From Thalassococcus sp. S3 (lineage in GTDB: Bacteria; Pseudomonadota; Alphaproteobacteria; Rhodobacterales; Rhodobacteraceae), in the NCBI RefSeq assembly GCF_004216475.1, contig NZ_CP022303.1:806001-870000 (forward strand): a stretch of 64,000 nt of DNA, written 5' to 3'. The notes below the pieces were generated by a model that did not search any database, had not been told where the DNA came from, and saw only the letters and a list, made by a program, of their open reading frames with translations. Made by a program: the position numbers and the translations under genes. Within the stretch, counting starts at the first letter, position 1, and each line of letters starts with the position of its first letter. Positions 1-64,000 of the stretch are shown here, piece by piece.

Positions 1-62
1 AGAGCCCAAATCTCGCCACTATTCTTGGATAAGCCCACCTGAAACATGTCCAGGAGGGGCCC

Positions 63-1262
63 ATGACGCTGGCAGAGACAGACAGCAAAGCGCTACTTTC
101 GGCGCCCAAATCCGCGCAAGCGCCGCAGAACTCGCAAATGGTGCGCGTGGCGCGCGACTACGGTGTCAGCCCGTTTCGGCAATTGCGTGACGCGTTTTCT
201 CTGCGTTACGGCCCGCAAAAACTTGCGCTTGCGGAGTATTACAGCAGCGGTCTTTATGATCCGTCCCTGACGCCTGAGCGCAAGAAAGAGTATCTTGGCG
301 TCACCGGAAGCTATCAGATCAATCTTCGTCTGTCGCCTTTGGACCTGACCAAGATGCGCGCCCTTCTCTGGGACAAGGTCATGTATACCGCGCTCTTGCA
401 GCAGCTTGATCTTCCAACGACCAGGACGCAGGCCGTTGCCTCCCCCAACCGCTATTTCGGAGCGATCCCGGCCTTGCGCAACCCGGACGCGATACGCAGG
501 TTCCTGCTGGAAAAGGCAAGCTATCCGATCTTCGGAAAACCGTGCGAGGGATATGGCAGCGTGGGGTCGGTTCTCATATCCGGCGCGGATGAAGACGGTG
601 TGCATCTTGCCAACGGCAAACACATTCCGCTTGAACGCTTCTGCGTCGAGATTTTCGCGGACTACCCCGATGGCTATATTTTTCAGGACGTTATCCGACA
701 GCATCCCGAGATCGAGGCGGTGACAGGACATGCGGTGGGCACCCTTCGCATGGTGACGATCCGGGGTGCGGATGACACGCCGCGCGTGCTTTACACCGTT
801 TGGAAGATCCCGTCGCCGTCCGCGATGTCCGACAACTTCTGGCAAAAAGGCAGCATGGTTGCGGCGATTGATGGAGCGAGCGGAGAGGTCGGGCGCTGCC
901 GGATCGGCACGGGCCTTGACGGGGCATGGATCGAACGGCACCCTGTGAGTGGGATTGAATTCGAGGGCCTTCGGATCCCGCATTGGGCGGCCATCAAGGA
1001 TGCCGCGTTGAAAGGGCACGCTCTATTTCCTGAGTTTGGGATCGTCGGCTGGGATATCGCGATCGGTCAGGATGGCCCCATCCTGGTTGAGTGCAACGAT
1101 AACCCCTATCATGTCCTCTGGCAGTTCGCCCATGGGCGCGGGTTCTGTAACGCCGAGATGATGTGTCATGTGGAAGAGGCCGGGTCCCGCTCTCAAGAGA
1201 TGCTTGCGGCCAGGATCGCCACCCATCAAACGCGAGAGAAGGCGCGGCTTTCAAAGCATTGA
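63..1262 (+). CDS. Sugar-transfer-associated ATP-grasp family protein
   Basis: A 399-residue soluble protein resembling the sugar-transfer-associated ATP-grasp family. The visible signs are a central stretch with FGKPCEGYGSVGSV (about residues 155-170), typical of an ATP-binding lid, and a C-terminal GWDIAIGQDGPILVECNDNP (about 330-350), which matches the metal-binding acid/Asn end of ATP-grasp enzymes. Members usually sit among polysaccharide or envelope genes and ligate a carboxylate to a nucleophile at ATP cost; the substrate cannot be read from sequence. The ATG at 63 follows a strong AGGAGG ribosome site. It lies 31 bases before lysA on the same strand, so co-transcription is possible. 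The family call is fairly secure and the role is unknown. Confidence 0.75.
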   Translation: MTLAETDSKALLSAPKSAQAPQNSQMVRVARDYGVSPFRQLRDAFSLRYGPQKLALAEYYSSGLYDPSLTPERKKEYLGVTGSYQINLRLSPLDLTKMRALLWDKVMYTALLQQLDLPTTRTQAVASPNRYFGAIPALRNPDAIRRFLLEKASYPIFGKPCEGYGSVGSVLISGADEDGVHLANGKHIPLERFCVEIFADYPDGYIFQDVIRQHPEIEAVTGHAVGTLRMVTIRGADDTPRVLYTVWKIPSPSAMSDNFWQKGSMVAAIDGASGEVGRCRIGTGLDGAWIERHPVSGIEFEGLRIPHWAAIKDAALKGHALFPEFGIVGWDIAIGQDGPILVECNDNPYHVLWQFAHGRGFCNAEMMCHVEEAGSRSQEMLAARIATHQTREKARLSKH

Positions 1263-1293
1263 TCTGATCCGCATTCCCGGCTAAGCGCGCGAT

Positions 1294-2559
1294 ATGGATC
1301 ACTTTCTGTATCGCGACGGCACCCTTTATGCCGAAGATGTCCCGGTGGCTGACATTGCAGCGGCGGTCGGCACGCCCTTTTACCTTTATTCCACCGCCAC
1401 GCTCCTGCGGCACTATCGTCTGTTCGAGGACGCGCTGGCGGGGACGGAGCATCTGGTCTGCTACGCGATGAAGGCCGCAAGCAACCAGGCCATCCTCAAG
1501 ACCCTGGCAGAGGCTGGTGCGGGTATGGATGTGGTTTCGGTCGGAGAGTATCTGCGCGCCCGGGCCGCTGGCGTTCCGGGGGGGCGGATCGTTTTTTCCG
1601 GGGTCGGCAAAACAGCCGATGAGATCCGTACCGCGCTTGAAGGCGGGATCCGTCAATTCAACGTCGAATCCGAACCGGAAATGCAGGTGCTAAGCGCCGT
1701 GGCCGAGAGCACGGGGACATCGGTTCCAATCACGATCCGGGTGAACCCAGACGTCGACGCCAAGACACATGCCAAGATTTCCACCGGCAAGTCCGAAAAC
1801 AAGTTTGGCATCCCGATTGCGCGGGCCCGCGATGTCTATGCGCTGGCCGCGTCCCTGCCGGGGTTGGAGGTGATCGGGATCGACGTCCACATCGGCTCGC
1901 AACTGACGGATCTGGCCCCGTTTGAATTGGCATTTCAGAAAGTTGCGGAGCTGACGGAGGTCTTGCGGGCCGATGGACATGATATCCGCCGTCTCGATCT
2001 GGGGGGCGGCCTGGGAATTCCCTACACGCGCTCGAACGAAGCGCCGCCGCTGCCCTTGGAGTTTGGCGCGCTGATCAAGCGGACCGTGGGGCATCTGGGC
2101 TGCGAGATCGAGATTGAGCCCGGTCGACTGATCGCGGGCAATGCAGGCATCATGGTCAGCCGGGTCATTTATGTGAAATCCGGCGAGGATCGTGATTTCC
2201 TGATCCTTGACGGGGCCATGAACGACCTGATCCGACCCGCGATGTACGAGGCGTATCACGACATCGTTCCCGTCATCGAACCTGAGCCCGGAGCGGAACA
2301 ATCCCCCTATGACATCGTGGGTCCGGTTTGCGAATCCGGGGACACCTTTGCCAAGGGTCGGCTGATGCCAAAGCTCTCCGCCGGGGATCTCGTGGCCTTT
2401 CGCAGCGCGGGTGCCTATGGCGCGGTGATGTCGAGTGAGTACAACACACGCCCCCTGATCCCCGAAGTTTTGGTGAAGGACGATCAATTCGCGGTTATCC
2501 GCGCACGTCCGACCTTTGACGAAATCATAAATCGCGATACCATCCCCGAGTGGCTATAA
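1294..2559 (+). CDS. lysA: Diaminopimelate decarboxylase
   Basis: A 421-residue PLP enzyme that decarboxylates meso-diaminopimelate to L-lysine, the last step of lysine synthesis, in the cytoplasm. The PLP lysine is K60 in CYAMKAASNQ. The fold-III decarboxylase motifs HIGSQL (about 194), GGGLGIPY (about 234), EPGR (about 271) and CESGDTFA (about 347; the active-site Cys contributed across the dimer) are all present in order. Length matches the family (about 420). The ATG at 1294 has only a weak upstream ribosome site. The gene sits between the ATP-grasp gene and the TIGR02302 gene with gaps of 31 and 33 bases, consistent with an operon. No oddities seen. Confidence 0.97.
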   Translation: MDHFLYRDGTLYAEDVPVADIAAAVGTPFYLYSTATLLRHYRLFEDALAGTEHLVCYAMKAASNQAILKTLAEAGAGMDVVSVGEYLRARAAGVPGGRIVFSGVGKTADEIRTALEGGIRQFNVESEPEMQVLSAVAESTGTSVPITIRVNPDVDAKTHAKISTGKSENKFGIPIARARDVYALAASLPGLEVIGIDVHIGSQLTDLAPFELAFQKVAELTEVLRADGHDIRRLDLGGGLGIPYTRSNEAPPLPLEFGALIKRTVGHLGCEIEIEPGRLIAGNAGIMVSRVIYVKSGEDRDFLILDGAMNDLIRPAMYEAYHDIVPVIEPEPGAEQSPYDIVGPVCESGDTFAKGRLMPKLSAGDLVAFRSAGAYGAVMSSEYNTRPLIPEVLVKDDQFAVIRARPTFDEIINRDTIPEWL

Positions 2560-2592
2560 CGTAATCCTGCGTCTGGCCCCCTGGAGACCGCG

Positions 2593-5178
2593 ATGGCCCC
2601 TACGCCACAGTCTGGCACATACGCGAAGATCACGGGCTTGCGTCTGCCCCTCGCCCTGACACGTCTGGGCATGCTGGCAGAGCGGCTCTTGCGGTGTTTC
2701 TGGCCGCTTTTCACGGTGACGCTTCTGACGCTCGCGGCCCTGATGATGGGTTTGCACGACGTGCTGGCCGTCGAGGTGGTTTGGGGCGGCGCCGTCGTGG
2801 CTTTCGTCGGCCTCGCGGTTTCAGCGATCTGGGGCGGGCGCCGGTTTCGCTGGCCCAGGCGCATAGATGCACTGACACGGCTGGACGAGACGCTTCCGGG
2901 ACGTCCCATACAGGCCTTGATGGACAGTCAGGCCATCGGGGCCGGGGACAGCGCATCGGCAGATGTGTGGAAAGCGCATCAAGACCGCATGGCGGCGCGC
3001 GCCGCCCAGGCGCGTCCAGCCGCTCCGAACCTGCGGCTGGCGTCACGCGATCCGTTCGCGGTCCGCTATGTCGCCGTTCTTGCTTTTGCCATCGCGCTGC
3101 TTTTCGGATCGATTCTGCGTGTCGGATCAGTAACAGATATGGCACCCGGCAGCGCCGTTGCCGCGATGGGACCATCCTGGGAAGGATGGATCGAACCGCC
3201 ACGATACACGGGGCGCCCGACCGTCTATCTCAACGACGTTACCGGAGATGTTCTGCGCATTCCGGAGGGCAGCCGGATCACTTTGCGGTTTTACGGGGAA
3301 GTCGGTGACCTGACCTTGGCCGAAACCGTATCCGGACGTGCGGGTGAAGTCCCGTCCGCAGCCGATCCCGTTCAGGACTTTCTTGTCACACAGAATGGGG
3401 ACCTGCGAATTGATGGGTCGGGCGGACGTAGCTGGTCGGTGGAACTGATCCCCGACAACGCACCTGAAGTGGCCGTTGTCGGCCAGCCCGAGGCGAGCGT
3501 GAACGGTGAAATGTCACTGCCCTTCGAGGCGCGCGACGATTACGGCATTGTGGCCGGCGAGGCGCGGATTGCGCTTGACCTTGACGCTATCGAGCGGTCC
3601 ATGGGTCTTGCTGTCGAGCCCGAGCATCGGGAGCCGATTGTCGTTCCGCTGCCGATGCCAATCGCCGGCAATCGACAGGAATTCACCGAAACACTGATCG
3701 AGGACTTCTCACAACACCCCTGGGCGCACCTGCCTGTGACGATCACACTCAGCGCCGTGGACGCCGCGGACTTGAACGCAGAGGCGGATCCCTATTCGAC
3801 GGATCTGCCGGCCCGCCGCTTTTTCGACCCGCTGGCCGGTGCAATCATCGAACAACGGCGTGACCTGCTCTGGTCTCGGGACAATGCCCAGCGTGTGGCG
3901 CAGGTCCTGCGCGCGATTTCGCACCGTCCGGACGATATCTTCAAATCCGAAACCGCCTATCTGCGCTTGCGGGTGACGCTTCGGCGCCTGGAGACGATGA
4001 CGGATATCGGGTTGAGCCTGGAGGCGCGGGATGAAATCGCGCAAGCGCTCTGGGACCTTGCCATCGTCCTGGAAGAGGGCGATTTGGGTGATGCATTGGA
4101 GCGCCTGAGGCAAGCGCAGGAACGCTTGTCCGAAGCGATGCGAAACGGGGCCAGTGATCAGGAAATCGCCGAGCTCATGCAGGAGTTGCGCGAAGCGACA
4201 GACGATTATCTGCGTCAATTGTCCCGTCAGGCACAAAGGGAATCCGAAGGGAACGAGGACGGCCCGCAATTCTCTGAAAACATGATGCAGATGAACCAGG
4301 ACGATCTGCAGCGCATGATGGATCGCATTCAGGAGCTGATGGAGCAGGGCCGGATGGCCGAAGCCCAGCAAGCGCTTGAAGAGCTGCAACAGTTGATGGA
4401 GAACATGCGCGTCACCCAGGGCGAGGGGCAACAAGGCCAGTCCGAAGGGCAGCGTGCCATGGAAGGTCTTGCAGAGACGCTGCGCGAACAACAGGGCTTG
4501 TCCGATCAGGCGTTCCGCGACCTTCAGGAGCAATTCAATCCCAATGCTCAGCAAGGCGAAAGTCAGGGCAATGAGGGCAGCAGCGGCGGGATGGGCCGCG
4601 GTACGGAGCATGACGGCCAAGGTCAGGGCCGGCAGCAAGGTCAGCAGCAGCAGGGTCAATCCGGACAAGGCGGCCAGCAATCAGGCGAGCAATCGCTGGC
4701 GGACCGTCAGCAAGCGCTTCGCAATGAATTGCAACGGCAGCAAGGCCAGCTTCCAGGCGCAGGCACGCCCGAAGGTGACGCCGCACGTGATGCGCTGGAC
4801 CGGGCAGGGCGGGCCATGGACGGTGCCGAAGATGCATTGCGCCAGGACGATTTCGCGTCGGCCATCGACCAGCAGTCCGAAGCGATGGAGGCTTTGCGCG
4901 AAGGTATGCGGTCTTTGGGAGAGGCCATGGCGCAGCAGCAACAGAACCAGCAGGGCCAAGGCAGCGAGCAGAGCGGCCGACAGGCCCAAAACCGTGACCC
5001 GCTTGGCCGGGATAGTGGATCCAACGGCTCGCTCAGCACCGACGAAGGGCTTTTGCAGGGTGAAGATGTCTATCGCCGGGCCCGCGATCTTCTCGACGAG
5101 ATACGCCGGCGGTCAGGAGAGGGTGAACGCCCGGATGTCGAACTGGACTATCTGCGCCGTCTGCTGGACCGGTTCTGA
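2593..5178 (+). CDS. TIGR02302 family (DUF4175) membrane protein
   Basis: An 861-residue protein of the alphaproteobacterial TIGR02302/DUF4175 type, function unknown. Two hydrophobic segments lie near residues 35-85 and a third near 157-178. A periplasm-like region follows, then a charged coiled-coil-like part (about 430-600), then a low-complexity Q/G/E-rich stretch (about 600-800) with many QGQ repeats. The end (about 815-861) is again ordered, with DEIRRRSGEGERPDVELDYL. The ATG at 2593 has a GGAGA site seven bases upstream. In relatives it sits beside lysA and ftsEX, as here, suggesting an envelope role, but this is context only. The repeat-rich part makes homology searches noisy. Confidence 0.9.
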   Translation: MAPTPQSGTYAKITGLRLPLALTRLGMLAERLLRCFWPLFTVTLLTLAALMMGLHDVLAVEVVWGGAVVAFVGLAVSAIWGGRRFRWPRRIDALTRLDETLPGRPIQALMDSQAIGAGDSASADVWKAHQDRMAARAAQARPAAPNLRLASRDPFAVRYVAVLAFAIALLFGSILRVGSVTDMAPGSAVAAMGPSWEGWIEPPRYTGRPTVYLNDVTGDVLRIPEGSRITLRFYGEVGDLTLAETVSGRAGEVPSAADPVQDFLVTQNGDLRIDGSGGRSWSVELIPDNAPEVAVVGQPEASVNGEMSLPFEARDDYGIVAGEARIALDLDAIERSMGLAVEPEHREPIVVPLPMPIAGNRQEFTETLIEDFSQHPWAHLPVTITLSAVDAADLNAEADPYSTDLPARRFFDPLAGAIIEQRRDLLWSRDNAQRVAQVLRAISHRPDDIFKSETAYLRLRVTLRRLETMTDIGLSLEARDEIAQALWDLAIVLEEGDLGDALERLRQAQERLSEAMRNGASDQEIAELMQELREATDDYLRQLSRQAQRESEGNEDGPQFSENMMQMNQDDLQRMMDRIQELMEQGRMAEAQQALEELQQLMENMRVTQGEGQQGQSEGQRAMEGLAETLREQQGLSDQAFRDLQEQFNPNAQQGESQGNEGSSGGMGRGTEHDGQGQGRQQGQQQQGQSGQGGQQSGEQSLADRQQALRNELQRQQGQLPGAGTPEGDAARDALDRAGRAMDGAEDALRQDDFASAIDQQSEAMEALREGMRSLGEAMAQQQQNQQGQGSEQSGRQAQNRDPLGRDSGSNGSLSTDEGLLQGEDVYRRARDLLDEIRRRSGEGERPDVELDYLRRLLDRF

Positions 5179-5928
5179 TCAGTTGGCGATGATTGACCCG
5201 ACTTGTGCATCCAGCCAGAACCTGCCCTGATCCACCAACGCGACGAATGAGCTGATCATCGGATCCGTCTGTGGTACCGCGCGCGCGATTGCCGGCGCGT
5301 TTGCGTAAACCAGAATAAGTGCGCCCACGATCAGGCAAGACACGACGAAGCCGCGTAGAAAACCGCCTCTCCGAGGTTCTTCATCCTCGTAGAGCGCGCT
5401 TTGATGCGATTTCAGTTCAGCGCGGTCGTCTGAGGATCGCAAGGACGAGTTGATTTCCTCGATATCCGGTAACAGCTCTCGCCGGGTGGCTGGCTCTGCT
5501 GCCGCTGCCGTCGAGGCCGCAGCGACCGTGGCAGACACAGCTGCCTCGACCGAGGGCGTCTCTTTTTGCTGCTCCGGCTGCTCTGCCGACATGGTTTCAA
5601 GACCCAGATCCGGCTGGCTCTCCAGCCCACCGCTCCGCTCGGCCTTGCGCAAAACCGTCTCGCGTTCTGCTTCTTCTTTCAGGATATCCGCAACCCCCGG
5701 GTCCAGTTGTCGGGGTTGTGGGGCTGGCGCTGTCTCGGGTTCCGCCTCCTCGGTGGGGTCGGCGTCGAGTGGAACATCGTCTGCCTGATCTTCCGCTGCG
5801 GCGTCTTCGGCGGAGGGCTGAAACCATGTCGTTCCGCAATTGGAGCATTGAACATCACGGCCTTCCTGCGGGATCACCTCATCGGGGACTTCGTATTGCG
5901 CCCCGCAATTTGGACAGGTCAGCCGCAT
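5179..5928 (-). CDS. MJ0042-type zinc-ribbon protein with one membrane segment
   Basis: A 249-residue protein starting MRLTCPNCGAQYEVPDEV. The N-terminus is an MJ0042-type zinc ribbon: CPNC at residues 4-7 and CSNC about 20 residues later supply four cysteine ligands. A long acidic, Ala/Glu-rich linker follows, then a single transmembrane helix near residues 185-205 (FVVSCLIVGALILVYANAPA) and a short outer tail. Such proteins are common in Rhodobacterales and probably sit in the inner membrane with the ribbon inside; the function is not known. I chose 5928 over an upstream in-frame start because the zinc ribbon begins there and GGAGCGGAAAG precedes it. It is divergent from ftsE and convergent with the TIGR02302 gene. 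Confidence 0.85.
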   Translation of the reverse strand: MRLTCPNCGAQYEVPDEVIPQEGRDVQCSNCGTTWFQPSAEDAAAEDQADDVPLDADPTEEAEPETAPAPQPRQLDPGVADILKEEAERETVLRKAERSGGLESQPDLGLETMSAEQPEQQKETPSVEAAVSATVAAASTAAAAEPATRRELLPDIEEINSSLRSSDDRAELKSHQSALYEDEEPRRGGFLRGFVVSCLIVGALILVYANAPAIARAVPQTDPMISSFVALVDQGRFWLDAQVGSIIAN

Positions 5929-6100
5929 CTTTCCGCTCCGTTCTGGCCCGCCAAAAGGGGGACCTCGCCTTCGTTTGAGCTTATTTGCTAATTGGTTACG
6001 GCAAAAGGTCCAAGAGAAATTGCTGCGTGACCGTTGCCGTGATGCATTGAAACTGTGCGGCATGTCGGGCAAAAGATGCCCGAAACGGGAAGGAAACCGC

Positions 6101-6778
6101 GTGATCGAGCTGGAGAATGTCGCCTATACGTATGGCGGGGGAGAGTTGCTGAGCGACATCTCGGTTCGCCTTGCGCCCGGCTCCTTTCATTTCCTGACCG
6201 GCCCGTCGGGCGCGGGGAAAACCACCCTTCTCAAACTGTGTTACGGCGCCCTTCTGGCGACCTCGGGGGCTGTGAAGGTGTTTGACACCGACATGCGCTA
6301 TCTTGATCGCGATCAGATGGCGATGATGCGGCGGCGGATCGGGGTGGTGCATCAGGATTGCCGCTTTCTCGACCATCTGCCGGTGTCCGAAAACGTCGCG
6401 ATGCCACTGATCTCTTCGGGTCGCGATCTCTCGCAGGAAATGGGAAACCTCAAAGAGCTTATGACGTGGGTCGGCCTGTCCAATCGAGCCGACGCCTTGC
6501 CGCCCGAATTGTCGGGTGGTGAGCGCCAGCGCGCGGCCCTGGCGCGTGCGGTCATCATGTCGCCCGACGTTGTGATCGCGGATGAACCGACCGGAAATGT
6601 GGATTGGGAGATGTCGCAGCGGTTGCTGCAATTGTTGGTCGAGCTGAACCGGATGGGCAAGACGGTGCTGATCGCCAGCCATGATCTTGCGCTGATCCGG
6701 GCCGCAAAGAGCCAGGTCCAGGCGCGTGTTCTTCGGATCGCCAACAGGCGCCTGCAATTGGCAGGAGCCGATTTATGA
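6101..6778 (+). CDS. ftsE: Cell division ATP-binding protein FtsE
   Basis: A 225-residue ABC ATPase. FtsE with FtsX links the divisome to peptidoglycan hydrolase activation at the septum. Walker A (GPSGAGKTT, about residues 35-43), signature LSGGERQR (about 135) and Walker B VVIADEPT with GNVDWE (about 155) are all intact; the GNVD variant is usual for FtsE. The start is the GTG at 6101, preceded by AAGGAAA, giving IELENVAYTYGGG as in relatives. An ATG-initiated extension 42 codons longer is open but not family-like. Its stop overlaps the ftsX start (ATGA), indicating translational coupling. Confidence 0.95.
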   Translation: MIELENVAYTYGGGELLSDISVRLAPGSFHFLTGPSGAGKTTLLKLCYGALLATSGAVKVFDTDMRYLDRDQMAMMRRRIGVVHQDCRFLDHLPVSENVAMPLISSGRDLSQEMGNLKELMTWVGLSNRADALPPELSGGERQRAALARAVIMSPDVVIADEPTGNVDWEMSQRLLQLLVELNRMGKTVLIASHDLALIRAAKSQVQARVLRIANRRLQLAGADL

Positions 6779-7674
6779 CGCGCGCTGAAATTCTGCGGTT
6801 CCTTGCGGGGGACGCCCAGGCCGATCGCATCGTGCCGCCGTCCGGCTTTACGGCACAGCTGACACTGTTTGCTGCGGGCGCCATGGCTTTTCTGGCCGTC
6901 TTTGCACTGGCCCTGTCAATGGCGTCGGGCCGTCTGGCGGCGACATGGTCCGAAGAGCTGGCGCGCAGCGCCACCTTGCGGATCAGCGCGCCGGCCGAGC
7001 AGATGGCCGCCCAGACAGAGGCCGCGCTTAGGGTGCTGCGCCAGACGCCCGGCGTGGCCACGGCGCGGGCGCTGACAGCGGACGAGCAAGCGGCCTTGCT
7101 CGCGCCCTGGTTCGGGGCGGACCTGCCCATCGAAAGCCTTCCGGTTCCGCAGCTTATCGAGGTGATTGAGACGGCCGATGGCTATGATGCCGCCGGCCTG
7201 CGCATGCGTCTTTCGGCTGAAGTGCCAGGCGCCGTGCTCGACGATCACCAGCGTTGGAGGAAACCGCTGGTTGAGGCCGCGGGACGTTTAAGACTGTTGG
7301 GCTGGCTTTCTATTCTGCTCATCGCCTCCGCGACCGGCGCAATGATCACGCTCGCGGCCAATGCGGCCTTGGCCGCCAACGCCCAGGTGATCGAGGTGCT
7401 GCGGCTTGTGGGCGCGCGTGATGGCTATATCGCCCAGGCTTTCGTGCGCCGCTTCACCCTGCGCGCCCTGATTGGCGCTGCTGTTGGTACGGGCGTGGGT
7501 CTTGTCGGTATCATGCTTTTGCCTTCGGCCTCTGAGGAAGGCGGGCTTTTGACCGGGCTTGGGTTTCAGGGGGCCGGATGGCTGATGCCATTGCTGATCC
7601 CGGTGCTGGCGGCTGCCGTTGCCTTCCTTGCAACCGGCTATTCGGCCCGGCGGGCGCTACGAGATCTCGCGTGA
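6775..7674 (+). CDS. ftsX: Cell division protein FtsX (ABC permease)
   Basis: A 299-residue integral membrane partner of FtsE. One transmembrane helix lies near residues 27-50, followed by a periplasmic loop of about 115 residues, the part that in other bacteria contacts hydrolase activators such as EnvC. Three more helices follow near 175-200, 225-250 and 265-290. The loop contains ARALTADEQAALLAPWFG, reminiscent of FtsX of alphaproteobacteria. The start overlaps ftsE by four bases and the stop overlaps the next gene by one base, so ftsE-ftsX-acyltransferase form a tight operon. Sequence conservation is moderate, as is normal for FtsX; context with ftsE makes the call firm. Confidence 0.92.
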   Translation: MTRAEILRFLAGDAQADRIVPPSGFTAQLTLFAAGAMAFLAVFALALSMASGRLAATWSEELARSATLRISAPAEQMAAQTEAALRVLRQTPGVATARALTADEQAALLAPWFGADLPIESLPVPQLIEVIETADGYDAAGLRMRLSAEVPGAVLDDHQRWRKPLVEAAGRLRLLGWLSILLIASATGAMITLAANAALAANAQVIEVLRLVGARDGYIAQAFVRRFTLRALIGAAVGTGVGLVGIMLLPSASEEGGLLTGLGFQGAGWLMPLLIPVLAAAVAFLATGYSARRALRDLA

Positions 7675-8411
7675 TGCAGACGGTCCGCTCTTTCATATTC
7701 GTTGTTCAGATTTACGTCGCCATGCTTGTCCTTGGCCTGGTTTTCGCGCCCTATGCTCTCTTCTCCCGCGAAGGGGCTTTTGCGGCCTGCAAGACCTATT
7801 GCCGCTGGGTGTTCTGGACCGCCCGTTGGATGGTCGGCATCCAGACCGAAGTTAGGGGCGCTGTGCCCACGGGCGAAGTGATGATCGCGGCCAAGCATCA
7901 GTCTTTTCTGGATATCATGCTGATCTTCAACGCCGCTCCGCGGGCGAAATTCATCATGAAGCGGGAAATCCTTTGGACGCCGATCATCGGGTTATACGCC
8001 AAGCGCCTGGGTTGCGTGCCGGTCGACCGTGGCAAGCGGGGTGCTGCGATCGCGAAGATGGTGCGCGATGTGGCGGCGGAATTTCAGGATCCGGGTCAGC
8101 TTATCATCTATTCCCAAGGGACGCGAGTCGCGCCAGGAGAGCGGAAACCCTATAAAGTCGGCACCGGCGTTCTTTATTCCGAGCTGGCGCAGCCCTGTGT
8201 GCCAGCGGCGACCAATGTGGGCCTGTTCTGGCCGAGGAAGGGGATCTTGCGCAAACCGGGCCTTGCCGTGGTAGAGTTCCTTGATCCCATCGCGCCGGGA
8301 CTGGATCGCGACGCCTTCATGAGACGGCTTGAAGCGGAGGTCGAGGAACGGTCCGATGCGCTGATGCGCGAAGCAGGAGGAGAATCCGATCGACTACGTC
8401 AGCACGGTTGA
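7674..8411 (+). CDS. plsC: 1-acyl-sn-glycerol-3-phosphate acyltransferase (PlsC family)
   Basis: A 245-residue membrane-associated acyltransferase, predicted to acylate lysophosphatidate to phosphatidate in phospholipid synthesis. The catalytic HX4D motif is HQSFLD (about residue 73). The second family motif, usually (F)PEGTR, appears here as YSQGTR (about 148) with Gln in place of Glu. An N-terminal hydrophobic helix (residues 5-28) anchors it. The ATG at 7674 overlaps the ftsX stop by one base, indicating coupling. Several PlsC-like acyltransferases exist in this group (some act on ornithine lipids), so acyl acceptor identity is less sure than the family. Confidence 0.87.
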   Translation: MQTVRSFIFVVQIYVAMLVLGLVFAPYALFSREGAFAACKTYCRWVFWTARWMVGIQTEVRGAVPTGEVMIAAKHQSFLDIMLIFNAAPRAKFIMKREILWTPIIGLYAKRLGCVPVDRGKRGAAIAKMVRDVAAEFQDPGQLIIYSQGTRVAPGERKPYKVGTGVLYSELAQPCVPAATNVGLFWPRKGILRKPGLAVVEFLDPIAPGLDRDAFMRRLEAEVEERSDALMREAGGESDRLRQHG

Positions 8412-8991
8412 AGAGCTTGAGGCGCTCTATGGACGTCCCGGTGCACCTGCGTTGCGCAAGGTCGCGACCTGCCTCACACCACTTTATCGCCAGTGGATCA
8501 TGTCTTCGCGCCTTTGTGTGCTCAGCACCGTGGGCCCGGACGGAACTGATGGTAGCCCGCGTGGAGATGACGGCCCCGTCGTAACCGAACTGGATCCCCA
8601 GACGCTCGCGCTGCCGGATTGGCGTGGCAACAACCGGCTCGATAGTCTGCGCAACATCGTGGTGGATGGGCGTGTCTCGCTGATGTTTTTCGTGCCGGGA
8701 TCGAACACTGTTGTGCGCCTGAACGGGACGGCCCGTCTGACAACCGATCCGCAGCTGCGGGGACGGTTCGAGAAAGCCAATCGCCTGCCCGCGACTGTGA
8801 TCGTGATCCGCATCGGAGAGATCTACACCCAATGCGCCCGCGCCCTCATGCGGTCAAAGCTCTGGTCGCAAACGGAAACAGCGGACTTGCCAACTGTCGG
8901 CGAAATTCTTGGGGAAATGACGCAGGGAGAGGAAGGCGGCGCGCCATACGATGATGCATGGCACGCCCGCGCGTCAAAGACGATGTGGTAG
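8389..8991 (+). CDS. PPOX-class FMN-binding protein (pyridoxamine 5'-phosphate oxidase family), likely ATC start
   Basis: About 200 residues, resembling the MSMEG_1061-type FMN-dependent PPOX family: CVLSTVGPDGTDGSPRGD, then WRGNNRLDSLRNIV and SLMFFVPGSN form the split-barrel flavin site. The substrate is unknown. The frame opens after a stop at 8362-8364 and contains no ATG, GTG, TTG or CTG before a TTG at 8452. Family-like sequence (DYVSTVEELEALYGRPGAPA) starts well before that TTG. An ideal AGGAGG (8375-8380) sits eight bases before an ATC at 8389, so I place the start there; it would overlap the acyltransferase by 23 bases. The conservative alternative is TTG at 8452 (179 residues), which loses conserved N-terminal sequence. 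Confidence 0.8.
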   Translation: MDYVSTVEELEALYGRPGAPALRKVATCLTPLYRQWIMSSRLCVLSTVGPDGTDGSPRGDDGPVVTELDPQTLALPDWRGNNRLDSLRNIVVDGRVSLMFFVPGSNTVVRLNGTARLTTDPQLRGRFEKANRLPATVIVIRIGEIYTQCARALMRSKLWSQTETADLPTVGEILGEMTQGEEGGAPYDDAWHARASKTMW

Positions 8992-9001
8992 TAAGCCCCG
9001 T

Positions 9002-9508
9002 TTAGGAGGGCAGCAGAACCTGGTCGATCGCGTGGATCACGCCGTTGGTTGCAATGATATCGGCGCTGATGACATTGGCGTCGTTTACCCTAACGCCGGA
9101 CCCGAATTTGCCGACGATGCCATTCACATCGACGCTTTGACCCTGAACGGTTGCCACCTGCAGGCGTTGGCCCAGGATCTGATCGGATGTGATCGCGCCA
9201 GGCACCACGTGATAGGTCAGGATGTTCGCAAGCTGATCGCGGTTTTCAGGCAGCAGCAAAGACTCAAGCGTTCCTGCCGGCAAAGCATCGAACGCGGAAT
9301 TGACGGGCGCGAACACGGTGAACGGTCCCGGACCTCTCAGGGTCTCCTCAAGACCTGCGGCCTGGATGGCGGCGACGAGTGTTGAGAAATCTGGAGAGCC
9401 TGCCGCGATATCGACAATATCGTTGCCTTCCTCCTGCTGCGCGCAAGCGGTCAGTGCCATCGCTGCAGCCGAAGCGCCCATCAGGGTCAAAACTGTTCGC
9501 CGTTCCAT
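9002..9508 (-). CDS. Fasciclin-domain lipoprotein
   Basis: A 168-residue exported protein. The N-terminus MERRTVLTLMGASAAAMALTAC is a lipoprotein signal with lipobox LTAC; the Cys is about residue 22. The remainder is a single fasciclin (FAS1) domain: TVFAPVNSAFDALP (about 65-78) and the C-terminal block with GVIHAIDQVLLP. FAS1 domains mediate adhesion or surface interactions; the ligand here is unknown. The ATG at 9508 is preceded by AAAGGA; an open upstream extension lacks family sequence. It converges on the PPOX gene with 10 bases between stops. Confidence 0.9.
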   Translation of the reverse strand: MERRTVLTLMGASAAAMALTACAQQEEGNDIVDIAAGSPDFSTLVAAIQAAGLEETLRGPGPFTVFAPVNSAFDALPAGTLESLLLPENRDQLANILTYHVVPGAITSDQILGQRLQVATVQGQSVDVNGIVGKFGSGVRVNDANVISADIIATNGVIHAIDQVLLPS

Positions 9509-9724
9509 AGTGGTATCCTTTTTAAGACATGCCATTACGCGCTCAGCATGGCCGGGAAACCCCGGTGCCGCATAGCGCCTTATGGAAAACACCGGATTCT
9601 GCGGCAGAGTTCCGCCGGATCGGCAAAAAGGCGCAGACCAGATGCGGGGCAGGGCACGGTGGCCCCCCATACCCCTTTTATCCTGGCTGCTCTTGTTTGG
9701 AACGGATACCCTACGAGCGGAAGG

Positions 9725-11113
9725 CTAGCTGTGGATTGGCCCGTCGCCGCAGGCAAGTGCTGCTTCACGGACGGCCTCGGAATATGTCGGGTGCGCGTGG
9801 CAGGTCAAAGCAAGATCCTCGGCTGACGCTCCGAACTCCATTGCGACGCAGATCTCGTGCACCAGATCACCCGCCGCCGGACCAATGATGTGCGCCCCCA
9901 AGATGCGATCAGAGGTCTTGTCGGCAAGGATCTTGACGAAGCCGTCAGCGGCGAAATTGGCTTTCGCACGGCCATTGCCCATGAAGGAAAACTTGCCAAC
10001 CTTGTAGGCGCGACCCTGTTCCTTCAGCGTCTCTTCGGTCTCGCCGACATTGGCGACTTCTGGATGGGTGTAGATTACGCCTGGGATGACGCCGTAATTG
10101 ACATGGCCATGTTTGCCGGCAACCTGTTCGGCAGCGGCCATGCCTTCGTCCTCCGCCTTGTGGGCGAGCATCGGGCCCTCGATGCAATCCCCGATCGCGT
10201 AAATGCCGGGCACGTTGGTTTGCCAGTCGCTGCCGACCTTGATCTGCCCCCGCTGGGTCATCTCAACCCCAAGCCCGTCAAGGCCCAGCCCGTCGGTGTA
10301 AGGCTTGCGGCCCGTTGCAACGAGAACGACATCGGCGTCAAGCATATGCTCGCTCTCATCCTTGCGCAGTTTGTAATGGACTTTCGCTTTCGTCTTGGTG
10401 GCCTCGGTTTTCTGGACTGCGGCGCCCATGATGAACTCAAGCCCCTGTTTTTTCAGGATGCGCTGGAATGTCTTTTGCACCTCCGCGTCCATGCCGGGGG
10501 TGATGACATCGAGATATTCGATCACCGTCACTTCCGATCCCAACCGGGCATAGACGCTGCCCAGCTCAAGGCCGATGACGCCCGCGCCGATCACGACCAT
10601 TTTCTTGGGCACCTTTCCCAGCTCCAGCGCGCCTGTGGAGGTGACGACGACTTTCTCGTCAACCTCGACACCCGGAAGGCTCGCCGCTTCGGAACCGCTG
10701 GCAACGATGATGTTCTTGGCGGTATGAACCTCATCGCCCACCTTGACCTTTCCGGCCTCGGGGATAGACCCCCAGCCCTTGATCCAGTCGATCTTGTTCT
10801 TCTTGAACAGAAACTCGATGCCCTTTGTGTTCTGCCCGATGGTGTCTTCCTTGTAGGCAAGCATCTGTTTCCAGTCGACGGAGGGGCTTTTGCCCTTCAG
10901 CCCCATGGCGGCGAAATTGTGCTCGGCCTCGTGCAGCATGTGGGAGGCGTGGAGCAGGGCCTTCGACGGGATACAGCCCACGTTCAGGCAGGTGCCGCCC
11001 AGCGTCTCACGCCCCTCGACGCAGGCGGTTTTCAGGCCAAGCTGCGCGCAGCGGATCGCGCAGACATAGCCGCCGGGTCCCGAGCCGATGATGATGACGT
11101 CGTAGTTAGCCAT
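9725..11113 (-). CDS. lpd: Dihydrolipoyl dehydrogenase (E3)
   Basis: A 462-residue FAD flavoprotein that reoxidises dihydrolipoyl groups with NAD+, the E3 of 2-oxoglutarate dehydrogenase. The FAD-binding GSGPGG is at residues 11-16. The redox disulfide is C42/C47 in [13 protein letters not shown]. The NAD-binding [10 protein letters not shown] lies near 178, and the C-terminal [13 protein letters not shown] carries the His-Glu pair. The start is preceded by GGAGACCCCCC. It is the last gene of the minus-strand suc block, after the UDG-like and MAPEG genes. Other E3 paralogs normally serve pyruvate dehydrogenase elsewhere in such genomes; position favours the 2-oxoglutarate complex. Confidence 0.97.
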
Positions 11114-11180
11114 GGGGGGTCTCCTGTGAGAAAGTCGGGGTGACCTGCATGCGCCCTTGGCGCAGCCTGTCGTTTTGAGG

Positions 11181-11570
11181 TTATATGAGGGCCGCCAAAA
11201 GCATGATCACGGTGGCGATGAAACCAACCCCCCAGATCACGCTGCGCCAAGGGGAGAGGCCCTGAGCATAGGCCGGGATATAGAGGATACGGGCGATCAG
11301 GTAAGCATGGGCGCAGGCCTGCGTGACAGCGCTGGATTGCTCGCCCAGTGTGACGACCACGACCGCGATGCTGAAAAGGATGAGCCCTTCGAAATGGTTG
11401 TTCATCGCCCGTTGCAGACGCCCGGCAAGGCCGGTCAGTTCGATCTTTTCATCGCGTGGCCCAAGCGCCCTTTCGGTGCCAACCTGAAGGTTCGCGGCGA
11501 CGGAGTAGAAGACGAATTGCACGACCTGAAGCAGACCGGCGAGGGCGAGGACGGTGAGTTCGGTTGTCAT
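11181..11570 (-). CDS. MAPEG family membrane protein
   Basis: A 129-residue protein with four hydrophobic helices (about 4-24, 50-75, 80-98, 110-128) and the MAPEG feature [20 protein letters not shown], where the Arg-x-x-x-Asn-x-x-Glu pattern contributes to glutathione binding in better-known members. Bacterial MAPEG proteins of this size have no agreed function. The ATG at 11570 overlaps the stop of the upstream UDG-like gene by one base (a GTG three bases earlier is an alternative), so the two are translationally linked within the sucB-to-lpd interval. Confidence 0.85.
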
Positions 11571-12136
11571 CACGCAGCATGCTCCAGATGAGAGAGATTT
11601 TGCAGGGCCATGGTGATTTGCGCCGCTTTGCTTCGCAGGTTCGCGCCGCGCGCACTCGGATGCGAGACCGGCAGGTGAGGAATGCCAAAACGGCAGCAGG
11701 CTGACTGTGCCGCGCGACCCAGAGCGATAACGGGCCGACCTGCGACCTCGTGGCGGGTGATGGCGTCAAAAGAGGCCTCGATATCCCGACGCGGCACCTG
11801 TGCGGAGCGCGTGGCCGGGAGCAGGTGGAAGGCGTGGGTGAGATAGATCTGGTTACGGGCAAGTCCCGCATCCGCGAGCGCACGATCCAGGACCCGGTTG
11901 AACAGCATGTCCGGCAGGTAACCCAAGCGCATCAATTCGACTTTGCGCGTGCGGGCGGAGGGTGCGTCCAGCCAGTTGTAGCTGATTAGAACAGGCCCGC
12001 ACGTCGATCCGCAGCTTTGCTGATAGGGGCTGACCCAGGGACCGTCGAACCCAGCCTCTGCATAGCTGACATAGCCCGGCCGCGTAAAAGCGCGGCGGCG
12101 GGCAATCAGGATATGTCGATCGGGGCTGTCGGTCAT
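11570..12136 (-). CDS. Uracil-DNA glycosylase-like protein
   Basis: A 188-residue soluble protein that I read as a divergent member of the uracil-DNA glycosylase superfamily. Signs are GSTCGPVLISYNWLDAP near the N-terminus, NQIYLTHAFHLLPATR in the middle (a position where family enzymes have a strand rich in N and P), and a C-terminal VIALGRAAQSACCRF followed by LPVSHPSARG, which resembles the HPS-type DNA-intercalation loop. There are no clear Fe-S cysteines. Activity is unproven. The ATG at 12136 is chosen over a TTG one codon earlier. It lies 33 bases after sucB and overlaps the MAPEG gene, an odd setting for a repair-like protein. Confidence 0.6.
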   Translation of the reverse strand: MTDSPDRHILIARRRAFTRPGYVSYAEAGFDGPWVSPYQQSCGSTCGPVLISYNWLDAPSARTRKVELMRLGYLPDMLFNRVLDRALADAGLARNQIYLTHAFHLLPATRSAQVPRRDIEASFDAITRHEVAGRPVIALGRAAQSACCRFGIPHLPVSHPSARGANLRSKAAQITMALQNLSHLEHAA

Positions 12137-12168
12137 CAATGTACTCGATCGGGCACGTGTTTCCGGGC

Positions 12169-13677
<1,509 letters not shown>

Positions 13678-13680
13678 GGC

Positions 13681-16644
13681 TTAGCTTCCTTTGATCGTCA
13701 GCGCATCGTTCACGAGGGCTGCTTGTTGGGCTTTATGCTGGCTCGCGAGGCCCGTTGCGGGCGAGGCGGAGGTGGCGCGGCCCACGTAGTCGGGGCGCTT
13801 GTACTTGGCGTCGATGCGGCTGAGCACCCATTCGATATTGGGCTCGATGAACGACCAGGGCCCTTGGTTCTTGGGCTCTTCCTGGCACCAGATCATCTCT
13901 GCGCCTTTGAACCGCTCAAGCTCCTTCACGAGGCTGATGGCCGGGAAGGGGTAGAATTGCTCGATCCGGAGGAGGTAGACGTCGTCGATCCCGCGTGCGT
14001 CGCGTTCTTCGAGAAGGTCGTAATAGACCTTGCCGGAGCACATCACGACGCGTTTGATCTGGTCGTCGGGCACCAGCTCGGTGTCGGAATTGCCTTTCTC
14101 TGCATCGTCCCAGAGGACCCGGTGGAAAGAGGAGCCGATGGTGAAATCCGCGGTCTCGGAGATCGCCAGCTTGTGACGCAGCAGCGATTTCGGCGTCATC
14201 AGGATGAGCGGTTTGCGGAAATCTCGGTGCAACTGGCGCCGCAGGATGTGGAAATAGTTCGCAGGCGTCGAGCAGTTGGCAACGATCCAGTTGTCCTGAC
14301 CGCACATCTGCAGAAAACGCTCAAGCCGGGCGGAGGAATGTTCCGGACCCTGGCCCTCATAGCCGTGAGGAAGGAGGACGACGAGGCCGGACATGCGAAG
14401 CCACTTGCTTTCCCCCGAGGAGATGAACTGGTCGAACATGATCTGGGCGCCGTTGGCGAAATCGCCGAATTGCGCTTCCCAAGCGACAAGCGCGTTCGGT
14501 TCGGCGAGCGAGTAACCGTATTCGAATCCAAGCACGGCATATTCGCTGAGCATCGAATCGATGACTTCGTAATTGGCCTGTCCCTCGCGAACATGATTGA
14601 GCGGGTAATACCGCTCTTCGGTGTCCTGATTGATGATGCCGGAATGACGCTGGCTGAACGTACCGCGGGTGCTGTCCTGACCGGCCAGGCGCACAGGGTA
14701 GCCTTCGGTCAGGAGCGAGCCGAAGGCCAGAGCCTCTGCCGTGGCCCAGTCAAAGCCTTGACCTGTCGCAAACATCTCTTTCTTGGCCTCGAGCAGGCGG
14801 CCCACTGTCTTGTGAACCGGAAAGCCTTCGGGCAGGCGGGTGAGCGCTTCGCCCACCTCCTTCATGGTGGAGGGTTCGATGGCGGTTTTGCCGCGCTCAT
14901 ATTCCTCGCCCCGGCGGTCGAGATGGGACCAGCGGCCATCCAGCCAATCGGCCTTGTTGGGTTTGTAGTCGCGCCCGGCCTCGAATTCCTCGTTCAGGTG
15001 GGCCTGGAAAGCGGCTTTCATATCCTCGATCTCGCCCTCGGGGATCAGACCGTCCTTGACCAGCCGTTCGGTATAGAGGCTGAGCGTGGTTTTGTGGGTC
15101 TTGATCCTTTTGTACATCATCGGGTTGGTGAACATGGGCTCATCGCCCTCGTTATGGCCAAACCGGCGGTAGCAGAAGATGTCGATCACGACGTCCTTGT
15201 TGAACTTCTGGCGGAACTCGGTGGCGACCTTGGCGGCATGCACCACAGCCTCGGGATCGTCGCCGTTCACGTGGAAGATCGGCGCCTCGACCATCAGCGC
15301 GATGTCGGTGGGATAGGGGCTGGAACGCGAGAAGTGCGGGGCGGTGGTAAAGCCGATTTGGTTGTTCACCACGATATGCATCGTGCCGCCGGTGCGGTGG
15401 CCGCGCAGGCCCGAGAGGCCGAACCCTTCGGCCACGACGCCCTGGCCGGCAAAGGCCGCATCACCATGGAGCAGGATGGGCAAAACGGCGGTGCGGTCAT
15501 GGTCGTTCAACTGATCCTGTTTGGCGCGCGCCTTTCCGAGAACAACGGGGTTCACGGCTTCGAGGTGAGAGGGGTTCGCGGTGAGCGACAGGTGGACGGA
15601 ATTGCCATCGAATTCACGGTCCGACGAGGCGCCGAGATGGTATTTCACGTCACCCGAGCCGTCGACCTCGTCGGGTTTGAAGCTGCCGCCCTGGAATTCA
15701 TTGAAGATCGCGCGGTAAGGCTTTTTCATCACGTTGGCCAGCACCGACAGGCGCCCGCGGTGGGGCATGCCGATGACGATCTCACGCACGCCGAGCGCGC
15801 CGCCGCGCTTGATGATCTGCTCCATCGCGGGGATCAGGCTTTCGCCGCCGTCCAGACCAAAGCGTTTGGTGCCCATGTATTTGACATGGAGGAATTTTTC
15901 GAAGCCCTCGGCCTCGACCATCTTGTTCAGGATCGCCTTGCGGCCTTCGCGGGTGAACTGGATTTCCTTGCCAAACCCCTCGATCCGTTCTTTCAGCCAA
16001 GCGGCTTCCTCGGGGTTCGAAATGTGCATGTACTGCAGCGCGAAGGTGCCGCAATAGGTGCGTTTGACGATCTCGACAATCTGGCGGATCGAGGCGACCT
16101 GCAGGCCCAGAACGTTGTCGATAAAGATCGGACGGTCCATGTCGGCTTCGGTGAAGCCATAGGATTTCGGATCAAGCTCGGGGTGCGGGGTGTGGTCACG
16201 CATGCCCAGCGGGTCAAGCTCGGCAACAAGGTGCCCCCGGATCCGGTAGGCGCGGATCAGCATGAGCGCGCGGATACTGTCGAGCACGGCGCGCTTGATC
16301 TGGTCTTCGGAGACGGGCACGCCCTGTTCGGCAGCCTTTTCGGCGATCTTCTTACCCGCGGCCTTGGTCTCTGCCGCTGTCTCTCCCCACTCGCCGGTCA
16401 GCGCGCTCGTCAAGTCATCCGCGGGCACCGGGGGCCAATCGCTACGCGCCCAGGAGGGGCCTTGTGCGTCGGCCTTCACGTCCAGTTCCGCATCCCCCAT
16501 CTGCCGGAAAAACGAAGCCCAGGCCTCATCCACAGCGTTGGGATCGCCGGCATATTGGGCGTAGAGCTGTTCGAGGTATTCCGCATTGTGCCCCTGCATG
16601 AAGCTTGAGGCATGGAAGACGTCGTTGGGGGATTGTTCGGTCAT
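13681..16644 (-). CDS. sucA: 2-oxoglutarate dehydrogenase E1 component
   Basis: A 987-residue thiamine-diphosphate enzyme that decarboxylates 2-oxoglutarate and loads succinyl onto the lipoyl arm of SucB. The N-terminus NDVFHASSFMQGHNAEYLEQ is the usual E2-interacting segment. HRGRLSVLANV (about 305) and the GDAAFAGQGVVAE / NNQIGFTT blocks form the ThDP site, and FGSLLTEGYPVRLAGQDSTRGTFSQRH (about 640-665) is the classic C-terminal half motif. Length is near the alphaproteobacterial norm. A strong GGAAGGTGAT ribosome site precedes the ATG at 16644. It lies between the small membrane protein and sucB. Confidence 0.98.
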   Translation of the reverse strand: MTEQSPNDVFHASSFMQGHNAEYLEQLYAQYAGDPNAVDEAWASFFRQMGDAELDVKADAQGPSWARSDWPPVPADDLTSALTGEWGETAAETKAAGKKIAEKAAEQGVPVSEDQIKRAVLDSIRALMLIRAYRIRGHLVAELDPLGMRDHTPHPELDPKSYGFTEADMDRPIFIDNVLGLQVASIRQIVEIVKRTYCGTFALQYMHISNPEEAAWLKERIEGFGKEIQFTREGRKAILNKMVEAEGFEKFLHVKYMGTKRFGLDGGESLIPAMEQIIKRGGALGVREIVIGMPHRGRLSVLANVMKKPYRAIFNEFQGGSFKPDEVDGSGDVKYHLGASSDREFDGNSVHLSLTANPSHLEAVNPVVLGKARAKQDQLNDHDRTAVLPILLHGDAAFAGQGVVAEGFGLSGLRGHRTGGTMHIVVNNQIGFTTAPHFSRSSPYPTDIALMVEAPIFHVNGDDPEAVVHAAKVATEFRQKFNKDVVIDIFCYRRFGHNEGDEPMFTNPMMYKRIKTHKTTLSLYTERLVKDGLIPEGEIEDMKAAFQAHLNEEFEAGRDYKPNKADWLDGRWSHLDRRGEEYERGKTAIEPSTMKEVGEALTRLPEGFPVHKTVGRLLEAKKEMFATGQGFDWATAEALAFGSLLTEGYPVRLAGQDSTRGTFSQRHSGIINQDTEERYYPLNHVREGQANYEVIDSMLSEYAVLGFEYGYSLAEPNALVAWEAQFGDFANGAQIMFDQFISSGESKWLRMSGLVVLLPHGYEGQGPEHSSARLERFLQMCGQDNWIVANCSTPANYFHILRRQLHRDFRKPLILMTPKSLLRHKLAISETADFTIGSSFHRVLWDDAEKGNSDTELVPDDQIKRVVMCSGKVYYDLLEERDARGIDDVYLLRIEQFYPFPAISLVKELERFKGAEMIWCQEEPKNQGPWSFIEPNIEWVLSRIDAKYKRPDYVGRATSASPATGLASQHKAQQAALVNDALTIKGS

Positions 16645-16660
16645 TGGATCACCTTCCTGG

Positions 16661-16846
16661 TCAGTGGAACCACGCCATCCAGCGCGGGAACTCGATAAAT
16701 TGATAAAGGACGTACCAGACAGCGAAGAGGCCGACGAACGAGAGCAGGCCTACCAAGGCTGGAAAAGCTTGGTCTTTGCCCGCGTTCTGGTCCCAAGAGA
16801 AAGCGGAAAAGCCCCCAATAATGGGATCGTGTCGATCAGAACTCAT
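16661..16846 (-). CDS. Small single-pass membrane protein of the suc operon
   Basis: A 61-residue protein starting MSSDRHDPIIGGFSAFSWDQ. One transmembrane helix (PALVGLLSFVGLFAVWYVLYQF, about residues 29-51) and a short aromatic tail ending WMAWFH. No known domain. It is 16 bases before sucA and 86 after sucD, in the same direction, so it is probably transcribed with them. The start at 16846 was preferred to an upstream in-frame ATG at 16936 because the extension has no family-like sequence and would nearly touch sucD. The function is unknown. Confidence 0.7.
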   Translation of the reverse strand: MSSDRHDPIIGGFSAFSWDQNAGKDQAFPALVGLLSFVGLFAVWYVLYQFIEFPRWMAWFH

Positions 16847-16932
16847 GTCCTGTCTGCAGGTGCCGCCGGGCAGCCTCAGACAGCCTCTGGTAAGGGGCGC
16901 TGTCTGCAAAGCATATGCCCGGCCTCTTTGGA

Positions 16933-17817
16933 TCATCCCTTGATCGCCTCCAGCACGGCTTCGCCCAATTGGGCGGGGCTTTCGGCCACGACGATGCCGG
17001 CGGATTTCATTGCTTCGATCTTGTCTTCGGCGCCGCCCTTGCCGCCGGCGACAATGGCGCCGGCATGGCCCATGCGACGGCCCGGAGGGGCGGTGCGGCC
17101 GGCGATGAAGCCAGCGGTCGGCTTCCAGCGGCCTTTCTTTTTCTCGTCGGCCAGGAATTGAGCGGCTTCTTCCTCGGCGGACCCGCCGATCTCTCCGATC
17201 ATGATGATGCTTTCGGTCTCGTCATCGGCCAGGAACCACTCCAGAACGTCGAGATGTTCGGTGCCCTTGATCGGGTCGCCGCCAATGCCCACGCAGGTCG
17301 ACTGACCCAGGCCCACATCCGTTGTCTGTTTCACGGCTTCGTATGTAAGCGTGCCGGACCGGCTCACAACACCTACGCTGCCGCGTTTGTGAATATGGCC
17401 GGGCATAATGCCGATCTTGCAGGCATCGGGGGTGATGACACCGGGGCAGTTGGGGCCGATCAGGCGAGAGCTGGAGCTTTCCAATGCGCGCTTGACCTTC
17501 ATCATGTCGAGCACCGGAATACCTTCGGTGATGCAGACGATGACCTCCATCTCGGCATCGATCGCTTCGAGGATCGAGTCCGCCGCGAAGGGGGGCGGAA
17601 CGTAGATCACCGACGCATTGGCTTCGGTCACGGCCTTGGCTTCATGCACAGAGTTGAAGACAGGCAGGCCCAGATGCTCCATCCCGCCTTTGCCGGGGGT
17701 CACACCGCCCACCATCTTGGTGCCGTAGGCGATGGCCTGCTCGGTATGGAATGTGCCTTGTGAGCCGGTGAGCCCCTGGCAGATGACTTTGGTGTTTTCG
17801 TCGATGAGGACGGCCAT
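16933..17817 (-). CDS. sucD: Succinyl-CoA synthetase subunit alpha
   Basis: A 294-residue alpha subunit of succinyl-CoA ligase, which forms succinate and ATP/GTP from succinyl-CoA with SucC. The N-terminal CoA-binding Rossmann part has [10 protein letters not shown] (residues 15-24) and GVTPGKGG (38-45). GPNCPG lies at 121-126. The phosphorylated histidine is H251 in RRMGHAGAI. Length is standard. An AAGGACC ribosome site precedes the ATG. It is separated from sucC by a lipoprotein gene and about 220 non-coding bases, an interruption of the usual adjacent sucCD pair. Confidence 0.98.
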
Positions 17818-18037
17818 GCGTTAAGGTCCTTAGATTGTGGAGTGTGACGGGCGCGGCAGCGTCAAGCTCCTGCCCACCGCGTTGATCATTTTGATACGAG
17901 AGTGGCAGCATCCGAGCCCGTTTTTCCGGCGCCCCATTCGGAGACCGCTTGTCACGTGCATCGCCTCATGAGCGTCGCGGCTTGGGCGATCGCTATATGG
18001 GGATATCTCAGGCACGGTTGATAATCCGATCTCTTGG

Positions 18038-18706
18038 TTAGGGGGCAAGGATGCCGATGGCGTAGGTCGTGCCAGCGCCAAACGTGGTCGCGACACTGGG
18101 CGTGCCGAAATAGAGCAGGCGCGGAGGGCCAGGGACGCCGAAGGCTTGTTCAAAGCCAAGCACGTTGTTTCCTGGCAGTTCCTCCACACCCGGTTTGGCG
18201 CGCATTGCCTGAGCAAAGTCGGCTTTCAACGCGTCACTGGTAGGCGCCACGATGCTGCAGGCGACAGGCTCGCCAGTATCGGCGAAGGCTTGCAGACCGA
18301 TTGCGTAGCCGGCATCTGGGTTTTCATAAAGTGTGCCGATGGTGCCATCCCCCACGGTGACTTTCTGTGGGTTTTCCGTAAATCCGGCCTGCCTGAAAGC
18401 GGCGGCTGCCGTGCCAAGACTTTCGGCATTTGCCACGCAGAATTGGTCAAGCGCCGCAACAGCGGAGACTGCCGGTGCGGACTGATCCAGAGCAGGTTGC
18501 GGCGTAGAGGTGGCGGCACCGACAGGGATCGGCTGGCCCTGGGGGCCACACTCCAATGCATCGGGCGACGCGGCCCGCATGTATTGCTGTCCAAGGGCTG
18601 AGACATTGGAACAGGTATATTGCGTGCCGTCGCGTGGCCCGAAGAGTGCGCAACCACTCAACAGGACCAGCGCACAAGCGCCTGTCGCAGTGAAAGCTCC
18701 GCGCAT
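18038..18706 (-). CDS. Putative lipoprotein between sucC and sucD
   Basis: A 222-residue exported protein with a lipoprotein signal (MRGAFTATGACALVLLSGC, lipobox LSGC with Cys about residue 19). The mature part has an ordered region near 80-170 (AVAALDQFCVANAESLGTAAAAF) and three further Cys residues. I recognise no domain. It starts four bases after the sucC stop in the same direction, so it is almost certainly co-transcribed with sucC. The function cannot be inferred. Confidence 0.7.
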   Translation of the reverse strand: MRGAFTATGACALVLLSGCALFGPRDGTQYTCSNVSALGQQYMRAASPDALECGPQGQPIPVGAATSTPQPALDQSAPAVSAVAALDQFCVANAESLGTAAAAFRQAGFTENPQKVTVGDGTIGTLYENPDAGYAIGLQAFADTGEPVACSIVAPTSDALKADFAQAMRAKPGVEELPGNNVLGFEQAFGVPGPPRLLYFGTPSVATTFGAGTTYAIGILAP

Positions 18707-18710
18707 CGGC

Positions 18711-19904
18711 CTAGCCCTTAACGGCTTTCACGATTTTTTCGGCACCGTCCTTGAGGTTGTCGGCGGCGATTACGTCGAGGCCCGACGTGTTAATAATCTC
18801 CTTGCCTTTTTCGACATTGGTCCCTTCCAGGCGCACAACCAGCGGCACTTGCAGGCCAACCTCTTTCACGGCGGCCACAACCCCTTCGGCAATCACATCG
18901 CAGCGCATGATGCCGCCGAAGATGTTCACCAGGATACCTTTGACATTGGGGTCGGATGTGATGATCTTGAACGCTTCGGTCACCTTCTCCTTCGTGGCGC
19001 CGCCGCCCACGTCGAGGAAGTTGGCAGGCTCCGCCCCGTAAAGCTTGATGATGTCCATTGTGGCCATGGCCAGGCCAGCGCCGTTCACCATGCAGCCGAT
19101 TTCACCGTCGAGCGCGATGTAATTCAGGTCGTATTTGGAGGCTTCCAGCTCCTTGGGATCTTCTTCGGTCTCGTCACGCAGTTCCGCGATGTCGGCATGG
19201 CGGTAGATCGCGTTGCCGTCAAAGCCCATCTTGGCGTCGAGGCATTTCAGGTCGCCGCTGTTAGTCACGATCAGCGGATTGATCTCCAGCATCTCCATGT
19301 CTTTTTCGACGAACATCTTGTAGAGCGTCGCCATTAGCCCCACGCATTGTTTAATCTGCTTGCCTTCGAGGCCCAGCATGAAAGCGATGCGGCGACCGTG
19401 ATAGGCTTGATACCCGGTGGCCGGATCGACCGAGAAGGACAGGATTTTCTCGGGCGTCTCTGCTGCGACCTCTTCGATATCCATGCCGCCCTCGGTCGAG
19501 CAGACAAAGGAGATGCGGGAGGTCTGGCGGTCTACCAGAAGGGCCAGATACATCTCGGTCTGGATGCCGGAACCGTCTTCGATGTAGATGCGGTTGACCT
19601 GCTTGCCCGCCGGGCCGGTCTGGTGCGTGACCAGCGTGCGGCCCAGCATCTTCTTGGCTTCTTCGGCGGCTTCCTCGACCGATTTGGTCAGGCGCACGCC
19701 GCCTTTTTCGCCGGCATCCGCCTCTTTGAACGATCCCTTGCCGCGGCCGCCTGCGTGGATCTGTGCCTTGACCACCCAAAGCGGGCCATCCATCTCGCCA
19801 GCGGCTGTTTTCGCCTCATCGGCCTTGAGAACAACGCGGCCGTCCGAGACCGGCGCCCCGTAACTGCGAAGAAGCGCCTTGGCCTGATATTCGTGGATGT
19901 TCAT
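18711..19904 (-). CDS. sucC: Succinyl-CoA synthetase subunit beta
   Basis: A 397-residue ADP/GDP-forming subunit of succinyl-CoA ligase with an ATP-grasp fold. [19 protein letters not shown] is the canonical start, [13 protein letters not shown] (about 43-56) is the nucleotide loop, EINPLIVT (about 205) supplies the metal-binding Glu/Asn, and [10 protein letters not shown] (about 328) ends the ligase domain. Length fits the family. It is the first gene of the minus-strand suc run; 109 bases upstream lies a large perfect inverted repeat at 20013-20047, a plausible control site. Confidence 0.98.
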
Positions 19905-20012
19905 GAAAACTGTCCCGTCTAGATGCGTTTGACCGGTGGTATACGACCGGTGTTTAGGACGGGTTAAACGATATTTTGCCGCAGGACAGCGTTCTTGAGG
20001 GAAAAAGCGACA

Positions 20013-20047
20013 TTTGTGATCACACGTTTAAATCGTGTGATCACAAA
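20013..20047. promoter_or_regulatory. Large perfect inverted repeat upstream of sucC
   Basis: The left arm TTTGTGATCACACG (20013-20026) and right arm CGTGTGATCACAAA (20034-20047) are perfect 14-base inverted complements around a 7-base A/T spacer. Each arm itself contains the 10-base palindrome TGTGATCACA, with centres 21 bases apart (two helical turns). It starts 109 bases upstream of the sucC ATG, in the gap after the cyclase gene. The layout suggests cooperative binding of two dimers, as a repressor or activator operator for the sucC-lpd run. Which regulator binds is unknown. Confidence 0.6.
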
Positions 20048-20121
20048 GATCGTTAACAGCGCGAAGGATGAGCGGAGTTTCACCGGTGCTGCGAGGGAAT
20101 CGCAGGGTGCAATGGCGCGGA

Positions 20122-21054
20122 TCAGGCCTTGGACCGTCGCTTTTTCCACAAAAGTGTCACACCGAACGCGGCTGCCGGGATCAGCGCCCAAGGCGGCGCG
20201 GGCATCGTGAAAAGGTTGATCATCACCAGGGCGCCCACCAAAAGGCCGCCTCGCCAGAGCTTGGGATCGTCCTTGGTTCGGGGCAGCATCGGCATCGCGC
20301 GCCAGCCGACATCCATCGCGGCGGCAAGGGCCACCCAATGGACAAAGAAATTCGGCCCGAAGATCAGGTCGATCACCGTTATCGCGGCAAGGCCCGTGCC
20401 GGTCTTTTTGGCATAGCTCGCAAGATTATCGCAGGCTTCGTCCTGGGCAGGCGATGGTGGCGCGGGCTGGGCACGTCTTTCTTCGATCAGCGTCCGGGCG
20501 GGAACCTTGACCTGGGGGGCGAGGCTGTGCAGCGGGTCTGGCAGACCGGGCGCGGAGACGCGGTAGACGGGCACCTCATCCTCCATGTTCTTGGGCCGCG
20601 TCGTGCCGAGTGGTTCAAACCCAACTCTCAGCTTGGAGCGGACCTGATCATAGACCTGCTGGGAGAGTAGGATGCCGCCCGGTTCGGCCATGGATTGCAG
20701 CCGCGCGGCGAGGTTCACCCCTTCGCCCAGCAGGTCCTGTCCATCGACGATGACATCGCCCAGATGCAAGCCGATCCGAAAGCGCAGCGCCGCCGGATCA
20801 TCGACTTTCAACTCTTTCTGGACTTCGATGGCGCAATTGACCGCCTCGATCACCGAGGGAAACTCGGCAATCAGACCGTCACCGGCGGTGTTGGCGATGC
20901 GACCCCTGTGGCGTGTGATGAACTTGGCAAAGACATCGCGCGCCTGATGGAGCGCGCCATAAGTGCCCACCTCGTCCATCCCCATCCGACCGCTGAAATT
21001 CTCGGCGTCGGCGGCCAGGATCGTGGTCAGCTTGCGTTCCAATTCGCCCGCCAT
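20122..21054 (-). CDS. Class III adenylate/guanylate cyclase with C-terminal 2TM domain
   Basis: About 310 residues. The N-terminal half is a class III nucleotidyl cyclase: metal-binding aspartates in LAADAENFSG (about 14) and TAGDGLIAEF (about 57), FRIGLHLGDV (about 91) and the transition-state segment GEGVNLAARLQ (about 109). The C-terminal part has two to three hydrophobic helices (about 208-290) resembling the 2TM domain. It is thus expected to make cAMP at the membrane. A start seven codons earlier (21075) is possible. It lies between mdh and sucC, same strand, after a strong terminator, so it probably has its own promoter. Confidence 0.85.
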   Translation of the reverse strand: MAGELERKLTTILAADAENFSGRMGMDEVGTYGALHQARDVFAKFITRHRGRIANTAGDGLIAEFPSVIEAVNCAIEVQKELKVDDPAALRFRIGLHLGDVIVDGQDLLGEGVNLAARLQSMAEPGGILLSQQVYDQVRSKLRVGFEPLGTTRPKNMEDEVPVYRVSAPGLPDPLHSLAPQVKVPARTLIEERRAQPAPPSPAQDEACDNLASYAKKTGTGLAAITVIDLIFGPNFFVHWVALAAAMDVGWRAMPMLPRTKDDPKLWRGGLLVGALVMINLFTMPAPPWALIPAAAFGVTLLWKKRRSKA

Positions 21055-21163
21055 GTTTATCTCGCCGCTTTCCATTGGGCGCCTTTGGATGGAATTTTGA
21101 AATCACGGGACCGTGAATGCCCTTCATGTGGGCGACGATCCAAGAAATGTGAAGACCTTTAAC

Positions 21164-21192
21164 AAAAAAGGCCGGGCGATGCACCCGGCCTT
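21164..21192 (-). terminator. Rho-independent terminator of mdh
   Basis: On the minus strand AAGGCCGGG, a 7-base loop and CCCGGCCTT form a 9-base stem followed by a run of T (read as AAAAAA at 21164-21169 on the plus strand). It begins 22 bases after the mdh stop, so mdh transcription should end here rather than continue into the cyclase and suc genes. Confidence 0.88.
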
Positions 21193-21213
21193 GATCGTGA
21201 CATGATGTCCGGC

Positions 21214-22215
<1,002 letters not shown>

Positions 22216-22306
22216 CTAGTGCGGAACGGGGCGCCGCGCAAGGGTTCTGCGCTGCGGCGTCGCAGCGCGGGATGGGTGTTCGCGGCTCAGGGAACAGGCT
22301 AAAGCG

Positions 22307-23095
22307 GTGAGAGTCCATGCAATTCCGGGGATACGGGCGGTGTTGGAACTGAATGCGTTGTTTTTCGCCGTCGCCGGGCCCGCGGTGGTCTTTGCAGGCA
22401 TCTCCAAGGGGGGCTTTGGATCGGGCGCGGCCTTTGCCTCGGCCTCGATTCTGGCGCTGATCCTTGAGCCGGGACTGGCCTTGGGCGTGATGCTGCCGCT
22501 TCTGATGCTGATCGATGTGTCCACCCTGCGTCCCTATTGGGGCAAATGGAGCTGGCCGGATGCAAAGCTGCTGATCGTCGGTGGCGTGCCCGGCGTGGCC
22601 CTTGGCGCGCTGCTCTATCAGGTGGCGAATGCAGATGTATTCCGGTTGCTGATCGGGGGCATCTCGATCGGGTTCGTGCTGTGGCAATTGACGCAGTCAC
22701 GGGGGCTGATCCGCGCAGCGGCGCGGAAGCTGCCAGCCTGGGCGGGATTGTCAGCGGGGCTGGTGGCAGGGTTCACGAGCTTTGTCAGCCACGCGGGTGG
22801 CCCGCCGGCGGCGGTCTACATGCTGTCGCAACGGCTGACCAAAACCGAATTTCAGGCCACGACCGTGCTGCTTTTCTGGGTGATCAATATCGTGAAGTTC
22901 ATCCCCTACGCCGCGTTGGGGATGTTCACCGCGCAGACGGCTCTGGCCAATCTGCTGCTCGCCCCCTTCGCGCTGCTGGGCGCTTGGCTGGGGGTCAAGG
23001 CCCACCGGATCGTGCCGGAATGGCTCTTTTTCCGGGTGACCTATGTCCTGCTGACCCTCACCGGGTCCAAGCTGATCTGGGATGCGCTGACGTAG
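22307..23095 (+). CDS. TauE/SafE (TSUP) family membrane transporter
   Basis: About 250-262 residues with around seven transmembrane helices. The TSUP mark is the N-terminal AGISKGGFGSGAAF (about 30-43) and a related repeat in the second half, GLVAGFTSFVSHAGGPPAAVY. The family includes probable sulfite, sulfoacetate or organic-anion exporters; the substrate is not deducible. GTG at 22307 is the longest start; GTG at 22340 or TTG at 22343 (giving ELNALFFAVAG) would better match relatives. It is divergent from mdh with 130 bases between. Confidence 0.88.
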   Translation: MRVHAIPGIRAVLELNALFFAVAGPAVVFAGISKGGFGSGAAFASASILALILEPGLALGVMLPLLMLIDVSTLRPYWGKWSWPDAKLLIVGGVPGVALGALLYQVANADVFRLLIGGISIGFVLWQLTQSRGLIRAAARKLPAWAGLSAGLVAGFTSFVSHAGGPPAAVYMLSQRLTKTEFQATTVLLFWVINIVKFIPYAALGMFTAQTALANLLLAPFALLGAWLGVKAHRIVPEWLFFRVTYVLLTLTGSKLIWDALT

Positions 23096-23115
23096 GGTGG
23101 ACCTGGGGTCCACCC
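23095..23115. repeat. GTAGGG-type palindromic hairpin after the TSUP gene
   Basis: GGGTGGACC, a 3-base loop and GGTCCACCC form a perfect 9-base stem starting on the last base of the TSUP stop codon. There is no T run. It sits between two convergent genes and may end transcripts of both. A related GTAGGG hairpin occurs at 50857-50874, suggesting a dispersed palindromic repeat. Confidence 0.6.
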
Positions 23116-23123
23116 GTGGGGCT

Positions 23124-23435
23124 TCACGCGTCGTTGCCCTTCGCCGGCAGCGCTTCGGCCAGGGTTTCATAGGCCTGACCGGAGGCCACGAGACAGGTCA
23201 TGCCGTTGGGCAAGGTGACCGTGATGGTCCAAGTGCCCGTCTCTTCCGACGCAAAGACCTCAACCACCTGGTTGTTGCCACCCAGACCGATACTTTGCCG
23301 CGTCTCGCCGTATTTTCCGTTCAGACGCTCCACCACCATCTCGCGCGGGGCGCAGTTGCGGGTGCCTTGTGCAGCTGCATCCTGTGCGGCCAGCGCCAGC
23401 GCGCCAAAGGCCATTGTCATCAAAACCGTTTTCAT
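23124..23435 (-). CDS. Small exported protein of unknown function
   Basis: A 103-residue protein with a signal peptide (MKTVLMTMAFGALALAAQDAAAQ, cleavage likely near residue 23). The mature part has two Cys (NCAPRE and MTCLVA) that could form a disulfide, and a beta-rich pattern with VVEVFASEETGTWTITVTLP. Small periplasmic proteins of this type are common in Rhodobacterales; no function is known. I chose the ATG at 23435 (AAGG about seven bases upstream) over a GTG three codons earlier. Confidence 0.75.
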   Translation of the reverse strand: MKTVLMTMAFGALALAAQDAAAQGTRNCAPREMVVERLNGKYGETRQSIGLGGNNQVVEVFASEETGTWTITVTLPNGMTCLVASGQAYETLAEALPAKGNDA

Positions 23436-23651
23436 CGCCTTCACCTTTCTCCGTGATCATGCCGGCGGGTCCGTTCTGGCCCTGTGCGGCATGGGCATCG
23501 GGCCCTTGGGATCTGTGTCGGATGGGCTGCTCTTCTCGGTTCATGGCCCCTGATGCGAACCGGCCCCTTTCGATCTGTCCGATGGCAAAACCCTGCCCCG
23601 GCACCGCTGAAAGTCCGGTTAACGCCACGCACGCTCATACATCTCAAGAGG

Positions 23652-23663
23652 TTAGCGCTATAA
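23652..23663. promoter_or_regulatory. Candidate LacI-type operator before mcl2
   Basis: TTAGCGCTATAA contains the near-palindrome TTAGCGCTAT, centred on AGCGCT, 83 bases upstream of the mcl2 start. A related TGATAGCGCTAGA lies at 26411-26423 before the DUF1194 gene. AGCGCT-centred palindromes are typical LacI-family operators. This is pattern-based and weak. Confidence 0.3.
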
Positions 23664-23745
23664 TTGCTGCGACGCAGCGATTGGCTCTTGAACTTTTTGG
23701 CAAACAATGCCCCTGTCCGCGCAACAAAATGACCTGGAGGCCTTC

Positions 23746-24603
23746 ATGGATCACCGCGCCCGCCCGTACCGTTCCGTTCTCTATATCCCCGGCTCGAAAG
23801 ACCGGGCGCTGGACAAGGCGCGCAGCCTGCCCGTGGACGCGATCATCTTCGATCTCGAAGACGCGGTGACGGCAGAGGAGAAAGCGAATGCACGCGAGAC
23901 GCTGAAAGCCGCACTTGCGCAGGGTGGCTATGGCGGACGGACGCGGATCGTGCGGATCAACGGGCTCGACACCGAATGGGGTCGCGCGGATGCCGAAGCG
24001 GTCGCGCAGATGGATGCAGAGGCCGTGCTGCTGCCCAAGGTGAATGCGGCGGCCGACGTGGATGCGCTGGCCGAGATCACCGGGGACCTGCCGATCTGGG
24101 CGATGATGGAGACACCTTTGGGGATGCTCAACGCGGCCGAGATCGCGGCGCATCCCAAGCTGCAGGGCTTCGTGATGGGCACGAATGACCTTGCAAAGGA
24201 ACTCAACACCCGATTCCGCGCGGATCGGGAGCCTTTGCTGGCTTCGCTTGGGCTCTGCCTGATTGCCGCCAAGGCGCATGGCGTGATCGCGATCGACGGG
24301 GTTTATAACGCGTTCAAGGACGCAGATGGCCTGCGGGTTGAGTGCCAGCAGGGCCGCGACATGGGTTTCGACGGCAAGACTCTGATCCATCCCGCCCAGG
24401 TCGATGTGACGAACGAGGAATACGCACCCTCCGAGGCCGAGATCGACCTCGCGCGCCGCCAGATCGCCGCGTTCGAGGAAATCGAGGCGCAAGGGCAGGG
24501 TGTGGCTGTTGTCGACGGAAAAATTGTGGAAAACCTTCATGTAGCCACCGCCCGCGAGACCTTGGCCAAGGCCGAGGCGATCGCCAGCTTGCAAATGGAG
24601 TGA
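23746..24603 (+). CDS. mcl2: CoA ester lyase of the HpcH/HpaI (CitE) type, likely (3S)-malyl-CoA thioesterase
   Basis: A 285-residue Mg-dependent TIM-barrel protein. SVLYIPGSKDRALDKAR (about 9-25), IIFDLEDAV (about 34-42), RINGLDTEWG (about 72) and FVMGTNDLAKEL (about 145) match the malyl-CoA lyase/thioesterase group. Two closely related enzymes exist in Rhodobacter: the lyase Mcl1 and the shorter thioesterase Mcl2, which yields malate from malyl-CoA. Length and linkage to mch point to Mcl2. The ATG at 23746 has GGAGG eight bases upstream; an earlier in-frame start is not family-like. It heads a four-gene run ending with mch. Confidence 0.85.
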   Translation: MDHRARPYRSVLYIPGSKDRALDKARSLPVDAIIFDLEDAVTAEEKANARETLKAALAQGGYGGRTRIVRINGLDTEWGRADAEAVAQMDAEAVLLPKVNAAADVDALAEITGDLPIWAMMETPLGMLNAAEIAAHPKLQGFVMGTNDLAKELNTRFRADREPLLASLGLCLIAAKAHGVIAIDGVYNAFKDADGLRVECQQGRDMGFDGKTLIHPAQVDVTNEEYAPSEAEIDLARRQIAAFEEIEAQGQGVAVVDGKIVENLHVATARETLAKAEAIASLQME

Positions 24604-24607
24604 CCAC

Positions 24608-25159
24608 ATGGCCCTTATGATCCTTGGAGTGCTGCTTTGGATCGCAGCGCATTCCTTCAAACGCGCGCTTCCGGATCAAAGGGCGTCCCTGGGCGATCCC
24701 GGCAAGGGGCTGGTCGCCGTTGTCATCGTCGTTGGTATCGTGCTGATGGTCATCGGCTACCGGCAAGCGGATTTCATCTATGTGTGGGCGCCGCCGACCT
24801 TCATGGTGCATATCAACAACCTGCTGATGTTGATCGCGATTTTTCTGTTCAGCCCGGCGGCAAAACGGGGCCGCGTCCTGCACGGAATGCGTCACCCAAT
24901 GCTGACAGGCTTCAAGACATGGGCCATCGCGCACCTGCTGGTGAACGGGGATCTGGCGTCGATCATCCTTTTCGGTGGCCTGCTGGCCTGGGCCGTGGCC
25001 GAGGTGATCGTGATCAACAGGTCCGAGCCCGACTGGGCGCCCGAGGGCGCACCGGGCACCATCGCCAAGGACGCGATGTTCCTTGTCGGATCGGTGATCC
25101 TGCTTGCCATCATCGGCTATATCCATTTCTGGCTGGGTGTGTGGCCCTTCCCCTCATGA
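24608..25159 (+). CDS. NnrU-like integral membrane protein
   Basis: A 183-residue protein with about five hydrophobic helices. GMRHPMLTGFKTWAIAHLLVNGD (residues 96-118) is the hallmark of the NnrU/isoprenoid-methyltransferase-like membrane fold, with HP and H residues on one face. NnrU was linked genetically to nitrate/nitrite respiration elsewhere; that role is not implied here. It lies four bases after mcl2 and its stop overlaps the DUF1737 start (ATGA), so it is translated within the mcl2-mch operon. Why a membrane protein is conserved in this pathway operon is not known. Confidence 0.8.
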   Translation: MALMILGVLLWIAAHSFKRALPDQRASLGDPGKGLVAVVIVVGIVLMVIGYRQADFIYVWAPPTFMVHINNLLMLIAIFLFSPAAKRGRVLHGMRHPMLTGFKTWAIAHLLVNGDLASIILFGGLLAWAVAEVIVINRSEPDWAPEGAPGTIAKDAMFLVGSVILLAIIGYIHFWLGVWPFPS

Positions 25160-25359
25160 AGCTCTACCGGTTTCTGAGCGAGGACGACACGTCGGCCTTT
25201 TGCCACAAGGTCAGCGCGGCGCTGGGTGCGGGCTGGGCGCTTTACGGGCAACCCACCTATGCCTTTGACGCCAAACGCGGCGTGATGCGCTGCGGGCAGG
25301 CGGTGACCAAGGACGTGGCGGGCGAGTATAGCCCGGATCTGAAACTAGGAGACCAGTGA
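25156..25359 (+). CDS. DUF1737 domain protein
   Basis: A 67-residue protein beginning MKLYRFLSEDDTSAFCHKVS, the full length of a DUF1737 domain, with GWALYGQPTYAFD in the middle and a C-terminal MRCGQAVTKDV. DUF1737 proteins are small cytoplasmic proteins without known activity. The ATG at 25156 overlaps the NnrU-like stop by four bases; the TGA at 25357 is followed directly by the mch ATG. It is thus locked between the two. Confidence 0.8.
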   Translation: MKLYRFLSEDDTSAFCHKVSAALGAGWALYGQPTYAFDAKRGVMRCGQAVTKDVAGEYSPDLKLGDQ

Positions 25360-26391
25360 ATGGCCAAGACCAATGCGGGCCGCTTTTTCGAAGATTATCA
25401 GATGGGTCAGGTCCTCACCCATGCCGTGCCGCGCACCGTGTCGGGGGGCGAGCGCGCGCTTTATCACGCGCTCTACCCGGCGCGCCACGCGCTTTATTCG
25501 TCGGACGCCTTCGCGCAGGCCTGCGGGCTGGAGGCGAGCCCCATCGACGATATGGCGGCCTTCCACGTGGTCTTTGGCAAGACGGTGCCGGACGTGTCGC
25601 TGAATGCGGTGGCCAACCTGGGCTATGCGGAGGGGCGCTGGCTAAAGCCGGTTCATGCGGGCGATACGCTGCGCTCGACCTCTGAAGTGATCGGGCTGAA
25701 GCAGAACTCTAACGGGAAGACCGGTGTCGTTTATGTCCGCACGCGGGGCATGAACCAACGGGACGAGGTCGTGCTGGATTATGTGCGGTGGGTCATGGTG
25801 CGTAAGCGCGATGCGGATGCTGCGGCGCCGGAGACGGTGCTGCCGGATCTGGCCAAAAGCGTCGCGGCAGAGGATCTGGTGATCCCGGAGGGTCTCGATT
25901 TCACCGGCTATGATTTCGATCTGGCCGGAGAGCCGCATCGCTGGGCTGACTACGAAGTGGGCGAGCAGATCGACCATGTCGATGGTGTGACCATCGAAGA
26001 AGCCGAGCACATGATGGCCACGCGTCTGTGGCAGAACACGGCCAAGGTGCATTTCGACGCGACCTTCCGGCCCGATGGGCAGCGACTGATCTATGGCGGG
26101 CACGTGATCTCCATGGCGCGCGCGCTCAGCTTTAACGGGCTTGCCAATGCGCAGATGGTGGTGGCGCTGAATGCCGGTGCTCATGCGAACCCCTGTTTTT
26201 CTGGCGACACGATCAAGGCCTGGTCGGAGGTTCTGGACAAGGCTGACACGCCCGCGCCGGGTGTGGGCGCGCTGCGCCTGCGTCTGGTGGCGACAAAAGG
26301 CGGCCTGCCCTTCACGCTTCGGGGCGAGGACGGAAAGTACGATCCCAACGTATTGCTGGATCTCGACTATTGGGCGTTGGTGCCACAATAA
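25360..26391 (+). CDS. mch: Mesaconyl-CoA hydratase
   Basis: A 343-residue double hot-dog (MaoC-like) hydratase. It hydrates mesaconyl-C1-CoA to beta-methylmalyl-CoA in the ethylmalonyl-CoA pathway, the acetyl-CoA assimilation route of Rhodobacteraceae lacking isocitrate lyase. The N-terminus GRFFEDYQMGQVLTHAVPRT matches the family start, and the second half contains HVDGVTIEEAEHMM and FDATFRPDGQRLIYGGHVIS, the MaoC catalytic region. Length equals known Mch proteins (about 343). AGGAG precedes the ATG, which directly follows the DUF1737 stop. Confidence 0.93.
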   Translation: MAKTNAGRFFEDYQMGQVLTHAVPRTVSGGERALYHALYPARHALYSSDAFAQACGLEASPIDDMAAFHVVFGKTVPDVSLNAVANLGYAEGRWLKPVHAGDTLRSTSEVIGLKQNSNGKTGVVYVRTRGMNQRDEVVLDYVRWVMVRKRDADAAAPETVLPDLAKSVAAEDLVIPEGLDFTGYDFDLAGEPHRWADYEVGEQIDHVDGVTIEEAEHMMATRLWQNTAKVHFDATFRPDGQRLIYGGHVISMARALSFNGLANAQMVVALNAGAHANPCFSGDTIKAWSEVLDKADTPAPGVGALRLRLVATKGGLPFTLRGEDGKYDPNVLLDLDYWALVPQ

Positions 26392-26449
26392 GCCGCCCCT
26401 GCCCGATTTGTGATAGCGCTAGAGAGGCGGGCGCGGTTAGGCTCGCCTC

Positions 26450-27109
26450 ATGCCCATTCTGCGCGCCCTTTGTCTGAGCTTCGGTCTGAGCGCCCCGGCA
26501 CTGGCTTGCGATCTTGCGCTGGCCCTGGCCGTGGATGTGTCGGGGTCTGTCGACACGCGTGAATTCAACGTTCAGATGCGGGGCCTGGCCGCTGGCTTGC
26601 GGGACCCGGTCGTGTCCGAAGCTCTGGTGCGCGGGCAGGTTCATCTGATGCTGATCCAGTGGACAGGCGCATCGCGTCAGCGCGTCACGATCCCATGGAC
26701 AGCGATCACCTCATTTGACGATGTCGAGACTTTTGCGCGGCGTGTCGAGGAGGACATGCGGGTCTGGCGCAATTATTCGACAGCCATCGGAGAGGCCCTG
26801 GCCGTCACCCTCGAAAAATTCGACGACGTGCCCCATTGTGCGCGCCATTTGATCGACCTGTCCGGGGACGGGGCGTCGAACGAAGGTGTGAAACCGCTTG
26901 AACAACACGGTGCCTTGAAGGCGGCGAAGATCACGGTGAACGCCATCGCCATCGAGGAGAGCGAGGCGCACCTGACCGATTACTTCTTTGAGAACGTGAT
27001 TGTCGGCGAAGGGGCCTTTGTGGTGACCGCCAACAGCTTCGACGAATACCCTGAAAAGATCCGGAGGAAACTGTTGCGAGAGGTGACCCGGCAGACCGCC
27101 CGGAACTGA
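26450..27109 (+). CDS. DUF1194 (VWA-like) exported protein
   Basis: A 219-residue protein with a signal peptide (MPILRALCLSFGLSAPALA) and a von Willebrand A-like fold. ALAVDVSGSVD (about 25-35) is an intact MIDAS motif for metal binding, and LIDLSGDGASNEG (about 137-149) provides the second acidic loop. DUF1194 proteins are exported and of unknown partner. It is 58 bases downstream of mch in the same direction; an AGCGCT-centred palindrome (26411-26423) lies in that gap, so it may be separately controlled. Confidence 0.88.
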   Translation: MPILRALCLSFGLSAPALACDLALALAVDVSGSVDTREFNVQMRGLAAGLRDPVVSEALVRGQVHLMLIQWTGASRQRVTIPWTAITSFDDVETFARRVEEDMRVWRNYSTAIGEALAVTLEKFDDVPHCARHLIDLSGDGASNEGVKPLEQHGALKAAKITVNAIAIEESEAHLTDYFFENVIVGEGAFVVTANSFDEYPEKIRRKLLREVTRQTARN

Positions 27110-27192
27110 CACAGAGTCACCAATTGTAACGAATCTATGGAGTCGTTAACAAAGTTGGGGGAAGCGGGAATCGTTGGTACGAAAGGGTTGGC

Positions 27193-27399
27193 ATGACGCA
27201 AACAATCACTCCGTCAGCCGAGCATATCTTGGACTTGTCTGACGACACGCAAGTCCATGTTTTGATGACATCTTTGATGAAAGAACGCGGACTTTCCCCG
27301 GTCGTCAAACAACTGAACCAGACGGTCCTGACCGGCGCCGCGTCGGATCGGGAAAAGGCGATAGCTGCGTTGAGACGCATGGGGTTTTGGTTCGAATAA
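27193..27399 (+). CDS. Small protein of unknown function (68 aa)
   Basis: A 68-residue soluble protein, MTQTITPSAEHILDLSDDTQ at the start and EKAIAALRRMGFWFE at the end, predicted mostly helical. AAAGGG precedes the ATG by about seven bases. I recognise no domain. It is short, but the composition (acidic and Leu/Lys rich, without the Arg/Pro excess of shadow frames) looks like a real protein. Confidence 0.6.
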   Translation: MTQTITPSAEHILDLSDDTQVHVLMTSLMKERGLSPVVKQLNQTVLTGAASDREKAIAALRRMGFWFE

Positions 27400-27871
27400 T
27401 CCCTGTTTGATATCTCGGTTCGAGATAGGCAGTCGCTGGGATCAGGCGGCTGCTTTCTTTTTGTGCGGACGAGTGTGGATGAGGTGTGGATATCTCCATG
27501 AAACTACATCCAGGCCAAATTTTTTTAACGTGGATCACGGCTCGTAGATAAGCCGTAAAGAGGACACCGATAGCGCTGTCGCACACCCTTGAAGAGCTTG
27601 ATGATCTGAAAGCGAGGATCCTGACATCGGCTACGGCCCGGATCTGATCTGGAATTGCGACGTTGAGCCAGCAAGACGTCAGTCCACGCGTCAGGCACGG
27701 GCCGACCTTTTGCGGCACTTCAGCTCGCCTGCCGCGCGTCCTGGGACAATGCCGACAAGCGTAAACTGGCAGCCAGAGCGGTGTTGGCGTTTTTGCCCGA
27801 CGCTGGCTCAGCCCGCGCTGCTCTCGACCGCAGTCGAGAGGGGTAAACTCGGATGGCCTCAAGTCCGGCCC
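27400..27871. other. Gap with a possible decayed gene
   Basis: About 470 bases with no convincing intact gene. On the plus strand, short protein-like stretches appear in different frames: SHTLEELDDLKARILTSATA (from about 27578) and, further on, FAALQLACRASWDNADKRKL ending in ALDRSREG with a stop near 27842. This could be a broken small gene, but I cannot identify a parent family. A minus-strand frame across the gap is Arg/Ser/Pro rich and looks spurious. Confidence 0.35.
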
Positions 27872-28876
27872 CTAGCGCCCCTCGATCCGGATGGAGAATT
27901 GTCGCTTGGCGCCTGTCGGAGGGGGCGGGAAGGGCGCCGCGCGCTGGACCACCGCGAGGGCCGCGCGATCAAGCTGGGATGATCCCGAACTCCGCGCGAC
28001 GGAAGCGGCGGACAGGCCGCCGTTTGAGGCGATGGAAAAGGCGATCACCGCGGCCCCCGTGCTGCGGACATTGGGTTTGCGCACACGCGAGATGCGGCGC
28101 AGCACTTCGCCGGGATAATTGCTGGCCGCCGCGTTGCCTGCCGCCGCAGAGCGTGCGGCGCCGGTTGAGGCCGCGCGCGCCGCCGTCGCGGTCTCGGTGC
28201 CGGTGGCAGACCCGGCGCGCGCGTTGCGGTCGGAATTCCCTCTCGCTGCCGGTTGCGGGGTGGGCTCTGGCGGCGCGGTGCGGGCCAGTCTCTCGATCGT
28301 TTCCGGTCGTGCGGGTGGCCGCGGCGACAGGACAACGCTTGTGGCCTCTTCCGTTGCCGCCTCAACCCGATCCGGGGCTTGTGCTGTGCTCTGGGTTTCG
28401 GGTTGGTCCGGGGACTGGGGCGCCGACGGCTGTGTCGGGGTTAGGGTGGGCACCACGCTTGACTGGGCTGTCGGGGCAATCACCTGGGCCGTCTCATTTG
28501 CAGGGGCGCGTTCTGCAGTTTGCTGGCTCTCGGCGGGTGTTACACTGGTGCTGGGCCGGCTCTGAGGGGTTTGTGTCGGCTCTACGGCGGACAGTCTGGA
28601 CGTGGTCTCCTGCGGCTGATTGGCATTCGCATCGGGCTCAACTGCCGGACTATACTCCGGTTGCGGTGCAGCTTCGATGGTGGTCTCTGTCGGAACGGTG
28701 GTCATTGTGCCAGCGGCAAGATCAGCAAAACCAGCGCCCAGCCGCGCCGCGACCGCACCTTCGCCGCCTTCCATTTCTGGCGCGTCTTGTCGGAAAAGGG
28801 CCAGCAAAATCACCCCGTGAAGGCCCAGGGCAACCAAAACGGCAACCAGCTTTCCCGTGCGAGATTGTGCAATCAT
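27872..28876 (-). CDS. tonB: TonB-type energy transducer
   Basis: A 334-residue inner-membrane protein spanning the periplasm. An N-terminal anchor (KLVAVLVALGLHGVILLALF, residues 9-28) with the conserved His is followed by a long P/A/T/E-rich linker and a C-terminal TonB domain from about residue 255 (NYPGEVLRRISRVRKPNVRS) ending PPPTGAKRQFSIRIEGR. TonB transmits proton-motive force from ExbBD to outer-membrane receptors. Its start overlaps the second exbD by four bases. It is the last gene of the receptor-exbB-exbD-exbD-tonB run, consistent with heme uptake. Confidence 0.93.
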   Translation of the reverse strand: MIAQSRTGKLVAVLVALGLHGVILLALFRQDAPEMEGGEGAVAARLGAGFADLAAGTMTTVPTETTIEAAPQPEYSPAVEPDANANQPQETTSRLSAVEPTQTPQSRPSTSVTPAESQQTAERAPANETAQVIAPTAQSSVVPTLTPTQPSAPQSPDQPETQSTAQAPDRVEAATEEATSVVLSPRPPARPETIERLARTAPPEPTPQPAARGNSDRNARAGSATGTETATAARAASTGAARSAAAGNAAASNYPGEVLRRISRVRKPNVRSTGAAVIAFSIASNGGLSAASVARSSGSSQLDRAALAVVQRAAPFPPPPTGAKRQFSIRIEGR

Positions 28877-29259
28877 TGCAACCCCCGTTCGGTCACGATG
28901 AGAATAGTTTCGGCTCCCGCTCCCCTCAATGTCGCGGTGATTTCAAGCAGTCGCGCGGCAGGCACCGCCCGGTCTGGCACGATGCGCAGAGTTCTGAGGT
29001 CTTCCTCGGGCTGGTTCTGGAGGAACGCCCCCAGGTCCGGCAGGGGCCTTCCGGCATGGTGAAGACTACCATCGGCCTGCAAGACAAGGCTGTCTGCGGG
29101 CGCGGTGCCATCGAGGTTCCGCGTGTCGACCAATGTCACATCGCCGCCCAGTGGCGGCGCGAGCGTGCCTGCGACCATAAAGAAAACCAGCATCAGGAAC
29201 ACGATGTTGATCAGCGCGATGGTCGGTTCGCGCTTTTGCGAGCGCCGGGACCGCATCAT
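28873..29259 (-). CDS. exbD: ExbD-type biopolymer transport protein (second copy)
   Basis: A 128-residue protein with one transmembrane helix near residues 16-36 (IALINIVFLMLVFFMVAGTL), where the usual proton-carrying Asp position reads Asn (PTIALINIVFLM). A periplasmic alpha/beta domain of about 90 residues follows. It overlaps the first exbD and tonB by four bases each. The apparent lack of the critical Asp (the first copy has SLIDVIFLLL) suggests the two copies are not equivalent and may form a mixed ExbD pair. Confidence 0.88.
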   Translation of the reverse strand: MMRSRRSQKREPTIALINIVFLMLVFFMVAGTLAPPLGGDVTLVDTRNLDGTAPADSLVLQADGSLHHAGRPLPDLGAFLQNQPEEDLRTLRIVPDRAVPAARLLEITATLRGAGAETILIVTERGLQ

Positions 29260-29642
29260 GACGGATCCATAACTGCCACGTCGAGCCCGTTGATGCCGTT
29301 CAGAGCAACCAGAAGATCGGTAAGACGTTGCGCATCAACAGGTCCGGACAGGCTCACAAGGGCCTGCGCGGTTTCGGTTTCCATATAGCTTTGGATCGTT
29401 TCGGAAAGAGTTGGCAGGTCCGTCGGCCTTCCATTCACACCAAGGGTTTCGGGGCCAAGCCGCAGAAAGATCATCGCCGCATCCGTCTCCGACACTGACC
29501 TGCCCCCTGCCGCACTCAGCTCGATCTCGGCAAAGCGGGAAAAGGTCGAAGAGAGCATGAAGAACAGCAGCAACAGGAAGATCACATCAATTAGAGAGGT
29601 CAGAGACAGGCGCCGTCGCCGCAGACGTGCTTTAGCCAGCAT
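29256..29642 (-). CDS. exbD: ExbD-type biopolymer transport protein (first copy)
   Basis: A 128-residue ExbD with the transmembrane motif LTSLIDVIFLLLLFFMLSST (about residues 14-33); the Asp in LIDVIF is the proton-conducting residue of the ExbBD motor. The remainder is the periplasmic domain. It overlaps exbB upstream by 11 bases and the second exbD downstream by four bases. It works with ExbB and TonB to energise outer-membrane transport. Confidence 0.93.
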   Translation of the reverse strand: MLAKARLRRRRLSLTSLIDVIFLLLLFFMLSSTFSRFAEIELSAAGGRSVSETDAAMIFLRLGPETLGVNGRPTDLPTLSETIQSYMETETAQALVSLSGPVDAQRLTDLLVALNGINGLDVAVMDPS

Positions 29643-30276
29643 GGCGGATCAGGGTTTCTGGCGCACCGCTTGGAAAGAGCACGCGGCGCAGGGCGTGATC
29701 GGCCAAGGCGCGTTCTGCATCCATGCGCGCTTCGAACCAGGACAGGGCGGCGGAGACCGGCATGGCGATGGCCAGCCCCACCGCCGTGGTCAGAAGCGCG
29801 ACCCAGATGCCACCGGCCAGCAGTGACGGATCCACCTGCGATCCAGCCTCCTGCAAGGATTGGAAGGCCTCGATCATGCCCAGAACGGTGCCGAAAAGCC
29901 CAAGAAGCGGGGCAATCTGCGCCACCATGTCCAGAAAACGAAAGCCGCGCTCAAGCTGGGAAAACCGGATCTCCGCCTCGCCCTCCAACCGGCGGGTCGC
30001 CTCGGGCGATGTCGGCAGGTCAAAGGCCTGCTGGATGACGGGCGCCAGATAGCTGTTGCTCTCTTTCAGCTTGGCACGTGCGGCATCGGTCTCTCCATGA
30101 TCCCACCGGGTCACGGCATCGCTCAGCGCCTTGTGACGTCCCACACCCGCGGCGCGGAACTGCCAGAGTTTGTAAAGGAAAACGGCCAATGTGACGACCG
30201 AGACCATCAGCAACACCGCAACCACCGGACCGCCAAGGTCGAGGATCTGTATCAGCGCGTCGACAATCGGTGTCAT
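29632..30276 (-). CDS. exbB: ExbB/TolQ/MotA family proton channel protein
   Basis: A 214-residue inner-membrane protein with three hydrophobic segments (about 15-35, 120-145, 155-180). MVAQIAPLLGLFGTVLGMIEAFQ (about 117-139) and GGIWVALLTTAVGLAIAMPV (about 152-171) are the MotA/TolQ/ExbB channel helices. It forms the pentameric stator of the ExbBD motor. Start and stop overlap its neighbours, so the tonB-side genes form one tightly coupled operon. Linkage to the receptor favours ExbB over TolQ. Confidence 0.93.
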   Translation of the reverse strand: MTPIVDALIQILDLGGPVVAVLLMVSVVTLAVFLYKLWQFRAAGVGRHKALSDAVTRWDHGETDAARAKLKESNSYLAPVIQQAFDLPTSPEATRRLEGEAEIRFSQLERGFRFLDMVAQIAPLLGLFGTVLGMIEAFQSLQEAGSQVDPSLLAGGIWVALLTTAVGLAIAMPVSAALSWFEARMDAERALADHALRRVLFPSGAPETLIRHAG

Positions 30277-30692
30277 CCCAGGACCTCCACTTCGGACCGG
30301 CTTCTGACCTTCAGCAGGTCATTGCACATCTCTGCATCTATCCCCTCGCCCGAGCAAGCGTTGACGCCGTTGAAGAGAACCCGGCTGAGATCGGTACAGG
30401 CCAGATCGGCCATTTCGAACTGACGCACCCGGGGGCGGTTTGGCGGAACGCTCCCGAAATCAAACAGCGTCAGCCGGTCCACCTGGCCCGATGCATCGAA
30501 CAGAACCGTCTCGAAAACGAGATCGCTGAGATCGGAGGCCAGATTGTGTTCGACGACAAATGTCAGCCGGCACCCGGCCTCCACACTATCCGTCGTGTTC
30601 AATTCGATGCTGAGATGCGGTGCCTCATCGGCAAGCGCCGGAACGCAGAGCGAAAGGCCGGCGAGGCCGATAAGAAGAGATCGGGTGAGCAT
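30273..30692 (-). CDS. Exported protein of unknown function in the tonB operon
   Basis: A 139-residue periplasmic protein. A clear signal peptide (MLTRSLLIGLAGLSLCVPALA) precedes a beta-rich domain with four cysteines in the mature part (GCRL, DLACTD, NACSGEG, AEMCND), probably two disulfides; LTFVVEHNLASDLSDLVFETV looks immunoglobulin-like. I do not know a named family. The start at 30692 was chosen for the signal peptide; an upstream extension overlaps the receptor gene and is not protein-like. It sits 7 bases after the receptor and overlaps exbB, so it is likely part of the uptake machinery. Confidence 0.78.
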   Translation of the reverse strand: MLTRSLLIGLAGLSLCVPALADEAPHLSIELNTTDSVEAGCRLTFVVEHNLASDLSDLVFETVLFDASGQVDRLTLFDFGSVPPNRPRVRQFEMADLACTDLSRVLFNGVNACSGEGIDAEMCNDLLKVRSRSEVEVLG

Positions 30693-30699
30693 GGTGTCC

Positions 30700-32700
30700 T
30701 CAAAATGTCCTGGCGAGAGTGAGCTTGATATTGCGTCCCGCAGAGGGGCGCGTGGAGAGGCGAGGGGTGTAGGTTTTGTCAAAAACGTTCTCAATGCCAA
30801 GCCGAATTTCAGTGCCTTGAAGCACGCCGGTTTGTGGCACGTAGGTGGCGCGCAGATTGTGGACGCCAAATCCGGGAGACGGATCTTCGGTTGACAGAAC
30901 GTCATCGAACCGGGCCGCGGCGACCATCTCCCAGCTCAGATCCAGCTCTTCGCCGAACTTGCGGCCGACGGTCAGCCGGGCGGTATCGGCCGGAGTGTTG
31001 CCCCAAGGATAGAAGCCAAGGCCGGTATCAAAGGCCTCCCCGCGCGCGATGTTGGCGTTCAGGTCGATGTAAAACCCGCTTTGCATGGCGTAGGACAGCT
31101 CAAGCTCCAAGCCTTCGGTCGTTACTTCTTCGGGATTGTCGGTCATGCTGCCCGGGATCGTGTAAGACGTGATGTCCCAAAGATCGGTCGAATAGAGATT
31201 GGCCTTGAGCGCGAGCGCGTCGCCAGTGGCAAAAACGTCCGAACTGTCGAAAGACGCGCCGATCTCGTAGGTTCGGGCCTTTTCCGGCTGGGTCATGAAG
31301 TTGGCGTTGCCCAGATCGTCGATAATGGGAAGGTTCTCGGTATAGGCGGCGCTGGCGAAGACGGCGAAACCCGAAGGCCATTCGTAGCGCACGGCCAGGC
31401 CCCCCATCAAAGCGGAATTGTCGAAGGTCCCGCTATTGGGCGCGGTGGAGCCTTCGATTTCGGAGGTTTCGTATCGGACCGCGGGAGAAATCGTCAATCT
31501 TTCGCCGATCCTCATGTCGCTGACGGCGAATGCGGCAATGCGGTTGTCGGTGCCGCCAGGCGCTGCAAAGGCGTCAAGCCGCTCGCGCCGTATGAACTCG
31601 ATCCCGGTCCTCAAATCATGGCTGACGATTCCGGTTTCAAAGAGGCTGGTATTCTTGATTGAAAACGTGGTCGTCTCATAAAGATGATCGGCGTCGAGCA
31701 GCGGGGAGCCGGGTGTGACCGGCGTGTTGTTGATCTCTTCCTCGGCGTAGGTCAGCGCGACAGTCAGATCGAGCAGGTCGTTATCCTGCGGATTATAGTT
31801 GTAGCGCAGAGACGCCGTATTGTTGCGCGTGAACCGGTCCACATTGCCGAAATCAGCCAGGCCGAACGTGTCATAGGGCACGTCCCGCTGGTCGGATTCC
31901 GTTTCCTGGTAGCTGAAGGTGATGGATTGATCGTTGTTCTGACCAAAGGTGTATCTGCCTTTGATCAGCCAGGACGGGTCATCAATCTCACCCCCTTCCG
32001 GGTTGATATCATTTCCGTCGCCATCGGTTTGAACACCCAGATTTCGACGCGCATATTGCGCCAGGAATTCCAGGTTGGCCGTCGGTTGCCAGGCGAGGAT
32101 GGTGGAGCTTGCGATGCCGTCCCCATTCGACTGGAACTCGAAGGTCTGGCGCAGCGCGAACCCGATCTCCCCGCCGGTGATGTCTGATGCGTCCTTTGTT
32201 TCCAACCGGACCACGCCGCCCACGACGCCGGATCCGAATTCGAACGACCCGATGGTGCCGCGGCGCACCTCAAGCTCCTTGTAAAGAAACGGATCGGTGA
32301 AAAGCTGGTTGCCGATCCGGTACAATTCCTCACTGCCCCGCGTGGCGCCATCAATCTGGATCAGAACCTTCTGATCGGTCCCGAACGTGCCATTGGCACC
32401 GTAGCCCCTGATGTTGATGCCGGAGCCTTGCGCGGTTGCCCCGTTCACCAGGTTGACGCCGGGCACGGAATCGATCAGCTCGGCCACGGTTCCGGCCTGC
32501 CGATCCTCGATTTCGGTCTCATCGACAACGGTGACCGGAACGGCGGTGTCGGTCTGCACCTCCCGCTTGCTTTCGCCCAGAACGATCGTGCCCAGAAAGT
32601 CGCCGTTCTCCTCCTGTGCGGTCAACGGATTGGCATAGAACGGAATAACGCAGAGCGAGGCCCAGGCCACGGTCGCTCTGCCGGTACAATGAAAACGCAT
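30700..32700 (-). CDS. hmuR: TonB-dependent outer-membrane receptor, heme/hemoglobin type
   Basis: A 666-residue outer-membrane beta-barrel with signal peptide (to about residue 28), TonB box region GTIVLGES, plug domain (about 45-155: ETEIEDRQAGTVAELIDSVPGV, INIRGYG, LIQIDGA) and barrel ending in TLARTF with terminal Phe. The plug with the GTIGSFEFGSGVVGGVV block matches the heme/hemoglobin receptor group. It imports heme driven by TonB. It is divergent from hmuSTUV, and a candidate iron-responsive site lies at 32814-32828 in the shared upstream region. Ligand assignment rests on context. Confidence 0.9.
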   Translation of the reverse strand: MRFHCTGRATVAWASLCVIPFYANPLTAQEENGDFLGTIVLGESKREVQTDTAVPVTVVDETEIEDRQAGTVAELIDSVPGVNLVNGATAQGSGINIRGYGANGTFGTDQKVLIQIDGATRGSEELYRIGNQLFTDPFLYKELEVRRGTIGSFEFGSGVVGGVVRLETKDASDITGGEIGFALRQTFEFQSNGDGIASSTILAWQPTANLEFLAQYARRNLGVQTDGDGNDINPEGGEIDDPSWLIKGRYTFGQNNDQSITFSYQETESDQRDVPYDTFGLADFGNVDRFTRNNTASLRYNYNPQDNDLLDLTVALTYAEEEINNTPVTPGSPLLDADHLYETTTFSIKNTSLFETGIVSHDLRTGIEFIRRERLDAFAAPGGTDNRIAAFAVSDMRIGERLTISPAVRYETSEIEGSTAPNSGTFDNSALMGGLAVRYEWPSGFAVFASAAYTENLPIIDDLGNANFMTQPEKARTYEIGASFDSSDVFATGDALALKANLYSTDLWDITSYTIPGSMTDNPEEVTTEGLELELSYAMQSGFYIDLNANIARGEAFDTGLGFYPWGNTPADTARLTVGRKFGEELDLSWEMVAAARFDDVLSTEDPSPGFGVHNLRATYVPQTGVLQGTEIRLGIENVFDKTYTPRLSTRPSAGRNIKLTLARTF

Positions 32701-32813
32701 TCGGTCCCCTTACGCATTGGCGTGTGTTGCCGGAGCTTGCGCAGGGGCTGGCGTGGCGAATTTTTGGCAATTTGCAGAAAGTAAGCTTTCCACCTTGTTC
32801 TGTCTCGGAAAGA

Positions 32814-32828
32814 TGACTAAAATTGTCA
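32814..32828. promoter_or_regulatory. Candidate iron-responsive operator between hmuR and hmuS
   Basis: TGACTAAAATTGTCA is an imperfect inverted repeat (TGAC ... GTCA) in the A/T-rich divergent region. Similar sequences occur at 37476-37491 and 37582-37598 before the hemP cluster. The recurrence before iron genes suggests the same regulator, perhaps of the RirA/IscR-type Rhodobacterales iron network; this is inference. Confidence 0.45.
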
Positions 32829-32915
32829 AGTAAATTTAGCGCCGCCTGTGCGCTTCAGCCACGCCGTTTGATCGGCGCAGCCATCCGGACAAAAAACCCA
32901 TGTCGAGGTCGCCGA

Positions 32916-33977
32916 ATGGCAGAGCTATCCCTTCTTTCCCCTGAAGAAATCCGTATCGCCCAGCAGGAGAACGACAAATTGCGTGCGCGCGATTTGGCCA
33001 CCAAGCTGGGGCTTTCCGAAGCGCAGCTTGTGGCGGCCCAATGCGGGCTGCAGGCAACCCGAATCTCTGCCCATCCCGATCAGGTGATGGCTGCCGCGCA
33101 AACCCTGGGTGAGGTCATGGCACTGACCCGGAATGATGCCTGCGTGCATGAAAAAGTTGGATGCTACGACAATTATCACCCAGGCGCCCATGCCGCGATG
33201 GTTTTGACCGAAGAGATCGATCTGAGGATCTTTCCGTCCCATTGGCAGCACGCCTTCATGCTGGAGGCGGAGACCGAAAGTGGCACACGCCGCTCCATCC
33301 AGGTGTTCGATGCGGCGGGCGATGCGATCCACAAGATCTTTCTGAGAGAGGCGTCCCGGACATCCGGCTGGAACGCCACCCGGAGCGAGTTGGCCCTGGA
33401 TGATCAGTCGCAGACCCTGAACGTGGTCGAACGCAAACCGCCCGAGGCGCCCAAATCGGATCCCGGCAAGCTCGACATCCTTCAAAGGGAATGGCGCCGG
33501 ATGACGGACACGCACCAGTTTTTGCGGCTTGTGTCGAAGCTCAAGATGAACCGCCTGGGCGCGTACCGGATCGCCGGGGGGCCGTTCGTGCGTGAATTGG
33601 CGCCTGAAAGCATCGACACCCTCCTTCATGCTCTGGCCGAGCGCGCGCTCGACATCATGCTGTTCGTCGGCAACCGTGGCTGCATTCAGATCCACACCGG
33701 GCCGATCCACACATTGCGTCCCATGGGGCCGTGGCAGAACGTTATGGACCCCGGCTTTAACCTGCATCTGCGGCTCGACAAGATCGCGGAAGTCTGGGCC
33801 GTTGAAAAGCCGACGCAGCGTGGTCCGGCCGTGTCTGTCGAGGCGTTTGATGATCAGGGCGGGCTGATTTTCCAGATATTCGGGGTCGGCAAGGAGGGAC
33901 GGGACAGCCGTCCCGCCTGGGGCGAACTGGTAGAGACATTGCCGACGCGCGAGAGCGCGCAGGCGGTGCCCTCATGA
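32916..33977 (+). CDS. hmuS: Hemin-degrading factor / heme-trafficking protein HmuS
   Basis: A 353-residue cytoplasmic protein of the HemS/HmuS/ChuS type, which receives heme after import and transfers or degrades it. It has two similar halves: an N-terminal block (ALTRNDACVHEKVGCYDNY; FPSHWQHAFMLE) and a C-terminal block (VGNRGCIQIHTGPIHTLRPMG; MDPGFNLHLR). The GCIQIHTGP block carries the His region typical of the second repeat. The ATG at 32916 has a GAGG site; a longer in-frame start at 32823 runs into low-quality sequence. It is first of hmuSTUV, with ATGA overlap to hmuT. Confidence 0.94.
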   Translation: MAELSLLSPEEIRIAQQENDKLRARDLATKLGLSEAQLVAAQCGLQATRISAHPDQVMAAAQTLGEVMALTRNDACVHEKVGCYDNYHPGAHAAMVLTEEIDLRIFPSHWQHAFMLEAETESGTRRSIQVFDAAGDAIHKIFLREASRTSGWNATRSELALDDQSQTLNVVERKPPEAPKSDPGKLDILQREWRRMTDTHQFLRLVSKLKMNRLGAYRIAGGPFVRELAPESIDTLLHALAERALDIMLFVGNRGCIQIHTGPIHTLRPMGPWQNVMDPGFNLHLRLDKIAEVWAVEKPTQRGPAVSVEAFDDQGGLIFQIFGVGKEGRDSRPAWGELVETLPTRESAQAVPS

Positions 33978-34873
33978 TGCGCGCCCGCTCTACATGGCGC
34001 CTGCTGCGCCGTCGCGACATCCAGCTGTCGCTGTTTCTAGCGGCCTGCTGCGTCCTGGTGATGGCTTCGGCGGCACCCGGTCAGGAGCAGTCCAAGGACC
34101 GCGTGCTTGCCTTGGGCGGGTCGGTGACCGAGATCATCTATGCGCTGGGCGAAGAAGACCGTCTGATCGCCCGCGACGCCACCTCGACCTACCCACCCGA
34201 GGCCGAAGCCTTACCGGATGTCGGATATATGCGGTCCCTTTCGCCGGAGGGCGTTTTGTCCGTGGGGCCAAGCCTGATCATTGCCGAAGAAGGGGCAGGT
34301 CCCCCCGAAGCCATCGATGTGCTGCACTCGGCGGAGGTTGCTTTCGTGACGGTTCCCGACAGCTATTCGGCAGATGGAATCTCTGAAAAGATCCGGACGG
34401 TTGGCGAAGCGCTCGACGTCGAAGATAAGGCAAATGCTCTGGCCGATCAGGTGGAAGGCGCGCTTTCCGATGCCCAGATCGCCGCGGTGGAGCGTGCGGG
34501 CGAGAGCCGCAAGCGGGTGCTTTTCATCCTCAGCACGCAGGGTGGCCGGATCATGGCATCCGGCACGGGGACGGCAGCCGATGGGATCATCCAGATGGCC
34601 GGTGGGACGAATGCGATCACCGAATTCACGGGATACAAACCTCTCACCGACGAGGCTGTCGCAGCAGCAGCGCCGGATCTGATCCTGATGATGGACCGGA
34701 CGGGGGATCATGGTGCGCCGGATGATGAGCTTTTTGCCTTGCCCGCGCTCCGCACGACGCCCGCGGCGCAGACGCAATCCGTGGTGCGCATGAATGGACT
34801 TTACCTGCTGGGCTTCGGGCCGCGAACCGCACAGGCGGTGACCGATCTGAGCACGGCACTATACGGCAGCTGA
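33974..34873 (+). CDS. hmuT: Heme ABC transporter substrate-binding protein
   Basis: A 299-residue periplasmic binding protein with an N-terminal export signal (about residues 15-35). The mature part shows the two-lobe class III pattern: RVLALGGSVTEIIYALGEEDRLIARDATSTYPPEA (two segments near 42-76), YMRSLSPEGVLSVGPSLIIA and GTGTAADGIIQMAGGTNA. Tyr in the YMRSLS region corresponds to the usual heme ligand. It delivers heme to HmuUV. It overlaps hmuS by four bases and is one base before hmuU. Confidence 0.93.
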   Translation: MMRARSTWRLLRRRDIQLSLFLAACCVLVMASAAPGQEQSKDRVLALGGSVTEIIYALGEEDRLIARDATSTYPPEAEALPDVGYMRSLSPEGVLSVGPSLIIAEEGAGPPEAIDVLHSAEVAFVTVPDSYSADGISEKIRTVGEALDVEDKANALADQVEGALSDAQIAAVERAGESRKRVLFILSTQGGRIMASGTGTAADGIIQMAGGTNAITEFTGYKPLTDEAVAAAAPDLILMMDRTGDHGAPDDELFALPALRTTPAAQTQSVVRMNGLYLLGFGPRTAQAVTDLSTALYGS

Positions 34874-34874
34874 C

Positions 34875-35951
34875 ATGGTGTCGCTGAGCCCAGGCGCGGT
34901 GGCCGCGCCGCAGGGGTCTGACCGGGCCACGCGCGCGCGACAGATGCATCTGTGGCTCTCGCTGCTGCTGCTCGTAACCTCCATCGTAAGTCTGGCCTAT
35001 GGCGCTTCCGGCGCGTCACTTTGGGACGCTTTAGGCAAACTGCTGACCGGCCAGCCGCTCAGCCAGATGGAACAGATCGTTCTTTGGGATATCCGGTTGC
35101 CCCGTGTCTTTCTAGGCATCTGTGTCGGTGCTGCGCTGGCGGTGTCCGGTGCGGTCATGCAGGGGCTCTTTCGCAATCCGCTGGCCGATCCCGGTATTGT
35201 CGGGGTCAGCGCCGGTGCGGGCCTTGGCGCGATCTCGGCTATCGTGCTGGGGGCCTTCCTGCCGCTTGGCCTTCAGGCGCTGGTGGGCGATTTTCTGGTG
35301 CCGGTCGCGGCCTTTCTGGGCAGTTGGGCCTCCGTTCTGATCCTCTACCGGGTCGCGACGCGACGCGGTCGTACATCTGTTGCCACGATGCTCCTGGCCG
35401 GAATTGCGCTCGCAGCGCTTTCAGGGGCAGTTTCGGGCTTGCTTGTCTATGCTGCGGATGACCGCCAACTCCGTGACCTGACCTTTTGGGGTCTGGGCTC
35501 TCTGGCCGGGGCGGTTTGGGTCAAGGTCTGGGTGGCCGCACCCGTGATACTGTTTGCAACGCTCGTCGCCGTGCGGCTGGGGCATGGGTTGAATGGCCTC
35601 GCGCTGGGAGAGGCGGCAGCGCATCATATGGGCATTCCCGTTCAGCGGATGAAGAATGCCGCGATCCTTGCCGTGGCGGCGGCGACGGGCATGGCCGTCG
35701 CGGTGTCGGGCGGGATCGGTTTCATCGGCATCGTCGTGCCGCATTTGCTGCGGCTCGCGACCGGGCCGGAACATGGCGCCTTGTTGATCAACTCCGCCTT
35801 GCTTGGCGCAAGCCTGCTGCTGGGCGCCGATGTCATCAGCCGGATGGTGATCGCGCCTGCGGAATTGCCGATCGGCATCGTGACAGCTGTCCTTGGAGCC
35901 CCTGTCTTTCTTTGGATCCTGCTGCGGCGGCGGGGCCTTGTGGATCTTTGA
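34875..35951 (+). CDS. hmuU: Heme ABC transporter permease
   Basis: A 358-residue FecCD/BtuC-type permease with about ten transmembrane helices. LWDIRLPRVFLGICVGAALA (about 72-91) and SGAVMQGLFRNPLADPGIVG (about 94-113) are the family's signature, and GIGFIGIVVPHLLR (about 280-293) is the cytoplasmic loop that contacts the ATPase. It forms the membrane channel for heme with HmuV. It is one base from hmuT and two bases from hmuV. Confidence 0.95.
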   Translation: MVSLSPGAVAAPQGSDRATRARQMHLWLSLLLLVTSIVSLAYGASGASLWDALGKLLTGQPLSQMEQIVLWDIRLPRVFLGICVGAALAVSGAVMQGLFRNPLADPGIVGVSAGAGLGAISAIVLGAFLPLGLQALVGDFLVPVAAFLGSWASVLILYRVATRRGRTSVATMLLAGIALAALSGAVSGLLVYAADDRQLRDLTFWGLGSLAGAVWVKVWVAAPVILFATLVAVRLGHGLNGLALGEAAAHHMGIPVQRMKNAAILAVAAATGMAVAVSGGIGFIGIVVPHLLRLATGPEHGALLINSALLGASLLLGADVISRMVIAPAELPIGIVTAVLGAPVFLWILLRRRGLVDL

Positions 35952-35953
35952 AA

Positions 35954-36745
35954 ATGCTGGATGCGCAAGACATTTCCGTCACTTACGGTCGCAAAACCGT
36001 GCTCAACCATGTGTCGTTCCATGCCTTGGCGGGGCAGGTCACTGCCATCGTCGGTCCCAATGGCTCCGGCAAGTCGACCTTGATGAAGGCCATGACAGGG
36101 GATGTCCCCCATACCGGCCAGGTCACCCTGAACGGACGAGACGTGACCGACCTGACCCCGTGGGAGCTGGCCTCCATGCGTGGCGTGCTGCCGCAACAGG
36201 TGAGCCTTGCCTTCCCGTTCGTGGCGGAGGAGATCGTGCGGCTGGGGGCACGGGCGGGGCTGTCGGCGGCGGATCCCGGACTTCCGGCGGCCGCGCTCGC
36301 CGCGGTTGGCCTGCGTGGTTATGGAAGCCGGTACTATCAGGAACTGTCCGGGGGCGAGCAGCAGCGCGTTCAACTGGCACGCGTCCTTGCACAGGTCTGG
36401 GTGGCCGAGCGGGACGGGCAGCCAAGCTGGCTTTTTCTGGACGAACCTGTCTCCAGCCTCGATATCGGCCACCAGTTGGAAGTGATCGAGATTGCGCGGT
36501 CCTATGCATCGCGTGGCGGTGGTGTGGTTGCGGTGATGCATGACCTCAACCTGACCGCGATGTGCGCCGACCGCGTCTGCCTGATGAAGGACGGGCGTGT
36601 TCTGGCCGCTGGACCGGTTGGGGACGTCTTTCAGAACGGCCTGCTGTCAAAAGCCTATGACTGCCAGATCCTCACCAACACCGCGCCCCCGGATCCCTCG
36701 GGCCGGTATCTGCTGCCTCATATGTGCGCCCGGCGCGCGGGTTAA
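35954..36745 (+). CDS. hmuV: Heme ABC transporter ATP-binding protein
   Basis: A 263-residue ABC ATPase. Walker A GPNGSGKST (about 36-44), signature LSGGEQQR (about 135), Walker B WLFLDEPVSSLD (about 160-171) and switch His MHDLNLTA are intact. Insertion of VWVAERDGQPS before Walker B is usual for HmuV. The ATG at 35954 is two bases after the hmuU stop; a much longer frame upstream is a shadow of hmuU. Its stop overlaps the convergent gene 36742-37212 by four bases. Confidence 0.95.
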   Translation: MLDAQDISVTYGRKTVLNHVSFHALAGQVTAIVGPNGSGKSTLMKAMTGDVPHTGQVTLNGRDVTDLTPWELASMRGVLPQQVSLAFPFVAEEIVRLGARAGLSAADPGLPAAALAAVGLRGYGSRYYQELSGGEQQRVQLARVLAQVWVAERDGQPSWLFLDEPVSSLDIGHQLEVIEIARSYASRGGGVVAVMHDLNLTAMCADRVCLMKDGRVLAAGPVGDVFQNGLLSKAYDCQILTNTAPPDPSGRYLLPHMCARRAG

Positions 36746-37212
36746 GAGGGCGCGGCCCTGAGCGACGTGGCCAGCGCTTCGGCGGCGGTCAGGACACGGC
36801 CCACCTCCTGCCCTTCGCAAAGCAGCATGGCCGAAGAAAAGGCGCGGGATCTGTCGAGCGCGCGGCTGGCACGGATGGTATCGATCAGGTGTCGTTCGTC
36901 ATGTGTGACGATGTCAGCGCAACAGGTGCAGCGCGGGTTCGAAAAACGAAACGTGGATCGGCGCGACTGGCGCATTTCTTGAAGGACGATCAGCACCTGC
37001 CGCGTGAGAAGCGCTGCGTCCGGGCGTTGGAACATCGTTTCTGCTGACAGAATGGCGGTCAGCCAGCCCGCGCTTTGGGGCTCTGAGAAACTGAGAAAGA
37101 AAAACCGCGCCGTCGTCAGGACACTCATATCAAGCGCATCGAGAGGCAGGTCCTCAAGGAATCGGTCGCCGGGTTTAAGGACTTTCGTGGGATGTGTGGA
37201 AGGTGAGGGCAC
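36742..37212 (-). CDS. Protein of unknown function, member A of an iron-island paralog set
   Basis: A 156-residue soluble protein. The core reads RCTCCADIVTHDERHLIDTIRAS followed by a helical end. A Cys cluster (C-x-C-C) about residue 95 is followed by a (S/T)xDExx helix that resembles the proteins at 38006-38488 (CNCISLDEAVFARM) and 40695-41123 (SEVSFDEAWLMRL). All three lie inside the heme/iron island. No known domain is recognised and the similarity is short, so the link is inference. It converges on hmuV with overlapping stops. Confidence 0.65.
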   Translation of the reverse strand: MPSPSTHPTKVLKPGDRFLEDLPLDALDMSVLTTARFFFLSFSEPQSAGWLTAILSAETMFQRPDAALLTRQVLIVLQEMRQSRRSTFRFSNPRCTCCADIVTHDERHLIDTIRASRALDRSRAFSSAMLLCEGQEVGRVLTAAEALATSLRAAPS

Positions 37213-37671
37213 GTCGCATCTCCGGGTCTTGTGTTAAGCTGGGGTGGAGCCGTTTTGTGTTTGCTCTCCATGTCTTGAAGCGGGACGGCTGGCGTCAGGA
37301 TATCTTTCTCTCGCGGGCTGATCCCTCCGGCAGCGCGGTATGGAGCCCGAAGCGGAAAAAGCCTCGCTCTCGCGGATTTCATGCAAAGTCTTGAGATTTC
37401 ATCCCCCTGATCGACGCCAGCGTGAGTCGTTCATATCCACCGGGCGTGCGCTTTTGGCGGCTGGGTTCCTATTTCTGACAAAAATTATCGGATTAATGCA
37501 ACCCCCATCGCACAAGAAACGATCCGGATCGCGGCATTGCGCCAATGAATTACCCAAGTGAATTCGTCGGGATTGACAATCCTGAGTGATAAAGTCAGAT
37601 TTGTGGGAAGAGTCCTAGCCATCCCGTTCGGGCAGCCCGGAGCAGAGAAACCGAACCTGTCGGAGTGCGCC
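37213..37671. promoter_or_regulatory. Regulatory gap before the hemP cluster with two candidate iron boxes
   Basis: A 459-base gap. It holds TGACAAAAATTATCGG (37476-37491), close to TGACTAAAATTGTCA before hmuS, and CTGAGTGATAAAGTCAG (37582-37598), an inverted repeat with CTGA and TCAG ends next to a TTGACA (37573-37578) that could be a -35 element. A separate perfect palindrome CGATCCGGATCG is also present near 37520. No protein-like frame was seen in the gap. Confidence 0.45.
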
Positions 37672-37836
37672 ATGCCGCTGAACACCACAGAAACACGATC
37701 TGCGCCTGTTTACATGCCGCGCAGCCAGACGCCGCCCCCCTGTCGTTGCGAAGTGATGCAGTCGCTCATGACCGACGCACCATGCTGTGCGCCTGCGCTG
37801 GAACCAGTGCTTGACTACATCAGGGGGTCGGCATGA
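37672..37836 (+). CDS. Cys-rich microprotein before hemP
   Basis: A 54-residue protein, MPLNTTETRSAPVYMPRSQT at the start, with CRC and CC motifs (PPPCRCEVMQSLMTDAPCC) that could bind metal or heme. The ATG at 37672 has GGAG six bases upstream. Its TGA overlaps the hemP ATG (ATGA), so the two are coupled. The role is not known. The short length makes the call tentative, but the coupling and ribosome site support it. Confidence 0.55.
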   Translation: MPLNTTETRSAPVYMPRSQTPPPCRCEVMQSLMTDAPCCAPALEPVLDYIRGSA

Positions 37837-38009
37837 GCATTATGATACGCCCAATGGATCCTTCGAACATGCCCACTGCGGAAGACGCAATCCCGACATA
37901 CGATGCACGGGATCTGGTGGTGGACGGTGTGCAGGCGCGTCTTGTGCTGGACGGCCAGACCTACGTCTTGCGCATCACGCGTGCGGGCAAGTTGATCCTG
38001 ACCAAATGA
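37833..38009 (+). CDS. hemP: Hemin uptake protein HemP
   Basis: A 58-residue protein starting MSIMIRPMDPSNMPTAEDAI. The HemP family core is present: YDARDLVVDG, then the hydrophobic-basic end QTYVLRITRAGKLILTK, which is the standard C-terminus of HemP proteins. HemP is a small iron-controlled protein tied to heme import and iron regulation. It overlaps the Cys-rich microprotein upstream and the 38006 gene downstream, both by four bases, so three genes form one coupled unit. Confidence 0.93.
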   Translation: MSIMIRPMDPSNMPTAEDAIPTYDARDLVVDGVQARLVLDGQTYVLRITRAGKLILTK

Positions 38010-38488
38010 CCCCTAATGCCAATTCCGCCGGCGGCGCAACGGTTGGTCTGCTCAACCGCGTGCCGGATTGGGAAGCCGCGCTGATCTTGCATCTGCGTCT
38101 CTGGTGCGCCGGCCCTGAATGTCAGGCCAAGGTTTGGGACGGTTATGCCCAGGCGCTCCCGCGAGAGGAAGTACGCGATGCGATGCGGGCCTTTGACCAG
38201 CTCATCGGTCTGATATGGAGTTACGCACACCGACCGTTGATCCGTCACGCGCTGGATTGCAATTGCATCAGTCTGGACGAAGCGGTTTTCGCCCGCATGG
38301 TTCGCACCGCAACGGACGGCCCCATGCAGGATGCGCTGCTGATGGCAGCCTTGATCGTGCCACCCGGCTATGCCGAGGCCGTGGCGCAATTGGCCGGAAC
38401 CGTCGGAGCGACCGCCCGGCAGATCACTGCTCCGGATCGCACGTCATCGCCAAAGCATAAGGCAGGCAACGTCGTCTGGCTGCATTGA
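38006..38488 (+). CDS. Protein of unknown function, member B of an iron-island paralog set
   Basis: A 160-residue soluble protein. Near residue 90 it has DCNCISLDEAVFARMVRTAT followed by a helical end; this aligns with the core of the genes at 36742-37212 and 40695-41123. An earlier pair of Cys is in RLWCAGPECQAK. The ATG at 38006 overlaps the hemP stop (ATGA), with no strong ribosome site, as expected of a coupled gene. It lies 32 bases before imelysin. The function is unknown; location suggests iron or heme homeostasis. Confidence 0.75.
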   Translation: MTPNANSAGGATVGLLNRVPDWEAALILHLRLWCAGPECQAKVWDGYAQALPREEVRDAMRAFDQLIGLIWSYAHRPLIRHALDCNCISLDEAVFARMVRTATDGPMQDALLMAALIVPPGYAEAVAQLAGTVGATARQITAPDRTSSPKHKAGNVVWLH

Positions 38489-38520
38489 TCTCGGTTTCAA
38501 CGATCTGAAGGATATTCAAA

Positions 38521-39780
38521 ATGACATCCCGTTTCTCCGTTTTGCTCGCTACAGCGGCTTTGTCCGCCTCGCCCGCGTTTGCGGACAAGGCCGCCGTGCT
38601 GGGAACCTATGCCGATATCGCACAGGCCAAATATGAGGATAGTCTGATCTCGGCGCAGCGTCTGAAGGCGGCTGTTGACGCGCTTGTTTCAACCCCTTCC
38701 GCCGAGGCCCTGGAAACGGCCAAGGCGGCCTGGATCGCCGCGCGTGTGCCTTATCAGCAGTCCGAGGTTTATCGCTTCGGCAACGCGATTGTGGACGATT
38801 GGGAAGGCAAGGTGAACGCATGGCCGCTGGACGAGGGCCTGATTGACTATGTCGATGCTACATATGGCGGCGCGACTGACGAAAACCTCTATGCCGCATT
38901 GAACGTGGTGGCGACGCCGTCCTTCACATTGTCGGGCGCCGAAATCGATGCGAGCCAGATCACACCCGCCTTGCTGGAGGGGGATCTGCATGAGGCGGAT
39001 GAGGTCGAATCGAACGTCGCTACCGGGTATCACGCCATCGAATTTCTTTTGTGGGGGCAGGATCTGAACGGGTTCGGCCCCGGCGCGGGAAACCGGCCCT
39101 GGACCGATTTCGCGGCGGATGCGGCGTGTACGGGCGGCAATTGCGATCGCAGGGGCGCATATCTGGTTGCGGCAACCGATCTTCTGCTGTCCGATCTCGA
39201 ATGGATGACGGCCCAATGGGCTGAGGAGGGTGAGGCACGCGCCACGTTGATGGCCGACGAAGATGCGGGGCTTTCGGCCATCCTGACCGGCATGGGCTCG
39301 CTCAGCTATGGCGAACAGGCGGGCGAACGGATGAAGCTGGGCCTGATGCTCAACGATCCCGAAGAGGAGCATGACTGCTTCTCGGACAACACGCATAACA
39401 GCCATTTCTACGATGGCATGGGCATTCGCAACGTCTACCTCGGACGCTACACCCGCATTGACGGGACCGTGGTGAGCGGCCCGTCGCTGTCGTCGCTCGT
39501 GGCAGAGGCCGATCCGTCCGTAGATGCGGAGTTGAAGGCCAATCTCGATGCAACGATGTTCGAGCTGGGCGAGATCAAGACGGCGGCGGAGGCCGGTTTT
39601 GCCTATGACATGATGCTGGAGCGGGGCAACGAGGCGGGAGAAGCCCTGATCATGAGCGCGGTCGAAGCGTTGGTCACCCAGACCAGATCCATCGAGCGGG
39701 CCGTGGCCGCGCTGGGCGTGGACCGGATCGAATTTGAAGGGTCTGACAGTCTCGACAATCCCGACGCCGTCTTTCAGTGA
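38521..39780 (+). CDS. Imelysin-family iron-regulated periplasmic protein
   Basis: A 419-residue exported protein (signal MTSRFSVLLATAALSASPAFA). It is an imelysin/IrpA type: GYHAIE at residues 169-174 is the GxHxxE motif, part of the putative metal site. The second-half DNTHNSHFYDGMGIRNVYLG (about 290-310) is also typical. Imelysins are linked to iron uptake and may bind iron or heme in the periplasm; peptidase activity is doubtful. Context here (hemP upstream, a second imelysin plus di-heme oxidoreductase downstream) matches iron-regulated clusters of Pseudomonas. Confidence 0.93.
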   Translation: MTSRFSVLLATAALSASPAFADKAAVLGTYADIAQAKYEDSLISAQRLKAAVDALVSTPSAEALETAKAAWIAARVPYQQSEVYRFGNAIVDDWEGKVNAWPLDEGLIDYVDATYGGATDENLYAALNVVATPSFTLSGAEIDASQITPALLEGDLHEADEVESNVATGYHAIEFLLWGQDLNGFGPGAGNRPWTDFAADAACTGGNCDRRGAYLVAATDLLLSDLEWMTAQWAEEGEARATLMADEDAGLSAILTGMGSLSYGEQAGERMKLGLMLNDPEEEHDCFSDNTHNSHFYDGMGIRNVYLGRYTRIDGTVVSGPSLSSLVAEADPSVDAELKANLDATMFELGEIKTAAEAGFAYDMMLERGNEAGEALIMSAVEALVTQTRSIERAVAALGVDRIEFEGSDSLDNPDAVFQ

Positions 39781-39786
39781 AGAGAT

Positions 39787-39812
39787 GCGGTGCGGATGGA
39801 ATGCCGCACCGC
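39787..39812 (+). terminator. Hairpin after imelysin
   Basis: GCGGTGCGG, an 8-base loop and CCGCACCGC form a perfect 9-base stem starting six bases after the imelysin stop. There is no T run, so termination may need Rho, or the hairpin protects the transcript end. Confidence 0.5.
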
Positions 39813-39872
39813 GTTGATCCACCCGCGGTGCCCCCCAATATCAATCCCAGCCTTCTTTGAGCCAGGACCGAC

Positions 39873-40124
39873 ATGCCGAAAACGCCCAGCCCCTGTATCG
39901 ACGTCTGCAAGTTCAAACGCCAAGGTCATTGTATCGGTTGTTCGATGACCAAACAGCAAAAGTCGATGTTCAAATCCCTGAAAAAGGAACAGCATCGCAC
40001 GGCGTTCGTTGCGATGCTGGTGGCCCAGCAGGAGAAGCTGGGCAAGTATCGGGCTTGGCCGCCCGCCTATGCGCGCAAATGTGCGAAGAAAGGCGTCAAA
40101 ACGCCAACCTGCGCGTCAGCGTAG
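39873..40124 (+). CDS. DUF1289 protein
   Basis: An 83-residue basic protein. SPCIDVCKFKRQGHCIGCSM carries the DUF1289 cysteine set (C-x3-C, then C-x2-C), which resembles a small zinc or Fe-S binding site. The C-terminus is Lys/Ala-rich with two further Cys. The function of DUF1289 is unknown. It overlaps the convergent dps stop by nine bases. It is downstream of imelysin, separated by a hairpin. Confidence 0.88.
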   Translation: MPKTPSPCIDVCKFKRQGHCIGCSMTKQQKSMFKSLKKEQHRTAFVAMLVAQQEKLGKYRAWPPAYARKCAKKGVKTPTCASA

Positions 40125-40586
40125 ATGGGCCCGGAGCATCCACGCGAATTTCTCGTGGACCTGACCGCGCGCAATGCACAGATCTTCCGTCAGCGTGTCG
40201 CCATGACCGGCCGCCATCTCACCACAGCCCGCAACGGTTTGCGCCAGAGTTTCCTGCGCTGACAGCATCAGCTTGATCATCGTCTTGTCGTCGGCGTGCC
40301 CGTCATGCTCCTCCACCTTGGAGCGTTTGACCATGCCTGCAAGCGTGCCTTCGGCGTGCCCGTCCAGAGCCTTGACCCGTTCAGCAAGATCATCCTGCGC
40401 TTCGAAGTGATCTTCATAGATCTCCTGAAAGAGCGCGTGAAGCGGGCCAAACGACATGCCGACGACATTCCAGTGGAAATTCTGCGCAAGCATGGTCGTC
40501 ACCGCTGTTTCCGCAACGGATTGGTTCAAAGCATCGACAATGGCGGTCTGAGCGTCGCTGGCGAGCGCGGTGGCAGTCTGAGTCAT
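40116..40586 (-). CDS. dps: Dps-family ferritin-like protein
   Basis: A 156-residue four-helix protein of the Dps family, which stores iron and protects DNA from Fenton damage. AQNFHWNVVGMSFGPLHALFQEIYEDH (about 33-59) contains the ferroxidase residues: His in FHWN, and the Asp/Glu in EIYEDHFEAQDDLAER. The ATG at 40586 has AAGGGA upstream; a 30-codon extension is not family-like. A close match to an Irr/ICE box (40683-40699) lies about 100 bases upstream, fitting iron control. Confidence 0.92.
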   Translation of the reverse strand: MTQTATALASDAQTAIVDALNQSVAETAVTTMLAQNFHWNVVGMSFGPLHALFQEIYEDHFEAQDDLAERVKALDGHAEGTLAGMVKRSKVEEHDGHADDKTMIKLMLSAQETLAQTVAGCGEMAAGHGDTLTEDLCIARGQVHEKFAWMLRAHLR

Positions 40587-40682
40587 GGCTAATCCCTTCG
40601 CATACGAAATCAGCGCTGGCTTGCGATGTGCTGGCTGGCTGTGACCATCACATATAGCAGCCGCGCCAAAAGCCAAGGGCTT

Positions 40683-40699
40683 TTTATAATTATTCTAAA
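40683..40699. promoter_or_regulatory. Candidate Irr box (ICE) upstream of dps
   Basis: TTTATAATTATTCTAAA is a 17-base palindrome with a single mismatch (left TTTATAAT, centre T, right ATTCTAAA), very close to the iron control element recalled as TTTAGAAT-n-ATTCTAAA that Irr binds in alphaproteobacteria. It starts 97 bases upstream of the dps ATG and overlaps the last codons of the 40695-41123 gene. Confidence 0.65.
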
Positions 40700-41123
40700 T
40701 CTGACGAAACTGATCGGAAACCGAATGCGCCAGAAAGGCCAGATTGCGGCGGTGAACCTTGGGCACGCGTGAGCAGATCAGGAATGCGGCGCTTGCTGTG
40801 TCGTCGCCCTGAAACGCGGCGACGAGGCGCATCAGCCAGGCTTCGTCGAACGACACTTCGGACACCCCCGGACGGAAGAAAAGTGGCGGATTGTCAAGCG
40901 CTTGGCCCAGGCATCGGATCAGCGCCTCGGCATAGGCATCGCGGGCTTGACCCTTGTCTGAAGACAAGAGGGCACAGGCTTCGAACAGGTCGGCGCGCGC
41001 CGCGCAGCGACAGCCAAGGGCCGTCAGTCTGAGGTGATTCAGCAAAGGTAGAAGCGACGCGGCCACGGGGATGGGTTCGGCATTTGCCGGGCCGTCTTGT
41101 AAGGGCAATCGTAGTGGCACCAT
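40695..41123 (-). CDS. Protein of unknown function, member C of an iron-island paralog set
   Basis: A 142-residue soluble, helical protein. FFRPGVSEVSFDEAWLMRLV (about 82-101) resembles the cores of the 36742 and 38006 genes, though here the Cys before the SxDE helix are replaced by PGVSE. An upstream pair LGCRCAARADLF keeps a C-x-C. The ribosome site is weak. It is upstream of dps on the same strand, and divergent from the di-heme oxidoreductase. The function is unknown. Confidence 0.7.
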   Translation of the reverse strand: MVPLRLPLQDGPANAEPIPVAASLLPLLNHLRLTALGCRCAARADLFEACALLSSDKGQARDAYAEALIRCLGQALDNPPLFFRPGVSEVSFDEAWLMRLVAAFQGDDTASAAFLICSRVPKVHRRNLAFLAHSVSDQFRQI

Positions 41124-41224
41124 GTCACGCGTCCGCTTTGTGATCGGTGCGAGTTTGGACTCGCGACCCGTTATTCCTGAGTATATTTATAGGATATTGA
41201 TCGAAAATCAAAGGCGAGTCGGCC

Positions 41225-42739
41225 ATGAAACGCGTCGTTCTTTCATCTCTGCTGCTTCTTGCCGCGCCCGCAGCCGCGCTGGAGACCGGCGACGCATATC
41301 TTGGACCGATGGAGCGGACACAGGATGAAGCGGCCCGCATCGCGGATGTGACCCGTCCCACGGATGATTTTTCGGCGCCGGAGCGTTTTGAGACACATCC
41401 CGCCGGGGCCGCTACCGTCCGGGCCAGCCGGACGTCAGACGCCTTTTCCCGCCCGTCGGCCAATTTGAGTTTCGAACAGGAGCTCGACTTCAAGGTCGGC
41501 AATGGCCTCTTCAAAAAGCTCTGGGTCAGTGCCCCGGCTTCCACGCTGGCCTCCGACGGTTTGGGACCTCTTTATAACGCGCGATCCTGCCAGCGCTGTC
41601 ATCTGAAGGACGGGCGCGGTCATCCCCCGGAAGGGCCGGAGGACACCGCAGTTTCCATGTTTCTGCGTGTCTCGATCCCCGGCGGGCCGGAAGATGAGAT
41701 TGCCGAGATCGCCGACTACATCGCGACCAAACCCGATCCGGTTTACGGCACCCAGCTGCAGGATTTCGGCATCGCCGGACATGCCGGAGAGTACCGGTTG
41801 CAGATCGACTATGAAGAGATCGAGGTTGAACTTTCGGACGGAGAGGTCGTCTCTCTGCGCAAGCCAACCTATACGGCGACAGATCTGGGATATGGCGCCC
41901 TGCATCCCGACGCCATGCTCAGCCCCCGTGTTGCGCCGCAAATGATCGGGCTGGGGCTGCTGGAGGCCATTCCGGCCGCCGACATCCTGGCCCAGGCAGA
42001 TCCCGATGATGCGGATGGCGATGGCATCTCGGGCCGGGCCAATATCGTCTGGTCGGCGGAGTTTGACCGCCCGATGCTGGGCCGCTTCGGGCTGAAGGCC
42101 GGTGCGCCTACGGTCAAGGAACAATCGGCGGGTGCTTTTGCCGGGGATATGGGCCTGTCCTCGACGCTTCACCCCCATGGGTGGGGGGAATGCACGCAAG
42201 CACAGACGGATTGCCGCGCCGCGCCGGATGGCAACACGCCCGATCAAGGAGATGTCGAGGTCTCGGCCGAGGCGCTTGAACTCGTCACCTTCTACGCCGC
42301 CAATCTGGCGGTGCCCGCCCGCCGCGATATCGACGATCCAAAGGTTCTGCGCGGCAAAGAGGTCTTTTATCAGGCCGGGTGCATTGCCTGCCACACGCCA
42401 AAATTCGTGACCCACCGCATGGAGGGACGGCCCGAGCATTCCTTTCAGTTGATATGGCCTTATTCGGACCTTTTGTTGCACGACATGGGCGAGGGGCTTG
42501 CGGACAATCGACCCGAGGCCCGGGCCAATGGCCGGGAATGGCGCACGCCGCCTCTTTGGGGCATCGGTCTGACGCGCCAGGTCAGCGGTCATACCTATTT
42601 CCTCCATGATGGGCGGGCGCGCTCGCTGCTGGAGGCGGTTTTGTGGCATGGAGGTGAGGCGCAGGCGGCGCGCGACCGGGTCGTGTCGATGCCCAAGCCC
42701 GATCGCGACGCCCTTATCCGGTTTCTAGAGAGCCTGTGA
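41225..42739 (+). CDS. Di-heme oxidoreductase-family protein (DHOR)
   Basis: A 504-residue exported protein (signal to about residue 19) with two c-type heme sites: C122-x2-C125-H126 in SCQRCHLKDG and C386-x2-C389-H390 in GCIACHTPKF. The family has been called thiol oxidoreductase without proof. The conserved DPDDADGDGISGRAN (about 260-274) looks like a calcium-binding loop. It is followed by imelysin and DUF1513 genes; the same set (imelysin, DHOR, imelysin, DUF1513) occurs in Pseudomonas (PA4370-PA4373, from memory). It likely carries electrons in a periplasmic iron-handling system. Confidence 0.92.
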   Translation: MKRVVLSSLLLLAAPAAALETGDAYLGPMERTQDEAARIADVTRPTDDFSAPERFETHPAGAATVRASRTSDAFSRPSANLSFEQELDFKVGNGLFKKLWVSAPASTLASDGLGPLYNARSCQRCHLKDGRGHPPEGPEDTAVSMFLRVSIPGGPEDEIAEIADYIATKPDPVYGTQLQDFGIAGHAGEYRLQIDYEEIEVELSDGEVVSLRKPTYTATDLGYGALHPDAMLSPRVAPQMIGLGLLEAIPAADILAQADPDDADGDGISGRANIVWSAEFDRPMLGRFGLKAGAPTVKEQSAGAFAGDMGLSSTLHPHGWGECTQAQTDCRAAPDGNTPDQGDVEVSAEALELVTFYAANLAVPARRDIDDPKVLRGKEVFYQAGCIACHTPKFVTHRMEGRPEHSFQLIWPYSDLLLHDMGEGLADNRPEARANGREWRTPPLWGIGLTRQVSGHTYFLHDGRARSLLEAVLWHGGEAQAARDRVVSMPKPDRDALIRFLESL

Positions 42740-43704
42740 TGCGACGATTGATATGCGCTGCTTTGATGTGGCTGCCATTGCCCGTGGCGGCGGGCACGGT
42801 TGAAACGGTCGACCGCCATATCCTCCCGGGATACGAATTGTTTGCACGGGCCGCGCAGGACTTGCACCTTGCGGGCTGCAACATCGACGCGGCGCAGGTG
42901 GCCTATCACGCGACCTATGACGCCTGGTTGGGTATCAGCCACATCGCTTTCGGACCTGCGGAGAACCGCGCTCTGGCCATCCTGTTCTGGCCTGATCCGA
43001 AGGACCGGACGGGCCGGGCACTGGCTCAACTGATCGCGGACAGGGATCCCATCGTTGAGGTTGGGGCGGAGTTCGATCAAGTTTCGGTCGCCGCGCGCGG
43101 CCTCATGGCGGTGGAGCGATTGCTTTATGACGCGGCAGATGACGCAACGCCTTACCGGTGCGCCTTGCTGGGGGCGGTCACTCAGGACCTATCGAAAACG
43201 GCGGCTGCGATCCTCGCGGCCTGGCAAGACGGGTTTGCTGACACGCTGCGTACTGCTGGCCAGACCGGAAACACCAGGTTCAGGAGCGAACGGGAAGGCA
43301 CACAGGTGCTTTATACAAGCCTCAGTACCGGTCTCGCCTTTTTGCATGATCAGCGTCTTGGCCGTCCGCTCGGCACATTTGACCGCCCCCGACCCACCCG
43401 GGCGGAGGCACGCCGATCGGGACGTAGCCTGCGCAATGTCAAAGCGTCACTTACAGGCCTCCGGGATCTTGCCGCGACGCTTTCGGCGGGGGACGCGCCC
43501 CGAACGCTTGCCGCCTGTGAGGCGGCGTTGGATCGGGCCGAGCGTCTGGACGATCCGGTTTTCGCTGGCGTCGCCGATCCGGTCGCCCGACTTAGGGTCG
43601 AGGCGCTGCAGCGTGCCGTGCGTGACATCCAGGTGGCCGTGGCGACCGAGATCGGCGCGAGCCTTGGCGTGAGTGCCGGATTCAACGCGCTGGACGGGGA
43701 CTGA
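42739..43704 (+). CDS. Second imelysin-family protein
   Basis: A 321-residue exported protein (signal ending near PVAAG). It is imelysin-like over the whole length: ERLLYD (about 128) and the EREGTQVLYTSLSTGLAFLHDQRLG region. The motif corresponding to GxHxxE reads GLMAVE, so the His is replaced by Met; a classical metal site is thus incomplete. The ATG at 42739 overlaps the DHOR stop by one base (a GTG three bases earlier is possible). It is followed after one base by the DUF1513 gene. The role is probably linked to periplasmic iron handling. Confidence 0.88.
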   Translation: MRRLICAALMWLPLPVAAGTVETVDRHILPGYELFARAAQDLHLAGCNIDAAQVAYHATYDAWLGISHIAFGPAENRALAILFWPDPKDRTGRALAQLIADRDPIVEVGAEFDQVSVAARGLMAVERLLYDAADDATPYRCALLGAVTQDLSKTAAAILAAWQDGFADTLRTAGQTGNTRFRSEREGTQVLYTSLSTGLAFLHDQRLGRPLGTFDRPRPTRAEARRSGRSLRNVKASLTGLRDLAATLSAGDAPRTLAACEAALDRAERLDDPVFAGVADPVARLRVEALQRAVRDIQVAVATEIGASLGVSAGFNALDGD

Positions 43705-43705
43705 A

Positions 43706-44770
43706 ATGGCCACCCGCCGCGGTTTCATCGCAGGGTTGCTCGCGGCAGGTGGCGTGCCGGCTCTGAGTTGGGCTGATGCCGGGACGCCCGCGTTTCTCGC
43801 CGCCGCAATGGAGGCGAATGGGGCTTATGCCTTATTCGGGCTGAAAGAGGACGGAACGCTTGCATTTCGGCTGCCCCTTCCAGATCGCGGACATGCCGCG
43901 GCGGCGCATCCCACCCGCCCCGAAGTTGCGTTTTTCGCGCGCAGGCCCGGGCAATATGCGCTGGTACTCGATTGTGTGACCGGCGCGGTGCTGCGCGAAC
44001 TTGAGGCTCCTACGGGACAGCATTTCTATGGTCATGGGGCGTTTTTTCAGGACGGAGAGCTGTTGGCCACGACGGAAAACATCGTGGAGACCGGACAAGG
44101 GGTGGTGGGCCTCTGGTCCCGATCCGAAGGGTATCGCCGGATCGGCAGCTTTTCCAGCGGGGGTGTCGGGCCGCATGAGCTTATCCGGCTGTCAGAGGAC
44201 CGGCTGGCCATCGCCAACGGGGGTATCCGGACCCATCCGGGGTCGGGTCGGGCGAAACTGAACCTTGAAACGATGCGCCCGAACCTCACGCTGATGAACG
44301 CGTCCGGGCACATCCTGGGCCAGGTCGAACCCGATAGAGCGCTTCACAGGAATTCCCTTCGCCATATCGCCGCTCTGCCCGATGGTGCGGTTGCATGCGC
44401 GTTTCAGTGGCAGGGCGATGTTTACGAAACGCCCGCACTGCTCGCCATCGTTCGGGACGGTGTCTTGCAGTTTGCCGATCACGACGCGCTGCTTTGGACA
44501 GAAATGCAGGGCTATGCCGGCAGCATCGCCATCGGTCGTTCCGGGCCGATCCTCACAGGGCCGAGGGGCGGGGTATTGGCGCGCTTTGATCAGGCCCAAC
44601 GCCCCATCGCCACGGAGCGGCGGCCAGATGTCTGCGGCATCGCAGCCCGAGCCGGGCAAGTGCTGGTCACCGATGGGCTGGGACATGTCTTTCGCGCGGG
44701 CCATGGTGAACTGGAGCATCTCGAGGCCCACCCTGTGGCCTGGGACAATCACGTCGTCGCCCTGACTTAA
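43706..44770 (+). CDS. DUF1513 beta-propeller-like exported protein
   Basis: A 354-residue protein. MATRRGFIAGLLAAGGVPAL is a twin-arginine-like signal. The mature part is repetitive and beta-rich, as expected of the DUF1513 family: RGHAAAAHPTRPEVAFFARRPG, GQHFYGHGAFFQDGELLATTEN and GVGPHELIRLSEDRLAIANGG. Its function is unknown; it is consistently found with imelysin and DHOR. It starts one base after the imelysin stop, ending the three-gene operon. Its stop overlaps the convergent Lrp-type gene by four bases. Confidence 0.9.
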   Translation: MATRRGFIAGLLAAGGVPALSWADAGTPAFLAAAMEANGAYALFGLKEDGTLAFRLPLPDRGHAAAAHPTRPEVAFFARRPGQYALVLDCVTGAVLRELEAPTGQHFYGHGAFFQDGELLATTENIVETGQGVVGLWSRSEGYRRIGSFSSGGVGPHELIRLSEDRLAIANGGIRTHPGSGRAKLNLETMRPNLTLMNASGHILGQVEPDRALHRNSLRHIAALPDGAVACAFQWQGDVYETPALLAIVRDGVLQFADHDALLWTEMQGYAGSIAIGRSGPILTGPRGGVLARFDQAQRPIATERRPDVCGIAARAGQVLVTDGLGHVFRAGHGELEHLEAHPVAWDNHVVALT

Positions 44771-45216
44771 GCGCGGTTATCCTTTGGGGATCCCATGACC
44801 ACGTAGGAGGTGATCGACGTGACATGGGGCAATGTGCCCAGAACGTCGGTATGGAAGGTCATGTATGCCTGCAGGTCGGCGCTTTCGACACGCAGCATAT
44901 ATTCGATTGTCCCTGTGATGTTGTGGCACTCGCTGACTTCCGGCGCGCGTGCGATTGCGCGCTCGAACGCCTCCTGCGCCTGTTTGGAATGTTCGCTGAG
45001 ACCCACGCCGATGTAAGCGACAAAGCCCACTCCGCGCGCGGCCGGATCGATGACCGCGCGGTAGCCGGTGATCACGCCACGCCGCTCAAGGTCCTGAACG
45101 CGGCGCAGGCAGGCGGACGGCGACAGGCCCACGCGCTCTGCGAGGTCCAGATTGCTGATCCGTCCGTTGCGAGACAGCTCGTGCAATATTCGGTCGTTTA
45201 TCTGGTTATTTGGCAT
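44767..45216 (-). CDS. Lrp/AsnC family transcriptional regulator
   Basis: A 149-residue regulator. An N-terminal helix-turn-helix (LDLAERVGLSPSACLRRVQDL, about 21-41) precedes the RAM ligand-binding domain (GFVAYIGVGLSEHSKQAQEAF and HNITGTIEYMLRVE). It is divergent from the LysE-type exporter 76 bases away, so it probably senses an amino acid and controls that exporter. The ATG at 45216 was chosen at MPNNQIND; an upstream extension is unlike the family. Confidence 0.92.
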   Translation of the reverse strand: MPNNQINDRILHELSRNGRISNLDLAERVGLSPSACLRRVQDLERRGVITGYRAVIDPAARGVGFVAYIGVGLSEHSKQAQEAFERAIARAPEVSECHNITGTIEYMLRVESADLQAYMTFHTDVLGTLPHVTSITSYVVMGSPKDNRA

Positions 45217-45292
45217 GATAAATTGCGGTTTTTGTACGTTCTCCGCAGAATACACAATTTCATTTGGACAAGAAGCGCTGAATGTTGCGTGC

Positions 45293-45886
45293 ATGACTTA
45301 TGACCTTGCCCTGGCGCTCGCCACCTTTGCTTTCGTATCCTCCATCACACCTGGGCCGAACAACCTGATGCTGATGGCTTCAGGCGCCAATTTCGGCTTT
45401 CGGCGCACAATTCCGCATATGCTGGGCGTCGCGGTTGGGTTTGTGGTGATGCTGCTTCTGGTGGGGGCCGGATTGGTGCAGATCTTCGATGCCTATCCTG
45501 TCAGCTATACCGTGCTGAAAGTGGTGAGTGTGGTCTATCTGGTCTATCTGGCGTGGAAGATCGCAAACGCCGCCCCTGTGCAAACCTCTGGCGCATCGGG
45601 AACGCCGATGAGCTTTTTGCAGGCGGCACTTTTTCAATGGGTCAACCCCAAGGCCTGGGCCATGGCGTTGACGGCGATCACAGCCTATACACCGGATCAG
45701 ACGCTTCGGGCGATCCTTTTGGTGGGGCTGATTTTTGGGGCGATCAACCTGCCATCCGTGGGTTCCTGGACGGTTCTGGGGCAGCAGATGGCGCGGTTTC
45801 TGACCAATCGCAAACGGATGGTGGCTTTCAATTGGGTGATGGCGGGGCTTCTGGTGGCCTCGCTCTACCCGGTTCTGTGGCCGTAG
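45293..45886 (+). CDS. LysE/RhtB family amino acid exporter
   Basis: A 197-residue membrane protein with about six helices. The N-terminal FAFVSSITPGPNNLMLMASG is the LysE/RhtB signature, with SITPGPNN conserved. WVNPKAWAMALTAI (about 116-129) is the second typical block. The substrate is unknown, likely an amino acid given the divergent Lrp-type regulator. Start at ATG 45293. Confidence 0.92.
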   Translation: MTYDLALALATFAFVSSITPGPNNLMLMASGANFGFRRTIPHMLGVAVGFVVMLLLVGAGLVQIFDAYPVSYTVLKVVSVVYLVYLAWKIANAAPVQTSGASGTPMSFLQAALFQWVNPKAWAMALTAITAYTPDQTLRAILLVGLIFGAINLPSVGSWTVLGQQMARFLTNRKRMVAFNWVMAGLLVASLYPVLWP

Positions 45887-45922
45887 AAATGGGGCGGCGC
45901 TTGCGCGCGGCCCCGATCGCGG

Positions 45923-47215
45923 TCAGTCCGTCGGTGTGGCAAACATCGTGCGATGCATCAGGCCGTAGACGTCGGTATTGTCCATCAGCGGTGTGACCAG
46001 TTCGCTGTTGAAACCCGCCGCGCGCACCAGAATGCCGCCCGCGACATCCTCATAGCCGACCCAGGCGATGCCAAAGGGATGTTGGACGCCTTCTGCGTCG
46101 GGCGCCGACATGAAGGCATCGCCAAAGCTGCCCTGCTGCCCATGCAGGATACCGCCGCCGCGTGTCGTGGCCTCGACCGCTTCGCCCTCACCAGGAACCG
46201 AACTGCCCGAAACGACCTGCATGCCGCCCGCGTCGCTGTCGGCGGCCATCACCAAAAGCGTGTCTGGGTTGGTGTCGACAAAGTCGAGCATCACGCCCGT
46301 TGCTTCGTCAGCACGGGCCAGCGCCTCCAGCGTGCCACTGGCGTTCATGTTGTTGGCGATGTTGTCGGTGCCTTCCTCCTCGATCACCGCGAAGAAGCCC
46401 GTCTCGCTTTGCGACAGGATCTCCAAAGCGACCTCCGTCATCTCGGCGATGGTCGGGGCGGTCTCGGAATAGGTGGGCAGGCCGTCGATCAGGTTTCGCT
46501 CGTATTCCTGGTCGTTGAAGGTGTGGTTATGCGCAAAGACGCCCAGCACGCGCTCTACGCTGTCAGTGTCGAGCGCCATCATCTCGTCGCGGTCATAGAC
46601 GATGGTATAGCCCAGTTCCTCGGCCCGTTCGATCAGGTTCAGATCGTCCTCACGCTCGCCGGGGCCGTGGCGCCCTTCGGTGCCTTCAGGCAGCAAAAAG
46701 CGCTCTCCACCCGCCATGATGACCTGCGCACCGGATTCGATCACCTGCGCTGCGATGTCATCGGTGTTGCTGCGGCTTTCGGAGGAGGCCACGAAGACGG
46801 CCGTGCCCGGCTCCGCGATGTGCCCGGTCTGGATCAGGCCGACCGCACGGTCGGCCTCCATTGCCTCCTGGGCGATCGACATCTGCTGGCCGGATGCGGC
46901 TGTGATCTCTTCGGTGCCGTTCAGCCCGAAGCTGTCGTTGACCACCTTCACGCCATAGGCATGGACGGTGGCCCCGCCATGGCTGGTTCCGGTGAGACGG
47001 TCCGCCATGTGGCCGGTGTAAACACCGATGGCCGGCAGGCGGTCCCAGTTCAGTTCGCCATCGGGTCCGGCGACATGCATGCGCGCGGCACCCCAATGGT
47101 TGACCCCGCTGCCGTCGGGATGGAAGAAAATCACGTTCCCTGTCTCTTGCGCCGTCACTGCGGTGGCGCCGAGGCCGACACTCATGCACGCAGCGTATAT
47201 CATCGTCTTTTTCAT
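45923..47215 (-). CDS. phoA: Alkaline phosphatase
   Basis: A 430-residue periplasmic phosphomonoesterase with a signal peptide ending near TAVTAQ. The metal-site block FFHPDGSGVNHWGAAR (about 31-45) and the nucleophile S78 in GTSHGGATVHAYGVK (aligning with the DSAATAT segment of E. coli PhoA; Asp before Ser is Thr here) are visible. MAADSDAGG (about 320) supplies further metal ligands. The ATG at 47215 is preceded by GGGGATC. A candidate four-unit Pho box lies 94-137 bases upstream, fitting phosphate-starvation control. Confidence 0.9.
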   Translation of the reverse strand: MKKTMIYAACMSVGLGATAVTAQETGNVIFFHPDGSGVNHWGAARMHVAGPDGELNWDRLPAIGVYTGHMADRLTGTSHGGATVHAYGVKVVNDSFGLNGTEEITAASGQQMSIAQEAMEADRAVGLIQTGHIAEPGTAVFVASSESRSNTDDIAAQVIESGAQVIMAGGERFLLPEGTEGRHGPGEREDDLNLIERAEELGYTIVYDRDEMMALDTDSVERVLGVFAHNHTFNDQEYERNLIDGLPTYSETAPTIAEMTEVALEILSQSETGFFAVIEEEGTDNIANNMNASGTLEALARADEATGVMLDFVDTNPDTLLVMAADSDAGGMQVVSGSSVPGEGEAVEATTRGGGILHGQQGSFGDAFMSAPDAEGVQHPFGIAWVGYEDVAGGILVRAAGFNSELVTPLMDNTDVYGLMHRTMFATPTD

Positions 47216-47308
47216 TCGAAGATCCCCTTTCGTGTCTTGATGTTCGGTCGTGGAGAGGCAGCGTACATACGCGGCCTCTGTCTCTGCGACATCAGGCAAG
47301 TGGGGAGC

Positions 47309-47352
47309 GTGTGTAACAGGCAAAGCACAGGCCCGTGACAAAGACGTAACGG
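47309..47352 (-). promoter_or_regulatory. Candidate Pho box array (four 11-base units) before phoA
   Basis: Read on the minus strand, four contiguous 11-base units follow one another: CCGTTACGTCT, TTGTCACGGGC, CTGTGCTTTGC and CTGTTACACAC. The known Pho box is two CTGTNAT-type repeats 11 bases apart, so this is a good match with two tandem boxes. It sits 94-137 bases upstream of the phoA start and is expected to bind PhoB. Confidence 0.7.
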
Positions 47353-47375
47353 GCCTGTGGATAAGCGGTTCGGGC

Positions 47376-48212
47376 TTATTTCAGCAGTACGCAGATGTCG
47401 GTGCGCAGATCTTTGGGCGCCGTATCCATCGGCGAGTTGTGATAGAACTCGAAGGGCCAGGCGTCGGCAGGCTCCTCTCCGGATTTTGGAAGCCATTCGC
47501 CATAGAGGTAGTCAAAGGCTGGTTTCAGCGTGGTATAGGGGCCTTCGTGATGCAGAATGGCATGACGCCCGGCCGGGAGGGTCATGGTCAGCATCGGTGG
47601 GGTGATATCCGCGTCGTCGGTGACAAGAAGGCCGGCATATCCCCGCAGCTCTTCGGCGGGTACCTCATCGGGATCGTCGCAAGATACGGCGATCATGCCG
47701 CGTGAATGAGGCCAGAGATCACGTGTCGAAAAGAGGCCCGCGAGCTGATCGAACGCCCGGCCAATTTGCTCGTAAGGGCCGGTATGGGGCAGCGCGGCCA
47801 TACGGCGTGCGGGCTGGTCGACGGTTTCTACATTATACATAAGATGGTCCTTTGGTTTCTTCGTGGATCGGGGCTTTGGCGGGATACCTGCCGCGCGAAA
47901 GGCGGCGGGCGTCTGGCCATAGACCTCGGCAAAGGCACGGGCGAAGCTTTTGATATTCGGATAGCCGCAGGTTTCGGCGATCCTTTCGATGGTATGATCG
48001 CTTTTCACCAGGTCGGATGCGGCCCGGTGCAACCGGATCCGGCGCACGGCTTGCGCGCAGGTCTCCCCGGTCATGGCCCGGAACACCCGGTGCCAGTGAA
48101 AGCGCGACATCGCCGCCTCATCCGCGAGCCGGTCGAGCGAGAGATCCCCCGCCGGGTTGTCGTGGATATAGCGCAGAACGCGCAGCAGGCGGTCTTCGTA
48201 GCTTGCGGTCAT
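47376..48212 (-). CDS. AraC-family regulator with GyrI-like effector-binding domain
   Basis: A 278-residue regulator. The N-terminal AraC DNA-binding domain covers about residues 5-105: two helix-turn-helix units, with LSLDRLADEAAMSRFHWHRVF and IERIAETCGYPNIKSFARAF. The C-terminal domain (about 125-278) has the GyrI-like/SOUL-type effector-binding pattern (VETVDQPARRMAALPHTGPY, LPAGRHAILHHEGPY). Such MarA/Rob-like regulators answer to small hydrophobic molecules. The ATG at 48212 is chosen at MTASYEDR. Its target is unknown. Confidence 0.93.
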   Translation of the reverse strand: MTASYEDRLLRVLRYIHDNPAGDLSLDRLADEAAMSRFHWHRVFRAMTGETCAQAVRRIRLHRAASDLVKSDHTIERIAETCGYPNIKSFARAFAEVYGQTPAAFRAAGIPPKPRSTKKPKDHLMYNVETVDQPARRMAALPHTGPYEQIGRAFDQLAGLFSTRDLWPHSRGMIAVSCDDPDEVPAEELRGYAGLLVTDDADITPPMLTMTLPAGRHAILHHEGPYTTLKPAFDYLYGEWLPKSGEEPADAWPFEFYHNSPMDTAPKDLRTDICVLLK

Positions 48213-48335
48213 TCCTAAGCCTCGTCTGTGTGCCTGACCCGGTGATGACACGGGTGCGATCCACAAATCTTGCTGAGTTGCATCCCAAGGGACGGCGCGT
48301 CATATACCACGGGGCAGAATACGATGTGAGGCGCC

Positions 48336-49298
48336 ATGACCCAGTATCTGGATTTCGAAAAACCGCTGGCCGAGATCGAAGGCAAGGCGGAAGAGCTGCG
48401 GGCGCTGGCACGGCAGAACGAAGAGATGGATGTTGCGGACGAGGCCGCGGCCCTGGATGCCAAGGCCGTCACGCTGCTCGAAGATCTCTACAAGGATCTC
48501 ACGCCCTGGCGGAAATGCCAGGTCGCGCGCCACCCGGACCGGCCGCATTGCCGCGACTATATCGAGGCGCTCTTTACCGAATATACACCGCTGGCGGGCG
48601 ATCGGAATTTTGCGGATGATCACGCGGTGATGGGCGGACTTGCGCGTCTTAATGGGCAGTCCGTAATGGTGATTGGACATGAAAAGGGCAGCGACACCAA
48701 ATCCCGGATCGAGCGGAATTTCGGCATGGCCCGGCCCGAAGGATACCGCAAGGCCATCCGGCTGATGCAGATGGCGGACCGTTTTGGTCTGCCGGTGATC
48801 ACGCTGGTCGATACGCCCGGTGCCTATCCGGGTAAGGGTGCGGAGGAGCGTGGCCAGTCGGAGGCGATTGCACGCGCGACGGAAACCTGCCTGCAAATCG
48901 GCGTTCCGCTGGTTTCGGTCGTCATCGGTGAAGGTGGTTCAGGCGGGGCGGTGGCTTTTGCGACGGCCAACAAGGTCGCGATGCTAGAGCATTCGGTCTA
49001 TTCTGTGATCAGCCCTGAGGGCTGCGCGTCGATCCTCTGGAAAGATGCCGAGAAGATGCGCGAGGCTGCGGAGGCCTTGAGGCTGACCGCGCAGGACCTC
49101 AAAGCCCTCGGTGTGACCGATCATGTCATTCCAGAACCTATGGGCGGTGCGCATCGGCATCCCGATGTGGCGATTGCCTCGGTGAAGAGCGCTATCGAAA
49201 CGATGTTGAAGGAACTTCACAATCAGGATGCGCAGTCGCTGGTCGCAGCCCGTCGGCGCAAGTTTCTCGACATGGGTGCCCAGGGACTGGCGGCCTAA
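48336..49298 (+). CDS. accA: Acetyl-CoA carboxylase carboxyltransferase subunit alpha
   Basis: A 320-residue subunit that with AccD transfers carboxyl from carboxybiotin to acetyl-CoA, giving malonyl-CoA for fatty acid synthesis. [20 protein letters not shown] is the standard start; [11 protein letters not shown] (about 66) and GHEKGSDTK (about 115), the crotonase-like core [19 protein letters not shown] (about 156-174) and [12 protein letters not shown] (about 196) are typical. Length equals the family. Its stop overlaps the convergent permease stop by four bases. Confidence 0.97.
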
Positions 49299-50089
49299 CT
49301 CCGCCAGCGCAAGAGGCGACGTTCGGCCAGCCCGATCAGCCAGCTTGTCAGAACGCCCAGCACCGACAGGATCACCACACCTGCAAAGAGCCGTTCCAGA
49401 TCGTAGAGCGATCCGGCCTGCAGGATATAGGCGCCCACGCCGTATTCCGCGCCCAGCATCTCGGCCGCGACCAGAAGGATGATCCCTATGGCGAGGCTCA
49501 CCCGCAGGCCCGAAAGGATGCCCGGCAGCGCGCCCGGCAGGATGATCTTGCGCACGATGGAGAGCCAGGAGAGGCCAAAGCTCTGCCCCATCCGCACGAG
49601 CGTGCGGTCGACATTGTCCACGGCGCCATAGGTCGCGACGACAGTGGGGGTAAAGGTACCCAGAGCGATCAGCGCATATTTCGAGCCCTCGTCGATGCCG
49701 AACCAGATCACGAACAGCGGCAGCAGCGCGATCTTGGGGATCGGGAAGATGGCGGCGACCAGAGGGATCAGTCCGGCACGGACATAGCTGAAGAGCCCGA
49801 TCAGAACACCGATGCCGATGCCCACTGACACGCCCATTGCGCTGCCCACGGCGAACCGCATCAGCGAGGGGTTGAGATGTTCAAATAGCAACCCGCTGTT
49901 CCAGAGATCGACAAAGGTCAGCCCGACATCCGACGGGCGCGGCAGTGTGAGGTTGGAGATCCAGCCCGTCCGCGTACCCCATTCGATGAGCGCGATCAGG
50001 AGGATGAACACCACCAGCCCTGCGCCCCGGCGCGCGGTCGGGCGGAAGCCGCCACCGCGAAAGGGGACGGGCCGTGTGCCGTCAGACAT
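49295..50089 (-). CDS. ABC transporter permease, NitT/TauT type
   Basis: A 264-residue inner-membrane permease with about six helices. The family marker is the EAA loop near residues 175-200 ([27 protein letters not shown]). It pairs with the ATPase and substrate-binding protein upstream to import a small molecule of the nitrate/taurine/pyrimidine class. It overlaps the ATPase gene by eight bases. The substrate is unknown. Confidence 0.92.
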
Positions 50090-50849
50090 TCTGAAGCTCC
50101 TGATCGGCGGCCATCGCCTCTTCGCGCATCAGATCCCAGAGACGCTTTTGCAAGGCTTCCAGATGCGCGTTGCCGGGACCGCGCTGGTCCAGAGGGGCCG
50201 GCACCTCGATCACCTCCCGAATGCGCCCGGGCCGACGGGAGAGGACGGCGATGCGGTGGCCAAGCCGGACAGCCTCGGCCAGATTATGCGTGACGTAGAC
50301 GCCGGTGAAAGGCTGCCGGGTCCAGAGGGAAATCAGGTCTTCCATCAGGAGTTCGCGTGTCTGTGCGTCAAGCGCCGAGAGCGGTTCGTCCAGCAGCAAT
50401 ACGGCGGGATTGACCGCCAAAGCCCGCGCGATGGCCACCCGTTGTTTCATGCCGCCGGACAATTGCCGGGGCAGGGCAGTCTTGAAATCCGAGAGCTTCG
50501 TGCGCGCCAGCACATCGTCGATAATACTGCGCGCCTCGGCGCCGCGGATGCCGTGATCTTCGAGAACAAGGCTCACATTGCCCTCGACACTTCGCCACGG
50601 CAGCAGGGCGAAATCCTGGAAAACGAAGGTAAGCGGGTTCAGGCACCCCTCCGGCGGGGTGCCCAATTGCAGAACCTCGCCCGATGAGGGCTGCTCCAGC
50701 CCGCCCAAGAGGCGCAGCAGTGTGGACTTGCCGCAGCCTGACGGGCCGATGATGCACAGGATCTCGCCCGCCGGAATATGCAGCGAGAGATCGTCCAGCA
50801 CCGTCATGTCGCCATAGCGGTGGGTGATGTGGCGGGTTCTCAGATCCAT
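50082..50849 (-). CDS. ABC transporter ATP-binding protein, NitT/TauT type
   Basis: A 255-residue ABC ATPase. Walker A GPSGCGKST (about 35-43), signature LSGGMKQR (about 127), Walker B VLLLDEPLSALD (about 146-157) and the switch THNLAEAV are present. It is separated from the binding-protein gene by a 32-base gap holding a 7-base-stem hairpin (50857-50874), which could lower expression relative to the binding protein. It overlaps the permease gene by eight bases. Confidence 0.94.
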   Translation of the reverse strand: MDLRTRHITHRYGDMTVLDDLSLHIPAGEILCIIGPSGCGKSTLLRLLGGLEQPSSGEVLQLGTPPEGCLNPLTFVFQDFALLPWRSVEGNVSLVLEDHGIRGAEARSIIDDVLARTKLSDFKTALPRQLSGGMKQRVAIARALAVNPAVLLLDEPLSALDAQTRELLMEDLISLWTRQPFTGVYVTHNLAEAVRLGHRIAVLSRRPGRIREVIEVPAPLDQRGPGNAHLEALQKRLWDLMREEAMAADQELQNV

Positions 50850-50856
50850 GCGGTAG

Positions 50857-50874
50857 GGCGGGGTTCACCCCGCC
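50857..50874. repeat. GTAGGG-type hairpin between binding-protein and ATPase genes
   Basis: GGCGGGG, a TTCA loop and CCCCGCC form a strong hairpin. It lies between the first and second genes of the ABC operon, where such hairpins often protect the 5' transcript or attenuate. It resembles the hairpin at 23095-23115, suggesting a common dispersed palindrome. Confidence 0.6.
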
Positions 50875-50881
50875 GCGCCCT

Positions 50882-51898
50882 TTAGCTCATCATCTCGACG
50901 TAAGACGAGTCTACCAGCGTTTCGGTCGTGATGCTGTCCTTGACCAGCCCTTCGGACTGGAACCAGCCCAACTGATCCTGCACCGAGGCCATGTTCAGCG
51001 CCGCATTCGCGTTGATCCGCATGGAGCCATTGACGATGGACGGTTTGGCCTTTTCGTAGGGCCGGTCTGTGTAGACATACTTGTGGATCAGCTTGACCAT
51101 CTCCTCGGCAGCCTCGTCCCCTGCAGTCTTGTCGACCAGAGCCGAGTTGAAGTCATCCGCCCCCTTGGAGAAGGCACGCAGGAAGGCTTCGGTTTTGGCG
51201 CGTTCGTTGGCGGCGTTCTCGGCGGAGGTGAAGACGGTCGTGACCTGATAATCCGGGATGTAATCCGCGACATCGCCGATGATATGAACCGCCCCCGATC
51301 CGGCGAGGCCCTTGGCGATATGCGGCACGATGGACCAGGCATCGACCTGGCCCGATTTCATGGCTCCGATGATCGCGCCGACCTTTTGCAGCGGCTTGAA
51401 GCTGACATCGACGCCTTCTGCCGCGCTGATCTTCGATCCCATGTAGTGGAACGACGACCCCGGCTGCGTGACCGCAAAGCTCTTCCCGTCCAGCATCTTG
51501 GCACTGGTCAGGCCCGCCTGATAGGCGGCGTCGGAGGCAAGGATCTTCTGCCCGTCGATGCCCGCCTCTTCGCTAAGCGCTCCGCCAATCACCTTGGCGG
51601 CGCCTTTTTCCGCGAGGCTGATCAGCCCGCCCGAGATCGCGGTGACCGCGTAGTCCGCATCGCCCGACGCGATGGCCACGGCCATGGGCTGGGCGGCCTG
51701 GAAGAACTTGAACTCCACGTCCAGCCCTTCATCGCTGAAATAGCCCCGCTCGAAGGCCACAAAGCTGGCGGCGTGGCTGGTGAAGCGCAGCGCGCCTACT
51801 GTCATCTTGCTGCTGGCCAGCGCGGGGCTGCCCAGCATCGGCAGTGTTGATGCGGCCCCCATCAGGCCAAGCGCATGGCGCCGTGTGAAATCGGTCAT
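50882..51898 (-). CDS. ABC transporter substrate-binding protein, NMT1/TauA type
   Basis: A 338-residue periplasmic binding protein. The N-terminal TRRHALGLMGAASTLPMLG is a twin-arginine-like signal. The mature part begins MTVGALRFTSHAASFVAFERG, the NMT1/SsuA-type fold; SGDADYAVTAISGGL (about 75) and the hinge GKSFAVTQPGSSFHYMG (about 138) are typical. The ligand is unknown. It is the first structural gene after the GntR regulator, same strand, followed by ATPase and permease. Confidence 0.9.
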   Translation of the reverse strand: MTDFTRRHALGLMGAASTLPMLGSPALASSKMTVGALRFTSHAASFVAFERGYFSDEGLDVEFKFFQAAQPMAVAIASGDADYAVTAISGGLISLAEKGAAKVIGGALSEEAGIDGQKILASDAAYQAGLTSAKMLDGKSFAVTQPGSSFHYMGSKISAAEGVDVSFKPLQKVGAIIGAMKSGQVDAWSIVPHIAKGLAGSGAVHIIGDVADYIPDYQVTTVFTSAENAANERAKTEAFLRAFSKGADDFNSALVDKTAGDEAAEEMVKLIHKYVYTDRPYEKAKPSIVNGSMRINANAALNMASVQDQLGWFQSEGLVKDSITTETLVDSSYVEMMS

Positions 51899-51982
51899 TT
51901 GAAATCCTCCCTTATGCGCGGATCCCGGTCCGCGCCTCCCTGCCGCACGATATTGTGCAAACAGGCCCAAGGGCAAGCAGGC

Positions 51983-52633
51983 TTAGGTTGTGAGCATCTT
52001 AAGGCCCTGCGTGACATCCGAGCGCACCGCCAGCCGCAACCCCGGCTCATCGCCCGCTTTCAGCGCGGCTATGATCAGCTTGTGGAAATGCGGCGGTTCT
52101 GTCCGGCGCAAACGCCCGTAAAGCGCGCGCATCGTGGGGCCAAGCTGCAGCCAGACCGTTTCTGCCATGGCCAGCATCGCAGGGGCCTGAGCGCGCAGGT
52201 AAAGCGTGCGGTGAAACTCCAGATTGCTGCGGATATATCCGACCGCATCGCGGTTCGATATCACATCGGCGATTGTCATATTGATCGCCTGCAGCCTGTC
52301 GATGAGGGCGATATGGGCACGGGGCAGGGCGCGGCTGGCCAGCTCAACTTCGATCAGCGCCCGCAATGCGGCCAACTCCTCGATCCGCTCGTTGCTGAGC
52401 TCCGGGGTCGACACCCTGCCTGAACTGGACAGAAAAAGCGCCCCTTCGGCAACCAGACGCCGTACCGCTTCGCGCGCGGGTGTCATCGAGACCTCGTATT
52501 CCTTGCCGATCCCGCGCAGGGTCAGCGCTTGGCCCGGGGAAATCTCTCCATGCATGATGCGACCACGCAACCCGCGATAGACGCGGTCATGGGCAGCGGG
52601 GGTGACCTCGGCGGGACGCGGATTGATCATCAT
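51983..52633 (-). CDS. GntR-family (FCD) transcriptional regulator
   Basis: A 216-residue regulator. An N-terminal winged helix (VYRGLRGRIMHGEISPGQAL, TPAREAVRRLVAEGAL) is followed by an all-helical FCD domain (about 85-216) whose His/Asp residues may bind a metal and a small acid. It lies directly upstream of the ABC operon on the same strand; the 84-base gap holds GCACGATATTGTGC (51945-51958), an inverted repeat that may be its operator. It probably controls the transporter. Confidence 0.93.
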   Translation of the reverse strand: MMINPRPAEVTPAAHDRVYRGLRGRIMHGEISPGQALTLRGIGKEYEVSMTPAREAVRRLVAEGALFLSSSGRVSTPELSNERIEELAALRALIEVELASRALPRAHIALIDRLQAINMTIADVISNRDAVGYIRSNLEFHRTLYLRAQAPAMLAMAETVWLQLGPTMRALYGRLRRTEPPHFHKLIIAALKAGDEPGLRLAVRSDVTQGLKMLTT

Positions 52634-52663
52634 GGGTTCATGTCATCTCATTCTCCGCTGCGG

Positions 52664-53356
52664 TCAATCTGCAAAACGGTAGCGGTGCAAGGAGGCCCCT
52701 TCTTGCCTCAGCCACCTGCGCTGCACATCGTAGGGGCCGAACAAGGTTTCAACCGCTCTCCAGAATGCCGGACTATGGTTCATTTCGGCCAGATGCGCGA
52801 CTTCATGTGCGGCAACATATTGCAATACGTCCGGCGGCGCGAGGATCAGGCGCCAGGAGAACATCAGATTGCCCTGCGACGTGCAGGAACCCCAGCGCGA
52901 GCGTGTGTCCCGCAGCGTGATCCGGCTGTAGGGCCGGCCCAAAGCCGATGCATAGCGATCCGATGCCGCAGCCAAGCGATCCCGCGCGAGCTGTTTGAGA
53001 AAACCGGCCAGACGAGGCCCCAGAACATCCTTTGAACCAGGCACGGCGAGCTCGGTATTGGACAACAGCACACGGCGCCCCGATCCCTCGACAAGCGTCC
53101 GCATCTGCCCTTCGACCGGCAGGTGCATGCCGTGATGAACGGTTTGGCGGGCTGGCATCTGCCCCAGATGTTTGCGGATCCAGTCCTCTTTCGACATGGC
53201 GAAACTCAGCGCCTCGCTTTCCGGGAGGCCATCGGGCAGGGTCAATGTCACGCGACCGTCAAGCTGCGAGATCCGCAGACTGATCCTGCGGGCGCGCCTT
53301 GATTTGCGGACCGTTAACGGAATGGAGGGAGATCCTTTTAGAATATGGTCTGCCAC
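52664..53356 (-). CDS. YgjP-like (DUF45) metal-dependent hydrolase
   Basis: A 230-residue soluble protein. YVAAHEVAHLAEMNHSPAFW (about 180-199) holds the zinc HExxH motif followed by the third His of the SprT/YgjP group. RDTRSRWGSCTSQGNLMFSWRLI just before it is diagnostic of DUF45. These are predicted metallopeptidases without a known substrate. It is 31 bases upstream of the GntR gene's stop region on the same strand, and divergent from the TIGR02300 gene. Confidence 0.9.
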   Translation of the reverse strand: MADHILKGSPSIPLTVRKSRRARRISLRISQLDGRVTLTLPDGLPESEALSFAMSKEDWIRKHLGQMPARQTVHHGMHLPVEGQMRTLVEGSGRRVLLSNTELAVPGSKDVLGPRLAGFLKQLARDRLAAASDRYASALGRPYSRITLRDTRSRWGSCTSQGNLMFSWRLILAPPDVLQYVAAHEVAHLAEMNHSPAFWRAVETLFGPYDVQRRWLRQEGASLHRYRFAD

Positions 53357-53457
53357 CTGCGCAGCCCCTTCCGCTAAAGCCTTTGACAGTCCTTACCGCA
53401 TATGGCACGTGACCGGAATCGTCGATACGACTCAGCAGTTTTTTGAAGGGATATCTC

Positions 53458-53790
53458 ATGCCCAAGGAAGAATGGGGCGTCAAACGCGTTTGCCCGACCA
53501 CCGGCAAACGCTTTTACGATCTGAACCGCGACCCGATCGTGAGCCCCTATACCGGAGAGGTGGTCGAACTGGATACCGGCAAGACGCGGATGATCGCCGC
53601 AGACGCCGAGGATGCGGCAACGCTCAAGGCCAAACAATCCGAGACATCGGATGACGATGTAATCCTCGAAGATGACGACGACGCTGTTGACGTGGATCTG
53701 GGCGATGACGTTCTTGACGATGACGACGAGGACGACAACGTGTCGCTCGACGATCTCGCAGATGTCGCCGCGGAGGACGACGAAAGCTGA
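53458..53790 (+). CDS. TIGR02300 family acidic protein
   Basis: A 110-residue protein. The conserved start WGVKRVCPTTGKRFYDLNRD (residues 5-24) and SPYTGEV (29-35) match TIGR02300, a small alphaproteobacterial family with a single Cys that may form part of a metal or nucleic-acid binding site. The C-terminal 60 residues are almost all Asp/Glu. GAAGGG precedes the ATG at 53458. The function is unknown. A GC-rich hairpin follows before tRNA-Ala. Confidence 0.9.
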   Translation: MPKEEWGVKRVCPTTGKRFYDLNRDPIVSPYTGEVVELDTGKTRMIAADAEDAATLKAKQSETSDDDVILEDDDDAVDVDLGDDVLDDDDEDDNVSLDDLADVAAEDDES

Positions 53791-53799
53791 TCTTCTTAG

Positions 53800-53838
53800 G
53801 GCGGGGGCTTGCATTTTTCGCTTGATCTCGCCCCCGCC
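53800..53838. terminator. GC-rich hairpin between the TIGR02300 gene and tRNA-Ala
   Basis: GGCGGGGGC (53800-53808) and GCCCCCGCC (53830-53838) form a perfect 9-base stem around a 21-base loop that contains a T run. It starts ten bases after the stop and ends before the tRNA. It probably stops the TIGR02300 transcript. Confidence 0.55.
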
Positions 53839-53864
53839 GTTCCATAGATCAGCCACACTGGTTC

Positions 53865-53940
<76 letters not shown>

Positions 53941-54349
53941 CTTCAGACCTTCCCGCGTAGAGCTTTCCGATGATCCTCTAGGCCAGGATCTAGTCGGTGC
54001 TTTGGATATGTGCGCTTGAGCGCGCCATGCTTGGCGATTTTCTTCGATAAACTGACGTGCTGTTCTGAAAGCGCCATGATGAGTGGTTGGTCGCCTTCTC
54101 GCACCTGTTAGCCGCGTGCCTCCATCCTGCGCTTCACTTTAAGGTCCATCAGCAGGGATCTGTTGGAGGCGACGTCGGTTTGCCTGCTAATCCGCACCTT
54201 GGGGGTCCGCAAATCCATGCCCATCGCGCCATCAGGGCGGCATCGAACCGGATGCGTTGCACTTGCGCCGTTGGTCGGACCAAGATCCGGAAGGGGCAGG
54301 GACGTATCCACGGCTTCTGGCCAGCGGTTCTTGTTGGTAGGTTCGGCAG
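53941..54349. other. Gap downstream of tRNA-Ala without a recognised gene
   Basis: About 410 bases. Short frames exist on both strands but are Arg/Pro/His rich and look like non-coding. No promoter, repeat or integrase fragment was recognised. It begins the accessory-looking region that continues with an AraC pseudogene. Confidence 0.5.
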
Positions 54350-54352
54350 GTC

Positions 54353-55366
54353 ATGAGCCGCAAAACCACAGCCCCATATTCGACGGTATCTCGCCAGTTC
54401 ATCGACGATTGGCGGGTTGCATTACGGTCACTCTGCGCCGACGATCACTATAGATCATTGCTTGAGCGAGCCGAGCTGGCGATCTCGGATGATACCCCCG
54501 CGGGCGGGCGACGCTGGATCAGATCGTTTGCCTTTACCAGTTCGCCGCGGTGGAGACAGGCGATGAGATGATGGGGCTTTGGTCCCGCCCGATCCGGCCG
54601 CGTGCGTTTCAGCATCTGCTCACTTCCGTGCGCGAGTCGACGTCCTTGTCGTCAGCGCTTTATCGCTATTCGACCTTCTGGAACCTCCTTTTGGACGATT
54701 ACCAGTTTGAGCTGGTGGATCACGGAGATGCACGGGCGCTGTGCTTGCATCCCCAGACCAACGGTGTCGTGCAGCGTTTTGGCCATATGCTGATCCTCAA
54801 GCTTGCCCATGGTGTTCTGTCATGGCTGGCGCGAAGCGAAGTCGACGTGAAAGCCGTTGATTTTGCATTTGAACATCCGGCCTTCAAGGAGGATTACGCC
54901 CTTATTTTCCCTGCACCCATCAAGTTTTCCGCAAGTGTGACCGCGATCCATTTTGAGGCCGGATCGCTGGTCCCGGTTCAGTTCCGAAGCACAGATGATC
55001 TGCACCGCTTTCTGGAAAACGCGCCGCGCGACTGGCTTTTCACGCGGTCGCAAGAACATACGCAATCCCTGCGGCTGCGCGTTTATCGGCGCCAGTCGAC
55101 ATGGGAAGAAGCCAACCTGGACGAGGCAGCCAAAGCGCTGCACATGACGCCGCGGACCCTGATCCGCAGGCTTGAGGCGGACGGGACGTCCTTTCAGGCG
55201 ATCAAGGATGGCTTGCGTCGGGATATCGGCATTGGCGTTTGCAAGTGGGAGACGCCAGTATCGAGGCGATTGCGCAGGATGTTGGTTTTTCCTAATCCGC
55301 CAGTTTCCACAAGGCGTTTCACCGATGACGGGGGCAACCCCCAGTTCGTACCGGCGGCGTCGCTAG
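54353..55366 (+). pseudogene. AraC-family regulator (arabinose-binding-domain type), frameshifted
   Basis: Remains of an AraC regulator with an N-terminal Arabinose_bd-like domain. The start SRKTTAPYSTVSRQFIDDWR lies in one frame; after about 54500 the continuation (ATLDQIVCLYQFAAVETGDEM then GLWSRPIRPRAF) is in another. The first C-terminal helix-turn-helix (LDEAAKALHMTPRTLIRRLE) is intact, but the second moves to a third frame (VGDASIEAIAQDVGFS, then an in-frame stop), and the family end GATPSSYRRRR is found in yet another frame, stopping at 55364-55366. At least two frameshifts plus a stop indicate a dead gene. It may have regulated the acyl-CoA dehydrogenase just downstream. Confidence 0.88.
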
Positions 55367-55542
55367 GGGCTCGCCTTAGTCTGTCACTTTTGGACAAGAA
55401 ACTGTCATCGCACGAGATAGCATGTCGCGGGTGCAGATTGCTATCTCTGCAGAAATTCACCAAGTGCCGCGTCACGCTGCTGTCTTTCGCCAACCTGATT
55501 TGGCGAGATCGGAGATGCGTGCCAAGCCACAAGGACGCGCTC

Positions 55543-56748
55543 ATGTCAGACAAGCTTGAAACCATTCGCGCCGCAGCCCGAGATCACGCACGCGATGTCA
55601 TCGCACCCAATGTGGATGCCTGGAATGCGGAAAGGGCATCGCCGCGCGCGGCATCAGATCAGGCTGGCGCGGTCGGACTAACCGGGCTCTACGCACCCGA
55701 AGAGTGGGGCGGGCAGGGCTTGCCGCTGTCGGAAGGTATCCAGGTCGACGAACAGTTGGGCACGGGCGATGGGGCCTACGCGTTTGCGTTGTCGATGCAC
55801 AACATCTGCACTTTCGCAGGCTGCGGATACGGCACGGACGCCTTTAAGGAAAAATGGGTCAACGATCTGACCTCGGGTCGCAAGCTGGCGAATTTTGCGC
55901 TGACCGAGCCGCAACCCGGGTCCGACCCGATGAAGATGTACACCCGCGCCACAATCAACGGAGACGGCACATGGACGATCAGCGGCGCCAAAGCATGGGT
56001 CAGCCTCGCGACCGAGGCGGACATATATTTCACGGTTGTCAAAACCAGCGACACGCCCGGTCACAAGGACATGGCGATGATCGCGATCCCAGCCGATGCG
56101 CCCGGCCTTCGCTTTGGCCCGCTTTACGACACACCCTCCTGCACCTTCCTGCCGATGTCCGAGATGTACCTCGACGAAGTTTTCGTAAGCGAAGACAACA
56201 TCATCCTGCCCATTGGCCAGGGCCTGCAAGGTTCGCTTATGGCAATCGACATCGCGCGCGTTTCTATCGCGTCGGGCTGTTGCGGTCTGATGCAGGCAGC
56301 TCTTGATACCGCGCTGGCCTATTCCAAAACCCGCAAGATGTTCGGTGGCAAGAACCTGGAACTGGACGGTATCCAATGGATGCTGGGGGAGGTGGCGACT
56401 GATCTTGAAGCGTCCAAGTTGCTCTACCGCAAGGCTGCCGAAGCGCTTGGCACACCGGAAGGTCCGCTTTTGGCGGCGCATGCGAAGCGTTTCGTTCCCG
56501 ATGCCGCAGTAAAGGCCGCCAATACATGTACCCAGCTTATCGGCGGGATCGGCTTGCTTCAGCCCTACGGTCTGGATCGGCTGTCACGCCTGGCCCAGAT
56601 GCTGCGGATCGTCGACGGTACAACAGAAGTCAGCCGCGTCGTCATCGGCCGCGCCCTGCAGAGACGGGCGGCTGGTTTGCCCGATATTCCGGTGCCCAAG
56701 GGGTACGGTGAAATCACAGAGGACGACGCAATGATCGCTGCGGAGTGA
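55543..56748 (+). CDS. Acyl-CoA dehydrogenase
   Basis: A 401-residue flavoprotein of the acyl-CoA dehydrogenase family. TGLYAPEEWGGQGLPLSEGI (about 45-64), LTEPQPGSDPMKMYTRA (about 122-138), GTWTISGAKAWVSLATEAD (FAD/substrate region) and the end LRIVDGTTEVSRVVIGRAL match the family. It oxidises a CoA thioester to the enoyl form; chain specificity is not clear. The ATG at 55543 (AAGGA eight bases upstream) is the true start: the open frame extends upstream only through the dead AraC gene. Confidence 0.9.
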   Translation: MSDKLETIRAAARDHARDVIAPNVDAWNAERASPRAASDQAGAVGLTGLYAPEEWGGQGLPLSEGIQVDEQLGTGDGAYAFALSMHNICTFAGCGYGTDAFKEKWVNDLTSGRKLANFALTEPQPGSDPMKMYTRATINGDGTWTISGAKAWVSLATEADIYFTVVKTSDTPGHKDMAMIAIPADAPGLRFGPLYDTPSCTFLPMSEMYLDEVFVSEDNIILPIGQGLQGSLMAIDIARVSIASGCCGLMQAALDTALAYSKTRKMFGGKNLELDGIQWMLGEVATDLEASKLLYRKAAEALGTPEGPLLAAHAKRFVPDAAVKAANTCTQLIGGIGLLQPYGLDRLSRLAQMLRIVDGTTEVSRVVIGRALQRRAAGLPDIPVPKGYGEITEDDAMIAAE

Positions 56749-56843
56749 TCCGCCGATAAGCACAAGGCCCAACCCGTTTGGCGTCTGCGGTCGCTGTTCT
56801 TGGCAGCACTGCATATTGCGACCGCAGAAGCTAAAGCGCCTGA

Positions 56844-57875
56844 TCAAGGACTGATCAAGGTCGCCTGACGTTTGATGGACCAGACCATCGCTGTTTCGTA
56901 ACCGGCAGCTTCCAGCATCTCGATTTTGGAGTGCCAACCGGCAGGGCAGACGACAAAGGCGGCGCCCATGCCCCTGTTTGCAAAGGCGGTTTCAGCGGCG
57001 CGCAGGAGTGCTGTTGCGTTTTCGCCACCTTCGGCAAGGGTGGCTGGATCAGCCAATTCAGGGTGGTAGTAGTCGTCAATTACACCTGTTCCGCGAATGT
57101 CATGGGCCGGCGGAAAATGCAGCCGCGACGCGGGTTGCGCGATGATATATCCCTCCAGGCTCTCTGATGAACCCATGACCATCATATCCCGGTCCTGCAG
57201 CGTCAGGCTGCGCGTCATCCAGGAGGAAAAGCGCGCGTCGGCTTCGGGATGGATGTCCCAAAAGGGGTCGATGGCGTAAAGAACGTTCCGGTTCTCAGCG
57301 CTGCGTGTGACGATGCCGGGAACGTCATCCGCTTTTGCCTGCCGGACGCTAGCCCGCATGCCCTGATCACCAAGGTCGGTACGGGAGAGATAAAGCGTCA
57401 AAGGCTCGTAGCCGCCCGCCTTGAAGGCCTCTCGCCAGTCATCGCCCGCCACATGGGACGCCACCGTGATCTGAGCACCGGCGTCTCGCAAGGCATCCTC
57501 CGCCTCGGATAGCAGGGCTTCGACGGTGCCGTCAGGCGCATCTGGGCTGGCGGACGAGTCCGGCAGAATCAGACCTGGTTCACCACTTGATCCTGCATAG
57601 ATCGGCGGTACGAGGAGCAGCATCGAATGAATGACGCCGGTAATCCGGTGCCCGTTATCGGCGACCTGCCAGATCTGTCGAAAGGGTTGCTGTTCGGCGG
57701 TCAGCGCGAATGTCAGTGCCTTTTCGATTTGCGCAGGCGCATCGCCAGCGATCTTCCAGAGGATGTCATCCTTCGCCTGACGCTGCCGTGCATCGCGCAT
57801 CAGAAGCTCGACCAGGTGCGGTATATCGTCAGGCGTGGCGGGCCGGATGGTCTGGTGCATGTCGGGGTATCTCAT
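56844..57875 (-). CDS. GNAT-family acetyltransferase (two-domain)
   Basis: A 343-residue protein with two GNAT-like parts. The first (about 8-165) begins TIRPATPDDIPHLVELLMRDA; the second (about 175-340) has VRQAKADDVPGIVTRSAENRN and ends with YHPELADPATLAEGGENATALLRAAETAFANRGMGAAFVV-type helix and IEMLEAAGYETAMVWSIKR (split here for length), the usual acetyl-CoA region of weakly conserved members. The acceptor is unknown. It is divergent from the LysR gene 107 bases away, so may be its target. Confidence 0.8.
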   Translation of the reverse strand: MRYPDMHQTIRPATPDDIPHLVELLMRDARQRQAKDDILWKIAGDAPAQIEKALTFALTAEQQPFRQIWQVADNGHRITGVIHSMLLLVPPIYAGSSGEPGLILPDSSASPDAPDGTVEALLSEAEDALRDAGAQITVASHVAGDDWREAFKAGGYEPLTLYLSRTDLGDQGMRASVRQAKADDVPGIVTRSAENRNVLYAIDPFWDIHPEADARFSSWMTRSLTLQDRDMMVMGSSESLEGYIIAQPASRLHFPPAHDIRGTGVIDDYYHPELADPATLAEGGENATALLRAAETAFANRGMGAAFVVCPAGWHSKIEMLEAAGYETAMVWSIKRQATLISP

Positions 57876-57981
57876 CTCAGGTTCTTGTGCAGGGCTTGAT
57901 CCTGTATCGACCAGGGGCAGCCGATTGACAAAGCAGGAGACTTTTACCAGCGTTCAGAAAAACCATCGGCTTGGGCGGGGC

Positions 57982-58845
57982 ATGAGACAGATCAACCTGA
58001 ATGCACTTCGGGTCTTTGCGGTCGTGGCGTCGCACGGAAATCTGCAGCGCGCCGCAGAGGCGCTGAACCTGTCACGCGGTGCGGTCTCTCAACGGATCAA
58101 GCAACTTGAAATCGACCTGGGTGTCGTTCTGCTCAAGCGGGGCGCCCGGGGTGTTTCGTTGACTGCCGAAGGCGAACGCTGCCGTGTGGCTGTAGACGAA
58201 GCGCTCTCAATCCTGGAAACGGCGTTGGCGGGTATCGGCGAGGAGGATGATCGCGTTGTGCTGCACCTCGGATCTTCGACCGCAACAAAGTGGCTGATGC
58301 CGCGCATGGGCGCCTTCGCGCAGGCGTTCCCAACGGTTTCGCTGACAACCGAAGTTCACGAGAAGATCCTGTCACGCAGTCTGGGACGCAACGAGATCGC
58401 AATCTGGCCGGGACGGGCGCAGGATCCCAACGCGAACCACAAATCACGCCGCCTGACTGACATTCGCTTGGTCGCGGTATGCAGCCCCGACTTTCTAAGA
58501 CCGGACTGGCCGATGGGTCCGGAGACATTGCTGACATTGCCCCTGCTTCAGGACGCGCATCGGCGTTGGGAGAAACTGATCGAGGCAATAGGCCACGGCG
58601 GCGCGCATAAGTTGCTGAACTTCGACCGATCCGCCTTGGCGCTGGACGCGGCCATCGGCGGTCACGGCGTTGCCATTGCACCGACCTACATGGTCGAAAA
58701 CGACCTCCGGTCAAAACGTCTGGTGGATGTATGGGTCGATCCCGAGCCGTCCAAAGACGGTCTCTATGTCTCTTGGTCGAAGGACCATCTCGGCCAGAGG
58801 CGGGTCGCAAGGATCGTGGACTGGATCACCGCGGAATTTGCGTAA
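57982..58845 (+). CDS. LysR-family transcriptional regulator (GcvA-like)
   Basis: A 287-residue regulator. NALRVFAVVASHGNLQRAAE and LNLSRGAVSQRIKQLEIDLG (about 6-45) form the winged helix-turn-helix; the rest is the two-lobe LysR effector domain. LTPRMGAFAQAFP-type and IWPGRAQDPN segments resemble the GcvA/AmpR branch. It is divergent from the GNAT gene, typical of a LysR and its target. The ATG at 57982 was chosen at MRQINLNALR. Confidence 0.92.
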   Translation: MRQINLNALRVFAVVASHGNLQRAAEALNLSRGAVSQRIKQLEIDLGVVLLKRGARGVSLTAEGERCRVAVDEALSILETALAGIGEEDDRVVLHLGSSTATKWLMPRMGAFAQAFPTVSLTTEVHEKILSRSLGRNEIAIWPGRAQDPNANHKSRRLTDIRLVAVCSPDFLRPDWPMGPETLLTLPLLQDAHRRWEKLIEAIGHGGAHKLLNFDRSALALDAAIGGHGVAIAPTYMVENDLRSKRLVDVWVDPEPSKDGLYVSWSKDHLGQRRVARIVDWITAEFA

Positions 58846-58948
58846 GGCAACCCGTCGGCCCTTACGGGCGGTGCCGGAGCATTGCGGTCCTTCCCCGCAG
58901 CGGGCGACCTTAGCAAAAGATCTGGAGGGGCCAAACGCCCCCGTGCGG

Positions 58949-59284
58949 CTAGTGAACTGCGAAATCCGATAGCGCATTGATGATGACGATGCCCGCGATG
59001 ATGAAGCCGAGGCCGACAATGGCGGCCAGGTCCAGCTTCTGCCCAAAGACCAGAACGCCGGCGATGGCCACAAAGACAACGCCCAGCCCGGACGCCGCCG
59101 CATAGGCGATACCCATGGGCATGTATTTCAGTGCCAGTGTCAGGAAGTAGAACGAGCTTCCCAACCCTGCGATCACGAGGAGCGAGGGCCAGAGTTTCGA
59201 GAATTGGGCGCTGGCATTGAGAGCGGAATAGCCGATAGCCTCTGCAATGACCGACGCGACGAGATAGACGTAAGGTGTTGGCAC
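58949..59284 (-). CDS. Small multidrug resistance (SMR) family protein
   Basis: A 111-residue membrane protein with four helices. E15 in SVIAEAIGYSALN is the proton/substrate-binding Glu; GIAYAAASGLGVVFVAIAGVL (about 58-78) and the end LGFIIAGIVIINALS are typical of EmrE/SugE. The conserved Trp of EmrE helix 3 is absent from the visible part, so the substrate may differ from lipophilic cations. It is alone, with no second SMR gene beside it. Confidence 0.9.
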   Translation of the reverse strand: MPTPYVYLVASVIAEAIGYSALNASAQFSKLWPSLLVIAGLGSSFYFLTLALKYMPMGIAYAAASGLGVVFVAIAGVLVFGQKLDLAAIVGLGFIIAGIVIINALSDFAVH

Positions 59285-59992
59285 GTTTGGGATCCTTTAA
59301 AGAAAATCAGGTTTGTCTTGCCGGGCTCCAGTCGCAGAGCCTTGGGGCGTTGAGCGTCGTTGGAATTGGGCCGTCGTGTTCAGACAGCGGTCGGGTCCGA
59401 CTGTTCCGGTGCTCCAAAGCCGTAGTGCTTACCGGCGGCAAGGGCAGCCTTGAGAGATCATCTTGGCTCTCCACGCCTTTCGCGGTCCTGCGAAGGGCGT
59501 TCTGTGTTATGTGGCCCAAGCGTATGTCTTCGTTGTACGCACCCGGTTTGCACATGCCTTTGACACATTCGAAAAGCGGACCTTTAGCAGCGGGAAGGGT
59601 CATGCCGTTCACGTCAGGCGCCGGGCTGCCGTCGTCTTTGGGGAGACCGCAACCGCCTTGCACTTTCGTATGTGTCGGTTTCCGGCGGGTCCCACGGATC
59701 GGTGCCGAACACCCGGACCTTCCGTGCCGATGACGCGTCCCGAACATGAAACAGGCATGGCTCCGACCTTACGTTTTCTACGTTCTTTCCTGCGGCGAAG
59801 AGCGCAAGGTTCGCCGAATGAAAGGAGTTGCCGTGCCACACATCGCTGCTTGTCTTTGCCCCCAATTGCACGATTACGTCCCCAGACCATTTTGCCAAAA
59901 ACCTCATACCGCCATCCCTTCCGATTGAGCTGGCAACGCCATCTCGGTAGCGTTGCTCTCAGCGGGTGCAAAAGGGGATTGGCGCCAACGAC
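59285..59992. other. Gap between SMR and LytTR genes with no recognised gene
   Basis: About 700 bases. On the minus strand a protein-like stretch starts at 59907 (MRFLAKWSGDVIVQLGAKTS) and, with one frameshift near 59640, could run on to about 59310 (LPKDDGSPAPDVNGMTLPAA). This might be a decayed gene, but I recognise no family. Plus-strand frames look Arg/Pro rich and spurious. Confidence 0.4.
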
Positions 59993-60778
59993 ATGAGATT
60001 TGTCGCGAACGACACCATGCTTGGTGAGACACTGGCAGAGGCGCGGGTCCTGGCGGGCAATTGGCTGCTCTGGGCCGGGCTGGCATGTGTCGCCTTGGTT
60101 GCAGGGCTGACCGGACCGTTTGGCACCTACATATGGATGCCGGTTCCGATGCGCCTTATCTATTGGGGGGTCGTGATCGTCACGACCTATTGGACGGGCC
60201 TCCTGACCTCCTTCGCCGTGGCGACATGGGTCGAGATCCAGGGGGTGCCGGCACCATGGAGCGTCGGACTTGGCGCCGGTGTGGCCAGTGTGGTGGTCAC
60301 GCTATGGCTATCGGCCCTGCATGCGTTTGTGCTGGCCGACCCATTCGTGGCCGAGTTCTTTCGTCTGCTGCCCTACGTCATCGTGATCTCGCTGGCGGCG
60401 ACGTTCCTGTTTGATACCGCTGAGGCAACGGACGTGCCCGCCCGCGACATTGCACCTGCGGCATCAGAGCCGGATTGGCTGGACAACCTGCCGCCAGAAC
60501 TTGGTCGCGACTTGCTGCTGCTGCAGGCGCAGGATCACTACCTTCGGGTCCGAACGTCCCTTGGCGACACGCTGCTGCGCGGGACCATCGGCGAGGCGGC
60601 CGAGGCGTTGGGCGACTATGGCATGCGGGTGCATCGGTCGTGGTGGGTGTCACGGTCTGCAATCGTGACCTATCGCTCGCGGAAAGGCGCGCGGGTGATC
60701 GTCCTGTCCTCTGGCGATGAAGTGCCCGTTGGGCGCAGCTACTGGCGAAACGTGCGGGATCTGATTGATCGGATGTAA
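59993..60778 (+). CDS. LytTR-type DNA-binding membrane protein
   Basis: A 261-residue protein. Four hydrophobic helices lie in the N-terminal half (about 18-145) and a LytTR DNA-binding domain in the C-terminal part (about 170-258): LLLLQAQDHYLRVRTS and MRVHRSWWVSRSAIVTYRSR are characteristic. This architecture suggests a membrane-tied transcription regulator that senses a signal in or near the membrane. Start at ATG 59993 (a GTG at 59966 is possible). Targets are unknown. Confidence 0.87.
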   Translation: MRFVANDTMLGETLAEARVLAGNWLLWAGLACVALVAGLTGPFGTYIWMPVPMRLIYWGVVIVTTYWTGLLTSFAVATWVEIQGVPAPWSVGLGAGVASVVVTLWLSALHAFVLADPFVAEFFRLLPYVIVISLAATFLFDTAEATDVPARDIAPAASEPDWLDNLPPELGRDLLLLQAQDHYLRVRTSLGDTLLRGTIGEAAEALGDYGMRVHRSWWVSRSAIVTYRSRKGARVIVLSSGDEVPVGRSYWRNVRDLIDRM

Positions 60779-60941
60779 TCCGGTTCGTTTTGCAGGATGT
60801 GCCCGACAGGCGCGAGGTGTGGAGAAGCCGCTCTCATCGAACAAGGTTGGTTTAACGTAGGCCAGACCGCTCCCGAACGCTTTTCAGGGGAGCATGCAGC
60901 GAAGGTCTTAGGTGTTGGATTTGCCCCGCATGTTGGATCGC

Positions 60942-61541
60942 CTATCTTCGCTCGACCTCGCGAAGTCGGGGTGCGTGGACATGTGTGCGGATGACAAGCG
61001 CAGCCACAACACCCGAGAGCGCGCCGAACAGGTGGGCTTCCCAAGAGATGCCGGGCTGACCCGGAAGAACGCTCCAAATGATGGATCCGTAAAGCACACC
61101 AACCAGAAGCGCTGCACCAAGGGTGACGGGTGATCTGTCGACAAGGCCGCGCGCGACCAGAAAGCCGAACCACCCGAAAACCAGCCCAGACGCACCGATG
61201 TGGATCGCAGACCCGCCGAGCAGCCAGACCAGTCCGCCCCCCAGAATGACGATGATCGCATTGACTGCAAGCAGGGCGCGGGTCGCCGTTGCCGCCAACA
61301 GTGTCCCCATCAAAAGAAGCGGCGGAGTATTTGACATCAGATGCGCGAAACTGCCGTGCAGAACCGGCATGCCCACGATACCGTCCAGCCCCGCCGGGTG
61401 TCTCGGAATGAGACCGAAGGCGAGATTCAGGCGGTAACTCGTCGCCCAGTTCAAAGTCTGGATCGCCCAAAGCGCACCGAGGAAAGCAGCGAGAATGACA
61501 AGCCTTAAGACAAGAACGCGCATGTAATCGGGGCCAAACAT
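60942..61541 (-). CDS. Rhomboid-family intramembrane serine protease
   Basis: A 199-residue integral membrane protein. H62, H67 and N71 in HGSFAHLMSNT (the HxxxN-type patch), S118 in HIGASGLVFG (catalytic Ser) and H170 in EAHLFGALSG (catalytic His) give a complete rhomboid dyad across about six helices. It cleaves substrates within membranes; the target is unknown. A start six codons later (MRVLVLRL) is possible. Confidence 0.93.
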   Translation of the reverse strand: MFGPDYMRVLVLRLVILAAFLGALWAIQTLNWATSYRLNLAFGLIPRHPAGLDGIVGMPVLHGSFAHLMSNTPPLLLMGTLLAATATRALLAVNAIIVILGGGLVWLLGGSAIHIGASGLVFGWFGFLVARGLVDRSPVTLGAALLVGVLYGSIIWSVLPGQPGISWEAHLFGALSGVVAALVIRTHVHAPRLREVERR

Positions 61542-62218
61542 GGGGCGCAGGTTAACCCCAAGCGGAGCAGGAGCAAGACTGTCTCAGCAGGGAAGGATCA
61601 CCTTCATGGAGCATCCCGGAGCAGCGACTGGCCTTTCATCTAACCGGTTCTTGCGATGGGGGGCAGAGCGCGCTTTAGCGAGCGTAGCCAAGCACATGAA
61701 CAGTCTGTCATTTGCGAAAAACGCTACCGAAGGCTGATCATCAGCATCAAATACCTGCCTTCCACAACATGCTTTCCAGCGCATTGAAGACCCCGGACAG
61801 CGCGTCATTTGAAAGCGCAGGCCTGTTGCAGACATGCCTTTTGGGAGTTCTGGAGGTGACGCTGTCCTGTGCCGCGACCGCTGAGCTAAAGTGCCTCAAG
61901 CCCCGGGGGGCGAGGCACCGGTTGGGCTGGGCGATGATCGCAAAGGTCTCATCGCAGCAAGAGACAGGATGTCTGAGACGCGCATGTCCAAACAGGCCAT
62001 AATGCATGGTTCTGTCATGCGGCGCACCCAGCGACAATCTGCCGATAATGCGCCCGAGAAAGCGGCCATTTGCCAATCGTCGCTTTGTCCACCGGGGCGC
62101 CCCCATATGACGACTGAAGCTAATGCGCGCCACATGATCCAGCGGGACGCCTCAAGCCGATAGGCGCGCCCGCTGATCAAGCCGGATACGGTTAAAGACG
62201 CGCACGGAGTCCTGAACG
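61542..62218. other. Gap before the LuxR gene with no recognised gene
   Basis: About 680 bases. Several short frames on both strands exist, none with a recognised domain; a plus-strand piece ending RWGAERALASVAKHMNSLSF (stop near 61737) and one on the minus strand (61747-62133) have moderate protein-like character but no parent family was identified. No clear promoter or repeat was seen. Confidence 0.4.
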
Positions 62219-63973
62219 ATGAACAGCCGGTTGCCGCGTGACGACGACGCCCGCTCGGACATTATTGGCGGTCTTTATGACGTTGCCCTCGACCCGGCGC
62301 GCTACGAAGAACTGCTTGATTTATGGGAAAGGCGCGTCGGGACCCTGCGGGCGAAGCGAACTGACACGGGGCAGCTCTTCACCGACCGCGAAATCGAGGC
62401 CCATTGCGAGCGGGCAGGTCTGTTTCTGGACCGCGACCAACCGTCCGATGATCCCCGCGATGCGCTTTTGGCCGAGTTCCGCACGGCTGCAGCCTTTGTC
62501 GTCGACCCGTCCCTTCAGGTCAGCCGGGTAAATTCCGTGGCCGAAACATGGCTTGGGGTGCGCCCGGGTATGGCCGTTTCGGGCCTGCCGTTCGACGCCG
62601 AAGCCCTTGAACATCTGGCCTTTGGAATGGGCCGGACCTTTGCGGGCCGCGGGCCGCACACGCTTCAGATGCGGATCCGATCGCCTCGGTCTGACGGGGT
62701 TACCCTGCTTCAAGTCCGCCTTTTGCCCGGACCTGATCCCTTCGCGCTCGTCGTGACGTCCGAGTTCGAATGGCCCGAGGCGCTGGACACGATCCTGTCC
62801 GACGCGTTCGGCCTCTCCCCTTCCGAGACCCTTGTGATCCGTGGTCTGGTCGAGGCCTCAACCCTCAAAGAGATCGCGTTGCAGCGCGGGCGGTCCGTCG
62901 AAACGATCCGGACGCAACTCAAGGCGATCTTCCAAAAGACCCAGACCCACGGCCAGACCGAGTTGATCCGGGTGTGCCTGTCGTTGATGGACATCGTCGC
63001 CGTGACCGAGGCGGCCATGGACAGAGTTCCAACCTCCAGCCGTGGCTGTGCGCGGCTTGCCCCCCGTCCGTTCCGGCGCCTGACGCTTCCTGACGGGCGC
63101 CACTTCGATTATCTGATCCTGGGCGATCCCAGCGGACAGCCTCTTTTATTCCTTCCGCTCGATTATGGATTTGTGCGTTGGCCCGCCGGGGCCGAGGCGG
63201 CAGCAGCGCGGCGCGGATGGCGGATCATTGTTCCGGTCCGCGCGGGTTTCGGGGCCTCGACACCGATCTCCCGCGACATCGCGCCGGAGGCCTATGGATC
63301 AAAGCTTGGGGCGGATGTGCATCATCTGCTTGATCATCTGGACGTCGCGTGCTGCCCGATCCTGGGCATGGGCAGCGACAGCTGGTACGCCCATCACATT
63401 GCTGCCCTGCGACCAAAGCGGATCACCGGCATCCTGATGGCGGCGGGCGCCCTGCCGATGACCCGCGCCGCGCAATACGAGCGCATGGGCAAGTGGCATC
63501 GCTTCATCAACGCGAATGCGCTTTATGCGCCCAAGGTCTTTCCCTTCATGGTCAAAGCGGGCTTCAGTCTTGCCCGACGCATCGGCCAACGTAACTTTCT
63601 GCATGCGGTCTATGCCGGCAGTCCCGCCGATCTTGCCATTGTCGAAGACCCGGAAGTTCTTGAGGCGATCCTGTCGGGCACCGAAGTTGCCCTGTCGAAA
63701 GCGCACAGCGCCCACCGGGCCTTCGCCCGGGAGATCATCGCCCAGACGCTTGATTGGTCCCCTATGGTGAGGGCGTGCCGTGCGATCCCCACACGCTTTT
63801 TGATGGGGGATCAGGATGAGCACGCCCCGCCAGCGACCGTGGGCGAATGGGAAGCCGACTGGCCGCATATCCGCTTCGAGCGGATCGAAGGTGCGGGTTA
63901 TCTGCTCTTTTTCCGGCATTGGCCGACCCTTCTTGACCGGCTGGAAGAGATGATGGCGGATCCCGCTGCATGA
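62219..63973 (+). CDS. LuxR-type regulator fused to a degenerate alpha/beta-hydrolase domain
   Basis: A 584-residue regulator in three parts. Residues about 80-190 are PAS-like (FVVDPSLQVSRVNSVAETWL). Residues 198-255 are a LuxR helix-turn-helix (LSPSETLVIRGLVEASTLKE, then SVETIRTQLKAIFQKT). Residues about 290-580 have an alpha/beta-hydrolase fold. Aligning the nucleophile elbow by spacing to the ALRPKRI helix puts G385 where Ser is expected (LGMGSDSW), and the position of the catalytic His is Y561 (GAGYLLFF). The domain is thus probably a ligand sensor, not an enzyme. GGAG precedes the ATG. The next gene starts with an ATGA overlap. Confidence 0.88.
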   Translation: MNSRLPRDDDARSDIIGGLYDVALDPARYEELLDLWERRVGTLRAKRTDTGQLFTDREIEAHCERAGLFLDRDQPSDDPRDALLAEFRTAAAFVVDPSLQVSRVNSVAETWLGVRPGMAVSGLPFDAEALEHLAFGMGRTFAGRGPHTLQMRIRSPRSDGVTLLQVRLLPGPDPFALVVTSEFEWPEALDTILSDAFGLSPSETLVIRGLVEASTLKEIALQRGRSVETIRTQLKAIFQKTQTHGQTELIRVCLSLMDIVAVTEAAMDRVPTSSRGCARLAPRPFRRLTLPDGRHFDYLILGDPSGQPLLFLPLDYGFVRWPAGAEAAAARRGWRIIVPVRAGFGASTPISRDIAPEAYGSKLGADVHHLLDHLDVACCPILGMGSDSWYAHHIAALRPKRITGILMAAGALPMTRAAQYERMGKWHRFINANALYAPKVFPFMVKAGFSLARRIGQRNFLHAVYAGSPADLAIVEDPEVLEAILSGTEVALSKAHSAHRAFAREIIAQTLDWSPMVRACRAIPTRFLMGDQDEHAPPATVGEWEADWPHIRFERIEGAGYLLFFRHWPTLLDRLEEMMADPAA

Positions 63974-64000
63974 GCGAACGGGCGTACGTTGACCGGACAG
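63970..64000 (+). CDS. Start of a gene cut by the window end
   Basis: An ATG at 63970 overlaps the LuxR-hydrolase stop (ATGA) and stays open to the last base, giving MSERAYVDRT. The overlap suggests a coupled downstream partner, possibly the target or co-sensor of the LuxR-type regulator, but only ten codons are visible. Confidence 0.4.
   Translation, partial: MSERAYVDRT

Follow-up and report, generated by a model that had tools for sequence, protein, structure and literature searches.

One of the closest described counterparts of the locus analysed here is the hemP-irpA-bfd-bfr-RSP_1545-1543 operon of R. sphaeroides. One study places it under IscR control (PMC4618611). Under iron limitation, four genes of the hemP-irpA operon are up 2.0- to 5.2-fold in the wild type, according to a second study (PMC3413700). 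In air, hemP, irpA and bfd are induced in an OxyR-dependent manner, as described in a third (PMC4176601). Two small proteins from such operons invite comparison. Bfd is small, carries Cys residues and is encoded beside bacterioferritin in iron-regulated operons. The BFD-like domain carries four Cys. For HmuP/HemP, a co-regulatory role has been reported in other bacteria.

Gene map of the iron island

A stretch of 64,000 nucleotides from Thalassococcus sp. S3, termed the window, contains an iron island with three genes, A, B and C. The original prediction, made from the sequence, held that these are distant paralogs and could form a new iron/heme-handling family. All three ORFs are present with the predicted positions and sizes (142-160 aa). 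The island comprises:

30700..32700, minus strand: a frame that we take to be a TonB-dependent receptor gene
32907..33977, plus strand: hmuS (PF05171; start assumed)
33974..35951, plus strand: frames presumed to be hmuT and hmuU
35954..36745, plus strand: presumably hmuV (ABC ATPase), a frame convergent with A
36742..37212, minus strand: paralog A, 156 aa; CTCC motif (CxxC in the A family), invariant Cys132
37672..37836, plus strand: small ORF of 54 aa (ORF54); its end overlaps the hemP start (ATGA)
37833..38009, plus strand: hemP, 58 aa; PF10636 match at this place in its own genome
38006..38488, plus strand: paralog B, 160 aa; H-x3-C-x-C motif, Leu-His at the C-terminus
38521..39780, plus strand: imelysin A (irpA-like; PF09375), downstream of B
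39873..40124, plus strand: DUF1289 protein (PF06945), convergent with dps
40116..40586, minus strand: dps (Ferritin domain, E 3.2e-19; start picked by eye)
40695..41123, minus strand: paralog C, 142 aa; RPG-SFDE, motif Cys replaced, other conserved Cys
41225..42739, plus strand: di-heme oxidoreductase (DHOR; PF06537)
42736..43704, plus strand: imelysin B (PF09375)
43673..44770, plus strand: what we assume to be a DUF1513-like protein, closing the imelysin-DHOR group; relatives occur in the same order

The order hemP-...-imelysin A-...-DHOR-imelysin B-DUF1513 resembles that of the R. sphaeroides operon (PMC4618611), where RSP_1544 and RSP_1543 would, judged by their order, correspond to imelysin B and DUF1513. 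The window differs in two respects: B is located between hemP and imelysin A, and DUF1289, dps and C occupy the place of bfd-bfr. As predicted, one of the three genes is coupled to hemP, with B and hemP overlapping by 4 bp (ATGA, 38006-38009), and another converges on hmuV, the end of which overlaps A by 4 bp. B shares with HemP/HmuP (PF10636) an operon, an iron-box-like promoter and translational coupling, but it is a different protein of about 160 aa. The hemP domain (PF10636) is not present in A, B or C; hemP is a separate gene adjoining B. Short ORFs with a C-terminal pattern like that of ORF54 were seen by eye at 13 of 22 related loci inspected. A tblastn search with ORF54 of the window yielded no clear relative.

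A, B and C belong to one superfamily

Pairwise comparison connects only B and C: their Smith-Waterman score of 67 (shuffle mean 29) was reached by 1 of 1000 shuffles, while no clear similarity was found for A-B and A-C. Profiles bring in A through the B family, which extends in register over 101 columns to C (P 0.0016) and over 127 columns to A (P 0.0021), the hhalign probabilities for these two comparisons being low (16% and 13%, respectively). Aligned directly, the A-family and C-family profiles match weakly (22 columns, P 0.007). The decisive profile was built from 28 class-wide relatives of B and included no member of the A or C family. At E<0.01, it finds 21 of the 22 proteins of the A family, 67 of the 69 of the C family and A and C of the window themselves, and it matched none of 950 shuffled sequences. 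Judged by these profiles, A, B and C are distant paralogs of one superfamily, as had been proposed. They are its sole members in their own genome (E<=1), all inside this island, and fall in three separate clades, the A clade comprising 12 rows at 99*.

The 28-relative profile also finds the DUF6628 protein of L031 (E 1.2e-9). DUF6628 (PF20333) shares the Cys-Cys and Glu motif. A, B and C match no Pfam family at E<=1, including the DUF6628 model (cut-off 27 bits), and 3 of 23 A-family proteins match this model weakly (best E 0.0082). At the level of sequence profiles, A, B, C and DUF6628 constitute one superfamily, though not one Pfam family, with DUF6628 as one branch. The name DUF6628 was not found in the literature searched.

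Members are present in 58 of 230 alphaproteobacterial genomes. An alignment of 144 members confirms the predicted core (Cys or PG)-x-(S/T)-x-DE-helix: its Glu is found in all 144 and its Asp in 129. The Arg of helix 1 is conserved in 141, and the remaining three have gaps at this position. The Cys motif and a C-terminal His occur together in 66 members, the Cys motif alone in 39, the His alone in 2 and neither in 37. When ancestry is considered, this association is based on 7 independent pairs, a mean of 2.5 of which point the same way and 0 the opposite way, while the others show no difference (median p 0.25). Most of the B branch carries the His, Cys-x-Cys and the C-terminal His; the latter was found in 32 of 39 B-clade rows (26 of 30 in the first set), and the linker preceding it varies in length. 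Hardly any member of the C branch has the Cys motif, and several further branches lack it as well.

For A and C, structures were predicted with pLDDT values of 88.9 and 82.8, respectively. Instead of different folds, both models have the same helix order (order of elements only), with an extra short helix predicted in A. Structure searches with the two models yielded no significant match to a known fold and nothing in favour of a binding site.

Iron genes and iron-box-like elements

The neighbouring genes show a recurrent link with iron genes. Of 80 named loci, 78 have B immediately after hemP, an arrangement seen in many Ruegeria records. Among the 82 superfamily members in 120 genomes of the window's bacterial family, 25 lie directly downstream of hemP (B of the window counted), a further 12 are found within 5 kb of it (A and C of the window counted), and the other 45 sit away from hemP. 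C lies directly upstream of dps, as do 16 of 18 rows of its clade (window counted), and the A branch sometimes adjoins hmu genes. In other bacterial families, 14 of 70 loci have a queried iron gene (Bfr, Bfd, TonB receptor, PiuC, hemP or HmuS) within 1.2 kb, among them 9 with Bfr or Bfd within 0.8 kb; at the remaining 56 class-level loci, none of the queried iron genes was found within 1.2 kb. On contig 68 of genome G180, one island has two members around TonB receptor-hemP-hmuSTUV-bfr-bfd.

Scored with an iron-box matrix built without the window sequence, the window has the following sites:

37474..37492: iron-box-like palindrome TCTGACAAAAATTATCGGA, 24.2 bits, located between A and hemP; highest score in the window
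37581..37599: iron-box-like palindrome CCTGAGTGATAAAGTCAGA, 20.7 bits, in front of ORF54-hemP-B
41176..41194: iron-box-like palindrome CCTGAGTATATTTATAGGA, 20.9 bits, upstream of C in the gap to the di-heme oxidoreductase gene
32812..32830: weaker iron-box-like site between the TonB receptor gene and hmuS, 14.8 bits
40700..40718: weaker iron-box-like site in the dps promoter region, within the 3' end of C, 13.3 bits
40682..40700: ICE-like AT-rich element in the dps promoter region, overlapping the C stop, 11.6 bits with the iron-box matrix

The three highest-scoring sites lie next to A, hemP-B and C. C had been described as a gene at an ICE box by dps. The position next to dps is correct, but the ICE-like element at 40682-40700 belongs to the dps promoter region. 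In the window's bacterial family, 31 of 66 members have the 19-bp palindrome immediately in front of them, compared with 2.0% of random pieces, while a search upstream of 75 class-level genes revealed no such element. The link to iron holds by recurrent neighbourhood and, within the window's family, also by the iron-box-like element. Since the family is often found next to genes involved in the uptake of heme and iron and in iron storage, it probably supplies a missing piece of alphaproteobacterial iron handling.

Possible functions

The superfamily consists of small, soluble, helical proteins, the expression of which is probably under iron control. We tentatively propose, with a probability of about 0.42, that A, B and C are specialised cytosolic helpers, putative binders of iron, heme or Fe-S units that link uptake to ferritin-type storage. 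The Cys pair, the His and the folded-back C-terminal His would serve as the site for this cofactor (a single iron atom, heme or a small Fe-S unit). The protein would hand iron or electrons between incoming heme or iron and ferritin-type stores. The C branch, devoid of Cys motif and tail, may have retained the partner-binding part alone and serve Dps. A further reading, less likely than not, is a class-wide family of iron-regulated carriers in which Cys-x-Cys and the flexible C-terminal His would clamp iron, heme or an Fe-S unit. Its paralogs would each be devoted to one task, namely heme import (A), HemP/imelysin import (B) or Dps storage (C), and together would act as chaperones connecting uptake with the ferritins. 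Because the C branch, with few exceptions, and several other branches lack the Cys motif, metal binding at this position is excluded as a function common to the whole superfamily. Superfamily genes adjoin bfd/bfr in several families, and because a Bfd gene and a superfamily gene co-occur, the superfamily is not a simple Bfd replacement. It differs from Bfd in having no Pfam sequence relation to it and in the helical A and C models; a BFD-like domain had no Pfam match in A, B, C or the families searched. Likewise, the Ferritin domain is absent from A, B and C and matches only the neighbouring dps.

The proteins could instead be cofactor-free adaptors of ferritins or transporters, in which the Arg/Asp-Glu core and the variable linker with its C-terminal [LIV]-His would constitute a putative docking module for Dps, Bfr or HemP that tunes storage or release, the Cys being structural (zinc or disulfide). 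Arg and Asp-Glu are indeed the only features common to nearly all members, a linker of variable length precedes the C-terminal His, and the C branch is tied to dps though mostly free of the Cys motif. The conservation of His and Cys-x-Cys in the B branch, however, exceeds what a docking surface needs, and we regard such adaptors as possible rather than probable. The translational coupling of B to hemP and the fact that operons often contain their own regulators would suit co-regulators, comparable to HmuP/HemP in other bacteria, that respond to iron or heme by acting on a transcription factor. This role is unlikely, as neither Pfam nor NCBIfam recognises a DNA-binding domain and the presence of a separate gene for each store or uptake system speaks rather for a local partner; among 30 B-family members, one had a sub-significant HTH match (E 0.093). 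AhpD-like thiol-redox or peroxide-defence proteins guarding an iron-loaded compartment are very improbable. AhpD/CMD proteins are marked by a CMD domain and a CxxCxxxH-type site, and a Pfam search for this domain gave no match. The structure searches with the A and C models did return AhpD chains, all as insignificant matches, and the OxyR-dependent induction in air in R. sphaeroides (PMC4176601) would agree with such a defence.

Implications

The claim of a new iron-linked family stands insofar as there is one family with iron neighbours and an iron-box-like element. It has to be amended in that the family is class-wide and one branch already bears the name DUF6628. The superfamily is barely described, spread throughout the Alphaproteobacteria and far wider than the three genes of the window. 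Its novelty lies in the protein family, for which DUF6628, for one branch, was the only name found and no known fold was matched; the chemistry may be of a known kind. To our knowledge, the cytosolic route of iron in bacteria from import to ferritin-type stores is poorly known. With its occurrence in 58 of 230 genomes, an iron-box-like element in the best-sampled bacterial family and its frequent location beside hemP, imelysin, dps or bfr, the superfamily is a direct candidate for this import-to-store step. If true, such a role would give DUF6628 a function.

Homology of A, B and C

The original prediction regarded A, B and C as distant paralogs. Their homology, as judged from sequence, is well established because a class-wide profile takes both the A and the C family and no shuffled sequences. 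Run against 1630 sequences (E<0.01), it recovered 67 of the 69 C-family proteins, 21 of the 22 from the A family, A, B and C of the window and one protein of DUF6628, a Pfam branch of the superfamily, and none of 950 shuffles. This profile comprises 28 proteins taken from the matches of a class search with the B profile, 27 from other families of Alphaproteobacteria and one from Rhodobacteraceae; it excludes L051 and any match that had no locus. Three of 585 window frames matched it, among them B and C as read from stop to stop. Single-sequence comparison revealed likeness between B and C only. Protein searches yielded, query counted, 23 matches for A, 70 for C and just itself for B. A whole-genome search with B found matches in 35 of 147 genomes, and the B family was built from 30 sequences among 39 matches, those without a locus being left out. 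In profile-profile comparison, the B family falls between the A and C families; the direct A-C comparison is weak.

The products of A, B and C had no Pfam match at E<=1, and the sole NCBIfam match was a sub-threshold chance match of C (E 0.18). In their own genome (5.0 Mb, 4 contigs), a profile search found exactly three superfamily members at E<=1, all within the island. The B profile had matches in 31 of 240 genomes of the class. In a class-wide survey, 58 of 230 genomes carry a member (E<=1e-4). In the phylum, 30 of 299 do, 29 of them inside the class and one, a weak match (E 4.8e-4), outside.

The iron island

The three reading frames are open at the predicted positions. In order, the island comprises:

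minus strand: TonB receptor
plus strand: hmuS-hmuT-hmuU-hmuV
36742-37212, minus strand: A (156 aa, CTCC motif)
37672-37836, plus strand: small ORF overlapping the hemP start (ATGA)
plus strand: hemP
38006-38488, plus strand: B (160 aa, H-x3-C-x-C)
plus strand: imelysin A
39873-40124, plus strand: DUF1289 gene
minus strand: dps
40695-41123, minus strand: C (142 aa)
plus strand: di-heme oxidoreductase (DHOR)-imelysin B-DUF1513

The labels TonB receptor, hmuT, hmuU, hmuV and DUF1513-like are our presumption. The DUF1289 gene often accompanies C and dps; neighbour clustering found DUF1289 in 14 loci.

The layout resembles the hemP-irpA-bfd-bfr operon of R. sphaeroides; the window differs in the addition of B and in DUF1289/dps/C in place of bfd-bfr. 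In R. sphaeroides, iron limitation induces hemP 5.2-, irpA 4.1-, bfd 2.7- and bfr 2.0-fold in the wild type, and the values for an irr mutant are 34.7-, 19.7-, 12.3- and 4.5-fold (PMC3413700).

Association of B with hemP

Among 120 Rhodobacteraceae genomes, 82 members were found in 55 genomes and 74 above-cut-off hemP genes in 68. Of the 82 members, 25, window B included, immediately follow a hemP gene on its strand, with no more than 42 bp between the two profile hits. A further 12, among them window A and C, are located within 5 kb of hemP, and 45 elsewhere. Superfamily members and hemP tend to share genomes: 46 genomes carry both, 9 have a member without hemP, 22 hemP without a member, and 43 lack the two (odds ratio 10, p 4e-8, ancestry uncorrected). 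In the best 80 of 369 titled B loci, nearly all from the Roseobacter group and many from Ruegeria, hemP is directly upstream of B in 78; in 75 the two genes overlap by 4 bp if B is taken to begin at the start codon closest to the hemP stop. Within 4 kb, 25 of these 80 loci have imelysin A and 14 have bacterioferritin. Among B-like members that lack hemP, several have none of the queried iron neighbours but do have the iron-box-like palindrome.

Of 22 related loci inspected, 13 (L245, L251-L253, L255, L257, L267, L269, L274, L275, L281, L121, L117) have an ORF of about 44-75 aa between this box and hemP. Judged by eye, a C-terminal pattern like (E/x)W(h)(h)D(x)hE recurs. The ORF is possibly a new small protein or a leader peptide of the hemP operon.

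An iron-box-like promoter element

A motif search in 27 related loci and the window yielded the palindrome nCTGACTAAnTTAGTCAGn upstream of hemP. It agrees with the 19-bp Iron-Rhodo-box of Rhodobacteraceae, bound by IscR upstream of hemP (PMC4618611). With a matrix from 23 of the 27 sites, window left out, the best three window sites (37474-37492, 41176-41194, 37581-37599) flank A, C and hemP-B; the two sites ranking next fall in the promoter regions of receptor/hmuS and of dps. Three window sites reach at least 15 bits compared to a mean of 0.2 in 20 first-order resamplings (highest score 19.8), using a matrix that still included the window's hemP site. Within 250 bp directly upstream, 31 of 66 Rhodobacteraceae members have a box of at least 12 bits, one of which (L118) is a hemP site used in matrix building, and 26 of 66 one of at least 15 bits; random 250-bp pieces of these loci have 2.0% and 1.6%, respectively. 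None of 75 class-level genes has such a box (at least 12 bits, 250 bp).

An iron-box-like site (40700-40718) in the dps promoter region touches an AT-rich ICE-like element (40682-40700) at the 3' end of C. With this arrangement, an IscR-type and an Irr-type regulator may both exert control there.

Neighbourhoods of the other members

Rhodobacteraceae contexts were taken from 60 loci picked by hand from 79 non-window members and holding 66 members. In the C clade, 16 of 18 rows, window included, are directly upstream of dps (exceptions L084, L094). The A clade occupies 10 places. Three of them adjoin hmu genes (window, L091, L101), L098 adjoins imelysin/DHOR genes and L092 lies near such genes and an HmuU-like permease; at L087, L089, L097, L100 and L104 none of the queried neighbours was found. 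A branch without Cys motif (L085, L090, L096, L099) is located away from iron genes, near what are presumably rlmN/asparaginase-like genes; all but L090 have an iron-box-like site upstream. Superfamily gene pairs, tandem, divergent or convergent, recur (L136, L176, L138, L198, L079, L089, L084, L185).

Outside Rhodobacteraceae, 70 pieces were analysed, partly non-independent since some share a genome or genus. A queried iron gene is found within 1.2 kb in 14 and lacking there in 56. Bfr or Bfd lies no further than 0.8 kb away in nine pieces (L125, L139, L154, L180, L181, L182, L188, L197, L198) and at 2.4 to 7 kb in another four (L171, L189, L190, L192); therefore, these hits cluster at the superfamily gene. 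Other neighbours are HmuS at 1.1 kb (L144), hemP at 1.0 kb (L150) and a TonB receptor at 0.5 kb (L133). L133 and L182 form one island in genome G180, whose two superfamily members lie around hemP, hmuSTUV, bfr, bfd and a TonB receptor gene. L140 and L153 are 1.1 kb from what we take to be a PiuC-like dioxygenase gene and adjoin a transporter. This conserved transporter, presumably MFS, adjoins the clade of L133, L140 and L153 and is possibly a further iron-related transporter.

Architecture and possible function

Among 144 distinct superfamily members, the Glu of the xDE core motif is present in 144, its Asp in 129 and a helix-1 Arg in 141 (3 gaps); Cys occupies one motif column in 94. A, B and C fall into three separate clades of Rhodobacteraceae rows, with 18 rows for C (99), 12 for A (99) and 39 for B (95), in a quick tree of few columns with unresolved deep forks. 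Predicted models of A (pLDDT 88.9, pTM 0.84) and C (pLDDT 82.8, pTM 0.72) have their helices in the same order, two long ones with a short one between them, then the motif loop and three more helices, with one additional five-residue helix in A. No solved structure gave a significant match to the superfamily by sequence (best E 0.3) or to the two models in a fold search. Literature searches found no paper on DUF6628 and, in titles and abstract openings, no description of the superfamily.

The B alignments hardly vary at the His, at the Cys-x-Cys and at an aligned terminal His. The last residue is His in 26 of 30 sequences of the first B set (Asn in the other 4), in 32 of 39 B-clade rows and in all of the best 80 of 369 titled B loci. 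Across the superfamily, 66 members combine the motif Cys with a C-terminal His, 39 have just the Cys, 2 just the His and 37 neither one. Both residues are associated in these alignments; their coupling is unproven because independent pairs are too few. A role as cofactor-free adaptors of ferritins and HemP is the nearest rival explanation and appears rather unlikely. The evidence points to when, and with which partners, the proteins are probably produced, rather than to their chemistry. Tentatively, with a probability of about 0.4, the superfamily proteins would be iron/heme or Fe-S carriers or partner proteins of iron uptake and storage.
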